64,000 nt of DNA from Cellvibrio sp. pealriver. Lineage in GTDB: Bacteria > Pseudomonadota > Gammaproteobacteria > Pseudomonadales > Cellvibrionaceae. How positions within the stretch are numbered: position 1 is the first letter of the stretch; every line of letters starts with the position of its first letter. The notes beneath the pieces were generated by a model, which saw nothing but the letters and a program-made list of their open reading frames with translations, did no database searches and had not been told where the DNA came from. Both the position numbers and the translations under genes were made by a program. This document shows, piece by piece, positions 1 through 64,000 of this stretch. The stretch spans positions 3,856,395 to 3,920,394 of the forward strand of contig NZ_KQ236688.1 of assembly GCF_001183545.1 (NCBI RefSeq). The letters run 5' to 3'.

Positions 1-124
1 CATGCAGCTTGGACACATAGGGTTTATCGATATGCGTCTCCACACTGTTGGCGAGTCTGCCAAAGGTGTGGTGGGGTGCGAGAGGAAAGTGCGTCTTCGC
101 AGCTACATCCAGCAAATAAGCCAT
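1..124 (-). CDS. FHA-domain protein, N-terminal fragment (runs off left edge)
   Basis: Read by hand on the minus strand from an ATG at 122-124, with GGAAAA about 4 bases upstream. The 41 visible residues include HHTFGR and, 13 residues on, PYVSKLH. This is the GR...(V)S..H signature of forkhead-associated (FHA) domains, which bind phosphothreonine peptides in signalling and secretion proteins. The fragment starts almost directly with the FHA fold, so that domain is N-terminal; whatever follows lies outside the window. It diverges from the AAA protein at 379. The FHA assignment rests on motif spacing in a short fragment. Confidence 0.6.
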   Translation of the reverse strand, partial: MAYLLDVAAKTHFPLAPHHTFGRLANSVETHIDKPYVSKLH

Positions 125-378
125 AGTTTTTCCGCGTAAAAAGTCTGCAGTTAAAGGTCGTGGGTGCCGGTTTCAGTCGCTCCTTTAAGTGATTTCACCC
201 TGCGCCTGTAATGTCGTGTAATTGCCTGTAATTGGCAGATCCTTATTTGGGCTATAGATTGCCACAAGATGCCGGCATTTTCCCAATTTATTGTCCTATT
301 TATTGTTTCGATTATTGTTCTGCTTATTGTTGCGATGAATTGATTGTAGACCGCACAGCTCTTGAGAGATAAAACGAG
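125..378. promoter_or_regulatory. Divergent intergenic region with 12-bp-phased TTATTGT repeats
   Basis: This 254-base region separates the FHA gene from the AAA gene. It contains TTATTGT four times, at 288, 300, 312 and 324, exactly 12 bases apart, ending about 50 bases before the AAA start codon. Only the heptamer is conserved; the 5 bases between copies vary. Regular spacing near one helical turn suggests a cooperative protein-binding array, but slipped-strand expansion is equally possible. I see no convincing -35/-10 pair. Confidence 0.5.
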
Positions 379-1590
379 ATGGCCGCTATATTTGCCTTAT
401 TTCAAGCTGCAATAAATTACAAGCCTGTCTCCCGGGCGATCCACAAGTTCAACCAATCGGCGACTGCCAAGTGGGTTCCGGTCAATAAAAGCTTCATCAG
501 CCTGAATAAAATTATTCTGCGCGCGGCGGTAGAGCGCTTGGGGCTTGTTAATGTTGCGATCACCCTGCGCTGCGTTACTCATCAAGGGTATCGCCATTTA
601 TTATTAGTCAATGATGAGCGCGATTTACAAATTGCCGCTGCTGGCCGTGTTGAAGATTTTATTATTTCCACCCAGGAGGCGAATGCATCGCCATTTGAAT
701 ATTTTGATGCTGAAAGTGCAATCAGTTTGCCGCTCAACTTCAAACAGCCCCAAGGGCAACCGCAGCGGTTGGGGTATCTGGTCGCGCAAATTGCATCCGA
801 TGCCCGCCTGAGTCGCGAGCAATTGGTGAAAGAATTGACGCTGGTTGCGGACGAAATTATCCGCACCATTGGTCGCTACCAAACCCGCTATCGCGCCATC
901 CATATTTATGGTGACCAAAGTTATTGGGTGGGTAATAGCAAAGCATTGCGCCAGTTAGATCAACGGATCGATCAATTGGCCAAAGGGAGTCAACCGGTGC
1001 TGATCCGCGCTGACAAAGGCAGCGGTAAAGTGATTGCCGCGCGTTCGCTGCACTGTTTATCCCGTGCAGATACGGCTCCGTTTATCGAATCGGATTGCCG
1101 CGAATGGGAGCAGGGCGGTGCTGCAGGGATTTTGCAATCGCTGCATACCTACGCCAAAGGAGGCACCTTGTTCCTGCGCAATATCGATGTGTTGTCGCGC
1201 AGTGAATTCCAAGCGCTGTGTAATTTCTGGAAACACGCGGCAACCACCCGCTTTGATGATAGTTATAGCCTACGTTTGATTATGAGTCTGAGCCGCCAGA
1301 ATGTTGTGCTTGAGTCGTTTCAGGTGCAGTGGCTTGCGCAGCATACGCAAGAGTTATTGCTGCCCACGTTGCTTGATCGGCGCGACGATGTGCGCGATCT
1401 GGCGCAGTTTTACATCCGCGAATTTGCGCTCTCGTCTGAATTTGATCTCACTGAAGATGCCTGGCAGTTGCTGGAGTCCCATCACGAGTTGATCAATGTC
1501 GAGCAATTAAAAGTGCTGATCCAGGCGTTGTCGCTGACAACAGATGGCAAGCTGGTTTCCGCTGATGAGTTGCGCGCGGCACTTGCCTGA
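379..1590 (+). CDS. Degenerate sigma-54-activator-like AAA protein
   Basis: 403 residues. Residues about 180-360 follow the fold order of sigma-54 enhancer-binding proteins: a Walker A-like ADKGSGKV (211-218), GGTLFLRNID (261-270) at the Walker B position, and LLDRRDDVRDLAQFYI downstream, matching the usual LRERxEDIxxLAxxFL segment. Three things differ. Walker B lacks the usual D-E pair. The stretch between PFI and GGTLF is too short to hold the GAFTGA loop that contacts sigma-54. There is no C-terminal Fis-type HTH. Residues 1-180 match nothing I recognise. It is probably not a sigma-54 activator and may be a scaffold or sensor. The fold is fairly secure; the function is unknown. Confidence 0.6.
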   Translation: MAAIFALFQAAINYKPVSRAIHKFNQSATAKWVPVNKSFISLNKIILRAAVERLGLVNVAITLRCVTHQGYRHLLLVNDERDLQIAAAGRVEDFIISTQEANASPFEYFDAESAISLPLNFKQPQGQPQRLGYLVAQIASDARLSREQLVKELTLVADEIIRTIGRYQTRYRAIHIYGDQSYWVGNSKALRQLDQRIDQLAKGSQPVLIRADKGSGKVIAARSLHCLSRADTAPFIESDCREWEQGGAAGILQSLHTYAKGGTLFLRNIDVLSRSEFQALCNFWKHAATTRFDDSYSLRLIMSLSRQNVVLESFQVQWLAQHTQELLLPTLLDRRDDVRDLAQFYIREFALSSEFDLTEDAWQLLESHHELINVEQLKVLIQALSLTTDGKLVSADELRAALA

Positions 1591-1789
1591 CCCTGCTGGT
1601 TTGTTCCCTGTTCTGCTACTTCCTTCAATCTGGTTTCTGCAGCCTGTTTTCTTGCTGCCTATTCGCCTGCAACCTGTTGCCTGATCGCCCTCCCGGTGTG
1701 TGGGGTGACGCTGGCTATTGCGCGAGGTTATACTGCCTCGTCTTTAATACTGCCCTGATGTAATGCGGGGTAATGCCGGATGCCTGGTT

Positions 1790-1966
1790 ATGAAAATTAC
1801 TGCTGCCTGTTTATTGTTCTGTATCGGCCTTGGTGGCTGTGGCCAAAAAGGGCCACTGTATTTGCCGCAGCCTGCAAAGCCGCAGCCAGAGGTATCCCAA
1901 CCCGATACACCCGAACCAACCCAACCCCGGCAGGATGAGTCTTCCTCATCTGCTGATCCAGCCTGA
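1790..1966 (+). CDS. lptM: Small lipoprotein LptM (YifL-like)
   Basis: 58 residues from the ATG at 1790; an upstream in-frame ATG at 1763 would spoil the signal peptide. A short hydrophobic signal (ITAACLLFCIGL) leads to the lipobox GGCGQKGPLYLP, so the mature protein would start at a lipidated cysteine. CGQKGPLYxP is the hallmark of the LptM/YifL family. In E. coli LptM assists maturation of the LptD/LptE LPS translocon at the outer membrane. The tail is rich in Pro, Gln and Ser and looks disordered. It sits 32 bases upstream of lysA, the usual arrangement in gammaproteobacteria. Confidence 0.85.
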   Translation: MKITAACLLFCIGLGGCGQKGPLYLPQPAKPQPEVSQPDTPEPTQPRQDESSSSADPA

Positions 1967-1998
1967 TTTCTTTTCTGGTTTTTTGATCGAGATTTTTT

Positions 1999-3246
1999 AT
2001 GCAACATTTCACCGAACGCAATGGCGAACTCTACGTTGAAGATACTCCACTCGCTGCGGTTGCAGCGCGTTTTGGTACGCCCTGCTATGTGTACAGCCGC
2101 GCAGCATTTACGCAGCAATATTTATCTTACGCGCAAGCATTGGGTTCGCATCCCGGCATGATTTGCTATGCGATAAAAGCGAACTCCAATTTGGCGATCC
2201 TTAATATGCTCGCCAAACTAGGTGCAGGTTTCGATATCGTCTCTGGCGGTGAATTGGAGCGTGTATTGCTCGCCGGTGGCCAGCCCTCGCGCATTGTGTT
2301 TTCCGGTGTGGGAAAAAGCGCGGACGAAATGGCGCGCGCGCTCGATGTCGGTATTTTTTGTTTCAATGTTGAGTCGGAAGCAGAATTGGAATTACTGGCA
2401 GAAGTTGCTGCTCAAAAAGGCAAGGTTGCACATATTTCCTTGCGTGTGAATCCGGATGTGGATGCCAATACGCATCCGTACATTTCTACTGGCTTGAAAG
2501 AAAATAAATTCGGTATCGCGATTGAACGCGCACCAGCGGTTTATGCGCGCGCGGCGCAATTGCCCAGTCTTGCCATCAAAGGTCTGGATTGCCACATAGG
2601 TTCACAGCTAACCCAGCTCACGCCTTTTTTGGATGCGCTGGATCGCCTGTTATTGTTGGTCGATGAATTGGCGAGCAAGGGTATTGAAATTTCTCACTTG
2701 GATTTGGGTGGCGGATTGGGCGTGACCTATCGCAATGAAACACCGCCGCCCGTTGCCGATTACATGGCTGCTATTAAAGCCAAATTAGGTGATCGTAAAT
2801 TAGCGTTAATGTTTGAGCCAGGCCGTTCGATTTCGGCAAACTCGGGTGTGCTGCTCACGCAAGTGATGTTCCTGAAGCCAACCGAGCATAAAAATTTTGC
2901 AGTGATCGATGCGGCGATGAACGACAACATTCGTCCATCGCTCTATCAAGCCTGGCAGGATATAAAAGCCGTGAAACCACGCGCGGGCGAGGTAAAAAAA
3001 TGGGATCTTGTTGGTCCGATTTGCGAGACTGGCGATTTTCTCGGTAAAGACCGTGAACTCGCGATTGAACCGGGCGATTTGTTGGCGGTGATGTCCGCCG
3101 GTGCCTATGGTTTTAGCATGAGCTCCAACTACAACACCCGTGGCCGCGCCGCTGAAGTGGTGGTTGATGGCGATCAGATGCATCTGGCGCGCGCGCGCGA
3201 AACTTTTGAAGATATGATTCGCGGCGAAGCGCTTTTGCCGGAATAA
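1999..3246 (+). CDS. lysA: Diaminopimelate decarboxylase
   Basis: 415 residues, normal family length. It removes CO2 from meso-diaminopimelate to give L-lysine, the last step of lysine synthesis, using pyridoxal phosphate. It has the fold-type III N-terminal barrel with the PLP lysine in CYAIKAN (K60), the HIGSQ strand, the glycine-rich phosphate-binding segment DLGGGLG, and the C-terminal GPICETGD, which carries the active-site cysteine contributed across the dimer. It lies between lptM and dapF; dapF makes its substrate. Confidence 0.95.
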   Translation: MQHFTERNGELYVEDTPLAAVAARFGTPCYVYSRAAFTQQYLSYAQALGSHPGMICYAIKANSNLAILNMLAKLGAGFDIVSGGELERVLLAGGQPSRIVFSGVGKSADEMARALDVGIFCFNVESEAELELLAEVAAQKGKVAHISLRVNPDVDANTHPYISTGLKENKFGIAIERAPAVYARAAQLPSLAIKGLDCHIGSQLTQLTPFLDALDRLLLLVDELASKGIEISHLDLGGGLGVTYRNETPPPVADYMAAIKAKLGDRKLALMFEPGRSISANSGVLLTQVMFLKPTEHKNFAVIDAAMNDNIRPSLYQAWQDIKAVKPRAGEVKKWDLVGPICETGDFLGKDRELAIEPGDLLAVMSAGAYGFSMSSNYNTRGRAAEVVVDGDQMHLARARETFEDMIRGEALLPE

Positions 3247-3317
3247 CTGTGAGATTCCCGTGTCCCGTTAATGTCATGCGGGCTGCGGGATAATCAATCA
3301 CTCAAACGGAAAGAATC

Positions 3318-4148
3318 ATGCGTTTACGTTTTAGCAAAATGCACGGCCTCGGCAACGACTTCGTAGTGATCGATGGCGTTAGCCAAAGTGTGCGTTTAAC
3401 ACCGGAAAAAATCCGCTACATTGCCGATCGCAATTTTGGTGTGGGTTGTGACCAAATTTTATTGGTTGAAACACCGGATACGCCCGATGTGGATTTTCGC
3501 TACCGCATTTTTAACTGCGATGGCAGCGAAGTTGAAAACTGTGGCAACGGCGCGCGCTGTTTTGCGGTGTTTGTGCGCGAGCGCAAACTCACCGGTAAAA
3601 ATGTAATCAAGGTGCAAACCGCGGGTGGTTTGATCGAGCTGCGCGTGCAGCAGGATGAGCAGGTGAGTGTCGATATGGGCGCGCCGCGCTTGCAACCTGC
3701 GCAGGTTCCTTTTATCGCCGATGCCCAAGCAGTGACCTATCCGTTTGAAGTTGCAGGTAAAACCTACGATATTTCGGCGGTATCCATGGGCAACCCACAC
3801 GGCGTATTGGTAGTCGATAATGTGAAGACTGCACCGGTTGCCGAGCTCGGGCCGCTGATCGAAAGCCACGCACGTTTTCCGGCGCGTGTGAACGCGGGCT
3901 TTATGCAGATTGTGTCGCGCAACGAAATTAATTTGCGCGTGTATGAGCGCGGTGTGGGCGAGACGCTCGCGTGCGGCACAGGTGCGTGCGGCGCGGTGGT
4001 GTCTGGCCGGTTGCGCGGCTTGCTGGATGAAAACGTCAAAGTGAATTTGCCCGGCGGCAGTTTGCAAATTTATTGGCCGGGCGAAGGGCAATCCGTCATC
4101 ATGACGGGCCCAGCCGTTACCGTGTTTCATGGACAAATAAAAATCTAA
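3318..4148 (+). CDS. dapF: Diaminopimelate epimerase
   Basis: 276 residues. It interconverts LL- and meso-diaminopimelate without a cofactor, using two cysteines as acid and base. Both are present: C75 in ENCGNGARC and the second in [10 protein letters not shown] near residue 220. The N-terminal [15 protein letters not shown] is the classical family start. It follows lysA by 71 bases and precedes the DUF484 gene, so lysine and peptidoglycan precursor supply are linked here. Confidence 0.95.
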
Positions 4149-4168
4149 TTATTCTGAAAGCGACTTCT

Positions 4169-4861
4169 ATGACCGAACATATCGCCACACTTGCTGATCC
4201 ATTGGAGCCGGAACAAATCGAGGCTTATTTACGCGAGCATCCGGATTTTTTTGAGCAGCATGCAGATCTGTTGGCAGAATTGACTCTGCCCCATGAATCA
4301 GGCTCTGCAGTTTCATTGGTGGAAAGGCAAGTGGCGATACTACGCGAGCGCAATATCGATATGCGCAATCGCTTGAGCAAATTGCTGGATAACGCGCGTG
4401 ACAACGATAAATTATTCGATAAAAGTAAGCGCTTGGTACTGAGCCTGCTCGAAGGCCAGGATATGGGCGATATTATCGATGCCTTGCTGTACAGCTTCGA
4501 TAAAGATTTCAGTATTCATTTCACCAGTGTGATTTTGTTTGGTAATCCCGACAAAATCCCTGCAAGTGAGGCGCGTGTGGTGAATATTGCCGAAGCGCGG
4601 GAGTCTGTTGGTCCGTTGCTCAAAAATAGCCGCGCTATGTGTGGTACGCTGGGTTCCAAAGAAATGGAATTTATTTTTGGTGAGCATGCGCCAGAAATTG
4701 GCTCTATTGCCACGGTTCCGCTGGTGCATGGCAGTGTGTTTGGTTTGCTCACCATCGGTAACCGCGACCCGCAATACTATCGCTCCAGTATGGGAACGCT
4801 GTTTTTGAGTTATATTGCGGAAGTGCTCAATCGGTTATTACCAAAATATCTGCCACGCTAA
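4169..4861 (+). CDS. DUF484 family protein
   Basis: 230 residues from the ATG at 4169; an upstream in-frame ATG at 4073 lies inside dapF and is less likely. The N-terminus YLREHPDFFEQHADLLAEL and the following SLVERQVAILRERN helix are diagnostic of DUF484. The remainder has a GAF-like profile ending in a domain that carries VPLVHGSVFGLLTIG. The biochemical role of the family is not established, but its place between dapF and xerC is strongly conserved in gammaproteobacteria. Confidence 0.85.
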   Translation: MTEHIATLADPLEPEQIEAYLREHPDFFEQHADLLAELTLPHESGSAVSLVERQVAILRERNIDMRNRLSKLLDNARDNDKLFDKSKRLVLSLLEGQDMGDIIDALLYSFDKDFSIHFTSVILFGNPDKIPASEARVVNIAEARESVGPLLKNSRAMCGTLGSKEMEFIFGEHAPEIGSIATVPLVHGSVFGLLTIGNRDPQYYRSSMGTLFLSYIAEVLNRLLPKYLPR

Positions 4862-4880
4862 CATTGTTCACCGGAGATTT

Positions 4881-5822
4881 ATGAACGACATTTCTCCACC
4901 CGCCATATCCTTACCCTTCACCGAACAGCTCGCTGCGTTTTATGCTTATATGCGCAGCGAGAAACAATTTTCCTCTCATACACAAAGTAATTACGCGCGC
5001 GATCTGGAAAAGTTCCAGCAATTTTGCATGCAAAAATCCCTCATAGCGCTGCCTGATTTGGGCGTGAATCATGTGCGTATGGCAGTGGCGCATTTACATC
5101 GCGAAGGCTTGGGCGGTAAAAGTTTGCAGCGCTGGTTGTCATCACTGCGCAGTTTTTTTCAGTTTTGCGTAAAACACGGGTGGATGAAAAATAATATTGC
5201 CGATGGCATAAGCGCACCCAAAGCGCCCAAGATGTTGCCCAAGACGCTGGACGCGGATCAAGCTGCGCAGTTTGTGCAAATCGAAGGTGATGAATTTATT
5301 AATAAGCGCGACCGCGCGTTGGTGGAATTAATTTATTCATCGGGTTTGCGTTTGGCAGAAGTGGTGAGTCTCAATCTGGTGGATATCGATTGGAGTGACT
5401 CAATGCTGACTGTCACCGGTAAAGGTAAAAAAACACGCATATTACCGATCGGTTCCTATGCGATAAGCGCACTCAAAGACTGGTTGGTCGAGCGCAAACA
5501 ATATACGCAAGATAACGAGCAAGCATTATTTACCACCCAGCGCGGCGGGCGCATTAGCCATCGCGCAGTGCAAATGCGGATGCAGCAATTGAGCATCCAG
5601 CAAGGTATGGATAATCCCGTTCATCCACATATGTTACGCCACTCATTTGCAAGCCATATGCTGGAATCCAGCGGCGATTTACGTCTGGTGCAAGAGCTGC
5701 TCGGCCACTCCAATATTTCTACCACCCAAATTTATACCCACCTCGATTTTCAACACCTTGCCAGGGTTTATGACCAAGCCCATCCGCGCGCGACGAGAAA
5801 AACAAAAAACGAAGAAGAGTAA
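4881..5822 (+). CDS. xerC: Tyrosine recombinase XerC
   Basis: 313 residues from the ATG at 4881, which has GGAG 8 bases upstream. XerC acts with XerD at dif to resolve chromosome dimers at division. An N-terminal SAM-like DNA-binding domain (about 15-100) is followed by the catalytic domain with SSGLRLAEVVSL (first Arg), HPHMLRHSFASHML (His and Arg), LLGHSNISTTQIYTH (His and the Tyr nucleophile). It ends the lysA-dapF-DUF484 run, its standard position. No dif-like site was noticed nearby. Confidence 0.93.
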   Translation: MNDISPPAISLPFTEQLAAFYAYMRSEKQFSSHTQSNYARDLEKFQQFCMQKSLIALPDLGVNHVRMAVAHLHREGLGGKSLQRWLSSLRSFFQFCVKHGWMKNNIADGISAPKAPKMLPKTLDADQAAQFVQIEGDEFINKRDRALVELIYSSGLRLAEVVSLNLVDIDWSDSMLTVTGKGKKTRILPIGSYAISALKDWLVERKQYTQDNEQALFTTQRGGRISHRAVQMRMQQLSIQQGMDNPVHPHMLRHSFASHMLESSGDLRLVQELLGHSNISTTQIYTHLDFQHLARVYDQAHPRATRKTKNEEE

Positions 5823-5998
5823 GCCGGGGCAGTTATGTTTTTCCTGATCTTCTCAGGAGGACGCTGTGATTTCTTGTTTTGCATAGATGTTATTCAATAG
5901 CGTGAAATAACTCTCAGAGTTTCACGTGAACAGTTATTTAATTGCGAAATTCAGAATTTTATAATGAGCTTCAGTTGGAAACTTCTAGGGACAATACT

Positions 5999-6473
5999 AT
6001 GACGTCAAGAATGGATATTATTGATGGTGCTCAAGCTTCTGGTCGTAAATATGGATTAATCTATACTAAAAAGTGTGGGTGGATTGATTTGGGGCATGCT
6101 AATCCTGAGAGCGCTCTCTATTTTTATGGATGTTTCGCACTCATTTGAAACATTGCAGTCAGATTGGCCATTCAAAAAGTTAACTAACAGTGGATATAGT
6201 GCCGAAGATCTTGTCTCCAATTTAATTGGTTTTTATCGTGCTGTTGAGCCGAGCGGACAACACATCCAACTTTGTGAGCCAGTTAATAAGAGAATCGCAT
6301 TGGAAATATGGGATAAATATGGTGCTGTTGGTGATATGAAAAATTACACAACAGTGCCTTATGTATATCCGATTTCTCCAGCTGTTGGCGGGCCAATGTC
6401 TGCTGAGTTACCTTATGCTTTGACAACGATAAAGCCTGCTAAAGAAGGTATTTATTACCGCGAGGCTAAGTAG
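5999..6473 (+). pseudogene. Frameshifted, probably internally deleted hypothetical gene
   Basis: Two overlapping frames together read as one protein. The ATG at 5999 opens a frame containing ASGRKYGLIYTKKCGWIDLG, which stops at 6148. From about 6110 the next frame carries LSIFMDVSHSFETLQ through YREAK to 6473. The join falls at NPESA/LSIF, near gagagcgctctc. The halves look like the N- and C-terminal parts of a larger proteobacterial hypothetical protein (recalled similarity, not searched), so a middle segment as well as the frame is probably missing. The AT-rich composition differs from xerC and suggests transfer. A sequencing error could explain the frameshift but not a missing middle. Confidence 0.6.
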
Positions 6474-6474
6474 A

Positions 6475-6855
6475 ATGAAATTCAAATTCATGTTCTCTAT
6501 GGTTATAGTGTTGTTAGTAGGGTTTGGGTATTTTGTGGTAGTTTCATTTTCAGAGCACAGGGAATATCAAAAATTCAGCGTTGATTATTGGATTTTAACG
6601 CCTAAAGAAATTGGCAGCCTCTCGGGGTTTTGCAGTGACACTCCTGGCTTTATTTATAGTGCGGCAGATGGCGCAAAGCCATTGATAGTTCAGTTGAAGT
6701 GCTTGGCGAAAAAAAGCGAAATTGTTGATTATCTAGAGCGCGACGGATTTTCCAAAATTAATGAAAAATCTTACCGAAAAGATAAGCAAGAAATTGAGCT
6801 TGTCTATGATGACGGTGAAAAAATGAATATGGCTACATTAATGATTTTTTTATAA
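6475..6855 (+). CDS. Small single-pass membrane protein, unknown function
   Basis: 126 residues, starting 1 base after the preceding broken gene. One N-terminal hydrophobic segment (about 6-26, MFSMVIVLLVGFGYFVVVSF) anchors a roughly 100-residue, mostly periplasmic domain with two cysteines (GFCSD and LKCLA). I recognise no family. Its AT-rich composition and tight coupling to the damaged gene suggest they arrived as a unit. An effector with its partner is one possibility, but nothing in the sequence proves it. Confidence 0.55.
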   Translation: MKFKFMFSMVIVLLVGFGYFVVVSFSEHREYQKFSVDYWILTPKEIGSLSGFCSDTPGFIYSAADGAKPLIVQLKCLAKKSEIVDYLERDGFSKINEKSYRKDKQEIELVYDDGEKMNMATLMIFL

Positions 6856-6885
6856 TGCAATACCTGTGTTCATATGTTGAATGAT

Positions 6886-6913
6886 AAAAAATGGCGCATG
6901 TGCGCCATTTTTT
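6886..6913. terminator. Bidirectional intrinsic terminator
   Basis: Perfect inverted repeat: 13-base arms (AAAAAATGGCGCA / TGCGCCATTTTTT) around a 2-base centre. It lies between two convergent genes and gives a T-tract on both strands, so it can end transcription from either side. Confidence 0.85.
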
Positions 6914-6949
6914 ATTCTCTGATTAATTCGGGAATTGTTTGGGTAATGT

Positions 6950-7486
6950 TTAATGTTGTGACTGGGTGGTAACCAATTTTCCGTTTTCCAATGGGATTTT
7001 ATTGCCTGGGTCATAATCCATTTTGATTGACGATTCTTTGCCATCCAAACGATACACAACATCGTAACCGGTAATATCTTCGCGTGTTTCGTAAGTGGTT
7101 TTACAGCGTTGTTCTACCACTGTGTAAGTATCTCCCTCTTGCATATTTTTTTGTACTTTATCACCTGCATAACCACCGGCAACGGCACCTGCAACCGTGG
7201 CGACTTTTTTGCCGCTACCTCCGCCAACCTGATTTCCCAGTGCGCCACCAACCACTGCACCAATTACTTTTCCTGCGATACGGTTTTGGTCTTTCACCGG
7301 TTTTTGTTTAACCACGGTTTCGTCGTGGCATTCCTGATGCGGAATTTTAGTCTGCTTGATAATCGGTGTGCTGCTGATGACATCGGCGTGATCAGGGTCT
7401 TTCAATAATTGGTATCCGCCAATTGCACCACCCGCGGTGGCAATACCTGCACCCAACACTATGCCCATAAACATGGATTTGTTCAT
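6950..7486 (-). CDS. Glycine-zipper 2TM-domain protein
   Basis: 178 residues from the ATG at 7484-7486 with GGAG 9 bases upstream. A hydrophobic N-terminus (MFMGIVLGAGIATAGGAIGG) may be a signal or anchor. The middle holds a glycine-zipper hairpin, KVIGAVVGGALGNQVGGGSG and VATVAGAVAGGYAGDKVQ, the pattern of Rickettsia 17-kDa-antigen-like envelope proteins. The C-terminal part is a small domain with ITGYDVVYRLDGKESSIKM. Such proteins are membrane-associated and often stress-linked, but no precise role can be given. It appears monocistronic. Confidence 0.7.
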   Translation of the reverse strand: MNKSMFMGIVLGAGIATAGGAIGGYQLLKDPDHADVISSTPIIKQTKIPHQECHDETVVKQKPVKDQNRIAGKVIGAVVGGALGNQVGGGSGKKVATVAGAVAGGYAGDKVQKNMQEGDTYTVVEQRCKTTYETREDITGYDVVYRLDGKESSIKMDYDPGNKIPLENGKLVTTQSQH

Positions 7487-7623
7487 ATTTTTCTCCTGCA
7501 GCTTGCGCTGTTTGCCATACACGATTTCATGTAAGCAAGAAGTTGATGAACAAAAACTTAATAGGTTTCTAATCTATTCCACGTTGAGACACAGGCAACG
7601 GCAAAGCTGTGACACAGTTTGGT

Positions 7624-8277
7624 TTATTGCGATGGATTTTGTTGTTGGGCAATATCGCGCAATGCCTGAGCGTAGACATCAGGCGATTGCGCGCCCTGCA
7701 ATAAATGCTGGCGATTAATCACCAGGCTCGGGACTGCGCTGATACCTGCGTTGATCCATGTTTGTTGCAGGGTGCGTACCTCCTGAGTGAATTCGTTGCT
7801 CGCCAGAACGGTTTCTGCCCTGTGCTTATCCAGACCGGCTTGCCCAACGACATCTACCAGGATTTCTGTCTGGCTGATATTGCGCCCTTCACCTTGATAG
7901 GCTTGCATAAGCGCACGTTTTAATTGCACTTGTTTTTCGGCGGAATACTCTTGTTCTGCCCAATATAAAAGGCGATGACAATCAAAACTGTTCCATAAAA
8001 ATTCACGCTCGGCAAAGGTGAATTGCAATTCGCTTCCGCGTGCGGCGATGGTGTCGTGGACGCTGCGGATTTGCGCATCGCCCATGCCATATTTCTGCTG
8101 CAAATAATCTTTCAGTTTTACCCCGCCTGCAGGGAGTTGCGGATTTAATTCAAACGGTTGGCAATGAATTTCCACAGGAGTTTCAGCGCCCAGTTGTTGA
8201 ATGGCCGCGTCCAATGCGGCCAGCCCCAGTGCGCACCAGGGGCAGTTAATATCGGAAATAAAATCAATGCGCAGCAT
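7624..8277 (-). CDS. DsbA-family oxidoreductase, FrnE-like
   Basis: 217 residues from MLRIDFISDINCPWC at 8277. The CPWC redox motif is at residues 12-15 of a thioredoxin fold with an inserted helical domain, and SAVPSLVINRQHLLQGAQ near the C-terminus supplies the cis-proline strand and FrnE signature. No signal peptide is visible, so it should act in the cytoplasm. Its start overlaps the end of the qorB-like gene by 14 bases, indicating translational coupling in a two-gene redox operon. The natural substrate is unknown. Confidence 0.85.
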   Translation of the reverse strand: MLRIDFISDINCPWCALGLAALDAAIQQLGAETPVEIHCQPFELNPQLPAGGVKLKDYLQQKYGMGDAQIRSVHDTIAARGSELQFTFAEREFLWNSFDCHRLLYWAEQEYSAEKQVQLKRALMQAYQGEGRNISQTEILVDVVGQAGLDKHRAETVLASNEFTQEVRTLQQTWINAGISAVPSLVINRQHLLQGAQSPDVYAQALRDIAQQQNPSQ

Positions 8278-9136
8278 GAGCGGCTCCTGTGAGTGCGGCT
8301 TTAATGGATTCTGCCAGCGGTGTGGTGGCGCGGCCAATCAATTGGCTGAGCTGGTGTGAGTTATCAAACAATGTACCTTGCGCAGCGCTGGCATCGGAGG
8401 AGGCCAGTAATTCTGCAAGCCATTCGGGCAAGCCGGCATTTTGTAGGATTGTCCGGTATTCCGCTTCCGGTAAATTATTGTAGGGAATGTGCTTGCCTGT
8501 TTGCTGTGATAATTCCGCTGCGAATTCTGCCAGTGTATAAGCCTCATCACCGGCAAGTTCATACACTTTCCCGGCCTGGTTGTCGCGCACCAACACTTCT
8601 GCAGCTGCCGCAGCGTAATCGGCGCGTGCGGCGAGTGAAAGTTTTCCATCGCCTGCGCTGCCGAGCAGTAAATTAAATTGCAGTGCCGTGGGAATGCCCG
8701 CCGTGTAATTTTCGGTGTACCAACCATTGCGTAAGAACACAAAAGGAATGCCGGAGGCTTTGATCAACTGCTCGGTTTCTTTGTGTTCATGCGCGAGATC
8801 CATGATGGAATTTTCTGCATTGAGGATGCTGGTGTACGCGAGCAGTTTTACGCCGGCTTTTTTTGCAGCACTCACCACATTGCGATGTTGCTCCAGGCGT
8901 TTTCCCACTTCACTGCTGCTGATCAGCAAGAGCTTATCCACACCTTGCAGTGCAGTTTCCAGTGTGTCGGGTTGATCGTAGTCTGCGGTGCGTACCTGCA
9001 GCCCGCGCGCTTGCAGTTCACTCGCTTTGGCGGGGTTGCGCACCAGAGCAATAATCTGGTTGGCGGGGAGTTTCTGTAGCAATTGTTCTATAACTAACTG
9101 GCCAAGCTGGCCGGTGGCTCCGGTAATAGCAATCAT
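8264..9136 (-). CDS. qorB: NAD(P)H:quinone oxidoreductase, QorB-like
   Basis: 290 residues. It starts with the Rossmann motif ITGATGQLGQLVIEQLL and contains LLLISSSEVGKRLEQHRNVV and SILNAENS, typical of the NmrA/QorB (YtfG) branch of the atypical short-chain dehydrogenases. QorB reduces quinones with NADPH in the cytoplasm. It diverges from an HxlR-type regulator 122 bases away, the same layout as ytfG-ytfH in enterobacteria, so quinone- or electrophile-responsive control is likely. Confidence 0.85.
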   Translation of the reverse strand: MIAITGATGQLGQLVIEQLLQKLPANQIIALVRNPAKASELQARGLQVRTADYDQPDTLETALQGVDKLLLISSSEVGKRLEQHRNVVSAAKKAGVKLLAYTSILNAENSIMDLAHEHKETEQLIKASGIPFVFLRNGWYTENYTAGIPTALQFNLLLGSAGDGKLSLAARADYAAAAAEVLVRDNQAGKVYELAGDEAYTLAEFAAELSQQTGKHIPYNNLPEAEYRTILQNAGLPEWLAELLASSDASAAQGTLFDNSHQLSQLIGRATTPLAESIKAALTGAAHAAH

Positions 9137-9234
9137 AAAAACCTCGATATCTGGATGAGTCAGTGGCTATTGACACCTGAAAAGGTTGCCTGCGCGCAAG
9201 TTCAGGGGCAGAATAACAATCAAGCTAACTTTTA

Positions 9235-9259
9235 GTAAGTACGTACAAAAAGGTAAGTA
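9235..9259. promoter_or_regulatory. Candidate HxlR operator overlapping its own start
   Basis: GTAAGTA occurs at 9235-9241 and 9253-9259, 18 bases apart, and the first copy runs into a GTACGTAC palindrome (9239-9246). The second copy overlaps the start codon of the HxlR gene. A repeat in this position between divergent genes suggests autoregulation and qorB control; there is no direct proof. Confidence 0.4.
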
Positions 9260-9741
9260 TGAAAAAAATTCAATCGACGACTGATGTAGATGTTATTGAT
9301 TCGGGGGCAAGGGCAGGTGTAGAGGCAGGGGCAGGGTCTGCACCGAGGTATGCTTCCATCACCGAGGCGCTGGCGGCGGGCAATGTATTTGCCGACAAGT
9401 GCCCTTCGCGCCTGATCCTCAACCACATCACCAGCCGCTGGGGAGTATTGGTACTGGTCGCCTTGCTGGCGGGCACCCATCGCTTCAGCGAATTGCGCCG
9501 TAAGATCAATGGTGTCAGCGAACGGATGCTGGCGCAGACGCTGCAGGTGCTGGAGGGTGATGGTTTTGTCGATCGCCGTTCCTTGCCGGTGGTGCCGCCT
9601 CATGTGGAATACAGCCTCACGCCACTGGGAACAGAAGTGGCCGAACAAGTGCGCAGCCTGGTGGACTGGATTGAGCAAAATCTGGGGCGGATTAACCTGC
9701 CCGAGGATGAAACCCATGCTGCAAATGGCACCGAAGGTTAA
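9259..9741 (+). CDS. HxlR-family redox-type regulator
   Basis: 160 residues. The winged-helix HxlR domain covers about 45-145: CPSRLILNHITSRWGVLVLV, RFSELRRKINGVSERMLAQT, and the wing strands PPHVEYSLTPLG. C48 just before the first helix is the position used for thiol sensing in HypR, YodB and QorR-type members. The N-terminal 35 residues (Asp, Ala and Gly rich) look like a disordered extension. It diverges from qorB, which it probably represses until oxidised. Confidence 0.85.
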   Translation: MKKIQSTTDVDVIDSGARAGVEAGAGSAPRYASITEALAAGNVFADKCPSRLILNHITSRWGVLVLVALLAGTHRFSELRRKINGVSERMLAQTLQVLEGDGFVDRRSLPVVPPHVEYSLTPLGTEVAEQVRSLVDWIEQNLGRINLPEDETHAANGTEG

Positions 9742-9788
9742 TCGGCTGCTAGTATTTCTTCACGAATAAAAACCACGACGAGTTATTT

Positions 9789-12773
9789 ATGCTGAATTTC
9801 ACCGGCGTACCCGCCGAGCTACAGCCTGCAGCCCAGCGTTTTTGGGAGCAATTTACCAGCGCGATCCAGAATCAGGATTTACCCCAGCCACAGACGCTCT
9901 TGCCGGAATCGGTGAGCGAAGGCGTATTTTTTGCGCAGCTAACCCGCGCTTTTGTGGCGAGTGAATTTATCGCCAAAACCGCCGCCCAAAAACCGGCCCT
10001 GTTACTGGATTTAATTGAGTCAGGTGCCTTGTTCCGCGCGCAGACCGATGCCGACCTTGAGCAGTTTGCATCGGTAATCAATGCCGGAATCAACGATGCG
10101 GATGTGGATGCCCGTCTGCGCCGCGAGCGCAATAAAGCGATGATCCGGGTGATCTGGCGCGACCTGAATCGCCTTGCGGGGATGAGTGAGGTGACGGCAG
10201 AGCTATCGCGCTTTGCGGATACATCCATCCAGTTGGCCGCTGAATATCACTACCGCGCGCTGGAAAAAATCTACGGCACACCGATCGGGCGCGAATCCGG
10301 TTTGGCGCAGCCGTTTATGGTGCTGGGGATGGGGAAATTGGGCGCGGGGGAATTGAATATTTCGTCCGATATCGACCTGATTTTTACTTTCCCTGAAGGT
10401 GGTGAAACCAACCATGCATCGCGTGCGGTGAGTAATCAGGAATTCTTCGTCAAACTCGGCCAGCGGCTGATCAAAAGTCTGGATGCGATCACTGCCGATG
10501 GCTTTGTATTCCGCACCGATATGCGTTTGCGCCCGCACGGCGAAAGCGGCTCACTCGCCATGAGTTTTGCGGGCATGGAAGATTATTACCAGACGCAAGG
10601 CCGCGAATGGGAGCGCTACGCGATGATCAAAGCGCGCACGGTGGCGATGGCCGGCGGCGAGAATCAAAAGGCTGCGCGCAAAACCTTGCGCGAGATGCTG
10701 CAGCCGTTCACCTATCGCCAGTACATCGATTTCAGTGCAATTGAATCCCTGCGCGAGATGAAAGGCCTGATCGCGCGGCAAGTACAGCGCAAGGGGATGA
10801 ACCTGGATGTGAAACTGGGTGAGGGCGGCATCCGCGAGGTGGAATTTGTGGTGCAGGTCTTCCAGCTGATCCGCGGCGGGCGCGATGCCAACCTGCGCAA
10901 GCGCAAGGTGCCGGTGCTACTGCCGATTTTGGAGCAGGAAAACTACTTGCCGCCCGGAACCGGCGCAGCCTTGCTCGAAGCCTACATTTTTTTGCGAAAT
11001 ACCGAACACGCGATTCAGGGCTATCAGGACAAACAGACGCAAGCGCTGCCGGTTGATCCGCTCGGCCAACAGCGCTTGGCGTGGGTAATGGGGTTTGACA
11101 GTTGGGAGAATTTTTTCACTGTGCTGAGCGATTATCGCAAGCGAGTGAATGCCGAATTCAAAGCCGTGATTGCCGCGCCCGATGAAGAAGAGTCTATCGA
11201 CCAGCAATCCCTGACCTTCTGCTTGAGTTTATGGGAAGGCAGTTTGCAGGGCGAGGATGCCATCCATGTGCTGGAGGCGCGCGATGTGGATACAGCGCCG
11301 GCGCTGGTAAAAAACCTGGCCGATCTACGCAACAGTCGCTCGGTGTTGTCGATGCAAGCCAGCGGCCGCACCCGGCTGGATGCGTTTGTGCCGCGTTTAC
11401 TGCATATGTTATTTCAGGAGGCGGGTGCAGGTAAGTTACCACTAACTATCGCGGAAACCTTTGCCAGAATTGTACCTTTCATTGAGGCAGTCGCGCGCCG
11501 TACGGCTTATCTGGTGCTCTTGGTAGAGAACCCCACGGCGCTTCACCAGTTGGTTCGACTCTGTGCCGCCAGCCCGTTAATCGCCGACCAAATCACCCAA
11601 TATCCAGCCTTGCTGGATGAGTTGCTGACACCGGAAAGCCTCTACACCCCACCGGACAAATCCCGTCTGCGCGACGAATTGCGCCGCGATGTGTTGCGCC
11701 TGACTTGGGATGACCTTGAGGGGCACATGGAGGCGCTGCGCTATTTCCGCTCTGCTCATGCCTTACGTGTCGCCGCCAGCGAAGTGACTGGTGCCCTGCC
11801 GCTGATGAAGGTGAGCGATTACCTGACCTATATCGCCGAAGTGGTGCTGGAGCATGTGCTGCAGCTCAGCTGGGAGCATTTGGTCGAGCGCCACGGTCGC
11901 CCGCGGCGCGCCGATGGTAGTGTTGATCTTGCGCCGGAATTTGTGATTGTCGGCTATGGAAAATTGGGCGGGATCGAGCTGGGGCATGGCTCGGATCTGG
12001 ACTTGGTGTTTATCCACAATACCGATGCCAACCTCAGTACTGACGGCGAGCGCGCCATCGATAACCTGACGTTTTACACCCGTCTCGGGCAGCGGATTAT
12101 CCACATCCTCAATACCTACACACCCTCGGGCAAATTGTACGAGGTGGACATGCGCTTGCGCCCCTCCGGTAACTCGGGTTTGTTGGTGTCGTCGCTGGTG
12201 GCATTTGAAAAGTATCAGGCCAACGAGGCCTGGACCTGGGAGCACCAGGCGCTGGTACGCGCACGGGTAGTGGCGGGTGATGAGCAGCTCGGCGAGCAGT
12301 TTGATCAGGTGCGCCAGCGCATATTGAGTCGCCCGCGGGATCTGGAAAAGCTGCGCACAGATGTGAGCGATATGCGGCGCAAAATGCGCGAGCAGTTGGG
12401 CAGTGAGTCCAAAGCCAAAAACCAGCCGCAAAATGCCGCCAAAACACCGGCTTTATTTAATTTGAAACAGGATGCCGGTGGTATCGTGGATATTGAATTT
12501 ATGGTTCAATACGCGGCCTTGGCTTGGGCTGCACAAGCGCCCGAGGTCATCCGGTACACGGACAACATTCGCATACTCGGATCACTGGAAGAGGCAGGCT
12601 TACTCGATGCCGAATCCGTGGCCCACCTGATCGCGGCTTACAAAGCATACCGATCCACTGGCCATCGCCTCGCGCTACAGCGACAGGAGGCGGTGCTGGA
12701 AGGTGACAATCATTTCACTGAAGAGCGTGCACAGGTCACGGCGATTTGGGATCGCGTGATCGGTCACCCCTGA
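9789..12773 (+). CDS. glnE: Glutamine synthetase adenylyltransferase/deadenylase
   Basis: 994 residues, the expected length for the duplicated enzyme. It adds and removes AMP on glutamine synthetase according to PII and glutamine state. Two nucleotidyltransferase halves are visible: VLGMGKLGAGELNISSDIDL (about 180-200) for the deadenylase and VGYGKLGGIELGHGSDLDLV (about 720-740) for the adenylyltransferase, each followed by an RLRPxGxxG motif (DMRLRPHGESGSL and DMRLRPSGNSGLL). Both metal-binding DxD pairs are intact. ilvE follows 36 bases later. Confidence 0.95.
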   Translation: MLNFTGVPAELQPAAQRFWEQFTSAIQNQDLPQPQTLLPESVSEGVFFAQLTRAFVASEFIAKTAAQKPALLLDLIESGALFRAQTDADLEQFASVINAGINDADVDARLRRERNKAMIRVIWRDLNRLAGMSEVTAELSRFADTSIQLAAEYHYRALEKIYGTPIGRESGLAQPFMVLGMGKLGAGELNISSDIDLIFTFPEGGETNHASRAVSNQEFFVKLGQRLIKSLDAITADGFVFRTDMRLRPHGESGSLAMSFAGMEDYYQTQGREWERYAMIKARTVAMAGGENQKAARKTLREMLQPFTYRQYIDFSAIESLREMKGLIARQVQRKGMNLDVKLGEGGIREVEFVVQVFQLIRGGRDANLRKRKVPVLLPILEQENYLPPGTGAALLEAYIFLRNTEHAIQGYQDKQTQALPVDPLGQQRLAWVMGFDSWENFFTVLSDYRKRVNAEFKAVIAAPDEEESIDQQSLTFCLSLWEGSLQGEDAIHVLEARDVDTAPALVKNLADLRNSRSVLSMQASGRTRLDAFVPRLLHMLFQEAGAGKLPLTIAETFARIVPFIEAVARRTAYLVLLVENPTALHQLVRLCAASPLIADQITQYPALLDELLTPESLYTPPDKSRLRDELRRDVLRLTWDDLEGHMEALRYFRSAHALRVAASEVTGALPLMKVSDYLTYIAEVVLEHVLQLSWEHLVERHGRPRRADGSVDLAPEFVIVGYGKLGGIELGHGSDLDLVFIHNTDANLSTDGERAIDNLTFYTRLGQRIIHILNTYTPSGKLYEVDMRLRPSGNSGLLVSSLVAFEKYQANEAWTWEHQALVRARVVAGDEQLGEQFDQVRQRILSRPRDLEKLRTDVSDMRRKMREQLGSESKAKNQPQNAAKTPALFNLKQDAGGIVDIEFMVQYAALAWAAQAPEVIRYTDNIRILGSLEEAGLLDAESVAHLIAAYKAYRSTGHRLALQRQEAVLEGDNHFTEERAQVTAIWDRVIGHP

Positions 12774-12809
12774 TGACACAGACTTTTTGATAAAGAATTT
12801 GGAGTTGCT

Positions 12810-13739
12810 ATGTCTTTTGCCGACCGCGACGGCGTTATTTGGCTTGATGGTGAACTCATTCCCTGGCGCGATGCCAAGGTTCACGTGTTGACTCACACAC
12901 TGCACTACGGCATGGGCGTTTTTGAAGGCGTCCGCGCGTACAAAAGCGATAGTTTGGGTACCAGTATTTTCCGTCTGCAAGAACACACTGACCGCCTGTT
13001 CCGCTCTGCGCACATCATGCGCATGAAAATGCCTTACACCAAAGATGTTGTTAACGAAGCGCACAAAATGGTCGTGCGTGAAAATGGTTTGGCAGAAGCC
13101 TACTTGCGCCCGATGGCGTTTTACGGTTCCGAAGGCATGGGGCTGCGCGCTGACAATTTGAAAGTGCACATTATGGTTGCTGCGTGGCACTGGCCGTCAT
13201 ACATGTCGCCGGAAGCGCGCGATTTGGGTATCCGTATCCGCACCTCCAGCTATACTCGCCACCACGTGAATATTTCCATGTGCAAAGCGAAAGCGAATGG
13301 CCACTACATCAACTCATTGCTCGCGTTGCAAGAAGCGCTGGACAGTGGTTGTGAAGAGGCGTTGTTGCTGGATAACGAAGGTTATGTGGCAGAAGGCAGC
13401 GGCGAGAATTTCTTTTTGGTGCGCGATGGCATTATCTACACACCGGAATTGACCTCGTGCCTCGACGGCATCACCCGCAATACCATTTTCCATCTGGCGG
13501 CTGATTGCGGTTACACCATCAAAGAAAAACGCATCACCCGCGATGAAGTCTATGTGGCAGATGAGGCATTTTTCACCGGTACGGCGGCAGAAGTATTGCC
13601 GATCCGCGAATTGGACGGCCGCCAGATTGGCGAAGGCCGTCGCGGGCCAATTACCACTCGTTTGCAGGATTTGTATTTCAAATCCGTGCGCGGGGAGTTA
13701 CCTGAGCACACCAACTGGTTGGCGCCAGTTGCAAAATAA
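12810..13739 (+). CDS. ilvE: Branched-chain amino acid aminotransferase
   Basis: 309 residues, fold-type IV PLP enzyme. It catalyses reversible transamination between 2-oxoglutarate/glutamate and Leu, Ile and Val. Visible motifs are HTLHYGMGVFEGVRAY, the PLP lysine in KAKANGHYINS near residue 158, EALLLDNEGYVAEGSGEN and AFFTGTAAEVLPI. A strong terminator follows at 13749, so transcription probably ends here. Confidence 0.95.
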   Translation: MSFADRDGVIWLDGELIPWRDAKVHVLTHTLHYGMGVFEGVRAYKSDSLGTSIFRLQEHTDRLFRSAHIMRMKMPYTKDVVNEAHKMVVRENGLAEAYLRPMAFYGSEGMGLRADNLKVHIMVAAWHWPSYMSPEARDLGIRIRTSSYTRHHVNISMCKAKANGHYINSLLALQEALDSGCEEALLLDNEGYVAEGSGENFFLVRDGIIYTPELTSCLDGITRNTIFHLAADCGYTIKEKRITRDEVYVADEAFFTGTAAEVLPIRELDGRQIGEGRRGPITTRLQDLYFKSVRGELPEHTNWLAPVAK

Positions 13740-13748
13740 TCGCCACCT

Positions 13749-13780
13749 TAACGGAGCCGAATGGCTCCGTTATCATTTTT
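13749..13780 (+). terminator. Intrinsic terminator after ilvE
   Basis: A 10-bp perfect stem (TAACGGAGCC / GGCTCCGTTA) with a GAAT tetraloop, followed by TCATTTTT. It separates glnE-ilvE from the LPS core genes. Confidence 0.85.
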
Positions 13781-13800
13781 GCCCTCAGTAAATATTATTC

Positions 13801-14898
13801 GTGCCTATGATTGATATTGCATTCCCGACAGAGCTGAAAAAAATCCAAAACATTTTGGTGATTGGCCCTGCTTGGATTGGCGATATGATGATGGCGCACA
13901 CGCTGATCCAATTATTAAAACAGCGAAATCCCTCGGCACAAATCGATGTGTTGGCATCCGGTTGGACGCGGCAATTATTAATCCGTATGCCGCAAGTAAA
14001 TCATGTGATTGAGATGCCTATTGGTCACGGTAGTTTTGCATTCGCTGAGAGGCGTGCACTGGGCAAATCATTGATGTCGAACCAATACGACCAAGCGATT
14101 GTATTACCCAATTCGTTTAAGTCTGCTTTTATTCCTTTTTTTGCGGATATTCCTCTGCGCACAGGTTGGCGCGGTGAAATGCGTTATAGATTGCTAAACG
14201 ATATTCGCGTGTTAGATAAAAAGCGCTATCCATTAATGGTACAGCGCTATGCTGCGTTGGCTTTTCCAAAAGAAAATGCACCACTCAATGAGTTCCCTTA
14301 TCCGCGGTTAACGGTCGATCAATCCCAGCGCCCACAATTGTTAACAAAATTTGCATTGCAGCTGAATCGCCCGCTGTTAATAATTTGCCCCGGTGCTGAA
14401 TACGGCCCGGCCAAGCGTTGGCCTGAACATTATTTTGCCGAAGTGGCCGATGAAAAAATCCGCGCAGGCTGGCAGGTGTGGTTAATGGGCTCAGCCAAAG
14501 ACCGCGAAGTGACCGATGCTATTCGTCAATTGTTATTGGATGATGAGCGCGAGTATTGTTTTAATCTGGCGGGTAGCACTAATTTGGGTGAAGCGATTGA
14601 TTTGATGGATTGCGCCGACGCAGTGCTCAGTAATGATTCCGGTTTAATGCATATCGCTGCTGCACTGCAAAAGCCCTTGGCCGTTATTTACGGTTCGACT
14701 TCACCGGAGCACACGCCGCCGCTTGCAGAGCGTGTCTCCATCATCAGTAACAAAATCGAATGCGCGCCCTGTTTTGAGCGTGAATGTCCCAAGGTTCATC
14801 ACAAATGCTTGCGCGAATTAATGCCACAACAAGTGATTACTGCGTTGGATGAATTGACTGCACAAACCGCTGTGTTGCAAATGGATAGTAACGGATGA
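13801..14898 (+). CDS. waaF: ADP-heptose--LPS heptosyltransferase II
   Basis: 365 residues, GT9 family; adds the second L-glycero-D-manno-heptose to the LPS inner core at the inner membrane. Motifs are NILVIGPAWIGDMMMAHTL at the N-terminus, CPGAEYGPAKRWPEHYFAEV, and the donor site LSNDSGLMHIAAALQKP, followed by CAPCFERECPKVHHKCL as in other WaaF proteins. The start is GTG at 13801 or ATG at 13807; neither has a strong ribosome site. Its stop overlaps the next start by 4 bases (ATGA). Confidence 0.92.
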   Translation: MPMIDIAFPTELKKIQNILVIGPAWIGDMMMAHTLIQLLKQRNPSAQIDVLASGWTRQLLIRMPQVNHVIEMPIGHGSFAFAERRALGKSLMSNQYDQAIVLPNSFKSAFIPFFADIPLRTGWRGEMRYRLLNDIRVLDKKRYPLMVQRYAALAFPKENAPLNEFPYPRLTVDQSQRPQLLTKFALQLNRPLLIICPGAEYGPAKRWPEHYFAEVADEKIRAGWQVWLMGSAKDREVTDAIRQLLLDDEREYCFNLAGSTNLGEAIDLMDCADAVLSNDSGLMHIAAALQKPLAVIYGSTSPEHTPPLAERVSIISNKIECAPCFERECPKVHHKCLRELMPQQVITALDELTAQTAVLQMDSNG

Positions 14899-16868
14899 AA
14901 TTAGCGATTGTTATTTTTCGCTATTTTCCGTTTGGCGGTTTGCAGCGCGATATGTTGGCTATTGCGCAGGCAGCACAGGTTCGTGGACATACGGTCACTG
15001 TTTTTTGTGGCGATTGGCAAGGCGAAAAAATTCCCGGTATTGATGTTGTGGTTATTAAGTCATCCGGTTTTTTTAATGTCGCTGGCGTAAAACATTTTGT
15101 AAATAGATTTTTGCAGCAGTTTCCACGCAATGAATTTGATCTGCTGCTCGGCTTTAACAAAATGCCGGGTTTGGATGTGTATTTTGCAGGTGATAGCTGT
15201 TTTGCGCACAAGGCTTATGCTGAGCGTGGCGTACTGTATCGGTTAACTCCGCGCTCGCGTTTGTATCTCGCGTATGAGCGAGCCGTATTTGCCGCAGAAA
15301 GTGGCGTGCATGTTTTGTCATTGGTCGCAAGTGAGCAAAAACAATTTGTGCGTTGTTACGGAACACCTGCGGAGCGTTTTCATTTTCTCCCTCCGGGAAT
15401 TTCTGCGGCGCATATCGCCTGTGAAAACCCTAGCCATGCGCGCATGGCGCTGCTGCACGATTTAGGTCTCACACCCGATACTCGCATTATTTTATGTTTG
15501 GGCTCCGGTTTTAAAACCAAAGGTGTCGATATCAGTATTGCCGCATTTGCCGAGTTGCGCGCGTGCGCGTCCTATCCGGTGGCATTGGCAATTGTGGGTA
15601 GCGATGATCCTTATGATTATCGTAAACAGGCGCAGAGTCTGGGTGTCGCAGATCAGGTTTTTTTTCTCGGTGCGCGCAGTCCTGTAGGCGATTTATTACA
15701 TGCCGCAGATGTGCTCTTGCATCCGGCGCGTAAAGAGCTTGCGGGTAATGTCATTCTGGAGGCGATGCTGTGCGGTTGCCCGATTGTGGCATCTGCGCAT
15801 TGCGGTTATGCGCATTATGTCGCTCAGCAAGCCATGGGGGAGTTAATCCCGATGGGTGCCACGCCTGTTGCCATCGCAAATATGGTTGCTTCTGTTTTGA
15901 CAGTTGATAGTGCTGTGTGGCGTGAGCGCAGCGAAGTTTTTGCAAAGACTTCGGATGTGTTTTCGCGCGTGGATGTTGCATTGCAAATTTTGGAGCGCAT
16001 TGCAAATAACAATCTTATTGCCAACCGGCATCAGGTGTTATCGACAGCGAATCAACATGTGGTTTTGCTCGATGAGTTAGTCGATGCATGGCAAGATCAG
16101 GATGTGTTTTCAGTGATGGAGCATATGCGTGGCAAGGTCGCGCGGGAATTACCTGATCGCCAAACCATGCGCTTTGAAATAAATGGGCGAGGTTACTACC
16201 GCAAGTGGCATCGCGGTGTTGGCTGGAAAGAAATCATTAAAAATCTGCTGCAATTGCGCTGGCCAGTATTGGGTGCCACTAACGAATGGAATGCGCTCAC
16301 TAAATTGCGTGCATTGAATATCCCGAGTTTAATTCCGCTCGCCTATGGCGTGCGTGGTAAAAACCCTGCGAGGCAGCAATCTTTCATTGTCACCCGCGAG
16401 TTAGCTGATGTTATTCAGCTAGATCATTTCTTTGAGCAACATAATGTCAGCTTCAAGGCAAAACGTTGCATTCTCGCGCAAGTGGCGTACATGGTGCGCG
16501 AGCTTCATGCGGCGGGAATAAATCATCGCGATTTATATCTCTGTCATTTTATGTTGAAGACAGATTTTCTGGTGAACCAGAATGCCGAGCCAGATATTTA
16601 TTTGATTGATCTGCACCGCGCGCAGATGCGCATGCAAGTGCCGGAGCGCTGGCGGGTAAAAGATGTTGGCGGACTATTATTCTCAACGTTGAATTTGCAA
16701 TTTACCCACCGCGATTATCTGTATTTTTTGCAAATCTATTTTGCACAGGATCTGCGCAGTTTGTTAAAGGAACAAAAGTCTATGTTGGAAAAAATCACAG
16801 CGCGTGCGATCAAGATGTATCGCCGCGATTTTGGTCGCGCCCCGCACTATTTCGGGGTTAAAAAATAA
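14895..16868 (+). CDS. Fused LPS core glucosyltransferase (WaaG-like) and heptose kinase (WaaP-like)
   Basis: 657 residues in two parts. Residues 1 to about 370 are a GT4 glycosyltransferase of WaaG type: IFRYFPFGGLQRD, LLGFNKMPGLDVYFAGD, KGVDISIAAFAEL and the donor motif ELAGNVILEAMLCGCPIVAS. Residues about 400-650 are a WaaP/RfaP kinase: GRGYYRKWHRGVGWKEIIKN, REL, HAAGINHRDLYLCHFML (catalytic Asp) and YLIDLHRAQMR. In most gammaproteobacteria these are two adjacent genes; here one frame covers both with no internal stop. It would add glucose to heptose II and phosphorylate heptose I. It is coupled to waaF by an ATGA overlap and followed by waaL. Confidence 0.88.
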   Translation: MKLAIVIFRYFPFGGLQRDMLAIAQAAQVRGHTVTVFCGDWQGEKIPGIDVVVIKSSGFFNVAGVKHFVNRFLQQFPRNEFDLLLGFNKMPGLDVYFAGDSCFAHKAYAERGVLYRLTPRSRLYLAYERAVFAAESGVHVLSLVASEQKQFVRCYGTPAERFHFLPPGISAAHIACENPSHARMALLHDLGLTPDTRIILCLGSGFKTKGVDISIAAFAELRACASYPVALAIVGSDDPYDYRKQAQSLGVADQVFFLGARSPVGDLLHAADVLLHPARKELAGNVILEAMLCGCPIVASAHCGYAHYVAQQAMGELIPMGATPVAIANMVASVLTVDSAVWRERSEVFAKTSDVFSRVDVALQILERIANNNLIANRHQVLSTANQHVVLLDELVDAWQDQDVFSVMEHMRGKVARELPDRQTMRFEINGRGYYRKWHRGVGWKEIIKNLLQLRWPVLGATNEWNALTKLRALNIPSLIPLAYGVRGKNPARQQSFIVTRELADVIQLDHFFEQHNVSFKAKRCILAQVAYMVRELHAAGINHRDLYLCHFMLKTDFLVNQNAEPDIYLIDLHRAQMRMQVPERWRVKDVGGLLFSTLNLQFTHRDYLYFLQIYFAQDLRSLLKEQKSMLEKITARAIKMYRRDFGRAPHYFGVKK

Positions 16869-16869
16869 T

Positions 16870-18054
16870 ATGCCAATAGCACTCTTACAACGCGAATGGC
16901 GTGAAGCAAAAATAGCGGCTTGGTCATACGCCGGGTTATGGATATTTGTCAGTGCATTTTTATGGGCACCCTCGCGCGATGGATTGGAAGCGATATTCGC
17001 GCTCACATTGTTTATACCCATGTTGCTGATCTTGCCGTGGCGCAAACCGGAATTCCAGCAATATGGCGGCGCATTTACCAGTGTTGCACTTGCCTATGCA
17101 GGGTGGTGTTGCCTGACGAGTCTATGGGGCGATGACTCCGGCTTTTTTATCTTGCAATGGTGTGTGCTTGCATCATGGTTGGCGGGTTCAGCGTGGGTGT
17201 TGCAAAAAAAATCACTCGATTGGGATCAACTGTTGTATTGGTTTGTGTTGGTGGGGGCAGTCGCTGCGCTCATTAATATCGCCGTGTTTTATTGGAACCA
17301 CCCACTTGCGGCGCGCATGGAAGGTATTACCGCTGCGCGTGCGCCCACTCTGGTGGGGCAGGTGTTCGGTGTGGTTATCCTGCTGGGGATTTTATTGTCC
17401 TGGCGAACTGCTAGCGGCAAACGCGCTCTGGGATTGTCGCTTGCCTGCATTCCTGCACTGGCTGCGCTAGGCTTATCGCAGAGCAGGGGGCCATTGTTAT
17501 CTTTGGTTGTGGTGTTGGTGATAGGGCTATTTTGGTTGCGCCCCAAGCGGAAAATTTTGTTGGTACAGATAGCGGCTGCCCTGCTGGGAATAGTGGCGCT
17601 GTGTGTCATTTTTCCGGTAAACCAATTATTGCTGGAGCGTGGAGCATCTTTCCGCGATCAAATCTGGCTGGATGTCATCCGGCAAATGTGGGCCCAACCG
17701 GGTTTGTTTTTATCTGGAATTGGCATAAGCGAAGTGACTCAGATCCACACCAGCATCGGGGAATATCATCATGCCCATAATGCCTGGCTGGATATTTTAT
17801 ATCGCACCGGTGTGATTGGTCTGGGTTTGGCTCTGGTTCATCTGACATTGTTATTGTGGCAGGCTCGTCTTCATCCGTATTTGGCACCACTGACGCTGTG
17901 GCTTCTTTATGGTTGCGGTTGTTTGTTTGTGGATTCGCGTAGCCTGTTTTGGGAAATTGACGTGAAGTGGCTGCTGTACTGGGTTCCTGCTGCACTCTTG
18001 GCTGCAGGTTTGCAGCAGCTGAAAAATACGGATCGCCCAGAGGCGAAACAGTAA
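16870..18054 (+). CDS. waaL: O-antigen ligase family protein
   Basis: 394 residues from the ATG at 16870, 1 base after the preceding stop; longer upstream starts would lie inside the kinase part. About ten to twelve hydrophobic segments are present, with a large loop holding RGASFRDQIWLDVIRQMWAQ and HHAHNAWLDILYRTGVIGLG, the Wzy_C/WaaL signature with its conserved H-x-H-N. It would transfer polymer or sugar from undecaprenyl diphosphate to the lipid A core on the periplasmic face. WaaL and Wzy are hard to tell apart by sequence; the context favours WaaL. Confidence 0.8.
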   Translation: MPIALLQREWREAKIAAWSYAGLWIFVSAFLWAPSRDGLEAIFALTLFIPMLLILPWRKPEFQQYGGAFTSVALAYAGWCCLTSLWGDDSGFFILQWCVLASWLAGSAWVLQKKSLDWDQLLYWFVLVGAVAALINIAVFYWNHPLAARMEGITAARAPTLVGQVFGVVILLGILLSWRTASGKRALGLSLACIPALAALGLSQSRGPLLSLVVVLVIGLFWLRPKRKILLVQIAAALLGIVALCVIFPVNQLLLERGASFRDQIWLDVIRQMWAQPGLFLSGIGISEVTQIHTSIGEYHHAHNAWLDILYRTGVIGLGLALVHLTLLLWQARLHPYLAPLTLWLLYGCGCLFVDSRSLFWEIDVKWLLYWVPAALLAAGLQQLKNTDRPEAKQ

Positions 18055-18072
18055 ATTGGTTGTGGAAATATT

Positions 18073-19854
18073 ATGAGTTCTGTAGCAAATCAAAATCCGG
18101 TCATCGGCGATGCATCTGCTTGGGCGGTTTACAAGCGCTTGCTCACTTACGTCAAACCCTATACCGGATTATTCGTATTGAGTTTCTTGGGTTATGTGTT
18201 GTACGCCTATGCCAATACGTTGTTTGTATCCATTCTTGAAAATTTGATCAATGTGATTGCGCAAGATGATCCGAGCAATCGCTACCTTGTTCCGCTGCAA
18301 GTATTGGGTGCGACTTTTTTGCGCAGCCTGGGATCTTTTATCGGCGTTTATTTGATGTCGCGTATCGCATTTAATGTCATACACAATTTGCGCGTGCAAA
18401 CCTTCAACCATATGACGCGCCTGCCTAATTCTACTTACGACGAAAAAAATTCAGGCCATTTAATTTCGATTATTACCTACAACATTAACGGTGTGACGGC
18501 GGCTGCAACAGATGCAATCAAAATTTCATTGCGCGAAGGCCTCACCGTAATCGCCATGTTTGCGATGCTTGTGTATATGGACTGGCGGTTAACGATGACA
18601 TTTATTGTGATCGCGCCAATCCTTGCGTTAATTATTGGAACCGTCGGTAAACGTCTGCGTCGCCTGAGCAATAAAGTGCAGACAACGGTGGGCGATCTCA
18701 CGCAGGTCACGGGTGAAATGATTAATGGTTTTCATGTCATGCGCAGTTTTGGTGGAGAGGCGTATGAGAAGCAGCGCTTTGAAAAGGCGAGTAAAACCAA
18801 CTTCCAACAAAATATGAAAATTGTCACCACCGCCGCAGCAAATACGCCGCTGATCACCTTGATTATTTCGTTGGCGATGGCGGCGTTGATTTTTATTGCG
18901 CTGACGTTTATGGAAATGAAAGATCCGGCAAAATTTGTTGCCTACATGACCGCTGTTGCGGCGATCTTGCCGTCCCTGCGTCGTTTGGGGGAAGTGGCTC
19001 CGACAATACTCAAAGGTGTCGCAGCAGCAGATAGTGTATTTACCTTGCTTGATTCAGCCGTTGAAGAAGATACAGGCACCCATAAAGCGACGCGCGTGAA
19101 GGGCGAGGTCTCCTTTAAAGATGTAACATTTTGTTATCCAAACCAACCCAGGCCGGCGCTTAATCATATTGATTTGCAAGTTGCTTCCGGTGAAATTATT
19201 GCGTTGGTTGGCCGCTCTGGCAGCGGCAAGTCCACGCTGGTCAGCCTTCTTAACCGGTTTCACGATCCGGATTCCGGAACCATCCTGATTGATGGTGTTC
19301 CTATCCGCGATTACGTCTTGCAAAATTTGCGTGAGCAAATCGCGTTGGTGAACCAGCAGGTCACCTTGTTTAACGATACTGTTGCGGGCAATATTGCTTA
19401 CGGCAGTCTGCAATCGCGCGATATGGAGGCCATCCGCCGCGCGGCAGATGCAGCCTATGCGACCGAATTTATTGAGAATTTACCCGAGGGTTTCGATACC
19501 CTGATCGGTGAGTCGGGTGCGCGGTTATCGGGTGGGCAGCGCCAGCGTTTGGCAATCGCCCGCGCACTCTTGAAAGATGCACCTATTCTGATTTTGGACG
19601 AAGCGACATCGGCGCTTGATAATGAATCCGAACGCTATATTCAGGCGGCATTGGATACCGTTATGAAAGGGCGCACGACATTTGTGGTTGCGCATCGGTT
19701 ATCGACAATTGAGAAAGCTGACCGGATCCTGGTGTTGGATCATGGTGAAATAGTGGAACAGGGTACCCATTCCCAGCTGCTTGCGCATCAGGGCCATTAC
19801 GCCAAGCTTCATGCGAGGCAGTTTAGTGATGAGTCGCCTTTGGATAACCCGTGA
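18073..19854 (+). CDS. msbA: Lipid A export ABC transporter MsbA
   Basis: 593 residues, half-transporter acting as a homodimer that flips core-lipid A across the inner membrane. Six N-terminal transmembrane helices (about 30-320) precede a nucleotide-binding domain with Walker A GRSGSGKST, Q-loop NQQVTLFNDTV, signature LSGGQRQRLAIARALL, Walker B ILILDEATSALD and the switch AHRLSTI. It sits inside the LPS core cluster, as expected. Confidence 0.93.
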   Translation: MSSVANQNPVIGDASAWAVYKRLLTYVKPYTGLFVLSFLGYVLYAYANTLFVSILENLINVIAQDDPSNRYLVPLQVLGATFLRSLGSFIGVYLMSRIAFNVIHNLRVQTFNHMTRLPNSTYDEKNSGHLISIITYNINGVTAAATDAIKISLREGLTVIAMFAMLVYMDWRLTMTFIVIAPILALIIGTVGKRLRRLSNKVQTTVGDLTQVTGEMINGFHVMRSFGGEAYEKQRFEKASKTNFQQNMKIVTTAAANTPLITLIISLAMAALIFIALTFMEMKDPAKFVAYMTAVAAILPSLRRLGEVAPTILKGVAAADSVFTLLDSAVEEDTGTHKATRVKGEVSFKDVTFCYPNQPRPALNHIDLQVASGEIIALVGRSGSGKSTLVSLLNRFHDPDSGTILIDGVPIRDYVLQNLREQIALVNQQVTLFNDTVAGNIAYGSLQSRDMEAIRRAADAAYATEFIENLPEGFDTLIGESGARLSGGQRQRLAIARALLKDAPILILDEATSALDNESERYIQAALDTVMKGRTTFVVAHRLSTIEKADRILVLDHGEIVEQGTHSQLLAHQGHYAKLHARQFSDESPLDNP

Positions 19855-19931
19855 TCTAATGAAAACGGGCAGTGAACAGGAAATGGTTTTTAACGGAAGG
19901 CGTTAATGGACTTTATTATTTGGAGTGATCT

Positions 19932-21356
19932 ATGCATTTGACAATGCCCTATTTCGAGCGTGCACACATAGTGGTTGTAGGCGACATTATGCTAGACCGC
20001 TATTGGCATGGCATGAGCTCGCGTATCTCTCCTGAAGCGCCTGTTCCGGTTGTAAAAGTTAACCAGACCGAGGATCGCCCCGGTGGTGCAGCGAACGTTG
20101 CCTTGAACATGGCCGCCTTGGGATGTGGTGTTTCGCTCATCGGTGTTGTTGGGGATGACGAAGCCGGTCAGATTCTCTACAACCGTCTGAGAGCCGCAAA
20201 AATCCATACCAATTTCCAGATATCCGCCACCAAACCCACAGTGACCAAACTGCGTGTGGTGAGCCGGCATCAACAGCTGTTGCGCATGGACTTTGAAGAA
20301 AAGTTTGATCTGGCTGACAGCTGTGAATTCGTCGATAAAGTGAAAGGCCTTATTAACCGCACCGATGCCCTGGTGCTGTCGGATTATGCCAAAGGCAGTC
20401 TGGTGGATTGCCAGTCCCTGATCCGCATGGCGCGCGATGCTGGTGTCCCTGTGTTGGTAGATCCTAAAGGCAGCGACTTTTCACGCTACCGTGGTGCCAC
20501 TGTCTTAACGCCTAATTTTCTTGAGTTTGAATCGATTGTTGGCAAGTGTGCCAATGAGATGGAGTTAGTGAGCAAGGGGCAAGCGTTAATTCGCGACCTT
20601 GATCTTCAGGCGTTGTTGATCACGCGCGGGGAGCAAGGGTTGACCTTATTGCGCGACAACCAGACTGAGCTGCACTTGCCTGCGCGTGCGCGCGAAGTAT
20701 TTGATGTGACGGGCGCTGGCGATACCGTGATTGCAACACTGGCGGCGGTGATCGCCGCGGGTCAAACCTTGCCGGAAGCGACGGCGCTGGCGAATTTAGC
20801 TGCGGGTATTGTCGTGGGCAAGATGGGTACTGCAACGGTCAGTGCGCCTGAGTTGCGCCGTGCTGTTATCGCTGAGCAGGGTGCTGAGCGCGGTGTGGTG
20901 ACTGAGGAGCAATTGCTGTTGGCGTTGGAGGATGCGCGCGCCAGTGGTGAAAAAATAGTCTTCACCAACGGTTGCTTCGACATTATTCACGCAGGTCATG
21001 TTGGCTATTTGGAAGAAGCCCGCAAGCAAGGTGATCGCTTGGTATTGGCGGTTAACTCCGATGATTCGATCCGTCGCCTGAAAGGAGCGGGAAGGCCGAT
21101 CAATCCACTGGATCGCCGCATGGCGGTGTTGGCCGGGTTGGAAGCAGTGGACTGGGTGGTCTCTTTTGATGAAGACACTCCCGAGCGCCTGTTGCGCAGG
21201 GTAAAGCCGGATGTACTGGTCAAGGGTGGCGATTACCGTGAAGATCAGGTCGTTGGTGGCCAGATCGTCAAAGCCTATAACGGCTCGGTCAAGGTGCTCA
21301 GTTTTTACGATAACTGCTCAACCACATCGATTGTGAATAAGATTTTGCGGCAATAA
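19932..21356 (+). CDS. hldE: Bifunctional heptose-7-phosphate kinase / heptose-1-phosphate adenylyltransferase
   Basis: 474 residues. The N-terminal ribokinase domain (about 1-320) has VVVGDIMLDRYW, RPGGAANVALNMAALG and DVTGAGDTVIATLA. The C-terminal nucleotidyltransferase (about 340-474) has TNGCFDIIHAGHVGYLEEA and NSDDSIRRLKG. It makes ADP-heptose for WaaF and its partners. The ATG at 19932 has GGAG 9 bases upstream. The 77-base gap from msbA contains no clear terminator, so cotranscription is possible. Confidence 0.95.
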   Translation: MHLTMPYFERAHIVVVGDIMLDRYWHGMSSRISPEAPVPVVKVNQTEDRPGGAANVALNMAALGCGVSLIGVVGDDEAGQILYNRLRAAKIHTNFQISATKPTVTKLRVVSRHQQLLRMDFEEKFDLADSCEFVDKVKGLINRTDALVLSDYAKGSLVDCQSLIRMARDAGVPVLVDPKGSDFSRYRGATVLTPNFLEFESIVGKCANEMELVSKGQALIRDLDLQALLITRGEQGLTLLRDNQTELHLPARAREVFDVTGAGDTVIATLAAVIAAGQTLPEATALANLAAGIVVGKMGTATVSAPELRRAVIAEQGAERGVVTEEQLLLALEDARASGEKIVFTNGCFDIIHAGHVGYLEEARKQGDRLVLAVNSDDSIRRLKGAGRPINPLDRRMAVLAGLEAVDWVVSFDEDTPERLLRRVKPDVLVKGGDYREDQVVGGQIVKAYNGSVKVLSFYDNCSTTSIVNKILRQ

Positions 21357-21435
21357 ATCAATCAGCGCGGTGCACTCGCACCAATTCATCCAATCTTGGC
21401 TAGACTTCGTATAAACCTCAACAAGAGGAAGTCTA

Positions 21436-22968
21436 ATGTCTGGTTTGCCGTCCCCCCAAGTTGCCAATCGTGGCAACTTGATCGATTTTGTAACCAACTA
21501 TCACGTCTACATTGACCGCATCATGCTCTGGGTGACGTTTGCCGCTTGGGCGATGTCATTTCTCTACGCAGGGGTAAACAATACCTGGTTTCTGGCGTTG
21601 TTTATCGGTGGCCTCTTTACGGCAATCAATTGGTTTGCCATCCGGGTGGTGAAGCATACTCACATTACGCCCTGTGTTATCGCAGTGGTTTACATGTTGT
21701 TTGTCAGCCTGCATGTCCATCAGCTGAAAGGCATGATTGAAGCTCACTTCGGCTACTTTGTTTTTCTGGCTGCTCTATTTACCTATCTCAACTGGCGTCC
21801 GTTGGTGTGGGCTGCAGGTGCAGCGGCGGTACTGCATGTCGTACTTCATATGATGCAAAACGCCGGAATAGAAATTTACCTGTTCCCCGACCATATGCAT
21901 TCATGGACGATTGTGGCTATGCATGCGTTTTATGTGGTGATTGAAACGGCAGTATTGATTGTATTGGTCAGACTGGCGAGCCGATTATTAGTGGTTGCCC
22001 GCGAGCTGGTTGGTGTGACCGAGGCAATGATAGTCAGTGAACAGCGAATTGATTTGAGTGTGCGCGCCAAGGTGCGCAACAACGCGATTCTCGATCATTT
22101 GAATTGGTTGTTAGATGGCATTAGCGGTGCGATTCGCTCTGCGCTGGGCGCTCAGGAGCAAGCCGACCAAAATCTTGGCGCGCTGACAGACAATACACAG
22201 CAGCTCGTCAAAATGGCCAGCCAGTCCAGCTCGGCGGCTGATGTTATTCAAATTGCTGTAGACAATATGCATCAATCTTTTGTGAGTGTGGCAGCGCAAG
22301 TTCAGCGAGCGGCGGTGCTGGTTGAAGACACGGTTGCTGCGCAAAGAGAGGGGAAGGCGGCGGTCAAAATATCGCGCGAGGGGATTATTGATTTATCCAG
22401 CGTATTGAGTGATACCGCGCAAGCAATCGATAGCCTGTCGGCCGACTGTGGTGCCATTACCAGCGCTGTATCGGAAATCCAGGGGATTGCCGAACAGACG
22501 AACCTGTTGGCACTCAACGCAGCGATCGAAGCGGCGCGTGCAGGTGAGCAGGGGCGCGGTTTTGCTGTAGTCGCTGACGAGGTGAGGGCACTCGCCCAGC
22601 GCACCCAGGTCTCCACCAAGAACATCAAAACGATAGTGGATCGTTTGGTGTCCGGTTCGGCCAGTTCCGTTCAGGCCATGGGGCAGAGCCGTGCAAGGGT
22701 ATTGGAGAATGTCTCCCACTCGGAAGCGGTAGAGCAGATGTTTGAGCGTATCGCCAGTGCGATTGGCGAGCTTAATCGCATCAGCCAGCAAATCGCCGCA
22801 GCCACTGAGGAGCAGACCCAAACATCCGAATCGATTGCGCAGCAAACGTCGCAATTGTCCATTTTAAGCAGCGATACCACCCACATCGTCAACCAAAACC
22901 GGCAAATGATCGACAAGCTGCAGTTGGCATTCAGCGATTTGCAGTTGGCATTGACCAAGTTTCACTAA
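21436..22968 (+). CDS. Methyl-accepting chemotaxis protein with hexahelical membrane sensor
   Basis: 510 residues. About six hydrophobic segments occupy residues 25-190 with only short loops, so there is no periplasmic ligand domain. A short HAMP-like linker follows, then a signalling domain whose hairpin tip reads [20 protein letters not shown], then [18 protein letters not shown]. It should signal through CheA/CheW. The sensor type implies detection of a membrane-related or respiratory cue. The ligand is unknown, and no other chemotaxis genes are nearby. Confidence 0.85.
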
Positions 22969-22983
22969 CTGCGGTGAAACTAA

Positions 22984-23019
22984 AAAAAATCCCCGCCAGC
23001 AGCGCTGACGGGGATTTTT
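22984..23019. terminator. Bidirectional terminator
   Basis: AAAAATCCCCG...CGGGGATTTTT forms a strong hairpin with A/T tracts on both sides, between the convergent chemoreceptor and yqhD genes. Confidence 0.85.
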
Positions 23020-23041
23020 AATAACAGAGTGCCGGTATGTA

Positions 23042-24196
23042 TCAGGCAGCCAGTTCCAATATTTCACGCGAAGCGTCCGGTGTGATTGCTCCATGCTCAC
23101 CCAATGCCAGCAACTCGTGTTTGACCAGCATATCCACAAGTTTAGGGATAGATTCGCGACCCACGCCATAACCACTCAGGGTAGTCGGGGTGCCCATTTG
23201 TTCAAAGAATTGGCGGGTAGCCGCAATCGCCGCATCAATCAACTCATCCTCATTGGTCTGTGTAAGCCCCCACACGCGGCGGCCGTATTGCACGAGTTTG
23301 GCGTGCTTTTTGGCGCGCTGATGTTGCATCACGGCAGGTAATACCACTGCGAGTGTCTGGGCGTGATCCAGTCCGTGCATCGCAGTCAGTTCGTGACCGA
23401 TCATATGGGTTGCCCAATCTTGCGGTACGCCTACGCCGATCAAACCATTCAGCGCCATAGTCGCCGCCCACATAATATTGGCGCGCAAGGCGTAGTTGGT
23501 GGGGTCTTTTAATGCGCGCGGTCCCTCTTCGATCAATGTCATCAACAAACCTTCTGCAAAGCGATCCTGCACCTTGGCATCAACAGGGTACGTCAGGTAT
23601 TGCTCCATGATATGTACAAACGCATCGACTACGCCGTTAGCGATCTGGCGTGGCGGCAGGCTATAGGTAGTGGTTGGATCGAGAATCGCAAATTGCGGAT
23701 AAACCAGCGGGCTGCCAAAAGACAGCTTTTCCTGGGTGGCCGCTTTGGTAATAACCGAGTTGCCGTTGCTCTCGGTACCCGTAGCAGGCAGGGTCAACAC
23801 GCAGCCAATGGGCAGGGCGCTAAAGAACGGCTGGTGTTTTGCCATGATGTCCCAAGGTTCGCCGTCAAAATTCACCGCTGCCGCAATCAATTTAGTGCCA
23901 TCAATCACACTGCCGCCACCCACCGGCAGAAGGAAATCGATCTTCTCTTTTTTAACCAGCTCAACGGCTTTCATCAGGGTTTCATAGTGCGGATTGGGCT
24001 CAATACCGCCAAACTCAAACCAGACTTTACCCTCCAGTGCCTTGGTCACTTGCTCGTAAACACCGTTCTGTTTAATGGAGCCGCCGCCATAAGTGACTAG
24101 GATACGAGCGTTGGCCGGAACGAGTTCAGCGAGCGTTTTGATCTGGCCTTCGCCAAAGACGATTTTTGTGGGGTTGGAAAATGTGAAATTTTGCAT
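23042..24196 (-). CDS. yqhD: NADPH-dependent alcohol/aldehyde dehydrogenase YqhD
   Basis: 384 residues from the ATG at 24194-24196 with GGAG upstream; a longer frame reaches back into the Rieske gene and is rejected. It aligns from memory with E. coli YqhD nearly end to end: FSNPTKIVFGEGQ, TYGGGSIKQNGVY, EFGGIEPNPHYETLMKAVEL, VGGGSVIDGTKLIAAA, VLTLPATGTESN, the metal ligands in DAFVHIMEQY and GHELTAMHGLDHAQTLA. It reduces toxic short-chain aldehydes using NADPH and a divalent metal. Confidence 0.93.
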   Translation of the reverse strand: MQNFTFSNPTKIVFGEGQIKTLAELVPANARILVTYGGGSIKQNGVYEQVTKALEGKVWFEFGGIEPNPHYETLMKAVELVKKEKIDFLLPVGGGSVIDGTKLIAAAVNFDGEPWDIMAKHQPFFSALPIGCVLTLPATGTESNGNSVITKAATQEKLSFGSPLVYPQFAILDPTTTYSLPPRQIANGVVDAFVHIMEQYLTYPVDAKVQDRFAEGLLMTLIEEGPRALKDPTNYALRANIMWAATMALNGLIGVGVPQDWATHMIGHELTAMHGLDHAQTLAVVLPAVMQHQRAKKHAKLVQYGRRVWGLTQTNEDELIDAAIAATRQFFEQMGTPTTLSGYGVGRESIPKLVDMLVKHELLALGEHGAITPDASREILELAA

Positions 24197-24290
24197 GAGC
24201 TTCTCCGCGAACAGGGTTAATAGCGATGAGATTGCATAAGGTTGGTCACTAAAATCATCTGTGGCCGATAAAATCAGATCAGGTAAAAAA

Positions 24291-24629
24291 TCAGGTTTGG
24301 TCGATAAAAATACTGCCTTCAAGCAGGTTGTAAGCCACCGGGATAAGCGCCTGCCCACTGCAAGGGCCGGCAACACATTTACCTGTCTGGATCACAAACA
24401 GTGCGCCGTGATTGGCGCACATGATCATGCTTTTGCTGCTATCCAGAAACTCGTCATCCTGCCATTCAAGCGGGATGCCCAAATGAGGGCAGCGGTTTTG
24501 ATAGAGGTAAATCTTGCCCCGCTGGTTGATGGCAAATAATCTGCGGTCAGCCAGCGTAAACCCTTTACTGGTGCCCTCAGGAATATCCTCAAGGGCACAG
24601 AGACGGAGCTGTCCAGCTGAATTAGGCAT
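24291..24629 (-). CDS. Rieske [2Fe-2S] ferredoxin-like protein
   Basis: 112 residues. A single Rieske domain with cluster ligands in CPHLGIPLEW (C47, H49) and CANHGALF (C71, H74). The 21-residue spacing between the two boxes is a little longer than the usual 15-17. It has no signal peptide or membrane anchor, so it is probably a soluble cytoplasmic electron carrier. It is the last gene of an apparent htpX-protease-Rieske run, 23 bases after the protease. The partner oxidase is not evident here. Confidence 0.85.
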   Translation of the reverse strand: MPNSAGQLRLCALEDIPEGTSKGFTLADRRLFAINQRGKIYLYQNRCPHLGIPLEWQDDEFLDSSKSMIMCANHGALFVIQTGKCVAGPCSGQALIPVAYNLLEGSIFIDQT

Positions 24630-24652
24630 TACGTTTTAATGGTTACTTTAGA

Positions 24653-25714
24653 TTATCGGGGGGCGGCAAGCGCAACGCTGCGCGTTAGCAATTTGCCGTT
24701 GCGCACCACGCTAACTTTGACTTTGTCGCCGGGCTTGTAATGTTCCAGCGCGCTAAGCAATTGATCGTCGTTGGCGACGGGGTAATCATCAATTGCCACA
24801 ATCACATCACCCAGGGTGATTTGCCCCCAGTTGTTGCGCTTGGCACCTTCAAAGCCTGCCTGTGCCGCAGGTGAGTTGGGTTCAACTCGCAGAATCGGTA
24901 CACCTTCCACCCCAATTTGCTGTGCCCATTGATCAGGTGCGACAGCAATACCCAATATCGGGCGCACGAGTCGGCCATGGGTAATCAGCTCGGGCACTAC
25001 TTCTTTGACGGTGTTTACCGGAATCGCAAAACCGATACCGGCGCTGGCTCCGCTTGGGCTGTAAATCATGGTGTTGACACCAATCAACTTGCCTTCAGAG
25101 TTGAGCAAAGGCCCGCCCGAGTTGCCGGGGTTGATGGCGGCATCGGTCTGGATCACATTGGTGATCTTGCGCTGATTAGGGGAAATGATCTCGCGCCCGA
25201 GAGCACTGACCACGCCTGTCGTCAGGGTTGCATCCAAACCGAACGGATTGCCAATCGCCAATACCTTGCGGCCGACACGTAAATCACTCGAATCACCTAA
25301 TGGCAGGGCATTCAGTTTGGCTTTTTTGCCATCGATTTTGAGTACCGCGAGATCGCGCTCCGGTGCCAGCCCGACTACTTCAGCTGGCCAGTTGGATTGG
25401 TCTTGCAGGGTAATAGTGATTTGCCGGGCACCTTCTACCACGTGATAGTTGGTGACGATGTAGCCTTTTTCATCCCATACAAATCCGGTGCCTGAGCCGC
25501 GCGGCACAGTCACCAGATCAAATGAGTAAGGGTCGCGGGCGAGTTGTTGGTTGGTGACAAACACAACACTCGGGCGTGCCGCATCAAACACTTCGACACT
25601 GTTGCGCTCATCGTCAGTGGAAAAGGCTTGGGCGGTTGTGCTGATCGCACTCGCGCCCGTGAAAAACGTGATGCCTGCTAAAAACGTCGTAATCGTCCAG
25701 CGCCAGAGTTTCAT
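24653..25714 (-). CDS. HtrA/Deg-type periplasmic serine protease
   Basis: 353 residues with an N-terminal signal or anchor (about 8-30). The trypsin-like domain has the full triad: H91 in NYHVVEG, D121 in ERDLAVL and S199 in NPGNSGGPLL. One C-terminal PDZ domain (about 255-350) includes ILRVEPNSPAAQAGF and GDVIVAIDDYPV. A single PDZ and short length resemble DegS rather than DegP, but the catalytic-loop region also fits plant-type Deg1-like bacterial proteases. It starts 18 bases after htpX, forming a proteostasis operon. Confidence 0.88.
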   Translation of the reverse strand: MKLWRWTITTFLAGITFFTGASAISTTAQAFSTDDERNSVEVFDAARPSVVFVTNQQLARDPYSFDLVTVPRGSGTGFVWDEKGYIVTNYHVVEGARQITITLQDQSNWPAEVVGLAPERDLAVLKIDGKKAKLNALPLGDSSDLRVGRKVLAIGNPFGLDATLTTGVVSALGREIISPNQRKITNVIQTDAAINPGNSGGPLLNSEGKLIGVNTMIYSPSGASAGIGFAIPVNTVKEVVPELITHGRLVRPILGIAVAPDQWAQQIGVEGVPILRVEPNSPAAQAGFEGAKRNNWGQITLGDVIVAIDDYPVANDDQLLSALEHYKPGDKVKVSVVRNGKLLTRSVALAAPR

Positions 25715-25732
25715 GCCCGTTCTCCGCTCAGG

Positions 25733-26608
25733 TTAGGCGTTATCGCGCAGAGCCTGAATACGGGCTTCCAGCGGTGGGTGGCTGGCAAACAGGTTGCGCA
25801 CACCGCCGCTGATACCAAACGCGCGCATACTGCTCGGCAGCGGGCTTTCCACTCCGGCATTGGTTTCAGCTTGCAGGCGTTGCAAGGCGCGGATCATGGC
25901 GCCGCGGTCAGCGAGCGTTGCACCGGCATGGTCGGCACGGAATTCGCGATAGCGTGAGAAAGCGGCGACGATCATTGAGGCGAGGAAGCCCAGCACAATT
26001 TCAGCCACCATGGTCGCGATCATAAAACCAAAACCGCGGCCACTTTCATTCTTGAGCAATACACGGTCTACGAAGTCGCCGATGATACGTGCGAAGAACA
26101 TCACGAAGGTGTTTACCACGCCTTGAATCAGACTCAGGGTAATCATATCGCCATTGGCAACGTGGCCGATTTCGTGTGCCAGTACGGCTTCCACTTCATC
26201 GCGTTCAAAGCGTTGCAGCAGGCCAAGGCTCACCGCAACCAGCGCATCGTTACGATTCCAACCGGTCGCAAATGCGTTGGATTCCTGCGCGGCAAACACA
26301 CCGATCTCAGGTGTCTTGATACCGGCTTTTTGGGATAACTTGGTCACTGTATCAACCAGCCATTGTTCATCCGCATTGCGTGGTTGCTCGATGAGCTGGA
26401 CACCCATGGTGCGTTTTGCCATCCATTTGGACAAAAACAGCGAAATAAAGGAGCCGACAAAACCGAACACGGCGCAAAACACCAGCATGCTTGATAAATC
26501 CAGCCCGCCTGCTGTGCGATAGTTACCCACACCCAGCAAGCTCAACACTATACCTGCCACAACCATGACAGCGATGTTGGTTAATAAAAACAAGCCAATG
26601 CGTAACAC
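25733..26608 (-). CDS. htpX: Membrane zinc metalloprotease HtpX
   Basis: 291 residues, M48 family. I place the start at GTG 26606-26608, because GGGAGAG lies 6-8 bases upstream and the resulting [15 protein letters not shown] matches other HtpX N-termini; the in-frame ATG at 26623 overlaps that ribosome site. Motifs are two N-terminal membrane helices, the zinc site [13 protein letters not shown], two more helices, and [13 protein letters not shown] with the third ligand. It degrades misfolded inner-membrane proteins. It heads the htpX-htrA-Rieske run. Confidence 0.93.
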
Positions 26609-26763
26609 GATAGTCTCTCCCATAGAGTTATTGGTTAACCGCAGTAAGCGCGGTCTCGGGCGATATATGCGTGCATGCGGACAAAATTTCAATTGCCGGT
26701 GCGTTAAGAATTGCTATGCACCAAGAGGCGTAATTGCGCGAGTGAGTGAAGCGGGGAAAGGGC

Positions 26764-26791
26764 AAGAAAAATGGCCGCCACAAGGGCGGCC
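26764..26791 (-). terminator. Intrinsic terminator of the putative small RNA
   Basis: Minus-strand GGCCGCC-CTTGT-GGCGGCC stem (26773-26791) followed by ATTTTTCTT. It lies about 155 bases upstream of htpX, so it does not terminate a coding gene unless the cyclic-nucleotide-binding transcript reads through. Confidence 0.8.
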
Positions 26792-26920
26792 CAAGCAACC
26801 GTGTTAGCCGAGAGACCTTCGGAGAGGAAAGCCCCAAGGGGGTGAGTAGAGCCATTAACCGACTTGCAGGGCGATTAAAGATTCCGCTCAACTGCTGTGC
26901 GGAAGATACTGTGCAGCAGT
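26764..26920 (-). ncRNA. Putative Fur-repressed small regulatory RNA (RyhB/PrrF type)
   Basis: About 157 nt on the minus strand, between the cyclic-nucleotide-binding gene and htpX. It has its own sigma-70 promoter, Fur-like boxes, a 5' stem-loop (CTGCTG/CAGCAG arms at 26914-26919 and 26892-26897) starting at the predicted first base, a C-rich middle with CACCCCC that could pair with a ribosome site, and a GC-rich terminator. The only frame through it would start at a TTG inside the -10 box and has an implausible composition. It fits an iron-starvation RNA. The identity is inferred and I recall no named homologue. Confidence 0.65.
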
Positions 26921-26926
26921 GAGTTA

Positions 26927-26955
26927 ACAATAATCGTTCTCATTAGCAAGGTCAA
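26927..26955 (-). promoter_or_regulatory. Sigma-70 promoter of the putative small RNA
   Basis: TTGACC (26950-26955) and TATTGT (26927-26932) on the minus strand, separated by exactly 17 bases. The predicted first base is near 26920, exactly where the 5' stem-loop begins. Confidence 0.65.
26929..26944 (-). promoter_or_regulatory. Fur box overlapping the -10 element
   Basis: Minus strand AATGAGAACGATTATT closely matches the AATGAGAATnATTATT form of Fur sites. It covers the spacer and -10 of the small-RNA promoter, the classical repression position. Confidence 0.6.
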
Positions 26956-26962
26956 GCTTTTT

Positions 26963-26977
26963 TGAGAAATATTCTCA
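26963..26977. promoter_or_regulatory. Second Fur-like inverted repeat
   Basis: TGAGAA-ATA-TTCTCA is a perfect 6-bp inverted repeat, flanked by ATT to give AATGAGAATATTTCTCAA on the minus strand. It lies just upstream of the -35 and about 34 bases from the first box. Confidence 0.5.
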
Positions 26978-26988
26978 TTTGAGGTGGT

Positions 26989-27786
26989 CTAGTTTGTAAA
27001 TTGTCCTTTTGACTGCAGCAGCTGATTGTTCAGTTGATTAATTTTGGCGGCCATTTCTTCAATCAGTCCAAGGCAGATTTGTGGTTGGTGATCAATCAGT
27101 TCAATGAATTCCTCTTTGCGCACTGCAAGTACTGTGCACTCATTCGTGGCCACAACCGAGGCCATACGCGGCTGGCGGGTAAAAACGGCAAGTGCACCGA
27201 ATATTTCGTTGGCGTGGATCTCGCCCACTTTGATGCCGTCGCAAACAGCATCGGCTGAGCCTTCAAGCAGTGTATAAACCCTGTCAGCGGTATCGCCCTG
27301 CTGGATAATCGTTTCCCCTTTACTGAAATGCAAAAAACCGGCAGAGGGTTGGAACGCCGTGCGTAATTCCTGGGTTAATGCTTGCTCCTGATAGCTGATC
27401 ATGCACAGCAGCATGTAAGCCCAGTTGCGTTGTGATTTGAGGTCACTATTGGCTTGGGCGACCAGAGTATCGCGCTCATAGGCCACGAGTTTGATCGGGC
27501 TTGTGCAACTGAATTGGCCACAGGGTAGGTTGAGAGAGCGCGGCAGGCCAATCAGGTCTCCCGCCTCGTAATGCATGACCAACTTGTTTTGCAGGTAGTA
27601 ATCCACCTGACCCTCGGTAATCAAAAATACGCGGGTCAGTGGTGCATCGGCAAAAATGTCGCTGTTGGCATTCACCTCAAAGGGTTCATCTGCGGGTGAG
27701 GTTTGGGAGCACAAAAGTTCGGTCAGACCACGCAACTTGGTGGCCAGATCCGACATAAGGTCAGACTGTTTGGTTGGAAGATACAT
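26989..27786 (-). CDS. Protein with two cyclic-nucleotide-binding-like domains
   Basis: 265 residues; the start at 27786 has GAGGGG 4 bases upstream. The first CNB-like domain (about 35-130) is degenerate. The second (about 150-250) keeps FSKGETIIQQGDTADRVYTL, VGEIHANEIFGALAVFTRQP and RMASVVATNECTVLAV, but lacks the RxA ligand arginine context of a strict cAMP site (QPRMASV is close). No HTH, kinase or membrane segment follows, so it is not a CRP-type regulator. It is probably a signalling adaptor of unknown partner. Confidence 0.75.
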   Translation of the reverse strand: MYLPTKQSDLMSDLATKLRGLTELLCSQTSPADEPFEVNANSDIFADAPLTRVFLITEGQVDYYLQNKLVMHYEAGDLIGLPRSLNLPCGQFSCTSPIKLVAYERDTLVAQANSDLKSQRNWAYMLLCMISYQEQALTQELRTAFQPSAGFLHFSKGETIIQQGDTADRVYTLLEGSADAVCDGIKVGEIHANEIFGALAVFTRQPRMASVVATNECTVLAVRKEEFIELIDHQPQICLGLIEEMAAKINQLNNQLLQSKGQFTN

Positions 27787-27898
27787 AGACCCCTCGGTTA
27801 CAAAAAAGCACGGCTAAAGCGCTTTTAGTGTAGCCTGTGTCGCGGAAAATTCTGCGCAACCAGCCTCAGTCTGACGATGCAATGTGTTCTTTTGCGCC

Positions 27899-28192
27899 TT
27901 AAGCCGTTACTTTATTCAGATCATTCTGATCCGGCATTTCGGCCTCGCTGACCAATCGGGCTTTCAGGTCGGGGGGGATATCGTTCCAGTGCACGTTCAT
28001 CAATGCACCCTGCAAGGCGTAAAGCATGACTTTGGATACGTTGATATCGCGAGCGCGGATGCGGCGATAAGCCTCAACGGCTCCGGTACGTTTGAGGTCG
28101 GCGTGGGTGTTGATCCCTACAGCGCGCAGGATGTTTACCGATGCCATTCCAAGGTTCTTTAATTGCAATAATTCACTATGACTCGCAGTCAT
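27899..28192 (-). CDS. TfoX C-terminal domain protein
   Basis: 97 residues from the ATG at 28190-28192 with GGAG 10 bases upstream. LLQLKNLGMASVNILRAVGI, NTHADLKRTGAVEAYRRIRA and MLYALQGALMNVHWNDIP match the TfoX_C helix-hairpin-helix domain. The N-terminal TfoX domain of the full competence regulator is absent, as in many stand-alone members. It may bind DNA or protein; no competence genes are visible here. Confidence 0.82.
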   Translation of the reverse strand: MTASHSELLQLKNLGMASVNILRAVGINTHADLKRTGAVEAYRRIRARDINVSKVMLYALQGALMNVHWNDIPPDLKARLVSEAEMPDQNDLNKVTA

Positions 28193-28400
28193 ACAGTGCA
28201 ATCTCCATTTATTATTATCGGGTGTTGTGATTTAAATTTCCGTTTACAGCGCAGGCTTATCTTACATACTTGGATGCCTTGTGCAATTGTTTTCTCTTCA
28301 ATGTATCGGAAATAGGAATGAGCGGTTCGTTGCAATGAACCCGATGAAGGTAATTGCGTGAATTTTTTATCAATTATTTTGCCCTGGCGGGATTTTTATA

Positions 28401-29078
28401 ATGCGCACGCTCGATAATCTGTTGCTCGGTTTGGATGAAACTCATCTGGTGGATATGCCGGAGTTGAACGCACGCGTGCATCACGCGCTCGTCGCTCCAT
28501 TAATGTCCCTGCGCGCGCGCGCGGCCGATGCGGGATTTGAATTGAAAGTGGCCAGCAGTTATCGCAGTTTTGAGCGGCAATTATTCATCTGGAATAACAA
28601 AGCGCGCGGTTTGCGCCCGGTGCTGAATGATGCGGGCAAACCAATGGATATGGGGCAGCTTTCTGCGCGCGATAAAGTCATGGCCATTTTGCGTTGGTCG
28701 GCATTACCCGGTGCGTCGCGGCATCATTGGGGGACAGATATTGATGTCTACGGTGCTGCAAATCTTGACCCTGCCTATTCATTGCAGCTCACGGTAGAGG
28801 AAACGCAGGGCTCGGGCCCTTTTGCTGAGTTCCATCGTTGGCTCGATGATGAGCTGGCGCACAGTGATGGCCATTTTTATCGCCCTTATGCACAAGATCG
28901 TGGGGGCATTGCACCCGAGCCCTGGCATTTGAGTTATGCCCCATTGGCAACGGATTTTATGCAAGCACTAACAGTTGATGTATTGCGCGCGCAGCTTGAG
29001 CAAACGGACTTGGAGCTCAAACAAACGGTGCTGGATAACCTTGATGAAATTTACCAGCGGTTTATCCGCGTCGATTGA
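28401..29078 (+). CDS. M15-family D-Ala-D-Ala/LD-carboxypeptidase-like protein
   Basis: 225 residues. Zinc ligands of the VanY/DdcY fold are visible in GASRHHWGTDIDV and PEPWHLSY, with SYRSFERQLFIWNNK upstream. There is no signal peptide, so it may act on peptidoglycan peptides in the cytoplasm (recycling) rather than in the periplasm. The UMF1-type transporter starts 21 bases downstream, so the two are probably cotranscribed. Confidence 0.82.
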   Translation: MRTLDNLLLGLDETHLVDMPELNARVHHALVAPLMSLRARAADAGFELKVASSYRSFERQLFIWNNKARGLRPVLNDAGKPMDMGQLSARDKVMAILRWSALPGASRHHWGTDIDVYGAANLDPAYSLQLTVEETQGSGPFAEFHRWLDDELAHSDGHFYRPYAQDRGGIAPEPWHLSYAPLATDFMQALTVDVLRAQLEQTDLELKQTVLDNLDEIYQRFIRVD

Positions 29079-29099
29079 TTTTTTATAAGGAATAACTGC

Positions 29100-30476
29100 G
29101 TGAGCCAAATTGATTTTTCTCCTGCGCCTAAAAAAGCCATTCGCGCCTGGATGCTGTTTGATTGGGCGGCGCAGCCTTTTTTTACGGTTGTCATCACGTT
29201 TATTTTTGGCCCTTATTTTGTATCGCGCTTGGCGACTGATCCGGTTGAAGGGCAAGCTGCGTGGGGTTACACCATTACCATAGCGGGTGTGTTAATCGCA
29301 GTGCTTGCGCCTGTGCTCGGTGCGCTTGCCGATGCAACAGGTCCGCGCAAACCCTGGATAGCTTTTTTTGCAGGCATCAAAATTATTGCGCTCGCCTTAC
29401 TGTGGTTTGCGGCACCTGGCTCGGCACTCTGGCTGCCGATGCTTTGCATTATTGGTGCGATGGTCGCCGCTGAATTTTCGATTGTATTTAATGACTCGAT
29501 GATGCCGCGTTTAATTCGTCAGGAAGATATTGGCCGTGTTTCCAATCTGGCGTGGGGGTTGGGTTATGCCGGTGGCTTGGTTGTTCTGTTTAGCGTGTTG
29601 TTGTTACTGGCTGGCAATCCTGCGACAGGAAAAACATTAATTGGCATTGCGCCACTGTTTGGTTTGGATGCAGCGCAAGGGGAAGATGCCCGCATCACCG
29701 GCCCTTACGCAGCACTCTGGTATTTGCTCTTTATTTTGCCGATGTTTTTATTAACGCCCGATTCAAAAAAAGCAGCGCCGCTTGCGGCAGCGGTCAAACG
29801 CAGCATGAGTGAATTAAAAAATACGCTGCGAGAATTAATGCAGCGCCCCGGGCTATTTCGTTTTTTAATTGCGCGCATGACTTATCAAGATGGTGTGAAT
29901 GGCTTGCTCGCATTAGGTGGCACTTTTGCTGCAGGGATGTTTGGTTGGCAAACCATTGAGATGGGGATTTACGGCATTTTATTGTTGGTTGTTGCCATAG
30001 CGGGGTGCGCTATCGCGGGCAAAATGGATATGCAGTTGGGTTCAAAAAAGGTTGTCGTGATTGGTTTGTGTTGTTTGGTTATTGCAACGCTTGGCATTAT
30101 TTCTACCGGCCCCGGTTACACCTTGTTTGGCTTGATGCAATTATCACAGCAGGATAGTGGCGGTTTGTTTGCAACTGCAGCTGAAAAAGCCTACATCGTG
30201 TTTGGGTTATTAATTGGTCTTGCATTCGGCCCGGTGCAGGCATCATCGCGTTCATTTATGGCGCGCAGCGTTTCTGCCGATGAAGCGGGTCGCTATTTTG
30301 GTGTTTATGCGTTGTCGGGGCGCGCTACCGCATTCCTTGCACCTATGGCAGTCGCAAGTCTCACGCTCTATGCCGATTCTGCGCGTATCGGTATGGCGGC
30401 GTTGGTTGTATTTTTAATTGTCGGTTTGATTATTTTGTTGAATTCGCCTTATCCGGCGCGATCGTCTACTGTGTAA
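29100..30476 (+). CDS. MFS transporter, UMF1 (Atg22-like) family
   Basis: 458 residues starting with GTG, preceded by AAGGAA. Twelve membrane segments are evident. The start RAWMLFDWAAQPFFTVVITFIFGPYF is the UMF1 hallmark (usually DWANSxFxTxV). FGPVQASSRSFMARSVSADE near residue 380 is the other conserved motif. The family is related to vacuolar amino-acid effluxers, and bacterial substrates are unknown. The neighbouring peptidase suggests peptide or amino-acid transport. Confidence 0.85.
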   Translation: MSQIDFSPAPKKAIRAWMLFDWAAQPFFTVVITFIFGPYFVSRLATDPVEGQAAWGYTITIAGVLIAVLAPVLGALADATGPRKPWIAFFAGIKIIALALLWFAAPGSALWLPMLCIIGAMVAAEFSIVFNDSMMPRLIRQEDIGRVSNLAWGLGYAGGLVVLFSVLLLLAGNPATGKTLIGIAPLFGLDAAQGEDARITGPYAALWYLLFILPMFLLTPDSKKAAPLAAAVKRSMSELKNTLRELMQRPGLFRFLIARMTYQDGVNGLLALGGTFAAGMFGWQTIEMGIYGILLLVVAIAGCAIAGKMDMQLGSKKVVVIGLCCLVIATLGIISTGPGYTLFGLMQLSQQDSGGLFATAAEKAYIVFGLLIGLAFGPVQASSRSFMARSVSADEAGRYFGVYALSGRATAFLAPMAVASLTLYADSARIGMAALVVFLIVGLIILLNSPYPARSSTV

Positions 30477-30517
30477 TTTTTTAGTCGTGTTATAGCTGTT
30501 AAAAGCAGAGGTAAACA

Positions 30518-31222
30518 ATGTTGGTGATTTTTGATTGTGATGGTGTGTTGGTTGATAGCGAAATTATCTCTGCGCAAGTATCGAGTGATTGTTTAAAAGA
30601 AATTGGTGTTGAGTTGTCTGCACACTACATACTGGAAACCTATCGCGGTAAATCGGTCGCGGATTGTATTCGCATGATTACCGAAGAATTATCCCAATTG
30701 GATTCCTGGAAAAATTTAAGTGCAGAGGAGCAAGCGGAGCGCGGCGCACAGTTTTGGCGTCACGTACAATTAGAGACATTGGTTGCCTGTGAAAAATCAT
30801 TGGAACCTGTGGCAGGCATCATGGATGTATTGGATAGTTTGCAAGAAAAACACATTGCATTTTGCGTGGCATCCAATGGCAAGCACGAAAAAATGCGCAT
30901 GACCTTGGCCAAGACCGGGATCATGCCCTATGTGCAAGGCCGTGTATTCAGTTTTGAAGATGTGACACGCGGCAAGCCTGCGCCGGATTTATTTTTACAT
31001 GCCGCGAAAACGCTGGGCGTAGAGCCAGGCAATGCGATTGTGGTGGAAGATTCTCTCACTGGGATACAAGCTGCCGTTGCTGCCGGTATGCGCCCTTTGG
31101 GATATTGCCCACCTAATGCTGACGGCAGCGATAATTGTTTGCTTGCTGATATGCGCGCGCTGGGCGCAGAAATATTTTTTGCGATGGATGAATTAATGCC
31201 GTTGATTTTGAAATCGCACTAA
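30518..31222 (+). CDS. HAD-family phosphatase/phosphoglucomutase-like
   Basis: 234 residues. The HAD catalytic motif I is at the N-terminus (FDCDGVLVDSE), motif II ASNGKHEKM, motif III lysine in RGKPAPDLFLHAAK and motif IV VVEDSLTGIQAAVAAG. A helical cap lies between motifs I and II. It resembles GS1/YfbT-type sugar-phosphate phosphatases and beta-phosphoglucomutases; the substrate cannot be read from sequence. GAGG precedes the ATG. Confidence 0.85.
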   Translation: MLVIFDCDGVLVDSEIISAQVSSDCLKEIGVELSAHYILETYRGKSVADCIRMITEELSQLDSWKNLSAEEQAERGAQFWRHVQLETLVACEKSLEPVAGIMDVLDSLQEKHIAFCVASNGKHEKMRMTLAKTGIMPYVQGRVFSFEDVTRGKPAPDLFLHAAKTLGVEPGNAIVVEDSLTGIQAAVAAGMRPLGYCPPNADGSDNCLLADMRALGAEIFFAMDELMPLILKSH

Positions 31223-31242
31223 ACGAGACGTTAAGAAAACCT

Positions 31243-32055
31243 ATGCAAACACCCCTACATAATTTTGCGCATGTAGATGTATGGCAAGAAATTCGCGCCG
31301 AAGCGCAACACGCGAGTGCTGCGGAGCCGGTGCTTGCCAGTTTCTATCACGCTGCGATTTTGAATCATCCCACCTTTGCGGCGGCGATCAGTTTTCATCT
31401 TGCGAATAAATTGGATAGTCAGGCTTTGCCTGCAATGATGTTGCGCGAAGTATTTGAAGATGCAATGGCTGATGATCCTGGCATTGAACAGGCGATGCGC
31501 GCCGATATACGCGCGCACCGCGAGCGCGATCCCGCGTGCAATAAATTTTCCATGCCGTTTTTATTTTTTAAAGGCTACCACGCGCTGCAATCCTGGCGGA
31601 TTGCGCATTGGTTGTGGCTGCAAAAACGCAATGCATTGGCACTCTATTTCCAGAACCAGATTTCACAAGCGTTTGGTGTTGATATCCATCCAGGCGCGCG
31701 TATTGGCAGCGGCATTATGATTGATCACGCAACCGGTGTTGTCATCGGTGAAACCACCGTGATTGAGGATGATGTCTCTATGCTGCACAGCGTAACTCTG
31801 GGCGGCAGCGGCTGCATGAAAACCGACCGTCACCCGAAAATCCGTCGCGGGGTATTAATCGGTGTAGGCGCAAAAATTCTGGGCAATATTGAAGTGGGTG
31901 AGGGCGCTAAAATTGGTGCGGGCAGTGTGGTGTTGGATGCTGTTGCGCCGCACACAACGGTTGCCGGTGTGCCGGCTAAACCCATCGGCAGGCCGAAGGG
32001 GCAATCGCCGGCATTGGATATGGATCATCACTTGAGTGACGATGCGGATGTGTGA
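31243..32055 (+). CDS. cysE: Serine O-acetyltransferase
   Basis: 270 residues. It acetylates L-serine with acetyl-CoA, the first committed step of cysteine synthesis. A helical N-terminal domain (about 1-140) includes ADIRAHRERDPACNKFSMPF. The left-handed beta-helix follows with GIMIDHATGVVIGETTVIED, VTLGGSG and the hexapeptide repeats up to VPAKPIG. The long C-terminal tail ends HLSDDADV; family members end in Ile when they bind CysK, so that interaction is uncertain here. Confidence 0.93.
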   Translation: MQTPLHNFAHVDVWQEIRAEAQHASAAEPVLASFYHAAILNHPTFAAAISFHLANKLDSQALPAMMLREVFEDAMADDPGIEQAMRADIRAHRERDPACNKFSMPFLFFKGYHALQSWRIAHWLWLQKRNALALYFQNQISQAFGVDIHPGARIGSGIMIDHATGVVIGETTVIEDDVSMLHSVTLGGSGCMKTDRHPKIRRGVLIGVGAKILGNIEVGEGAKIGAGSVVLDAVAPHTTVAGVPAKPIGRPKGQSPALDMDHHLSDDADV

Positions 32056-32067
32056 TGCGAGCGTCGG

Positions 32068-32337
32068 TCAGGCGCTGTGTCTGTCGCTGATGTAACTGGT
32101 CTCGTCGTCGCAGCCATCCAGCAGCCACTTCAGTACAGATTCGCGGCTCTTGAGCATGGATTGGTAATGCTCAATCAGCATGGTGTTGGGGCGAGGGTGC
32201 GCTTTCATGGCGGCAATCCTGTCGTTCAGGAACGCAATATCCTGCTCCACTTTGATACGGGCGTTCCCGTGTGGGCTCAGCTCTCCATCTATTAATAAAC
32301 GGTTGTCCTGCATTTTCTTCTGAATAAAAGGCAACAT
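32068..32337 (-). CDS. Small coiled-coil-like protein, unknown
   Basis: 89 residues from the ATG at 32335-32337, which has an excellent GGGAGGTG ribosome site. It is predicted mostly helical (VEQDIAFLNDRIAAMKAHPR, IEHYQSMLKSRESVLKWLL) and soluble. I recognise no family. It is convergent with cysE, 12 bases apart. Confidence 0.6.
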   Translation of the reverse strand: MLPFIQKKMQDNRLLIDGELSPHGNARIKVEQDIAFLNDRIAAMKAHPRPNTMLIEHYQSMLKSRESVLKWLLDGCDDETSYISDRHSA

Positions 32338-32553
32338 AGTTCGACACCTCCCTCGCGGTCTGAGTAATAAGTATGGTTGGCGTTTACAGCGGCCGCCAGC
32401 CACAGTTAAGACCGATTGGTTACATTCTGTGTATTACTTATCGCTCTTGGTCTTCCATGCCGGGTCTTTACCGCGCGGCCTGCGGCTGGGTGCTATTATC
32501 TTGCTGACGCGGGTTCCTTCTGATCACCCCACAGCCTTAATGAGTCACGCCCC

Positions 32554-33303
32554 ATGAGTCAGTTCGATATTATTTTTCGCGGCGATATTGTGTTTGGCCA
32601 TCAGCTTGCCGATGTGAAATTGCGCCTTCAGCAGTTGTTTAAATCCGACGCAGCCAAGATAGATTCCCTGTTCACCGGCCGTCCGGTTCCGCTCAAGCGC
32701 AATTTGGATGAAGCCACCGCCAACAAATACCGCGATGCACTGTTAAAAGCCGGTGCGATGGTAGAGGTGTGCCCAAGCGATAAAAGCACTGCCAATGCGC
32801 CCGCCAAACCAACACCGGCGGCTGCGCGTGCAGAGCAGGCCCCTGTTGTGCAGGCTCGAAAACCGGAGTGGACACTCGCCCCGGTGGGGGCTGATCTCTT
32901 GCCAGAGCGCGAGCGCCCGCCCCAGCCTGCGCCCGTCGTGGTTGATGTCTCCGGCCTCAGTCTGCGCCCGGCAGACGGCAATTTGGTGGATGCCGTGGAA
33001 GTCCAGCATGAACTTACTGCGACTGTGGTTGCACCTGACCTGGGGCTGGCTGCCATCGGTGAAGACCTGATTAGTGCCGATGAAAAACTGGCCTTGCCAC
33101 TGGTAGAAATCGAGTTGGAAGATTGGGAGATCGCGGAGGCGGGCAGTGATTTACTGACGGAAGATGAACGCCCGCTGGTAGTGCCCGCCGTAGTGGATGT
33201 GGGCGATTTTGGCTTGGCACCGGTAGGCAGTGATTTGGGGCAATTAAAACCCGATGTCAAACCTGTAACGCCGGACATCAGCCAAATACGTTTGGCTGAC
33301 TAG
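32554..33303 (+). CDS. Hypothetical protein with four degenerate tail repeats
   Basis: 249 residues. The first 75 (FRGDIVFGHQLADVKLRLQQ, LFTGRPVPLKRNLDEATA) resemble a small domain found at the N-terminus of various gammaproteobacterial membrane proteins. After a Pro/Ala linker come four variants of one motif: WTLAPVGADLLPERERP, LGLAAIGEDLISADEKL, WEIAEAGSDLLTEDERP and FGLAPVGSDLGQLKP. No signal peptide or membrane segment is present. Function unknown; the repeats look like protein-interaction tags. Confidence 0.65.
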   Translation: MSQFDIIFRGDIVFGHQLADVKLRLQQLFKSDAAKIDSLFTGRPVPLKRNLDEATANKYRDALLKAGAMVEVCPSDKSTANAPAKPTPAAARAEQAPVVQARKPEWTLAPVGADLLPERERPPQPAPVVVDVSGLSLRPADGNLVDAVEVQHELTATVVAPDLGLAAIGEDLISADEKLALPLVEIELEDWEIAEAGSDLLTEDERPLVVPAVVDVGDFGLAPVGSDLGQLKPDVKPVTPDISQIRLAD

Positions 33304-33405
33304 CGCGTTATTGACGGGCTTTTGTGTGAATCCCGTCCGGTTTTGGCTGGCCGATGGGCACTTTAGCGTCAGGTTCCGCTCTAACACGGGAATGCGCAAA
33401 GGACG

Positions 33406-33457
33406 CAAATAACAACGGCAAATAACAGCGCCAAATAACAATGCCAAATAACAACGG
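33406..33457. repeat. Four tandem 13-bp repeats upstream of the AsmA gene
   Basis: SCAAATAACARYG repeated four times, with AAATAACA at 33407, 33420, 33433 and 33446, a strict 13-base period. The array ends about 20 bases before the AsmA start codon. It could be an operator array or slipped-strand expansion. Confidence 0.8.
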
Positions 33458-33480
33458 AAGTGGCTAGCGGAGGAATGGTG

Positions 33481-35643
33481 ATGAAAGTACTGCTAAAAAG
33501 TGTCGCGGCACTGCTGCTTATCGTGTTGTTGGCGATGGTTGCCTTCGTTCTGTTGGTAGATGCCAACCGCTTTAAACCCCACATTGAGGCGATTGCCAAA
33601 GAGCAGGGGATTGCCCTGCACATCAACGGCGATCTGGGTTGGGATCTATGGCCGCGCCTCGGGGTGGCGGTAAACGATGTCAGCGTGGCCGCGCTGGAAT
33701 CCCCCGATGAGCCCGTCGCCCGATTACAACAAGCCAGTTTGATGCTGGCATTAATGCCGCTGTTGTCTGGCGATTTTCAGGTTGATCATGTCGCGGTGGA
33801 AGGTGCTGCTATCACATTGAAGGTTGATGCAGCGGGCAAGAACAATTGGGATGCACTTTCGCAATCAGATTCACCCGCAAACGCCGCTCATGCTACGTCG
33901 GCATCCACGCCAACGCCTGCTGCTTCCGCAGAATCCGGCCTGAAACTGGATATTGAGCGTCTCAGTTTTAGCAATTCAAGCGTGCGTTATGAGGATGCGC
34001 AAACCGCACAAACCATCAACCTGCGCGATATTAATTTGACAATGAGCGATGTGAATACACAAGCGCGTCCATTTGCAATGGAGTTGTCGCTGGTAATGGA
34101 GCTGGCTCGCTCAGGTGCCGATGCTGTATTGGTTGACGCGGTGCTAAAAAATTCACTCAGTATTGATTCCACTATCAGCGCTATCAAATTGGATGAAGGC
34201 AATTTACGCATGCAATTAAAAGCAGCAGACAGTGCATCGCTGGATGTGGATTACACCCTGATGCTGACGGACGTGCAAAAAAATCTCGCCTATCAAGGGC
34301 AAATAAAATTGAGCAACACCAATGCGCGTAAATTGCTCGCGGCATTAGGCGCGCCACTGGAAACTGCCAACAGCAGTGCGCTCAGTAAGCTGGCGTTTTC
34401 ATCTGCTATTGTGGGTGACAGCAATAAAGTCCAGTTTGATAACTTGCAGTTAATCGTGGACGACACTGTGTTTAGTGGCAATCTTGCCGTTACCGATTTT
34501 TCCACCAGTGCAATAAAAGCCATTCTGGAAGCGGATCAATTCAATCTGGATGATTATTTGCCGCCACCGGCAGAGCCGCAGTCCGAGCAGGCAACTGCTG
34601 CATCAGCAGAAGATACAATGTTGCCACTGGAGAGCTTGCGCGAGCTGAATATCAACGCAAAACTCGCATTTAAAAAAATCATCGTGCACCAGATTGCGCT
34701 GGAAAATGCTGTGATCAAAGTCGTTGCCAAAAACGGCATGATTGAGCCCAGCCTGAAAGCCAACGCCTACTCGGGCACCATTGCAACCAAAGGACAATTG
34801 GATGTGCGCGGCCAACAAGCGCAATTACAATTTGATGCAGATATTGCCGGGCTTGAATTGGCTCCATTGCTAAGCGATATGAAAATGGACTCCTCCTTCG
34901 GTTTGCAAGGCGCAGTACAGGCGCGCGCGTTGGGCACAGGCAAGGGTAATTCAGTTAACCAGTTGTTGAAGTCGCTCAACAGTAACGCAACATTCTCCGG
35001 TGCCCAGGTAAGGGTGTCACCGATTAATCTTGAGCAGCAATTTTGTAAATTAGTGAATTTGGTTAATAAAGCGGAAGATCCCGCTCAAGACTGGGAAGAA
35101 TACACCGAATTAGAGGAGTTATCGGGCAGCATTAAATTGCACGATGAAATTGTCACCATCGACACCTTCAAGGCAGGTATTGAAAAACTGCAAGTGGGAT
35201 CGCGTGGAAAAATAAATCTTGCCGCTGATACCTACGATATTTTTCTGCCCTTCAAACTCATTAAAAACAGTAGCGACACGGTGACAACTGAGCAAGTCGC
35301 AGTCACCACCAGTGCTAATGGTTGCAGCGTGGGCAGCGCATATTGGTTGGAGCGAGGATTGGAATTGTTGCGCTGTAAGGGTTCATTTGCGGATATCAAT
35401 CCATTGTCCGATTGCCGCCCTGACAAAGACCTGTTGTTGGAACTCACCAAGGATTACGCCGCCTATAAAATTAAGGAAAAACACGGCGCAAAAATTGAAG
35501 AGAAAAAAGAAGAGCTCAAGCAAAAAGTGGAAGATGAAAAGCAGCGGCTTCTGGATAAACTTCAGCAGCGCTTGAATAAAGGCAAATCCTCTGCTGCTGC
35601 AACGAGTGCTGCGGCAGAACCAGATGGGCAGGCGGCGCAATAA
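33481..35643 (+). CDS. AsmA-family envelope protein
   Basis: 720 residues from the ATG at 33481, with GGAGG 8 bases upstream. A single N-terminal membrane helix (about 4-23) is followed by the AsmA start NRFKPHIEAIAKEQGIALHI and GDLGWDLWPRLGVAVNDVSV, then a long beta-rich region. C-terminal features are VNLVNKAEDPAQDWEEYTEL-like AsmA_2 sequence, paired cysteines and a charged coiled tail (KIEEKKEELKQKVEDEKQRL). AsmA-like proteins are thought to bridge the periplasm and move phospholipids. Confidence 0.88.
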   Translation: MKVLLKSVAALLLIVLLAMVAFVLLVDANRFKPHIEAIAKEQGIALHINGDLGWDLWPRLGVAVNDVSVAALESPDEPVARLQQASLMLALMPLLSGDFQVDHVAVEGAAITLKVDAAGKNNWDALSQSDSPANAAHATSASTPTPAASAESGLKLDIERLSFSNSSVRYEDAQTAQTINLRDINLTMSDVNTQARPFAMELSLVMELARSGADAVLVDAVLKNSLSIDSTISAIKLDEGNLRMQLKAADSASLDVDYTLMLTDVQKNLAYQGQIKLSNTNARKLLAALGAPLETANSSALSKLAFSSAIVGDSNKVQFDNLQLIVDDTVFSGNLAVTDFSTSAIKAILEADQFNLDDYLPPPAEPQSEQATAASAEDTMLPLESLRELNINAKLAFKKIIVHQIALENAVIKVVAKNGMIEPSLKANAYSGTIATKGQLDVRGQQAQLQFDADIAGLELAPLLSDMKMDSSFGLQGAVQARALGTGKGNSVNQLLKSLNSNATFSGAQVRVSPINLEQQFCKLVNLVNKAEDPAQDWEEYTELEELSGSIKLHDEIVTIDTFKAGIEKLQVGSRGKINLAADTYDIFLPFKLIKNSSDTVTTEQVAVTTSANGCSVGSAYWLERGLELLRCKGSFADINPLSDCRPDKDLLLELTKDYAAYKIKEKHGAKIEEKKEELKQKVEDEKQRLLDKLQQRLNKGKSSAAATSAAAEPDGQAAQ

Positions 35644-35688
35644 TCGTTAGAATTCGTGTTTTGGTGATGGCCGCTAACGCGAGTTTCT

Positions 35689-36813
35689 ATGTCCACTTTT
35701 CTTTCGTCCGCTTCTTTTTCATCGTCCGTGCTTAAGTGGTTTGACAAGCACGGGCGCAAACATCTTCCCTGGCAGCAAAACATTAGCGCTTACCGTGTGT
35801 GGCTGTCAGAAATTATGTTGCAGCAAACACAGGTCACTACGGTCATCCCTTATTTTGAGCGATTTACTGCACGCTTTCCGGATGTGAAATCCCTTGCGGC
35901 TGCACCCATTGATGAAGTGCTGCATTTATGGACAGGTTTGGGCTATTACGCCCGTGCGCGCAATCTGCACAAATGTGCGCAGACTGTTGTAGCTGAATAC
36001 GATGGCGAGTTTCCATCCACGGTAGACGCACTTGCAGATCTTCCCGGTATCGGGCGATCAACCGCAGGTGCAATTGTCAGCATCGCCTTCCAAAAACGTG
36101 CTGCGATTCTGGATGGAAATGTCAAACGCGTGCTTGCACGTTATCACGCGGTAGAAGGTTGGCCTGGGCAATTGGATGTGGCCAACCAATTGTGGGAAAT
36201 TGCCGAAACCTACACACCAAAAACGCGCGCAAACCACTACACGCAGGCGATGATGGATATGGGTGCAACCCTGTGCACGCGAAGTAAACCGCGTTGTACG
36301 GAATGTCCGCTGCAAGGTGGTTGTGTTGCCTTCGCAACGGGCAAGCAGAGCCAATATCCCGGTAAAAAGCCCAAAAAAATATTGCCGGAAAAAGCGGTGC
36401 ATCTGCTTATGCTGCGCAATCCTGCCGGTGATTTATTATTGCAGCAGCGCGCCGCGCAGGGCATTTGGGGCGGCTTGTGGAGTTTCCCTGAAGTGGCTAT
36501 CGATACGGATGTGCACGGTTATGTGGAAGATCATTTTGGTAAAGTGAGTGCGCTGGAAGAATGGAGTAGTTATCGCCACACCTTCAGTCATTATCATTTG
36601 GATATTACCCCAGTGTTAGTGCAACTCGCCAAAACCCCAAACGCAATAGGTGAGGCGGCAGTGCACTGGTTTAATCCCCATCAACCCAGTGAGTTAGGGC
36701 TTGCTGCACCGGTCAAAAAATTGCTGGAAAAAATTGCACAGCTTGATCCACGTGCCAGCGCAACAAAAATGGCAACATCAGTCACAAAATCTGAACGTAA
36801 AAAACGTAAGTGA
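35689..36813 (+). CDS. mutY: A/G-specific adenine DNA glycosylase
   Basis: 374 residues. It removes adenine mispaired with 8-oxoguanine. The HhH-GPD domain has [20 protein letters not shown] (catalytic Glu), [17 protein letters not shown] and the 4Fe-4S ligands in [17 protein letters not shown]. The C-terminal NUDIX-like domain ([17 protein letters not shown]) reads 8-oxoguanine. yggX follows 9 bases later, the usual gammaproteobacterial pair. Confidence 0.95.
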
Positions 36814-36822
36814 GAAATGGTT

Positions 36823-37101
36823 ATGACACGCATGGTATTTTGTCGCAAATATAAAACTGAACTGGAAGGCCTTGATCTGCCGCCTTACCCCGGTGCAAAA
36901 GGTCAGGACTTGTTTAATAACGTTTCGAAAAAAGCCTGGCAAGAATGGATGGCGCACCAGACGATGCTCATCAACGAGAAGCGTTTAAATGTGATGGATA
37001 TGGGCACCAAAGTCTATTTGACCGAGCAGCTGGAAAAATTTTTGTCCGGTGAAAAAGTAGATGATGCCGAAGGATATGTCCCGCCTGCCAAAACGGAGTA
37101 A
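36823..37101 (+). CDS. yggX: Fe(2+)-trafficking protein YggX
   Basis: 92 residues from the ATG at 36823. It begins [18 protein letters not shown], with the conserved cysteine, and continues [20 protein letters not shown] and [15 protein letters not shown], all family hallmarks. It protects iron-sulfur enzymes from oxidants. The link with mutY is functional as well as positional, since both counter oxidative damage. Confidence 0.95.
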
Positions 37102-37140
37102 GTTGGGTTTTGTCTGCATAGTTTTGTGATATCGATTGAT

Positions 37141-37180
37141 AACGTGCATTGATAACGATAAGTCGTGCACGTTTTATTTT
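37141..37180 (+). terminator. Probable terminator after mutY-yggX
   Basis: Perfect 8-bp arms AACGTGCA / TGCACGTT with a 17-base loop, followed by TTATTTTT. The loop is long, so strength is uncertain. Confidence 0.5.
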
Positions 37181-37258
37181 TACCGGCTTAATCTGCTCAG
37201 TTTCCGTTAATGTTGAGCTGGTAAAAATCTGCTATCCCTCTTCATAAAGGATCGCATC

Positions 37259-38359
37259 ATGAAAAACTATTGTTCATCTGGTTTTTCGTTTTCTGTATTG
37301 CCTCCCATTAAATACGGTTTTGCAATGAGCGCGATGCTGCTCTGCTTGGCGTGGTGTTTATTGTCGGCCTCTGTTTTGGCTGATGATGGTCGCGCTGATG
37401 GTAATTTGCGTGAGCGCATCAAACAGCGTATCGCAGAGCGACAGGAAAGTCGGCAGGGCGATGACAATCATTCTGCGCGCTCACAGGCAATAACGGTACC
37501 CGGGGATTATGTTCGCTCGTTGAAACACGATGGCATTACACGTTCTTACCGTATTCATGTGCCGCCTCAATATTCAGCAGCAACACCGGCAGCACTGCTG
37601 TTGGCATTTCATGGTGGTGGCGGCGATATGGATTACATGGCCAAGAATGAATTTTATGGCCTGATTTCAAAAGCCGATGCTGAAGGGTTTATTGTGATCT
37701 TTCCAAATGGTTACAGTAAATTTCGCTCCGGAAAATTTGCAACCTGGAATGCGGGTGCTTGTTGTGCCGATGCGCGTGATAACAATATTGATGACGTTGG
37801 CTTTGTCAGAAAAATACTTAGACAAGTTTCCAGTGAGTTAGTGATCGATAAACGCCGCGTATTTGCAACGGGTATGTCGAATGGCGGCATGATGTCTTAT
37901 CGCCTCGCTTGTGAAATGCCAAGCACATTCAGTGCAATAGCCGCCGTGGCTGGAACGGACAACACATTGACTTGTACACCCGCTTTGCCTGTATCTATTT
38001 TGCATATACACGCTAAAAATGATGACCGTGTGTTATTTAACGGTGGCGCTGGCGATAAATTCAGGGATGAATCCAAAGTGACTGATTTCACATCTGTCCC
38101 TGCGACTATTGCGAAATGGATTGATCTCAATAAATGTAGCGGCAATTCACATCCAGTACTCAAAAAACCCGGTGCATATTGCGAGCAGTATTCGCAATGC
38201 AAAGGTGGCACTGCAGTTCAACTATGCGTCACTGAAACCGGTGGGCATTCCTGGCCCGGCGGCAGTAAGCCGCGCGCGGATGAACCACCCTCACAAGCTC
38301 TCTCGGCAAATGATGTGATGTGGGATTTTTTTAAATCAATAAACTCCAAGGCACGGTAA
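37259..38359 (+). CDS. Secreted LpqC/CE1-type esterase (PHB depolymerase-like)
   Basis: 366 residues with a signal peptide (hydrophobic about 23-40, cleavage near SVLADD). The alpha/beta-hydrolase core has the oxyanion HGGGGD, the nucleophile in FATGMSNGGMMSYRLACEMP and the terminal histidine in TETGGHSWPGG. Cysteine pairs (NAGACCADARDNNIDDVGFV) are typical of the polyhydroxybutyrate depolymerase/feruloyl esterase branch. A charged linker (residues 45-75) precedes the domain. In a plant-cell-wall degrader, a feruloyl- or acetyl-esterase role is as likely as PHB cleavage. Confidence 0.82.
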   Translation: MKNYCSSGFSFSVLPPIKYGFAMSAMLLCLAWCLLSASVLADDGRADGNLRERIKQRIAERQESRQGDDNHSARSQAITVPGDYVRSLKHDGITRSYRIHVPPQYSAATPAALLLAFHGGGGDMDYMAKNEFYGLISKADAEGFIVIFPNGYSKFRSGKFATWNAGACCADARDNNIDDVGFVRKILRQVSSELVIDKRRVFATGMSNGGMMSYRLACEMPSTFSAIAAVAGTDNTLTCTPALPVSILHIHAKNDDRVLFNGGAGDKFRDESKVTDFTSVPATIAKWIDLNKCSGNSHPVLKKPGAYCEQYSQCKGGTAVQLCVTETGGHSWPGGSKPRADEPPSQALSANDVMWDFFKSINSKAR

Positions 38360-38362
38360 CTG

Positions 38363-39694
38363 ATGGGCTCATCTGATTTGCAAGCATTTCGCGCGCGCAT
38401 TTTGCATTTTACTTCCGCACCGGATATTCACACCGGTGCGGGTGTTGAATATTTTGATGATGGTGTGTTGTTGGTTGAGCGCGGTTGTGTAAAAGCACTT
38501 GGTCGCGCAGAGGATCTTGCGCGGCAAGGGTTGGATTTACAATCCTGCCGGCACTACCCCGATTATGTGTTGATGCCGGGGTTTATTGATACGCATGTTC
38601 ACTATCCGCAAACGCGGGTTATTGCCTCCTATGGCGAGCAATTGCTGGATTGGCTGAATGATTACACCTTTCCTGCTGAACTGCAGTTTTCTGATCCCGA
38701 TGTTGCAACGCAAGCCGCGCAAGAATTTTTGCAATTATTGCTGCAAAACGGCACTACAACCGCAATGGTTTACACCAGCGTCTTTGCGCAATCGACCCAT
38801 GCCTTTTTTTCTGCTGCCGAAAAAATGAATTTGCGTATGATTGCGGGCAAGGTAATGATGGATCGCAACGCGCCGGCAGGGCTTCTTGATACGCCCTCAA
38901 GCAGCGAAGCGGAATGCCGCGAATTAATTGAAGCCTGGCACCATCACAAGCGTTTGCATTACGCGATTACACCGCGCTTTGCTCCTACCAGCTCCCCGCA
39001 GCAACTGGCAATTGCAGGTCAATTGTTGCGTGCGTACCCCAATCTGTATTTGCAATCCCATCTTGCGGAAAATACCCACGAAGTTGCGTGGATAAAAAAT
39101 CTGTTTCCGCAGGCGCGTGATTACGTGGATGTCTACGATCACTATGGATTATTGGGTGAGCGCAGTGTGTTTGGCCATGGCATACATTTAAGCGATGCTG
39201 AAATAGCGCGCCTTGCACAAACGCAAACAGGCATTGCATTTTGCCCGACGTCCAATTTATTTTTGGGCAGTGGTTTGTTAGATGTAGCGCGGCTGGAACA
39301 GGCAGGTGTTCCACTGAGTATTGCGACCGATGTTGGCGGCGGCACCAGTTTTTCACAATTGCGTACACTCTCGGAGGCGTACAAAATTTTGCAGTTACAA
39401 GGGCAGCGTTTGCATCCCTTAAAAGGTCTTTATATGGCGACGCTTGGCAACGCCAAAGCATTGAAACTGGATCACTTGATTGGCAATTTTGAAAAAGGCA
39501 AAGAAGCGGATTTTATTTTGCTGAATATGAATGCAACACCATTGCAGGCAATGCGCCAGAAAACGGCAACACAATTGATCGAACAATTATTCGCATTGAT
39601 GATGTTGGGCGATGAGCACAGTATTGCGCGCACCTACATCATGGGCAAATTGGCTTTTCGTCGCGCCGAAGGCGATGTTTTGTGGGTAGAGTAA
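38363..39694 (+). CDS. guaD: Guanine deaminase
   Basis: 443 residues, amidohydrolase family. It converts guanine to xanthine with zinc. Motifs are MPGFIDTHVHYPQTRVIASY, SHLAENTHEVAWIKNLFP, VFGHGIHLSDAEI, FCPTSNLFLGSGL and the metal aspartate in SIATDVGGGTSFS. It begins 3 bases after the esterase stop; no related purine genes are nearby. Confidence 0.92.
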   Translation: MGSSDLQAFRARILHFTSAPDIHTGAGVEYFDDGVLLVERGCVKALGRAEDLARQGLDLQSCRHYPDYVLMPGFIDTHVHYPQTRVIASYGEQLLDWLNDYTFPAELQFSDPDVATQAAQEFLQLLLQNGTTTAMVYTSVFAQSTHAFFSAAEKMNLRMIAGKVMMDRNAPAGLLDTPSSSEAECRELIEAWHHHKRLHYAITPRFAPTSSPQQLAIAGQLLRAYPNLYLQSHLAENTHEVAWIKNLFPQARDYVDVYDHYGLLGERSVFGHGIHLSDAEIARLAQTQTGIAFCPTSNLFLGSGLLDVARLEQAGVPLSIATDVGGGTSFSQLRTLSEAYKILQLQGQRLHPLKGLYMATLGNAKALKLDHLIGNFEKGKEADFILLNMNATPLQAMRQKTATQLIEQLFALMMLGDEHSIARTYIMGKLAFRRAEGDVLWVE

Positions 39695-39764
39695 TTCTCT
39701 GTATCGCGCTTGGGATGGCATCGGTATATAGTGTGCGCTTGCCACTATTCAGGGGAGAAAGTCG

Positions 39765-41225
39765 GTGCAACTGTTTGCTTACAACCCAATCGGGCGGTCA
39801 GATGAATTGCTGGTGTGGGTGGGCGTGTTGGATATTGCCACACCACCACCGGTCACATTTACTATCGGCACTGAAACAATAAAACCATTGCCAGGGGGCA
39901 CAGCATTTGAACCCTTGGGCGATAACGTGTGCGATAAGCTGGGGCGCGCGTTAAATCATCGCGCGATTTTCCGATTGCCCTGGCCCGCGACGGATACGCG
40001 TTTTACACTTTATGTATCTGCAGGCAACCAAACGGTGAGCCTGAGCAGTAGGCGTATTCCTGCACAATTGCCATCAAAAGGGCGCGACAGTTTTAATCTG
40101 TTATTGTCATCTTGCTATTACCAACCGAACGACAAATCCTTACCGCTTTCGCGATTGATAGACAATATAAAACCATCACCTGATTTCACGTTATTGGCGG
40201 GCGATCAGGTTTATCTGGATTTGCCTTCATCACAAAACCTGCCGCAAAAAAAACATGAACTGGCGCGCGTGTTGGGCAAGAAATACCAAACCAATTGGTT
40301 TTCTGCGCATCTACAGCAGCCAGGGCTTGCGGATGTGTTGCGGCATGGCCCGGTGTTATGTGTGCCGGATGATCATGAATATTGGAATAATTTTCCGCTG
40401 TCCCAGGTTCAGTTGAATAACACCCATTGGGAAAAGGATCGCAACAACTGGCGCGATCTGGCCAAGCAATTGTATGAGCGCTATCAAATGTCGCCTGCAC
40501 AGTGCGATGGTTATTTCCGTCAGGACATTGCGCCGTTAAGCATGTTGTTTCTTGATGGACGCACCTGGCGAGATGAAACAGGTGTGCAAATGTTTAACGA
40601 TGCCACCCACATTGCGATAGACCAATGGGCACAGGATTTAATTGCGCGCAAAAAAAATAATTTACCGGCAGTGGGGTTGTTGAGTTCAGGACAAGCGCTG
40701 CTGATTGAAAAGCCTGGGCGCTGGTCGCGCAAATTGGCCGACATGGAAATGCCCAATTACAACGACTTTGCCGTGCTGACCAGCGCCTTGGCCAGATTAT
40801 TTGCGTTGGATATTCCCGTGCTTTATGTCACCGGCGATGTACATTGGGGGCGTATTGTGGAAGGTAAAAATCCGCGCGGCAAAACAATTTTTTATGAAGT
40901 GATTGCATCGCCATCGCGCTTGATTGATACGGTCATCACCGACCAAATTAATTGGGCCAAAGAAATGTGGCGCGATGCAAGAGGTCAAGGCAAAGATTTT
41001 CCGTTGCATCCGGAAGCACCACCTCATCTGTCCGACATCAAACTCGCTAATCTTGCTTTATCCAGTGTGCATCGGCAGCAGGGCGATCATGTTGCCTTGC
41101 TGCGGTTTCATGCAATACCGGGTGGGTTGGAATTCAGTGTGGATTATATCTGTACCGATGCAGACGAAAAAAAGCGCCGGGAACATTCATCCACACAGGG
41201 GCCATTTAAATTGTTAAGCCTGTAA
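39765..41225 (+). CDS. PhoD-like metallophosphatase
   Basis: 486 residues, GTG start with GGGGAGAAA upstream. Metal-binding motifs of the alkaline phosphatase D fold are visible: FTLLAGDQVYLDL, VCVPDDHEYWNNFP and VLYVTGDVHWGRIV. There is no Tat or Sec signal, unlike secreted PhoD, so a cytoplasmic phosphodiesterase or phosphatase is likely. The N-terminal 100 residues have a beta-sandwich character. The next gene (41297) is of unknown function. Confidence 0.78.
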   Translation: MQLFAYNPIGRSDELLVWVGVLDIATPPPVTFTIGTETIKPLPGGTAFEPLGDNVCDKLGRALNHRAIFRLPWPATDTRFTLYVSAGNQTVSLSSRRIPAQLPSKGRDSFNLLLSSCYYQPNDKSLPLSRLIDNIKPSPDFTLLAGDQVYLDLPSSQNLPQKKHELARVLGKKYQTNWFSAHLQQPGLADVLRHGPVLCVPDDHEYWNNFPLSQVQLNNTHWEKDRNNWRDLAKQLYERYQMSPAQCDGYFRQDIAPLSMLFLDGRTWRDETGVQMFNDATHIAIDQWAQDLIARKKNNLPAVGLLSSGQALLIEKPGRWSRKLADMEMPNYNDFAVLTSALARLFALDIPVLYVTGDVHWGRIVEGKNPRGKTIFYEVIASPSRLIDTVITDQINWAKEMWRDARGQGKDFPLHPEAPPHLSDIKLANLALSSVHRQQGDHVALLRFHAIPGGLEFSVDYICTDADEKKRREHSSTQGPFKLLSL

Positions 41226-41296
41226 ATTCACTGTATGGAATCTGTAAACACACATAAGCCTGTCAATTCGGCATTCATAATATCGAGGAAAGGATA

Positions 41297-42076
41297 ATGA
41301 TCAAGCAAACACTCTCTGTTCAGTCGTTCACCCAGTCGTTTTCCCAAAGTGATGTGCAAAAATTGGATCGTGTTAATCGCGAACCGAATCTGGAATGGTT
41401 GAAACGCGCCTATCATAGCTTTGCGTTAGAAAATGTAGCGGATTGGAGTTTTATTGTATTGGCGGGCGGGAAAGATGTTGCGTCCTTCCGCATTCGCGTT
41501 GCGCAATCCCATTTGCGTGGCGATATGCTGCCATCGTTTTGGTCTGAGTGCGCATTTTTCAAAATCGAACAAGGCGATTTTTCTACGGCGAGCTTTTTTA
41601 ATTTGCCGTTATTCCAACCGGCAACAGCAAGTTATGCTCCTACTCGTAATGGGTTGATTGAGTTGCCCTTTAAACAATTGCCCACGCAAAAAGATTATCC
41701 CAATCTCGCCTTGCTTGCGATTCCCGTCGCGCAAGCAAAAATTGTGGCTTCATTGGATGAATACCGTAAGTCGCGCGTGAGTTACGATGCAGTAGAAAAC
41801 ATCCTGCCGTGGCTCGCTTTTGTGTGGGGTGCGGGTAATGCTGTTAATCCATTGATGCAGCACAAGGGTTTTCCTTCGGCGATGATGCTCAACCAAATTT
41901 ATGCCGCCAATGGTTTTGATTTGGCACCTGGCGTGAATGCCAATTTATCTGCGCCGGAAACATTTTGGAGTGGGGTAAAACATTGGCAGGATTATTACAG
42001 CAAAACCCAGGAGAATGGTTTGCTGCCCAAAGCGCGCTATGTGCTTGGGCACATGTATGACATTGATGAAAACTAA
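41297..42076 (+). CDS. Hypothetical protein
   Basis: 259 residues, AAAGG ribosome site. I recognise no family. It has no signal peptide or membrane segment. Notable conserved-looking stretches are FIVLAGGKDVASFRIRVAQS, LRGDMLPSFWSECAFFKI and LPWLAFVWGAGNAVNPLMQH. Codon use matches the neighbours, so it is a genuine resident gene. It may form a unit with the PhoD-like gene 71 bases upstream. The stop overlaps the convergent receiver gene by 4 bases. Confidence 0.65.
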   Translation: MIKQTLSVQSFTQSFSQSDVQKLDRVNREPNLEWLKRAYHSFALENVADWSFIVLAGGKDVASFRIRVAQSHLRGDMLPSFWSECAFFKIEQGDFSTASFFNLPLFQPATASYAPTRNGLIELPFKQLPTQKDYPNLALLAIPVAQAKIVASLDEYRKSRVSYDAVENILPWLAFVWGAGNAVNPLMQHKGFPSAMMLNQIYAANGFDLAPGVNANLSAPETFWSGVKHWQDYYSKTQENGLLPKARYVLGHMYDIDEN

Positions 42077-43575
42077 TAAGGTTCATCCTGCGCCGTTAAT
42101 TGCAACTCAAGCCGGTTGTTCATTTGCGCCAACCGGTTCCATTCACCGGCATTCACACTGGGAATGCGTTCGGGGTATGGTTCAGCTCCCGGTGCAGCAG
42201 TGATGGCAATCTGCACATTGGAATTCACATTGCGTGTCAGGTTGCCCAGCATCATAGTGGCTTCGCGCGCGTAATCATCCATTAACCGCGCAAGCGTATA
42301 AATTTCACTGGAAAGCATGCAGTCGCCAAGGGTTTTATTGGCGGCTGCCAATTGCGCCAGTCCCATGTTATCTACCGCAACACAAAAATCCCCCACGTAA
42401 ATATTCACTGTCGCCGTTCCTTTGAAACCTTTGCTCGCCAGACGATGCAACAGCTCATGCAAACGCAATAATGGTTGCGGGTCGATAGTATTTTGATGAA
42501 ATTGCAAGGCTGCGTTTTGATTAAACGTCCACGCCAGTTCATCAATTAATTCGCGCTGGTTGATGAGTGATGATGAGCCTGTGGATGCTGGTGTCACTGT
42601 TGCTGCAATATCGGTTGCTGCGATAGTTGCTGAGGTGGGATTTGTCGATGCAACGTCTGTTGCGATGCTTGCTGTATTACTTTCCGGTGCTATGTTGCGC
42701 TGATTATTCAGATGCAGCAGTTGTTGGCTAATCTGTTGTTGCTGCTGTTGGGTGTGATTGAGCTGGGTAGTGATGTGCACTAACAGATAAACCATTGCCA
42801 CTAACGCCGCCAGCACAAACACAATTCCTATAAAAGACAGGCCGGATGTTTGCGGAGATTTTTGTTGAGTAGCTGCTTGCGGTTGTTCGGTGAGTGCCGC
42901 GTTCGAAGTTGCCGCCGCCGGTTGCTGTTGCAACATAGTGCTGAATTCCTGCCGCAAGCTTTGGCGCAGCCCCTGAAGCTCGCGCACCACCCGTGAAGTA
43001 ATAAAGCGGCGATTATCTTCAAGGCTGTGCTCCATATGGCTCAAACGCAATTCCAGATTGCGGGCTTGCTCAACCGATGCCACGCGTCGCTCGGGTTGTG
43101 CCGCAGGCTTATCGGCCAGCGCCCCGGCAATTGCCGAGACCTGATTTGCTGCGGCAATTAATTCCGGGCTTTCTACCGGATTATTGGTTGCTGGTTGCGA
43201 TGGATAAATATGAATGGTTTCCATCACTTTGGATAAATCAGTCGCATTGATCCGCTCTTTGTTGACCACATCCAATGCGCCCAGTGCGCGCGCTTGCCCG
43301 GTGTATACATCGCCACTTTTGGAGGTATACATAATGACTGGAATCATGGCGGTTTCAGGGTTGGATTTAATAATTTGCAGCGCGCGGAAACCGTCAATGC
43401 CGGGCATCAGGTGATCCATAAAAATAACCGCGGGCGCATGGCGGGAGAGGTAGCGCAGCGCGGCTTCTCCTGAATCGACAATGTCGATATCCAGCGGATA
43501 GCGGCGCAACATTTTTTTCAATCGATATTGAGCCGTGGTGGAGTCATCCACAATGAGTGCGCGTTTGATGGTCAT
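42073..43575 (-). CDS. Membrane-anchored response-regulator-like protein
   Basis: 500 residues from the ATG at 43573-43575. Residues 1-125 are an intact receiver: LIVDDSTTAQ, phospho-acceptor in VIFMDHLMPGIDG, VIMYTSKSG and the lysine in DVVNKER. A variable helical linker follows, then one membrane helix near residue 255 (FIGIVFVLAALVAMVYLLVH), a Gln-rich coiled coil and a C-terminal domain of about 170 residues, presumably periplasmic, that I do not recognise. A receiver joined to a transmembrane segment is unusual. It is the last gene of the nasA-kinase group. Confidence 0.75.
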   Translation of the reverse strand: MTIKRALIVDDSTTAQYRLKKMLRRYPLDIDIVDSGEAALRYLSRHAPAVIFMDHLMPGIDGFRALQIIKSNPETAMIPVIMYTSKSGDVYTGQARALGALDVVNKERINATDLSKVMETIHIYPSQPATNNPVESPELIAAANQVSAIAGALADKPAAQPERRVASVEQARNLELRLSHMEHSLEDNRRFITSRVVRELQGLRQSLRQEFSTMLQQQPAAATSNAALTEQPQAATQQKSPQTSGLSFIGIVFVLAALVAMVYLLVHITTQLNHTQQQQQQISQQLLHLNNQRNIAPESNTASIATDVASTNPTSATIAATDIAATVTPASTGSSSLINQRELIDELAWTFNQNAALQFHQNTIDPQPLLRLHELLHRLASKGFKGTATVNIYVGDFCVAVDNMGLAQLAAANKTLGDCMLSSEIYTLARLMDDYAREATMMLGNLTRNVNSNVQIAITAAPGAEPYPERIPSVNAGEWNRLAQMNNRLELQLTAQDEPY

Positions 43576-43737
43576 GGCAGCAAATCCCCGGCGATAAAGC
43601 ATGGGTGGTGATGAATCGATGGTGTTATCGATGGTTATTATCTGCGCAAGACTAACAGAAAATCGGGACAGGAATGGCTATTCAAATCACAAGATGCGGA
43701 AGGGTTGTTGGCAGGCAAATGTCTCTGCCGCCATAAA

Positions 43738-45459
43738 CTACTTGTAACTCATAAAGAAGAGTATGGCCGCCACAATCCAGCCGCTTACAGCCAGTATTTT
43801 CCAGAGGGTATCAGGGTGGGTTTCGATTAACGGTTGTGCGCGTTGGCTGAGCCAGTTGGGATTGGGGCGTTTTAAATCTTGCAGCCATTCACTGAGTGCT
43901 TCGTAGCGGTGGGCGGGATTAATGTTTAGTGCTTTTTCCAGTGCCTTATCCAACCAGTAAGGCACCAGCGGATTGTGTTTCATCGCCGAAATATATTTCA
44001 ATTTATGAAAACTTTTGGCATCCATTGCTTTGCTGTAGGCGCTGCCATAGGGCAATTTTCCGGTGAGCATTTCATAGAGCAAAACCGCTAGCGAAAATTG
44101 GTCAGACGCTGCGCTGGCGCTTTCACCATAGCGATATTCCGGTGCGGAGTAATCCAATGTGCCGAGAATATTATCGCGCGTAAACGGTGTCCCGGCTTCC
44201 TGTACGCCCGCTACCCAGCAGGAGCCAAAATCGACAATCATCGGGCCTTTACTGCTGATCACAATATTGTCCGGTTTTATATCCTGATGCAGTGTTTCTT
44301 TGCGATGAAATGCGCGTATGCCGCGAATCAAACCTTCAGTTAGTTCCACGGCATCCAGAATCGATAAAACGCCGCGCTCCTTGAGTAATTGGGTGAGTGT
44401 CGGGCCGGGAATATATTCGGTGAGGTAGTACAAACACGAGCGCGATTCCGCAGCGGGGATCACGCGCACAACGGCGGGGCTATGAATGCGTGCGCCTATC
44501 CAGGCTTCCATGACAAAGCGTTCAATATAGGCTCTGTCATCCTGATACAGTTCAGATGGCGTTTTCATCACCAATAGATGATTATTTTCATCTTCAACAA
44601 GGTAAATCTGGCTGCGCGTTGATTCGTGCAAGATTTTTTTGATGCGCAAACCATCGATGCTTTGGCCGGGGGATAACACCGGCGGAAAAGGCAAACGCGA
44701 CAACACTTGCACTGCATCGTCTTGCGCTGCAGTGCCCAGATTTTCTATGCGCAGTGCCTGGATACTTAAATTGTCATCGCTGTTGTGTTGCAGCGCGAGT
44801 GGCAATGCCTGATTCACCAGTTCATCCAAATTATCGCGATGGTTCAGGATCAGCGTTTTAAATTCCGCCGTGGGTATTGCCTCGTGTATTCCGTCGCTGG
44901 TCAAAATAAAAATATCACCGCGCTGCAATTCCAGGCTGTGCATATCCACTTCCAGATAAGGGTCTGCGCCCATGGCGCGGCTTAAATGAGTAGTGTGTTT
45001 ATCGATGCGCTGGGTGTGGTCGCGGGTAAGCAATTCGAGTGTGTTATCACGCAGGCGATACACGCGGGTGTCGCCCACATGAAAAATAAATCCGCTATCG
45101 CCTTTTAAAATGAGCGATGAAAAGGTGGTGAGATAACCTTCACCGTAAATAGAATTTTGGCTGCGCCCCCACAGGCTGGCATTCAAACTTTGGATAACAC
45201 GCATCGCCGATTGTTGCGTGCGCCAGGTATCGGGTGTTGCGTAATAATCACTCAGGAAACCGGCAATTGCAGTTTGGCTTGCCTCGCGCGCTGCTTTACT
45301 GCTGCTCACGCCATCGGCAATCGCAATAGCGATGCCTTTGGTAGTGAGCAAATTACCCTCGGGGATACGCGCGCCGACCGTATCCTGATTTTCCGGTTTA
45401 CGGCCAGCTTCACTTTTTTGCGCAAAACGGATGTGCAGTGTTGATTGCAGGTGATCCAT
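43738..45459 (-). CDS. Fused PP2C phosphatase and Ser/Thr protein kinase
   Basis: 573 residues from MDHLQSTLHIRFA. The N-terminal PP2C domain (about 1-240) has PENQDTVGARI, AIADGVSSSKAA, FHVGDTRVYRL and TSDGIHEAIP. The kinase domain (about 265-530) has the ATP lysine in LLVMKTP, HQDIKPDNIVIS and IVDFGSCW. A C-terminal anchor (WKILAVSGWIVAAILFFM) ends the protein. The same fusion sits next to the nitrate transporter in Pseudomonas, so it probably modulates nitrate assimilation. Confidence 0.88.
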   Translation of the reverse strand: MDHLQSTLHIRFAQKSEAGRKPENQDTVGARIPEGNLLTTKGIAIAIADGVSSSKAAREASQTAIAGFLSDYYATPDTWRTQQSAMRVIQSLNASLWGRSQNSIYGEGYLTTFSSLILKGDSGFIFHVGDTRVYRLRDNTLELLTRDHTQRIDKHTTHLSRAMGADPYLEVDMHSLELQRGDIFILTSDGIHEAIPTAEFKTLILNHRDNLDELVNQALPLALQHNSDDNLSIQALRIENLGTAAQDDAVQVLSRLPFPPVLSPGQSIDGLRIKKILHESTRSQIYLVEDENNHLLVMKTPSELYQDDRAYIERFVMEAWIGARIHSPAVVRVIPAAESRSCLYYLTEYIPGPTLTQLLKERGVLSILDAVELTEGLIRGIRAFHRKETLHQDIKPDNIVISSKGPMIVDFGSCWVAGVQEAGTPFTRDNILGTLDYSAPEYRYGESASAASDQFSLAVLLYEMLTGKLPYGSAYSKAMDAKSFHKLKYISAMKHNPLVPYWLDKALEKALNINPAHRYEALSEWLQDLKRPNPNWLSQRAQPLIETHPDTLWKILAVSGWIVAAILFFMSYK

Positions 45460-45517
45460 ATAATTTTCTATTTTAGAAAAAGAAATTGCCGACAGCATAG
45501 CGGTCAGCAATTTATTT

Positions 45518-45547
45518 GTCGTCATGCCCGAGTGCGGGAATGACGAC
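45518..45547. repeat. REP-like inverted repeat
   Basis: GTCGTCATGCCCG / CGGGAATGACGAC around AGTG, 13-base arms with one bulge. It resembles bacterial extragenic palindromes. Lying between nasA and the kinase, it may act as a partial terminator or RNA-stability element. Confidence 0.7.
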
Positions 45548-45558
45548 TCCAGCAATAA

Positions 45559-47037
45559 TTAACTCACTTCAATTTTATGCAGCGAGCCGTCTTCATTGAC
45601 TTCAACCACATGGCCTTTCGGTTCTTTCAGGAATTGTACAAATACCAAACCAATGGCCGCTGTGCCCGCGAGCATAAAGAAAAATGTTTGGATATCGATA
45701 AACGTATTCATGGTTAAAAAGAACAGTGCACCCACATTACCATAAGCACCGGCAAGGCCAGCGATTTGGCCAGTCATGCGGCGTTTAATGAGTGGCACAA
45801 CCGCGAACACTGCACCGCAGCCCGCTTGCACAAACAGCGAACAAATAAATACGGCAGCGAACGCAAGGTATAAGGGCCAGCTGGCGTTGATTTGTGCGAG
45901 CAGCAAATAACCGGCGGTAACACCGGCCAGAATAATACTCATGCTGAAGCGACGGCCAAATTTATCGCTCACCCAGCCGCCGCCGGGGCGCGCCACCAAA
46001 TTCATAAATGCGAAAGAACCGCCCAGCATGGCCGCTTGGGTTACGCTTAATCCGGCGAAGGTTGTCATAAAAAATGCGGGCAATACAGAGACAACAGCAA
46101 TTTCAGAACCGAAGGTAGCGAGATAAGCCCAGCTCAAAATAGCCACTTGCTTGAATTCATATTTGTCGTGCTCAGCCACGCTGCCTTTTTGCAGCATCTC
46201 TTTGTTAACGCGATAAATTTGTGAAAACTGGAATACAAACAGCGCGAATAAAATAACGTAGAGCGCATAGGTGGTGCCGTAGCCGAGCAAGCCCAAATTG
46301 GTCGGTGACATTTTCCATGCGAGCACCGCGAGGATTAAATACATGGGCACGTTCATCATCACGTAGAAAATAAAATCTTTTCTGTTGCTGACTTCCAATC
46401 CGCCGGATTTTTTCGGTTTGAAATACGTAGAACCTTTGGGTGTGTTACGCACAGTGATATAAAACGCCACACCGTAAATCATTGCGATAATTGCCGCGGT
46501 GCCCATCGCGTAACGCCAGCCATCATCGCCGCCGAATACATGGATCGCTAAAAAGGGCAGGGTGAAACCGGCGGCCGCTGCACCAAAATTACCCCAACCA
46601 CCGTAAATCCCTTCCGCCAAACCGACCTGGCGCGCTGGGAACCATTCGCTTACCAAGCGAATACCGATAACAAACCCGGCACCGACAAAGCCGAGCAAAA
46701 AGCGAAAGAGAGCAAGTTGCTCGTAGGTTTGCGAACTGGCAAAGGCAATCAGGATCGCGCCGGAAAAAATCAGCAGTGCAGAGTAAATCGCGCGCGGGCC
46801 AAATTTATCCACCAAACTGCCCACCACAATACGCGCAGGAATGGTCAGCGCCACGTTGAGTGTCAGGAGCGCGGCCCATTGTTGCGGTGTCATCACAATA
46901 GAAGCCGTAATCAGCGGTTTAAGCGAAGGCAAACTAAACCACATCACAAAGGTAAGAAAAAACGCGAACCAGGTGAAGTGCAAGGTCGCAACAGATTTAT
47001 TGGAAAAATCCAACAGGTTTAAACGATGAGTGCTCAT
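45559..47037 (-). CDS. nasA: Nitrate/nitrite MFS transporter NasA/NarK type
   Basis: 492 residues, twelve membrane segments. The nitrate-transporter signatures are present: FLLGFVGAGFVIGIRLVSEW near residue 115, GIYGGWGNFGAAAAGF, and AGLAGAYGNVGALFF in the second half. It imports nitrate for assimilation. A sigma-54 promoter lies about 100 bases upstream, matching nitrogen-limited expression. The kinase and receiver genes follow in the same direction; no nitrate reductase gene is inside the window. Confidence 0.9.
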   Translation of the reverse strand: MSTHRLNLLDFSNKSVATLHFTWFAFFLTFVMWFSLPSLKPLITASIVMTPQQWAALLTLNVALTIPARIVVGSLVDKFGPRAIYSALLIFSGAILIAFASSQTYEQLALFRFLLGFVGAGFVIGIRLVSEWFPARQVGLAEGIYGGWGNFGAAAAGFTLPFLAIHVFGGDDGWRYAMGTAAIIAMIYGVAFYITVRNTPKGSTYFKPKKSGGLEVSNRKDFIFYVMMNVPMYLILAVLAWKMSPTNLGLLGYGTTYALYVILFALFVFQFSQIYRVNKEMLQKGSVAEHDKYEFKQVAILSWAYLATFGSEIAVVSVLPAFFMTTFAGLSVTQAAMLGGSFAFMNLVARPGGGWVSDKFGRRFSMSIILAGVTAGYLLLAQINASWPLYLAFAAVFICSLFVQAGCGAVFAVVPLIKRRMTGQIAGLAGAYGNVGALFFLTMNTFIDIQTFFFMLAGTAAIGLVFVQFLKEPKGHVVEVNEDGSLHKIEVS

Positions 47038-47559
47038 GGAAAATCGTCCAGCCAGTTAACAACAGAGTGGTGTATGCGCGGCGATTCCTGTTTTGGTGCA
47101 GGGTATTTGGTCGCTGCGTATTACTGGCTCTTCTGCAACGCGTATGCCAAGGCGTAAATAGTGCGTGTTAGGCTGGGTTTGCGTTGGTTTTGTGCAATTA
47201 TGGTGCTTTAAAAGTGTATTTCCATGTTCCAAATAAATGCTTTGTGCTGGTGTTTTGTTAGATGTTGGTGCGTTTTGTTTTGCCAAATGGAATCCCGATT
47301 GCGCAAAGTTATGCAAATCCGTTCTATTGGCCTTTTAAAAATCGTCTTCTTGAACGCCCGGGGGATGCGGTTGGTATATGATGAGACCGAACAAACAAGG
47401 CAACATTGCACAGGGAAAGAGAAGAGAGGGTTAAGCCCCAGCTGCCGGATGTTGATGCAGATGGCCGTGTCGGCTAATGCGTTTATTGATCACTATACTA
47501 ATACAAGACTACTGCTGCCCATTGAGTTGTTATTCCACAATAATGATTACGAGGTCGTA
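47038..47559. other. Divergent intergenic region between nasA and the SMP-30 gene
   Basis: 522 bases. On the nasA side it holds the sigma-54 promoter, plus a weak NtrC-like sequence at 47191-47207 (TGTGCAATTATGGTGCT, good right half only). The rest has GT-rich runs and no credible gene; small frames reading through it have atypical composition. No recognised operator was found near the SMP-30 start beyond its GAGG ribosome site. Confidence 0.5.
47134..47149 (-). promoter_or_regulatory. Sigma-54 promoter upstream of nasA
   Basis: Minus strand TGGCATACGCGTTGCA fits TGGCAYR-N4-TTGCW exactly, with 10 bases between the GG and GC dinucleotides. The predicted transcript starts near 47122, leaving an 85-base leader before nasA. 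Confidence 0.75.
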
Positions 47560-48459
47560 ATGAAAAAATTGAACATGGGTGCCCTCACCGGCGCATTGTT
47601 TGTGGCGGTTGCCACTGCCCCTTTGGCTAGCGCCCAAACAACCGATTATGTTGCAGACAATGTATTCACCCAGGGCATTGAAGGGCCAGCAGTGGATGCA
47701 CAGGGAAATTTGTACGCGGTGAGTTTTGGTAAAGACGGTACCATTGGCATTGTCGATAAGAAAGATAACGCGCAATTGTTTGTGACCTTGCCGGAAGGCA
47801 GCATCGGCAACGGTATTCGTTTTGATCGCGACGGATTTATGTATGTGGCGGATTACACTGGCCACAATGTGTTGAAAATCGACCCTAAGACCAAAGCGGT
47901 TTCCGTGCACGCACACAGCGATAAAATGAATCAGCCCAACGATATTGCCATCGCAAAATCCGGTGTGATTTACGCGAGTGATCCAAAGTGGGCAGACGGC
48001 ACCGGCAATTTATGGAAAGTCGCCACCGATGGCACAGTCACCTTGCTGGAAGCGAATATGGGCACCACCAACGGCGTGGAAGTCAGCACCGATGAAAAAC
48101 ACTTGTACGTCAACGAAAGCGTGCAGCGCAATGTGTGGAAATACGATATCGATAAAAAAACTGGCGATGTCAAAAATAAACGCTTGTTAATTCAATTCCC
48201 CGACCACGGTTTGGATGGCATGCGTTGCGATGAAGATGGCAACTTGTATATCGCGCGCTATGCCGCGGGTGAAGTCACGGTGGTATCGCCACATGGCACA
48301 GTGATCGAACGCATTAAATTAAAAGGCCAAAAGCCAACCAATGTTGCCTTTGGTGGGGCTGATGGCAAAACCGTTTATGTGACTTTGCAAGAGCGCGGCG
48401 CGATTGAAACCTTCCGCACTGAACGCGCCGGACGTGAGTGGTTACTGTTGCAAAAATAA
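47560..48459 (+). CDS. Exported SMP-30/gluconolactonase-like beta-propeller protein
   Basis: 299 residues from the ATG at 47560 (GAGG upstream); a long in-frame upstream extension lacks coding character. It has a clear signal peptide (cleavage after PLASAQ). Repeats of the propeller type recur: GIEGPAVDAQGNLYAVSFGK, GIRFDRDGFMYVADYTGHNV, NDIAIAKSGVIYASD, NGVEVSTDEKHLYVNES and DGMRCDEDGNLYIARY. These fit the SMP-30/lactonase fold with acidic metal ligands. It is likely a periplasmic lactonase; the substrate is unknown. Confidence 0.85.
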   Translation: MKKLNMGALTGALFVAVATAPLASAQTTDYVADNVFTQGIEGPAVDAQGNLYAVSFGKDGTIGIVDKKDNAQLFVTLPEGSIGNGIRFDRDGFMYVADYTGHNVLKIDPKTKAVSVHAHSDKMNQPNDIAIAKSGVIYASDPKWADGTGNLWKVATDGTVTLLEANMGTTNGVEVSTDEKHLYVNESVQRNVWKYDIDKKTGDVKNKRLLIQFPDHGLDGMRCDEDGNLYIARYAAGEVTVVSPHGTVIERIKLKGQKPTNVAFGGADGKTVYVTLQERGAIETFRTERAGREWLLLQK

Positions 48460-48493
48460 GTGGTAATAAAATGTAGCAATTACGTGTTGTCAG

Positions 48494-48525
48494 AAAGCCC
48501 GCATGTTCTGCGGGCTTTTTATTTT
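48494..48525 (+). terminator. Intrinsic terminator after the SMP-30 gene
   Basis: AAAGCCCGCA / TGCGGGCTTT stem with a 5-base loop, followed by TTATTTTT. It separates the SMP-30 gene from the convergent anti-sigma gene. Confidence 0.85.
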
Positions 48526-48560
48526 TCAGGCGAAATGTAATTGCAATTACTCGCGTGAAC

Positions 48561-49280
48561 TTACTGCCATTGATTTTTAATGGCACTGCTTTCGGCTTCC
48601 CCATCCAACGCGTCGCCTTGCATCATTTCGTCCAATGCTGCATCCAACACCGAGACACCACTCGCGGTTTGGTAGTCTCCCTCCTGCATGACTCCTTGCG
48701 AATAAACGGTCATGGTCAATTGCCATTCATTATTGATATGACAGGCGATACTATCGGCACTGCGATGATGTTCAATGATCTGGAATTGACGACAGAAGTT
48801 TCCGTCTTGGTTGGTAAAGCTCAAGCGCGGCTTTATCCGGCTGCCATCGCCAAGGGTTTGTTCGGCACCACTGCGTGTGGTGTCTAACACTTGTGCGATG
48901 GTATTCCAGTTATTTGCACTGTTATTGCCTGGTAATACTTGTGCTGCGCCGAAGCCAATTACTAGAGCAACCGAGGCTGCCATGGCTGCATGTTGCTGCA
49001 GTGTGCGGTGTATGCGTTTCCAGCCTGGAAAGCTGATGATGCTCGCGGTCGTGCCTGATCCGGATTGCTCGTTGCTAAGCAGATGCCTGATGGCTGCCGG
49101 CATGGGTTGTTCATTGATTCGCGCATAATGGTTTGCCACCTGCTCATCGATCATTGCTAACTCTGCCAATCGATTGGCGAGATTTTCGTCCTCACACAAT
49201 TGTTGGCGGATCAGCTCCATTTCATCAGCAGATAATTCTGCATCCAGAAAGGCGGACAATTGTTCATCTGAAATAATCAT
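48561..49280 (-). CDS. Anti-sigma factor (transmembrane, zinc-less)
   Basis: 239 residues from MIISDEQLSAFLDAEL at 49280. The N-terminal helical anti-sigma domain (SDEQLSAFLDAELSADEMEL) resembles RsiW/RskA-type domains but lacks the HxxxCxxC zinc motif. One membrane helix (about 96-114, AAMAASVALVIGFGAAQVL) separates it from a periplasmic domain with two cysteines (GNFCRQF, SIACHIN). It starts 10 bases after the ECF gene, so the two are translated together. The signal is presumably sensed in the periplasm. Confidence 0.82.
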   Translation of the reverse strand: MIISDEQLSAFLDAELSADEMELIRQQLCEDENLANRLAELAMIDEQVANHYARINEQPMPAAIRHLLSNEQSGSGTTASIISFPGWKRIHRTLQQHAAMAASVALVIGFGAAQVLPGNNSANNWNTIAQVLDTTRSGAEQTLGDGSRIKPRLSFTNQDGNFCRQFQIIEHHRSADSIACHINNEWQLTMTVYSQGVMQEGDYQTASGVSVLDAALDEMMQGDALDGEAESSAIKNQWQ

Positions 49281-49290
49281 CTCTTGCTCC

Positions 49291-49788
49291 TTATGCGCCC
49301 TTGTGTTCAGGCGTGGCATTGCCCTGTAGAAAATGGGCGAGGGCAATGCGCGCTCGCGCCAAGCGGCTCATGACGGTTCCGGCAGGAATACCCAATGTCT
49401 GCGCGACCTCCTTGTATGACATTCCCTGCACAGCGACCAGTGCCATAATTGAACGCTGCTCATCGGGCAATTGATTCATAGCAGCATCTACCTGCGCGAG
49501 TGTGATCTGGTTATGTATAGCTTGCTCACCATCCATCGCTGGCTCGTCGGTATCTTCCAGTGAATACACATTTTTTTGCCGCACTTTGCGCGCGCGATAT
49601 TCATCGATCCACAGGTTTCGGCACACCCGGAATGCCCATTTGGTCAGATCAATATCATCGGGTACACCGCGGCTTAGCAGTCGTTCGAGTGTGTTTTGCA
49701 GCAAGTCATCTGCGTCAGCTGTAGAGCCTGTCAGCGAGTAAGCAAAGCGGCGCAGCATGGGGGCCAGCCGGATTAATTCCTGTTTCAT
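49291..49788 (-). CDS. ECF-type RNA polymerase sigma factor
   Basis: 165 residues. Region 2 reads LRRFAYSLTGSTADADDLLQ and WAFRVCRNLWIDEYRARKVR. Region 4 reads QLPDEQRSIMALVAVQGMSY and KEVAQTLGIPAGTVMSRLAR. There is no region 1.1 or 3, as expected for ECF sigmas. It lies upstream of its anti-sigma gene and diverges from a subtilase. A GGAAT-N16-CGTT element precedes it, suggesting autoregulation. Confidence 0.92.
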   Translation of the reverse strand: MKQELIRLAPMLRRFAYSLTGSTADADDLLQNTLERLLSRGVPDDIDLTKWAFRVCRNLWIDEYRARKVRQKNVYSLEDTDEPAMDGEQAIHNQITLAQVDAAMNQLPDEQRSIMALVAVQGMSYKEVAQTLGIPAGTVMSRLARARIALAHFLQGNATPEHKGA

Positions 49789-49840
49789 AGATAGATTGGG
49801 TATTCCGATAAGGGTTGCATCATTGGGTTCTTATTCTGTT

Positions 49841-49865
49841 AACGGACGAGTCCGGATTTTATTCC
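49841..49865 (-). promoter_or_regulatory. Candidate ECF promoter of the sigma/anti-sigma operon
   Basis: Minus strand GGAAT (49861-49865), 16 bases, CGTT (49841-49844), followed by AACAG. This is the -35 GGAA / -10 CGTT layout used by several ECF sigmas. It lies 53 bases upstream of the sigma start. Confidence 0.5.
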
Positions 49866-49887
49866 CTCCAGAGTAAAATTTTTTCGG

Positions 49888-49912
49888 GGAATTTTTCACG
49901 CAGCCAAACGTT
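49888..49912 (+). promoter_or_regulatory. Candidate ECF promoter of the subtilase gene
   Basis: Plus strand GGAAT (49888-49892), 16 bases, CGTT (49909-49912). It has the same layout as the divergent sigma-gene element 23 bases away, and lies 60 bases upstream of the subtilase start. Confidence 0.5.
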
Positions 49913-49971
49913 TTCTATGAATAGTGCGGCGTTTTTGTGTTTAATCTCTGTATGTTCATGGTGGGTGATTT

Positions 49972-51552
49972 ATGAAATCTATTTACCTTAGTGTTTTTTT
50001 ATTGCTCTGTCTGTGTCCGGTTGCCAATGGGCAGTTACCGGATCAATTGCCATTGGATCAGCAAGCGGACAGCATCACCCAAGAACTGGACGATGTTATC
50101 GAGGAGGTGCAGGAGAGTGTGACACAAGAGGTAGATGCGGTTGTAGATCAGCTCGATAGCGTAACCCAGGAGGTAGATAGCCTTGCCGATAGTTTGGGCG
50201 GACTTGAAAGCGGCCTGGATGACGTTATGGGCAATTCTCTGGAGGGCATAGAAGATATTGTCGGTGGCGGTGCAGAGGGGATTGTAGATGAGCTGGGGGA
50301 AATTGATGACCGCGTGGAAGAACAGTTGCGCAATCAGGATTTATTGCCGGGCACCAAAGTGGATGAAGTGCTGACCAAGCCCGTCGCCGATACTCTGGCG
50401 CTGTTGCCGGACTCACTGGACGATGTGGTGCCGATTGTGGATCGCGAAGGCAAAACTGTTTTTGTCGAAGTCAAAGTCGAGCAGGATTGGTATGCGGTAG
50501 AACGCGAATGGCTATTGGTAATCGACAATAAAAGTCGGGTCGATTTAACGGTATTGAATGCCAGGATTATTGAACGGCGCAAATTTTCTGATTTGGGAAT
50601 GCGCCTGATTCGTTTTCGTGTGCCCGCTGAATTGGATTCGTTGGATACGCTGAAAAAGCGTTTGCCCGCATACTTGCATGATCAATTGGATCGCAACCAT
50701 ATTTATATTCCCCAACTAAAAAAACCGGTGCAAACCAGTGCGCCGCCGCTGACAACAAGCGCCTGTGATGCAAAGGTGAAAGTCGGCATGATTGATACTG
50801 CAATTAATACCGAGCACCCTGCCTTTGCAAAAAGTCGCATCACCACCAAAGATTTCGTTGGGAAAAATTTTAATGCGCCGCGTGCCCACGGCACGGCGGT
50901 CGCCGGTTTATTGGTTGGGCGCGGTGAACAATTAAAGCCGCTATTGCCTGAGGCAACATTATATTCAGCATCGGTATTCCATCCTCGCAGTGAAAATGCA
51001 CAGGGTGCATCTATGATGAATTTGGTTCGCGCGCTTAACTGGTTGGCGGCTAAAAATGTGCGGGTAATTAATATGAGCCTTGCTGGGCCAGATAATAAAA
51101 TTCTGGCGGCAGTAATTAATAACTTGATTAATTCAGGTATAACAATTGTTGCTGCTGCGGGTAATGAAGGTCCTGCTGCGCCGCCTGTATACCCTGCTGC
51201 GTATAAGAGTGTGATTGCGGTGACAGCGGTGGATAATCAACAGCGCAGTTATCGCTGGGCGAATCGTGGCAATTACGTTGACTTTGCGGCCGCAGGTGTT
51301 GATGTTCTGACGGCGCGAGTCAGTGGTGGCTTTGGAAGTGAAAGCGGTACATCGATGTCCGCTCCGGTTGTGTCTGCCTTGTTTGCATGTGAGGTCGCAC
51401 GACAAACAAAATCGTCTCGCCAATTAACGCTGGAACAATTGGCGCTCAATAAATTGGCTTTTAATCAATTAATTGGCCGCGCAATCGATTTGGGAGCTAA
51501 AGGCCGTGATCCGGTATTTGGTTACGGGCTGTTGCGCATACAATCAAACTAA
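49972..51552 (+). CDS. Exported subtilisin-family (S8) protease with acidic helical pro-region
   Basis: 526 residues with a signal peptide (about 1-20). Residues 30-125 are highly acidic and helical, with recurring (V/I)TQE(V/L)D units. A middle domain (about 160-255) precedes the S8 catalytic domain, whose triad is D275 (VGMIDTAIN), H306 (RAHGTAVAGLL) and S461 (SGTSMSAPVV), with oxyanion N398 (AAAGNEG). It could be a cell-surface or periplasmic processing enzyme. It diverges from the ECF sigma and shares its promoter-like element. Confidence 0.85.
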   Translation: MKSIYLSVFLLLCLCPVANGQLPDQLPLDQQADSITQELDDVIEEVQESVTQEVDAVVDQLDSVTQEVDSLADSLGGLESGLDDVMGNSLEGIEDIVGGGAEGIVDELGEIDDRVEEQLRNQDLLPGTKVDEVLTKPVADTLALLPDSLDDVVPIVDREGKTVFVEVKVEQDWYAVEREWLLVIDNKSRVDLTVLNARIIERRKFSDLGMRLIRFRVPAELDSLDTLKKRLPAYLHDQLDRNHIYIPQLKKPVQTSAPPLTTSACDAKVKVGMIDTAINTEHPAFAKSRITTKDFVGKNFNAPRAHGTAVAGLLVGRGEQLKPLLPEATLYSASVFHPRSENAQGASMMNLVRALNWLAAKNVRVINMSLAGPDNKILAAVINNLINSGITIVAAAGNEGPAAPPVYPAAYKSVIAVTAVDNQQRSYRWANRGNYVDFAAAGVDVLTARVSGGFGSESGTSMSAPVVSALFACEVARQTKSSRQLTLEQLALNKLAFNQLIGRAIDLGAKGRDPVFGYGLLRIQSN

Positions 51553-51576
51553 AAACAGTTCACCGAATGCCCGCGA

Positions 51577-52500
51577 TTAAAAACGGGCTTTCAGTGTGAT
51601 GGATGCGAGTGTTTCTGAGTAGTCAGCAATCTCAAGGTTGGATTGATAATCTCCTCGCTCCAGTTTAGTTGCCAGCGTTAGCCATTCTGTTGTTTCAATC
51701 TGCCATTCAATGTTGGCAATTTTGCGCGTGTCAGTGCGCACAGCATCCAATTCTGGATTCACAGCCGCGTAATCGCGATCTTCATAGCGGGCACCCAGCT
51801 GAATTTTGTTTTCTTTATCCCAGAGTGAAAAACGGTGATTGATGCTGGTTTTTAGTGTAGTACCATTGTAGCCAAAATGATCGGCGATAGCCTCTTCGTC
51901 ATCGCGGTTGATGCCAAGTGCAACAAAGGTTTTTGCGTTATTAAAAAAGATAAACATGTCGCCGCCCAAGGCAAGGTTATGCGCATTGCGCTCCGCAAAA
52001 GCGGGGAAGTCTTTTTCCTGATAATTCACTGCGCCGCGCAGGTATACGCGTTTATTGAATAAGCGTGATACATACACACTACTTTGTTGCAATGTTAAAA
52101 AATCAGTTCCATCCAGTTTCGCATTGGCGTGGTGGTAGCTTGCTCCCAGTGTTGCCCATGAAAAATCGTAATTGCCATCGATAAAAAATTGCGGGATGGC
52201 AAGGTCATAGCTGCTCAAGTCTTGCCATGTTTTACTGTTGTAGCTGACACCACCTTTAAGGCTGGCTTTGGTGGTTGGTTTCCATTGGCCATGAATTCTG
52301 GCATTGGCGACGATTGCCCAGTCGCTTGCAGCTGAGTATTGGTCAAGCTCCACCACGGCGAGGTTGGAATCATATTCTGTGCCCGTTTCCAGCTCGAATT
52401 TCACGTTGCGCTCGGCGGCGTGTGCGCAGAAGGTCTGGCTGATAAGTGCTGCCAGTAATAAACCGGGGAACACTAATTTAGTTGTGTTGGTGTTACGCAT
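51577..52500 (-). CDS. Outer-membrane beta-barrel protein
   Basis: 307 residues from the ATG at 52498-52500, GGAG upstream. The signal peptide ends near FCAHAAE. The mature part is a run of alternating amphipathic strands (VKFELETGTEYDSNLAVVEL, KASLKGGVSYNSKTW) and ends LASITLKARF, the terminal-Phe signature of Bam-inserted barrels. By strand count it may have 12-14 strands. No transport substrate can be inferred. It follows the low-complexity gene after an intergenic hairpin. Confidence 0.78.
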   Translation of the reverse strand: MRNTNTTKLVFPGLLLAALISQTFCAHAAERNVKFELETGTEYDSNLAVVELDQYSAASDWAIVANARIHGQWKPTTKASLKGGVSYNSKTWQDLSSYDLAIPQFFIDGNYDFSWATLGASYHHANAKLDGTDFLTLQQSSVYVSRLFNKRVYLRGAVNYQEKDFPAFAERNAHNLALGGDMFIFFNNAKTFVALGINRDDEEAIADHFGYNGTTLKTSINHRFSLWDKENKIQLGARYEDRDYAAVNPELDAVRTDTRKIANIEWQIETTEWLTLATKLERGDYQSNLEIADYSETLASITLKARF

Positions 52501-52530
52501 AATTATTCTCCACAATTTCGCACCTACAAA

Positions 52531-52554
52531 ACAAAAAACGGCGCCGAAGCGCCG
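52531..52554 (-). terminator. Terminator or attenuator between the low-complexity and barrel genes
   Basis: Minus strand CGGCGC-TTCG-GCGCCG hairpin followed by TTTTTTGT. The very stable TTCG tetraloop and T-tract lie 6 bases after the upstream stop, so barrel expression is probably reduced relative to the first gene. Confidence 0.75.
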
Positions 52555-52559
52555 GATTT

Positions 52560-53150
52560 TTACAGGCCGAGATCCAGGCTTTCATTCAGTGCAGATGTGA
52601 CGTTGCTATCCACAGTCGATTCAATAGTGCTTGCAATATTATTCGCAATACTGGTTTGTACGCTATTGTTAATTGCACTATCTACAGCATTGTCAACAGC
52701 ACCTGTGACAGTGTTGTTGATGGTTGAATCAAGAGTGCTGGCGACCGATTGCTGTACTGAACCTTGCACATTGCTTTCAGTAACCAAAGCCAATGTGGAA
52801 TTTAGTTGCTGGTCAACTGCCGCCGATACTGCTCCATTGGTATCTTCAAGAGATTGTTGAAAGTTACCACTGACATTGGTAACTACATTGGCGGTTGCTG
52901 CTACTGCGGAAGACAGAGTGGCGTTTGCATTAGCTTCGCTATTCACAGATGCGTTGCCACTCTCTGTCGTTTCGTCGGCTTCCATTCCATCGCCCGTTGA
53001 ATTGCCGGCAGAGTTAGTGGTAGAGATAGAAACCTGGGAATTTACACCTGCATTAGCAGCAATGCTGAGTTCATCGGCCCATGTGATGTTGGATAACAAG
53101 GCACCTGACATCAAAGAAGCGATTGCGAGTAAGAGAGTTGTTTTTTTCAT
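52560..53150 (-). CDS. Exported low-complexity protein rich in Ala, Asn, Ser, Thr and Val
   Basis: 196 residues from the ATG at 53148-53150, GAGG upstream. The signal peptide ends at ITWADE. The mature part has no aromatic residue apart from one Phe, no Lys or Arg, and no Cys, and shows staggered repeats such as VTGAVDNAVDSAINNSVQTS, IANNIASTIESTVDSNVTSA. It is probably a fibre, coat or intrinsically disordered secreted protein. I recognise no family. A GGAAT-N17-CGTT element precedes it. Confidence 0.65.
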   Translation of the reverse strand: MKKTTLLLAIASLMSGALLSNITWADELSIAANAGVNSQVSISTTNSAGNSTGDGMEADETTESGNASVNSEANANATLSSAVAATANVVTNVSGNFQQSLEDTNGAVSAAVDQQLNSTLALVTESNVQGSVQQSVASTLDSTINNTVTGAVDNAVDSAINNSVQTSIANNIASTIESTVDSNVTSALNESLDLGL

Positions 53151-53218
53151 GGTGAGATCCTCATGATTCAAGTTGTCTATTTAAGCTGCAAAGGTATTTC
53201 TGCTGCTGTCAACTTGTT

Positions 53219-53244
53219 AACGCATAAGGCATCAGGTTTATTCC
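53219..53244 (-). promoter_or_regulatory. Candidate ECF promoter of the low-complexity gene
   Basis: Minus strand GGAAT (53240-53244), 17 bases, CGTT (53219-53222), then AACAAG. It shares GGGAATAAA and CGTTAACA with the sigma-gene element. It lies about 69 bases upstream of the start. Confidence 0.5.
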
Positions 53245-53270
53245 CCATCACTGAAAATATTTTTTATATA

Positions 53271-53300
53271 AAGAAAAACCGCCCGGAGCGGGCGGTTCTT
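53271..53300 (-). terminator. Intrinsic terminator after the DUF2383 gene
   Basis: CCGCCCG-GAG-CGGGCGG stem (53279-53295), with AAAAA on its low-coordinate side giving a T-tract in the minus direction. Confidence 0.8.
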
Positions 53301-53332
53301 TAAAGGCTGTAGCTTATTAAGCCATACTGCAT

Positions 53333-53773
53333 TTATGCCACATTGCGTTTCAATGCACGCATGCGGTTATGGCATTCCTGCATGGATACGAGGATGTAGT
53401 TCAGTGCGATATTGAAATCGATAGAAACGACTTCCTGTTGTGCTTTTTTGATGGTTTCCAGTGTGCGGTCTTCCAGTTCTTCCAGTTGCACAATATAAGT
53501 TTTGGATTTGCTGGATTTAATTTTGGCAAGCAGGTCAGCGTAGGTTTTACGCAGTGAGCCTTCGATGGTGTTGCCTTCTTCTACATCACCTTCGCGTGCG
53601 TAGAGCAGCGGTTGCAAACGTACAAGCGCATTTTGGCGCACATCAATCATTTCTTGAAAAACAGATTCATAACCAGAACCCTTGAGTTCAATTTTGGCGT
53701 CCGTATAAAAATTAACGCCATCGTTCAACACTTTGATCAGGTCGCGAATTGCAGTAATTTCATTGTTAGCCAT
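53333..53773 (-). CDS. DUF2383 (PA2169-like) four-helix-bundle protein
   Basis: 146 residues; GGAG precedes the ATG. ITAIRDLIKVLNDGVNFYTD and SVFQEMIDVRQNALVRLQPL match the PA2169/DUF2383 ferritin-like helical bundle. The canonical metal ligands are not all evident. It is cytoplasmic and often stationary-phase or stress-linked in pseudomonads. It does not carry the ECF element, so it is probably outside the neighbouring regulon. Confidence 0.8.
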   Translation of the reverse strand: MANNEITAIRDLIKVLNDGVNFYTDAKIELKGSGYESVFQEMIDVRQNALVRLQPLLYAREGDVEEGNTIEGSLRKTYADLLAKIKSSKSKTYIVQLEELEDRTLETIKKAQQEVVSIDFNIALNYILVSMQECHNRMRALKRNVA

Positions 53774-54150
53774 GATGGTTCTCCATTATCAATACGATGG
53801 TTAATGGATTATGTTTGGATAAACATAACGTCATGATGGTAATTGCAGAATATATGCCATGCGTTTTAAGTGATTGAAAAACGGAGACTTGCATTGTTTT
53901 AAGCAGTAGATATTTTGTAATTCTTGCAAAAAATAAAAATAACGGAATTTTTGAAAAATTATTTTTATATCAATCGTTTTTTTGAATTAACTTTTATGCA
54001 GATAGTTTTGTGCGTGGAATGATTCAGGTGTGTAACTGGCTGGGTTATGAAGCTGGCTGTTCCAGAAAACTGACTGCTCCAGAAAACTGACTGCTCCAGA
54101 AAACTGCCGCCGCTTGATCCTTGCGGCGGTGTGTTTATCGATGTTTTTGG
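53774..54150. other. Intergenic region with 17-bp tandem repeats and a terminator-like hairpin
   Basis: 377 AT-rich bases. TCCAGAAAACTGACTGC is repeated at 54061 and 54078, with a partial third copy from 54095. A hairpin CCGCCGC / GCGGCGG at 54107-54129, followed on the minus strand by AGTTTTCT, probably ends the chitinase transcript. No gene is visible. Confidence 0.6.
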
Positions 54151-55599
54151 TTAACAGCCAAGGCTGCCTGGCCCTGCTGTTGTTCCTAAAATATTGAGGA
54201 AACGATTGAAGTCATTAATGCGGCTTTGCACCTGTGCGGGGTTGCCACCGTTGCATTCCAGTGCGCCATTAATGGTGCGGATGGTTTCACCAAAACCATT
54301 GCCATTGACGATGGAATCATGCGCAGGGCGGAAACCGGCACCGGATTGTGTCATCCAGAACCAAAGCGCGGTTTGCCATGCAACCGTTGCGTTTTGCTGT
54401 ACCAGATCCGGGTTGGCGCGCAGGTCAAGCCCGAGTGCAGCGCCTGCGGCACAATAGTTACCATTCCAACTCAACTGGATGGGGCCGCGGCCGTAATATT
54501 TTTTGCCGGGTGCACATGGGCAGGTCGCGGGGTTGCCATCCCAATCGCCACAGTAATCGCCTTGTGCAATTTCCGTTACATGCACCAAGCCGCCGGTCTC
54601 ATGGGAGAAGTTGGCCAGCGCCGCTGCCGCTTCGCGTTTTTTCATCGCCAGATCACCGGTGCCTGCAAAGGCGGGATAGCTCGCTGTGGCTGCCACTAGC
54701 CCTGCATAGGTGTAGAAGGGGTTGCGGTTGGGGAACATCTGGTTGAATTGTGCCTCGCTCACCACGGCACCAAATCCGCTTGCAGGGGGATTGGTAGTGG
54801 CAGTGCGGACAATGATGGATGACGCGCGATCATTGAAGTTGCTGATACAGCTGTTGTCGCCACGGATAGTGACTGAAGCACCGGTAAAGTCCCAATTCTC
54901 ATAGAGCACCGCCTCGTAGCCTGCGGCAACGCGAATGGAGGATATTTGGTCGTTACGTGCCCCAAGCGAGGTCATCGCATTGACATCAAATGAGCCAGTA
55001 TTAAAGCCTGCTGACCAGCCGCCATAGTTGCAGTGCTCATAGGCGGTGACGAGGCCGGTGGTGCCGCCACCGCTGCCGACGACTTCAATCCAGTTAAAGT
55101 TCCAATTGGCGGTTTGGGCAAATACGCCCAGATTGTAGGTGCCCGCATTGATATATACCGTGCGGCTTACCGTGGTCCAATTTTGCCAACCACCAGTGTT
55201 GGGGATGCTGAAATTGCCGAGTTGGATGGCACCTGCGTTTAAATCGACCGATGCGGTTGCTCCGGATGGGCTCGCCACGCGCATGCGGATGGTGTAGTTG
55301 CCGCTGGTAGGTATAGAGAGGTTGTTGTACACCAGCCATTCGGTTGCTGCTATCCAGCCGACGTTGTAGCCGCCGCCGGAATCGGTCGTCATCTCAATAT
55401 CCACTGCATCATTGCGGAAGGCTCCGCCACTGTTGCCTGCGGTGGCATCGAAAAAAGCGTTGTAATTTTCAGCTTGGTAAACCACTGCTTGGCTGGGAGC
55501 CGCAAGTGCTGCACACAGAAGCAGGGCGGGCGTGGCCAAAAGCGGTTTATGGCGTAGCCGGGTGATACAGCGAGGGAGACCGGAAAATAGGTTGATCAT
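54151..55599 (-). CDS. Secreted GH19 chitinase with CBM6-like and crystallin-like modules
   Basis: 482 residues from the ATG at 55597-55599, GAGG upstream. After a signal peptide come a CBM6-like domain (about 40-173: YQAENYNAFFDATAGNSGG, GYNVGWIAATEWLVY), a beta/gamma-crystallin Greek-key module (about 183-265: YEHCNYGGWSAGFNTGSF, AVLYENWDFTGASVTI) and the GH19 catalytic domain (about 275-482: FSHETGG with catalytic E334, GRGPIQLSWNGNY). It hydrolyses chitin outside the cell. The module order is unusual for GH19. A hexosaminidase gene 6 kb away could finish the breakdown. Confidence 0.92.
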   Translation of the reverse strand: MINLFSGLPRCITRLRHKPLLATPALLLCAALAAPSQAVVYQAENYNAFFDATAGNSGGAFRNDAVDIEMTTDSGGGYNVGWIAATEWLVYNNLSIPTSGNYTIRMRVASPSGATASVDLNAGAIQLGNFSIPNTGGWQNWTTVSRTVYINAGTYNLGVFAQTANWNFNWIEVVGSGGGTTGLVTAYEHCNYGGWSAGFNTGSFDVNAMTSLGARNDQISSIRVAAGYEAVLYENWDFTGASVTIRGDNSCISNFNDRASSIIVRTATTNPPASGFGAVVSEAQFNQMFPNRNPFYTYAGLVAATASYPAFAGTGDLAMKKREAAAALANFSHETGGLVHVTEIAQGDYCGDWDGNPATCPCAPGKKYYGRGPIQLSWNGNYCAAGAALGLDLRANPDLVQQNATVAWQTALWFWMTQSGAGFRPAHDSIVNGNGFGETIRTINGALECNGGNPAQVQSRINDFNRFLNILGTTAGPGSLGC

Positions 55600-56210
55600 T
55601 GTTATTGTCCTCATTGGATGGGTGCGGTTAATCAGGCCCCCATTGCACCGGAGTCAGAGGGGTGATGGAGCCTGATGCCAGAATGCAGATACATGGCCGG
55701 ATGTGAGCGGTTGTTATTTTATGATCGCTTGCGTTGGTGATCCGGTGTGTATCTGGCCGGGCAAACTCACCGGTGCGGTCTCTATCTCAGGGCAAGCAGT
55801 ACAAGCCAATCCAGAGCAAATCAGACCAGAGCGGTGAACAGTTTTTGCCAGCGAGTTGATCATTAAACATGCGGCGGGTGATTGCCAGTCCCAGTTTGGG
55901 TTTGCCTTTAACTGCCACTTTGACGCGCGAGTGCGACTTTTCTAAAAGGCGATAGTCAGGCGGCGATAGCAAAAACTCGAACTTTGACGACTTTCGTTGC
56001 GCAGTAGTAATAAGGCGTTCGGGTTTTGGATAGATGTGACAGCGGTATCATTTTCTGCTGAGAGAAAAAAGCGGTGTTTAGCGACCAGGGATTTTCATGA
56101 AAGTGATGAAAAACCTGTCATTCTTGTAAATTATTTTCTTTTCATGGCGTTTTTTTAATGATAGCCTAGAAAAAATGATCGTTTTTTCTGCTTTTGTTAC
56201 GAAAAAAACT
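55600..56210. other. Regulatory gap between the chitinase and the D-amino-acid operon
   Basis: About 610 bases between divergent genes. The chitinase end has no recognisable gene; a 61-residue minus frame at 55787-55972 lacks a ribosome site and coding character. The operon end is AT-rich and contains an RpiR-operator candidate at 56092-56112. Confidence 0.5.
56092..56112. promoter_or_regulatory. Candidate RpiR operator
   Basis: TTTTCAT-N7-ATGAAAA, a perfect 7-bp inverted repeat 99 bases upstream of the first operon gene. The operon encodes an RpiR-type regulator, which binds such symmetrical sites. Confidence 0.4.
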
Positions 56211-57512
56211 ATGCACAAAGAAAATAATTTACAAAAAGTGCTAACGGATCGGCTGCTTAGCCCAACCGGTAAGGGGTTGGGAGATGTCAGTTTGCAGCCA
56301 TCGATAGCCGCCACTCCCCAATTAGGCTGGAACCTGCTTGAAGAGCAGGTGAGTCTGCCGGTGGCGGTGCTCAGCCAGACGCGCATCCAACACAATCTGG
56401 GTTGGATGAAAGCCTTTATTAGTACTTACGGGCTAAAACTCGCACCTCATGGCAAGACCACCATGAGCCCGGCGCTCTTTCATCAGCAACTCGCCCATGG
56501 CGCTTGGGGTATTACTCTGGCAACTGCGCCTCAGGTGCAGGCTGCGCATCACTTTGGTGTGCGCCGTGTGCTGATGGCCAACCAGTTGGTCGGGCGCGCC
56601 AATATGGCGATCATCTCCCGCTTGCTGCAAGACCCTGAATTTGAGTTTTTCGTGATTGTCGATTCAGCCGCTAACGTCGAGCAGCTCGGGCAATTTTTTG
56701 CGCAGTCCGGCCAGACGTTGAATGTGCTGCTGGAGTTGGGCGTTGCTGGTGGGCGTACGGGTGTGCGCGATCCCCAAACCCGCGACTCGGTATTGGATGC
56801 CATCGCCCTTTACCCGCAGTCGCTCGCGTTGCGAGGGATTGAAGTGTACGAGGGTGTGCTCAAAGACGAAGCGGCCATCCGCGATTTCCTGCGTTTGGCC
56901 GTACGCGAGTTAATGACGCTGGAAGCGCACAGCCAATTGGCCGATGGTCAGGTCATTCTCACTGGTGCCGGTTCCGCCTGGTTTGATCTGGTCGCTGAAG
57001 AGTGGACAGGTGTCACCCTTGGTCGCCCGCTCGATATCATCCTGCGCCCTGGCTGCTATCTCACTCACGATGTGGGTATCTACAAAGCCGCTGAAGCGCG
57101 TATCCATGCCAGCAACCCGGTTGCTCGCGCAATGCAAACCAGCCTGCTGCCTGCGCTGCAGCTGTGGGCTTACGTTCTTTCCATTCCCGAGCCCGGCCTT
57201 GCCATTCTTGGCTTGGGCAAGCGCGACGCCGCGTTTGATGCCGGCCTGCCTATTCCTGCTATGCACTTCCGGCCCCAAAACAAGGTGCACCCCGGAAGCG
57301 AAGCTCCCATTGCTGCCCCTGCCGATTGGCAGCTCACGGCGATGATGGATCAACACGCGTTTATGAAGGTCTCGCCTGATGCTGACCTGCAAGTAGGCGA
57401 TATGCTCGCGCTGGATATTTCCCACCCCTGCCTGACCTTTGATAAATGGCGGCAGCTGCTGGTGGTTGACGATCACTACACGGTAGTCGATGCCGTGGAA
57501 ACGTTTTTTTAG
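56211..57512 (+). CDS. D-serine/D-threonine deaminase-like PLP protein (DSD1 family)
   Basis: 433 residues if started at ATG 56211; an in-frame ATG at 56175 is also possible and neither has a strong ribosome site. The alanine-racemase-type barrel has the PLP lysine in LKLAPHGKTTMSP and continues LMANQLVGRANM, LLELGVAGGRTGVRD and GAGSAWFD. The C-terminal DSD1 domain carries metal ligands in MMDQHAFM and HPCLTFDKW. It probably removes ammonia from a D-amino acid. It is the first gene of the operon. Confidence 0.85.
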   Translation: MHKENNLQKVLTDRLLSPTGKGLGDVSLQPSIAATPQLGWNLLEEQVSLPVAVLSQTRIQHNLGWMKAFISTYGLKLAPHGKTTMSPALFHQQLAHGAWGITLATAPQVQAAHHFGVRRVLMANQLVGRANMAIISRLLQDPEFEFFVIVDSAANVEQLGQFFAQSGQTLNVLLELGVAGGRTGVRDPQTRDSVLDAIALYPQSLALRGIEVYEGVLKDEAAIRDFLRLAVRELMTLEAHSQLADGQVILTGAGSAWFDLVAEEWTGVTLGRPLDIILRPGCYLTHDVGIYKAAEARIHASNPVARAMQTSLLPALQLWAYVLSIPEPGLAILGLGKRDAAFDAGLPIPAMHFRPQNKVHPGSEAPIAAPADWQLTAMMDQHAFMKVSPDADLQVGDMLALDISHPCLTFDKWRQLLVVDDHYTVVDAVETFF

Positions 57513-57520
57513 GGCGCGCC

Positions 57521-58888
57521 ATGGACGCTTTTTTCTCAGCCCTGCTCACGCCCGGCCAATGGTTATTGGTGTACGCCGCCATCAGCATCATTGCGCTGAT
57601 TTTGTTGATTGCACGCTACCGCCTCAATCCGTTTATCACACTCACGTTGGTGTCGCTCGGTTTGGGGTTGATGGCGGGCATTCCGGCAAAAGATGTGGTG
57701 TTCGTTTATGAAGCTGGCGTGGGTAAAACCCTCGGCCACATTGCGTTAGTTGTTGCGCTGGGCACCATGCTCGGAAAAATGATGGCGGAATCCGGTGGGG
57801 CCGAACAAATCGCGCGCACCATGATCCGCTGGTTTGGCGAAAAAAATGTGCACTGGGCAATGGTGTTTATCGCCTTCCTGGTTGGCTTCCCGATTTTTTT
57901 CGAAGTCGGTTTTGTATTGTTAATTCCGATTGCCTTTAACGTGGCGCGCCGCACCGGCACCTCCATGTTGTTAGTCGGTTTGCCGATGGTGGCCGGTTTA
58001 TCGGTCGTACACGGTTTGGTGCCACCACATCCTGCGGCGATGATTGCTGTCGGTGAATATCAGGCAAACGTCGGGCGCACGATTTTTTATGCATTGATTG
58101 TGGGCATTCCCACCGCGATTATCGCCGGGCCCATTTTTGCAAAATGGATTGCGCCCAAAATCCAATTGCCTGCGCACAATCCACTTGAAGAACAATTTAT
58201 TCATGCCGATGCCGAGCGTCAGTTGCCTGGTTTTGGCATCACCTTATTCACCATCATGTTGCCGGTGGTGTTGATGTTGTTGGGCGGTTGGGCCGATCTG
58301 ATTGCTGAACGCGGTACGCGCCTGAATGATTTCTTGTTGTTCATCGGCAATTCTGTTGTTGCGCTATTAATTGCAACCCTCGTGAGTTTTTACACACTCG
58401 GATTAGCGCGTGGATTTAATCGCGATTCTATTTTGAAATTCAGTCACGACTGTTTGGCTCCCACCGCGGGCATCACGTTATTAGTGGGCGCGGGTGGTGG
58501 GTTGAATCGTATTTTGGTGGAAGCGGGCATCGCCAAAGAAATTGTTGCCTTCTCATCGGATATGGCACTAACACCTTTGATGATGGGATGGCTAGTTGCT
58601 GCGTTAATGCGTATCGCCACCGGTTCGGCCACCGTTGCCATGAGCACCGCTGCGGGAATTGTTGCGCCAATCGCGCTTGCAGCGGGTTATCCGCATCCTG
58701 AATTGTTGGTGATTGCCACCGGTGCAGGCTCATTGATTTTGTCGCACGTCAATGACGGCGGCTTTTGGCTCATCAAAGAATATTTCAACATGACCGTTAC
58801 CCAGACATTAAAAACCTGGACGGTACTGGAAACCATAATCTCTTTTGTTGCGCTTGCATTTGTATCGCTGCTCGCAGCCATGATGTAA
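57521..58888 (+). CDS. Gluconate/D-serine-type (GntP family) permease
   Basis: 455 residues with about twelve to fourteen membrane segments. Family motifs are LVSLGLGLMAGI, GTMLGKMMAESGGAEQIART, VGFPIFFEVGFVLLIPIAF and TGSATVAMSTAAGIVAP. GntP members carry gluconate or, as DsdX, D-serine. Its place 8 bases after the DSD1-like gene favours a D-amino acid or an N-acyl derivative. Confidence 0.9.
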   Translation: MDAFFSALLTPGQWLLVYAAISIIALILLIARYRLNPFITLTLVSLGLGLMAGIPAKDVVFVYEAGVGKTLGHIALVVALGTMLGKMMAESGGAEQIARTMIRWFGEKNVHWAMVFIAFLVGFPIFFEVGFVLLIPIAFNVARRTGTSMLLVGLPMVAGLSVVHGLVPPHPAAMIAVGEYQANVGRTIFYALIVGIPTAIIAGPIFAKWIAPKIQLPAHNPLEEQFIHADAERQLPGFGITLFTIMLPVVLMLLGGWADLIAERGTRLNDFLLFIGNSVVALLIATLVSFYTLGLARGFNRDSILKFSHDCLAPTAGITLLVGAGGGLNRILVEAGIAKEIVAFSSDMALTPLMMGWLVAALMRIATGSATVAMSTAAGIVAPIALAAGYPHPELLVIATGAGSLILSHVNDGGFWLIKEYFNMTVTQTLKTWTVLETIISFVALAFVSLLAAMM

Positions 58889-58922
58889 GCGATAAACGTT
58901 TAAAAAAACAGGTCTTAAAACG

Positions 58923-59795
58923 ATGACGGCGTTGTTCGATATTGTGTACCACATGCGCGCCAGCCGCGACCGCTTGTCAGCGACTGAGCAAAAAATTGCC
59001 GATGCAATTTTGGACGATATCGCATTCGCTGCCGCTGCCAGTATTGATCAGCTTGCGCTAAAAGCGGCGGTGAGCATCGCGACCATTTCGCGTTTTGCAA
59101 AGTCCGTGGGTTGTGAAGATATCCGCGATCTGAAATTAAAACTCGCACAAGCGAGCGCTGTCGGTACGCGTTTTTTGGCAGAAGTACCTGCAGTTGAAGA
59201 GAGCGCATTTTATTCGCAAATTTGCAGCGAAGTGGAATCAACACTGCGCGCTAATTTATCGCGTTTTGTAGAGGCAGATTTTCGCAATGCTGCGGCGTTA
59301 TTAAACAACGCGCGGTTGATTTATATCGGCGGTATGGGTGGCGGTTCCACCATGTTGTCGGAAGAAGTGCAGTTCCGTGTGGCGCGTTTGGGCCTGGCCG
59401 TAACGGCCTACCATGATCCGGTGTTGTTGCGCATGTTGGCGGCCACTCTGACGGAAAAAGATGTACTGGTGTTGCTATCGGTCACCGGTGTTACACCGGA
59501 ATTGTTGGAAGTGGCGGATATCGCCCGTGAATACGGCGCGCAGGTGATTGTGTTCTCTGCACCGCAATCACCGCTCGCGAGTAAAGCCAGTATTTTTATT
59601 CCAATCGTGACCGAAGAAACCGATTTTATTTACAAGCCGTCAGCCTCGCGTTACGGCATGTTATTGGCGATCGACATACTCGCTACTGAATTAGCGCTCG
59701 CGCGTAAAACCGAAAGTAAAGAATTATTGCGCCGCGTGAAATTTGCGTTGGATGAATACCGCGGCGGCGATAACCGTTTGCCATTGGGTGATTAA
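58923..59795 (+). CDS. MurR/RpiR-family transcriptional regulator
   Basis: 290 residues. The N-terminal HTH_6 domain (about 10-85: LSATEQKIADAILDD, AVSIATISRFAKSVGCEDIR) is joined to a SIS domain (about 125-265: IYIGGMGGGSTMLSEEVQFR, DVLVLLSVTGVTPELLEVA). SIS domains in this family bind phosphosugars or related metabolites. It sits third in the operon and probably controls it from the candidate operator ahead of the first gene. Confidence 0.88.
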   Translation: MTALFDIVYHMRASRDRLSATEQKIADAILDDIAFAAAASIDQLALKAAVSIATISRFAKSVGCEDIRDLKLKLAQASAVGTRFLAEVPAVEESAFYSQICSEVESTLRANLSRFVEADFRNAAALLNNARLIYIGGMGGGSTMLSEEVQFRVARLGLAVTAYHDPVLLRMLAATLTEKDVLVLLSVTGVTPELLEVADIAREYGAQVIVFSAPQSPLASKASIFIPIVTEETDFIYKPSASRYGMLLAIDILATELALARKTESKELLRRVKFALDEYRGGDNRLPLGD

Positions 59796-59858
59796 TAACG
59801 AATTGATATGGCCTGTTGTTTTTGACGATATAGACAGGTGTAAGTAGGGAGCAAGTGG

Positions 59859-61316
59859 GTGAATTTTGATTTAATTATTCGCAATGCGCAGATTATTGAT
59901 GGCTCCGGTTTACCGGCGTATCGCGCAGACCTTGCGATAGTTGCAGGGCGTATTGCTGCGATCGGCGATCTTGCCGGTGCGCATGCTGCTGCAATCCGCG
60001 ATGCACAAGGACAGGTGTTGGCTCCTGGTTTTATTGATGTGCACACGCACGATGATTTGCAAGTGATCCATGCACCGGACATGCTACCTAAAGTGTCGCA
60101 AGGGATTACGACAGTGGTGGTAGGGAATTGTGGTATCAGCGCAAGCCCTGTCACTTTGAAAGGAAACTTGCCTGATCCAATGAATTTATTGGGTGCACCT
60201 GATGATTTTTGTTACGCCGATTTTGCCAGCTACAAACAAGCGGTTAATCGCGCGCAACCTGCGGTCAATGTTGCGGCGCTTGTCGGGCATACCGCACTGC
60301 GCAATAACCACATGGATCGCCTTGACCGTGAAGCAACGCGCGACGAAATTGAATTGATGCGTGTGCAATTGCGTGAAGCGCTTAAGCAAGGTGCGTTGGG
60401 TTTATCGTCGGGTCTGGCCTATGCATCGGCTTACGCCAGTACAACAGAAGAAGTGAAATTATTGGCTGAGGTGCTGAATGAAACCGGTGCAGTTTATACC
60501 ACGCATTTGCGTACAGAATTTAATGAAATTATTGCTGCGCTGAATGAAGCATTTGATATTGCCGACCATGCCAAAGCGCCCGTTATAGTGTCGCATTTAA
60601 AGTGTGCCGGCGCAGGTAATTGGGGGCGCAGCGGTGAAATATTAAAGCACCTGGAACATGCGGCAGAACATCATCCGGTAGGTTGCGATTGTTATCCCTA
60701 CAGCGCGAGTTCATCGACGTTGGATTTGCAACAGGTCACCAGCGATTTCGATATCGTCATTACCTGGAGCGAACCGCACCCTGAGCAGGGTGGAAAAAAA
60801 TTAGCCGAGATCGCCAATGAATGGGATGTGAGTTTGTTGGACGCTGCAAAAAAATTGCAACCAGCTGGCGCTGTGTATCACGGTATGAATGAACAGGATG
60901 TGCAAAAAATTCTCGCGCATCCGTTAACCATGGTGGGGTCTGATGGTCTGCCGGTTGATCCGTTGCCACACCCACGTTTGTGGGGTGCATTCCCACGTGT
61001 ACTTGGGCATTACAGCCGTGATTTGAAATTGTTCAGCTTGCCTGAAGCTGTGCGCAAAATGACACGTATGTCGGCTGATCGTTTTGGGTTGGATGATCGC
61101 GGCCGTATCGAAGTAGGCGCAGCGGCAGATGTAGTGTTATTTGATGCGGAAAAAGTACGCGATGCCGCTACCTTTACCAATCCACAGCAATTGGCCGAAG
61201 GTATCAATGCTGTGTGGGTGAACGGTGTATTGACCTACTCGCAACAACATTTAACGGGCAATCGCGCCGGGAAATTTTTGGAACGCCAGCGTGATTTACG
61301 AATTGGGTTTTATTAA
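59859..61316 (+). CDS. N-acyl-D-amino-acid deacylase (D-aminoacylase)
   Basis: 485 residues, GTG start with GGGAG upstream. It hydrolyses N-acyl-D-amino acids to D-amino acid and carboxylate with zinc. Motifs match the amidohydrolase subgroup: GFIDVHTHDD (H62, H64), VVVGNCGIS (C91), YTTHLRTE, VSHLKCAG and MVGSDGLPVDPLPHPR with the catalytic Asp. It has no signal peptide, so substrates must be imported. The DSD1-like gene would process its product. Confidence 0.9.
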   Translation: MNFDLIIRNAQIIDGSGLPAYRADLAIVAGRIAAIGDLAGAHAAAIRDAQGQVLAPGFIDVHTHDDLQVIHAPDMLPKVSQGITTVVVGNCGISASPVTLKGNLPDPMNLLGAPDDFCYADFASYKQAVNRAQPAVNVAALVGHTALRNNHMDRLDREATRDEIELMRVQLREALKQGALGLSSGLAYASAYASTTEEVKLLAEVLNETGAVYTTHLRTEFNEIIAALNEAFDIADHAKAPVIVSHLKCAGAGNWGRSGEILKHLEHAAEHHPVGCDCYPYSASSSTLDLQQVTSDFDIVITWSEPHPEQGGKKLAEIANEWDVSLLDAAKKLQPAGAVYHGMNEQDVQKILAHPLTMVGSDGLPVDPLPHPRLWGAFPRVLGHYSRDLKLFSLPEAVRKMTRMSADRFGLDDRGRIEVGAAADVVLFDAEKVRDAATFTNPQQLAEGINAVWVNGVLTYSQQHLTGNRAGKFLERQRDLRIGFY

Positions 61317-61328
61317 CAGTCGAGTGAT

Positions 61329-61432
61329 ATGAGCATCGGTGTTTCTTCTGTGACTCGCCGTGAATACGTCCATGTAGGCTCGAATGCGACATCCATGTCG
61401 CATACGGTCACAGAAGAAACACCGAAGCTCAT
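61329..61432. repeat. 104-bp extragenic palindrome
   Basis: 26-base arms (61329-61354 and 61407-61432) match with one mismatch. The arm includes TCGGTGTTTCTTCTGTGAC. Inside lies a second perfect hairpin GCGACAT-CC-ATGTCGC (61386-61401). It sits between the deacylase and RidA genes. It looks like a mobile or repetitive extragenic element; I see no second full copy in the window. Confidence 0.85.
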
Positions 61433-61473
61433 TTACAAGATGATCGCAATAAAAATATAGAAAGAGATTTGTT

Positions 61474-61863
61474 ATGACAGATATAAAACGTTATGGCGTT
61501 GAAGGTGGAAAAGGAACTGGCGGGCAGCATTTGCCATTCGCGCGTGCAGCAGGCGCAGATGGATGGTTATTTGTGTCAGGGCAAGTGCCCATGGTCAACG
61601 GTGAAATTATCGATGGCGGCATCGTTGCCCAATCACACCAAACCATTAAAAACGTATTGGCTATTTTAGCCGAAGCAGGTTACGGCCCTGAGCATGTGGT
61701 GCGTTGCGGTGTGTGGCTGGATGACCCGCGTGACTTTATGTCATTCAACCGCGTATTCATGGAATATTTCGGTGCTAATCCACCTGCGCGTGCTTGTGTT
61801 GTATCGAGCATGGTAGTGGATTGTAAAGTTGAAGTAGATTGCGTGGCCTATAAAAAACCATAA
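61474..61863 (+). CDS. RidA-family enamine/imine deaminase
   Basis: 129 residues. LPFARAAGADGWLFVSGQVP, QSHQTIKNVLAILAEAGYGP and NPPARACVVSSMVVDCKVEV give the YjgF/RidA signature including the conserved Arg (PPARAC) of the active site. It hydrolyses reactive enamines and imines released by PLP deaminases, which fits the DSD1-like enzyme of the same operon. Confidence 0.9.
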   Translation: MTDIKRYGVEGGKGTGGQHLPFARAAGADGWLFVSGQVPMVNGEIIDGGIVAQSHQTIKNVLAILAEAGYGPEHVVRCGVWLDDPRDFMSFNRVFMEYFGANPPARACVVSSMVVDCKVEVDCVAYKKP

Positions 61864-61949
61864 GCCACGAATGTAGATAAAACCATTAGATAAAATTAGA
61901 TAAAAACGTTAGATAAATTTAGATATAAAGAGAAAGATAAAAACAGTTT

Positions 61950-64000
61950 ATGAAAAAGTATTTGTTGTTCATCGTTACTGCATTGTTTCCGCTAATGGCC
62001 ACCGCCAATAGCGGGAAGCTTGCGTTGATGCCCTATCCACAATCTGTAGTGGAGCAACAAGGGCAATTGGTAATGAATGAACAATTGCTGTTTGCGGTAG
62101 ATGGAAAAGTAACGAAGGATCTTCATGTTACCTTGGATCTATTTGCTGACAGGGTAAAAGCACAAACCGGAAAAACAATTCACTGGAAAAAAACCAGTGA
62201 GAAAAAATCGCGTGTGCTGATTCGTATAAAAAATGCAGCGCCACTTTCAAATAGTGTGGCGCAGTGGGATGAGTCCTATCAGTTAACAGTTAATGCAGGT
62301 CGAATCGAATTATCGGCTGCGCAATTGGTCGGAGCACAGCGCGGTTTGGAAACGCTGTTGCAATTAATTGGTACCAACAGCCAGCTGACGATTCCGTTGG
62401 TGACGATTAACGATTTTCCTCGCTTTAAGTGGCGCGGTCTGTTGTTGGACACATCGCGGCACTTTTTTTCGGTGGATACAATCAAGCGTCAGATTGATGC
62501 AATGGCAGTAGCCAAATACAACATTTTTCATTGGCATTTAACCGATGACCAAGGCTGGCGTTTTGAATCCAAGCGCTATCCAAAATTACATACATTAGCC
62601 TCCGATGGCGAATACTACACCCGCGCACAAATGCGTGATGTTGTAGCCTACGCGCGTGCGCGCGGCATTCAGGTTCTGCCTGAAATAGACATGCCTGGTC
62701 ACGCGAGTGCGATTGCAGTTGCTTATCCGGAGCTGATGTCTGCGCCCGGGCCTTATGCAATGGAGTATCGCTGGGGTGTGCACAAGCCCACATTAAATCC
62801 TGCGAACGAAAATGTATATAAATTCGCAGATGCGATTTTTAAAGAAGTCGCTGATATTTTTCCGTTTGAATATATCCATATCGGCGGTGACGAGGTTGAT
62901 CCCGAGCATTGGAATACCAATCCGGCGATACAAGCGTTTATGAAAGCAGAGGGCTTAAAAAATCATCGTGCACTGCAAGCCTATTTCAACCAGCGTTTGC
63001 AATCACTACTGGAAAAACACCAGCGCAAAATGATTGGCTGGGATGAAATACAGCACCCGGACTTGCCCAACAATATTGTTATCCATTCCTGGCGTGGTCC
63101 GGATGGTGTGAGCGATGCAGTAAGCCACGGTTTTCAATCCGTATTGTCAACCGGATATTATTTGGATCAGCCGCAATCGGCTGCTTACCACTATCGCAAT
63201 GATCCCATTCCCCCTGCGCCTGTAGTGATCGAAAATATATCCGCTAACGAAACACTTACGGCTTGGCGTTTTGAGATGCCGCGCAAACGTGGCAAGCCTG
63301 TTACAGGAACTTTCACGCTGACCAATCGTAATGGTTTTATTGATTTTACTGGCAAGTCGCGTCGTGAAGTGCAGTTAAAAAATATCTCGGATGTTGGCGC
63401 ACGTTTTTCAGTAGATACCTGGATGGGGCCGGTGGAATTTTACGTAAGTTTTGCTGGTGATAAATTACAGGGGCGTGCGTTGGTGGGTAATGCACCTTAC
63501 CGCGTAAGTGGTGAAAAAGTAGCGACAAATGTTGCACAAAAACAGTTACCCGTAACCGAGCCTGTGGTGCATTTAAGTGCACAACAAGAATCGTTAATTC
63601 TAGGTGGTGAAGCTGCGCTTTGGGCTGAAATAGTGAATGAGCAAAGCATTGACGTACGTTTGTGGCCGCGTGCATTTGTTGTCGCAGAAAGGCTCTGGTC
63701 GGCGCGGGAATTGCAAGATGAAAATAGTATGTATGCGCGGGTAAATTCAATTGCAACGCTTGCTGAAAAATCAGTGGGATTGCAGCATCGGCTACAGCAA
63801 GACCTGGCGTTGCAAAAATTGGCAGGTGACGGTGATATTAAACCCGTAAAAATATTTGCTGAGTTATTGGAGCCCGCACATTACTACCATCGTCAGCACG
63901 AAAAATCCGCTTACGAGACCTATTCCAAACAGGACCCGCTCAATCGCTTGGTTGATGCATTGCCAGCTGAAAATGAGAATTTACGGCAATTCAACCTGAG
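61950..64000 (+). CDS. GH20 beta-N-acetylhexosaminidase, truncated by right edge
   Basis: Read by hand from the ATG at 61950; 683 codons are visible without a stop. The signal peptide (about 1-20) ends ATANSG. The GH20b N-terminal domain (about 25-150) is followed by the catalytic barrel: FKWRGLLLDTSRHFFSVDTI, FHWHLTDDQGWRFES, EIDMPGHASAIA and the catalytic pair D314-E315 in HIGGDEVD. It releases terminal N-acetylhexosamine from chito-oligosaccharides or glycans. The C-terminal part after about residue 570 continues beyond the window. Confidence 0.93.
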   Translation, partial: MKKYLLFIVTALFPLMATANSGKLALMPYPQSVVEQQGQLVMNEQLLFAVDGKVTKDLHVTLDLFADRVKAQTGKTIHWKKTSEKKSRVLIRIKNAAPLSNSVAQWDESYQLTVNAGRIELSAAQLVGAQRGLETLLQLIGTNSQLTIPLVTINDFPRFKWRGLLLDTSRHFFSVDTIKRQIDAMAVAKYNIFHWHLTDDQGWRFESKRYPKLHTLASDGEYYTRAQMRDVVAYARARGIQVLPEIDMPGHASAIAVAYPELMSAPGPYAMEYRWGVHKPTLNPANENVYKFADAIFKEVADIFPFEYIHIGGDEVDPEHWNTNPAIQAFMKAEGLKNHRALQAYFNQRLQSLLEKHQRKMIGWDEIQHPDLPNNIVIHSWRGPDGVSDAVSHGFQSVLSTGYYLDQPQSAAYHYRNDPIPPAPVVIENISANETLTAWRFEMPRKRGKPVTGTFTLTNRNGFIDFTGKSRREVQLKNISDVGARFSVDTWMGPVEFYVSFAGDKLQGRALVGNAPYRVSGEKVATNVAQKQLPVTEPVVHLSAQQESLILGGEAALWAEIVNEQSIDVRLWPRAFVVAERLWSARELQDENSMYARVNSIATLAEKSVGLQHRLQQDLALQKLAGDGDIKPVKIFAELLEPAHYYHRQHEKSAYETYSKQDPLNRLVDALPAENENLRQFNL

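Follow-up and report, generated by a model that had tools for sequence, protein, structure and literature searches.

The interval between htpX and a CNB-domain gene of Cellvibrio sp. pealriver raises the question of whether it encodes a Fur-controlled small RNA and, if so, whether this RNA is related to a known one or is peculiar to its lineage. It was analysed within a 64,000-nt stretch of the genome (the window), to which all positions refer. The initial annotation had placed a complete unit at 26764..26979, a span that correctly runs from the terminator to an upstream Fur-type box, and had proposed it to be the iron-sparing RNA of the lineage. That interpretation is probably the best reading: the comparative evidence (a Fur-type promoter, a conserved structured RNA, matching sites in sodB, acnB and sdhC) supports it, and from this we infer expression, Fur control and repression. 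We consider the RNA, with a probability of about 0.78, to be the Cellvibrio ortholog of prrF, diverged far below the Rfam cut-off, which would repress iron-enzyme mRNAs under the control of Fur.

Promoter, Fur-type boxes and neighbouring genes

The RNA gene and its surroundings consist of the following elements.

26989..27786 (-), CNB-domain gene, the upstream neighbour (PF00027, 78.6 bits)
26963..26977 (-), upstream Fur-type box TGAGAATATTTCTCA (pattern scan)
26927..26955 (-), sigma-70-type promoter TTGACC-N17-TATTGT (promoter-pattern scan)
26929..26944 (-), Fur-type box AATGAGAACGATTATT overlapping the -10 (0 mismatches; position as in the PrrF model alignment)
26764..26922 (-), predicted sRNA of ~155 nt (start placed from the -10 and end from the terminator, both predicted)
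25733..26608 (-), htpX (M48 peptidase), the downstream neighbour (PF01435, 125.3 bits)

The promoter (26955-26927, minus strand) and the Fur-type box over its -10 (26944-26929, no mismatches) are as initially annotated, and the overlap of such a box with the promoter, a feature of PrrF genes, is thus present here as sequence. Promoter-like sites numbered two in 501 nt, against 0.4 expected in shuffles. The AATGAGAACGATTATT pattern, allowing up to two mismatches, gave two matches in 64 kb (0.57 expected; two or more in 9 of 100 shuffles); the second, with two mismatches at 39582-39597 (-), falls within a long coding frame and probably arose by chance. The further box annotated upstream does exist (26977-26963), but by pattern alone it is no better than chance: with up to three mismatches TGAGAATATTTCTCA returned four matches, two of them the same palindrome on both strands, and 1.51 were expected. 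By eye, a similar box is present in alignment rows L001-L013, degenerate in L015 and not seen in the Gilvimarinus row, L014.

Structure and conservation of the RNA

The predicted RNA can be divided into three stem-loops, a pairing core and a terminator.

26891..26920 (-), stem-loop 1, the predicted 5' end (fold prediction; helix 1, 95.7% of cells paired)
26843..26890 (-), stem-loop 2, with loop CCCUGCAAG at 26871-26863 (helix 3, 9 of 12 pairs changed on both sides)
26812..26835 (-), stem-loop 3, a hairpin inserted between the two halves of the PrrF core (helix 4, 84.7% of cells paired)
26793..26809 (-), conserved pairing core GGCUAACACGGUUGCUU, with CACGGUUG at 26803-26796 (alignments)
26767..26791 (-), intrinsic terminator, a 7-bp GC stem followed by a T-tract (pattern scan; helix 5, 96.2% of cells paired)

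The 5' hairpin begins at 26920, at about the first base set by the -10, and the GC-rich hairpin of the terminator lies at 26791-26773, both in agreement with the initial annotation; this hairpin accounts for two of the three terminator-like sites found (0.5 expected). Folded by itself, the sequence does not stand out (z -1.40; 17 of 200 shuffles equally good), and the structure is accepted as real because of its conservation and covariation. In an alignment of 15 relatives (14 Cellvibrio rows and one Gilvimarinus), 17 of 35 pairs were changed on both sides, against 7.2 +/- 1.8 in shuffles. In the proposed structure, which was partly derived from the same alignment and so is favoured by it, 91.2% of the cells pair, against 33-54% in slid versions. 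A 100-aa frame with a TTG start (26930-26628) overlaps the RNA on the same strand; the segment lengths in close relatives (159, 160 or 161 nt) argue against coding, and the segment appears to be non-coding.

Used as a query, a 311-nt stretch matched 17 of 57 genomes, its own included. A covariance model built from the 15 relatives found matches in 38 of 144 genomes of the family and in 15 of 21 of the genus, with a single match in the own genome. The RNA gene is located upstream of htpX in 14 of these 21 genomes (own included), and the fifteenth match, in G010 (30 bits), is a remnant lacking the promoter and most of the RNA. A CNB gene is found on the other side in 13 of the 14, within the 1.5 kb inspected, the exception being G015. 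With this synteny and the covarying helices, the unit proposed initially holds up to comparison, and on these grounds the RNA gene is judged to be real and conserved. At the curated Rfam cut-offs the 64-kb window returned no match. A scan of named genomes for the 3' motif gave 16 records: seven Gilvimarinus, five Cellvibrio, two Marinimicrobium, one gammaproteobacterial MAG and one Bradyrhizobium, the last in a context unlike that of the RNA.

Five genomes of the genus (G003, G004, G005, G008, G017) lack the RNA but have CNB and htpX as neighbours, and in an HtpX tree they form one clade (support 100/99) among RNA-bearing genomes. No convincing PrrF was detected elsewhere in the five; their weak matches to the PrrF model (L214-L218, E 0.017-0.77) show neither GGCUAA-CACGG nor a clear Fur box on inspection by eye. 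G010 seems to represent a separate loss. There the sRNA is reduced to its terminator region between CNB and htpX (L017, L144), as would follow from a recent loss or an assembly error. G020 (77% complete) was placed in neither group, its best HtpX match being only 61% identical and in another context.

Relationship to PrrF and other known RNAs

The initial annotation recognised no sequence match to RyhB or PrrF, and with respect to PrrF this kinship was wrongly denied. The best match of the PrrF model (RF00444) in the own genome is this very locus (34.7 bits, E 6.6e-4 for one genome; the next match scores 24 bits), and the alignment spans the whole model, from the Fur box and 5' hairpin through GGCUAA-CACGGUU to the terminator. 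The 3' part of the RNA reads GGCUAA-CACGGUUGCUU, aligning with GGCUAAUCACGGUU of PrrF. The score lies well below the Rfam gathering score of 90 bits, and stricter search filters missed the locus. Without its promoter the RNA reaches 14 bits (E 3.4), so that the Fur-box region contributes most of the score, and a match to the model is no proof by itself. At E <=0.05, PrrF was matched in 26 of 96 relatives, in one of them above the cut-off, while the weakest matches (about 26-28 bits, in other places) look like chance; none of the 14 control genomes matched the model.

The genomic neighbourhood is more informative than the model score, which is weak on its own. G066 and G101 each carry a PrrF whose core is unbroken, flanked as here by the CNB gene (51-53% identity) and htpX (68%). 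The G066 copy scores 67.3 bits, also below the 90-bit cut-off, and that of G101 was recognised by sequence, G066 alone having been scored. In four further genomes (G054, G036, G092, G041) canonical PrrF adjoins a CNB homologue (33-35% identity to that of the window), so that canonical prrF shares both neighbours with the Cellvibrio RNA in two genomes and the CNB gene alone in four. In Pseudomonas aeruginosa, we take PA4704 to specify a cAMP-binding protein; the name CbpA for it was looked for in literature passages and not confirmed. The prrF1 gene of that species is numbered PA4704.1 in passages of one paper (PMC5358918).

An independently arisen Fur-controlled sRNA could have come to resemble PrrF at this locus by convergence on a Fur box, a terminator and a short pairing motif, and both the 14-bit score of the promoterless RNA and the differences in length and central hairpins would fit such an origin. 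It is very unlikely, however, given the unbroken-core PrrFs in the same CNB-htpX slot of G066 and G101 and the existence of intermediates with both core halves (see below).

Orthology with prrF therefore remains the preferred reading. The Cellvibrio RNA shares with PrrF1/PrrF2 of Pseudomonas the Fur-type box over the -10, the 5' hairpin, a second hairpin, GGCUAA(U)CACGGUU right before the terminator, the neighbouring CNB gene and matching sites in acnB, sdhC and sodB. It differs in its length (~155 nt), in having one match in its own genome, at 34.7 bits against the cut-off of 90, in a core split by inserted hairpins (19-51 nt, versus 5-10 nt in canonical rows), in the absence of the U of GGCUAAUCACGG from 12 of 14 Cellvibrio rows, and in its CCUGCAAG loop. 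Because its score falls short of Rfam's threshold, we suggest listing it as an ortholog and variant of the prrF locus and not as a member of RF00444. Three canonical PrrF matches each were seen in other genera of the family, in G058 (L027, L051 and a third), G028 (L028, L052 and a third) and G076; those of G058 lie within ~800 nt, versus one split copy in Cellvibrio.

RyhB (RF00057) would do the same kind of job by analogy, but the score of the locus is 17.1 bits (E 1; cut-off 55) and the alignment consists mostly of the terminator; identity with RyhB was rejected. ArrF of Azotobacter vinelandii, likened here by description only, reportedly regulates sodB, according to the title of a work. It is described as an iron-repressed homologue of PrrF in passages of another paper (PMC2851614). 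Literature searches, with subscription journals mostly outside their reach, returned no work joining PrrF with Cellvibrio; those for Cellvibrio sRNA with Fur and for C. japonicus small RNA gave nothing on this RNA by title or start of abstract, and those for PrrF with related taxa or its Rfam distribution nothing on these genera among the entries inspected.

A split pairing core and a conserved loop

The distance from the UCUCC half of the core to GGCUAA is 5 to 7 nt in 12 of 14 canonical rows and 10 nt in G101; in the remaining row (G030) the first half was not recognised. The same spacer measures 19 to 51 nt in 25 of 26 rows of the Cellvibrio, Gilvimarinus and Marinimicrobium type, G018 having no recognisable first half. 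Where the script offered several candidates for this half, the choice was made by eye. The inserted stretch folds into one or two hairpins in all ten of the split examples modelled, whereas the two canonical examples hardly fold. Compared with UCUCCU...GGCUAAUCACGGUU of PrrF, the window RNA retains the second half without one U, and its first half, which reads CUCACC instead, is set apart by the inserted hairpin. Intermediates occur in Gilvimarinus and Marinimicrobium, in which UCUUCUCCU-like and GGCUAAUCACGGUU halves are separated by hairpins. The CACCCCC segment, proposed initially for target prediction, is not the ancestral core and is absent from rows G011, G015, G018 and the Gilvimarinus row G023; the prediction for the window RNA has its CUCA part paired and the C-run after it mostly unpaired, so that it may still have a role.

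The sequence CCUGCAAG in the loop of stem-loop 2 is invariant in all 15 alignment rows, and all 22 Cellvibrio and Gilvimarinus RNAs compared contain it, whereas none of 18 others does. The core-splitting hairpins (in Cellvibrio, Gilvimarinus and Marinimicrobium) and this loop can be read as two features that are new with respect to PrrF. In two loci of the Marinimicrobium alkaliphilum type (L086, L136), the inserted hairpin carries a second GGCUAAC copy around its loop, as if displaying a duplicate of part of the core.

As htpX starts ~160 nt after the terminator, on the same strand, and is adjacent in all 26 insert-type rows, the promoter could be seen as mainly serving htpX, with the RNA an iron-controlled leader ending in a partial terminator and not acting in trans. 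This is hardly probable at all, as the terminator is conserved (96.2% of its cells paired), htpX is missing from the 1.5 kb inspected in 9 of the 14 canonical rows, and it persists in the five genomes that lost the RNA.

Candidate target sites in sodB, acnB and sdhC

As a trans-acting prrF ortholog, the RNA would be expected to match the mRNAs of iron enzymes. In P. aeruginosa, sdh and acnB are PrrF-regulated (passages of PMC2851614) and SodB falls in low iron (passages of PMC8557868). Before any of their sequences was inspected, sodB, sdhC and acnB were chosen as genes known or expected to be targets of the PrrF type, and the site was first noticed in sodB, so that sdhC and acnB serve as independent tests. 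The start region was taken as 30 nt before to 8 nt after the start. Among RNA-bearing genomes of the genus, ACCGTG, which is complementary to CACGGU, is present there in 11 of 12 for sodB, 12 of 12 for acnB and 14 of 14 for sdhC; no start region was available for sodB of G002 and G015, acnB of G002 and G009, or sdhC of G010 (counted apart anyway). The exception is G011, which has the RNA and a sodB lacking the site. Among 189 background genes, taken from the window and from ten other stretches of the same genome, the motif occurs in one, or in six if any of the first four start codons counts; the liberal figure is the fairer one, since the strict count favours ATG and the start codon of acnB and sdhC is GTG. 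By eye, the sodB site region is better conserved than the sequence upstream of it. The combination CAACCGTG then ATG occurs 62 times in the own genome, against 35 in a reversed control, and three of the 62, including sodB, have a Shine-Dalgarno-like string at a fitting distance.

The predicted unpaired probability of CACGGUU, which is invariant in the RNA, is 0.45-0.91, and in joint folds with sodB and acnB all seven of its bases pair with the site; that with sdhC pairs elsewhere and leaves ACCGUG unused. The energy gains (sodB 11.6, acnB 13.3 and sdhC 10.0 kcal/mol) are not exceptional, being equalled or exceeded by 41, 15 and 54 of the 189 background genes, respectively. For simple core duplexes, 4 (sodB), 12 (acnB) and 0 (sdhC) of 44 window genes do as well. 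Ranking by modelled energy, whether of the core duplex or of the whole-RNA joint fold, thus speaks against the three as singled-out targets.

In the proposed mechanism, Fur with iron would sit on the promoter boxes and repress the RNA gene; in low iron it would leave and the RNA would be made. An Hfq-type chaperone may assist pairing of the GGCUAACACGGUUGCUU stretch. In sodB, CACGGUU(G) would then pair with CAACCGUG just upstream of the Shine-Dalgarno sequence; in acnB its partner would be AACCGUG, in which the GUG start codon lies, and in sdhC, the least supported case, the same region. Such pairing would block initiation and lower the synthesis of iron enzymes. The evidence in hand is that of conservation, structure, shared neighbourhood, core motif and conserved matching sites, from which we infer expression, Fur control, chaperone use, pairing and repression.

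Genomes without the RNA offer a comparison. In the RNA-less clade, ACCGTG is found in sodB of two of five genomes (G003, G008), in acnB of none, where AACT-GTG or AATT-GTG replaces AACC-GTG, and in sdhC of three (G005, G008, G017); G010 keeps its sodB and acnB sites. A single clade implies one loss, so that the comparison amounts to about one independent data point. Decay of the sites after loss would agree with their use as targets for acnB, partly for sodB and hardly for sdhC.

The RNA might also be a PrrF ortholog whose real targets lie elsewhere, the ACCGTG sites being conserved for other reasons such as start-codon context or ribosome binding. The site includes the GTG start codon in acnB and sdhC, joint folding energies do not set the three genes apart, and the sites kept without the RNA (sodB in G003 and G008, sdhC in three of five), after what was a single loss, would be explained. 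The rarity of the site in the background (1, or liberally 6, of 189 genes), its presence in all three preselected genes, the better-conserved island in sodB (by eye) and its absence from acnB in all five genomes without the RNA make this unlikely, and regulation of iron-enzyme mRNAs through these sites is preferred. In 18 of 19 genus genomes the sdhC leader carries CTGCCCGC, part of a likely hairpin beside the ribosome-binding site (L154-L172), and in 14 of 19 the longer CCTGCCCGCGATGGGC; this leader is also found where the RNA is missing.

Comparative significance and a possible two-armed mode of binding

If the assignment to prrF is true, the PrrF iron-sparing system extends to Cellvibrio and its relatives, and this would explain why Rfam cut-offs leave these genera empty (one of 96 relatives passes). 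The natural series of unbroken core, one- or two-hairpin core and lost RNA would allow study of how an interrupted pairing stretch still works, and of the fate of target sites once their regulator is lost.

One suggestion, which we regard as rather unlikely, is that PrrF has become two-fingered in this clade: the inserted hairpins would split the core into two short arms that bind a target such as sodB on both sides of a hairpin, forming a three-way junction, and the invariant CCUGCAAG loop would provide a further, independent seed for targets beyond those of canonical PrrF. As a bipartite target sdhC was rejected, as GGTGAG and ACCGTG are both present there but in the wrong order for the two core halves to pair at once. 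As a target of the loop ccmI (CcmI/CycH Pfam domains) was likewise discarded: one of four inspected matches (85 in total), upstream of ccmI, has a Shine-Dalgarno sequence and a long frame, and this match was not found in 18 of 19 other genus genomes bearing ccmI, the start not being located in the nineteenth, G020. The loop complement CTTGCAGG followed by ATG within 20 nt occurs 85 times in the own genome, against 11 in a reversed control.
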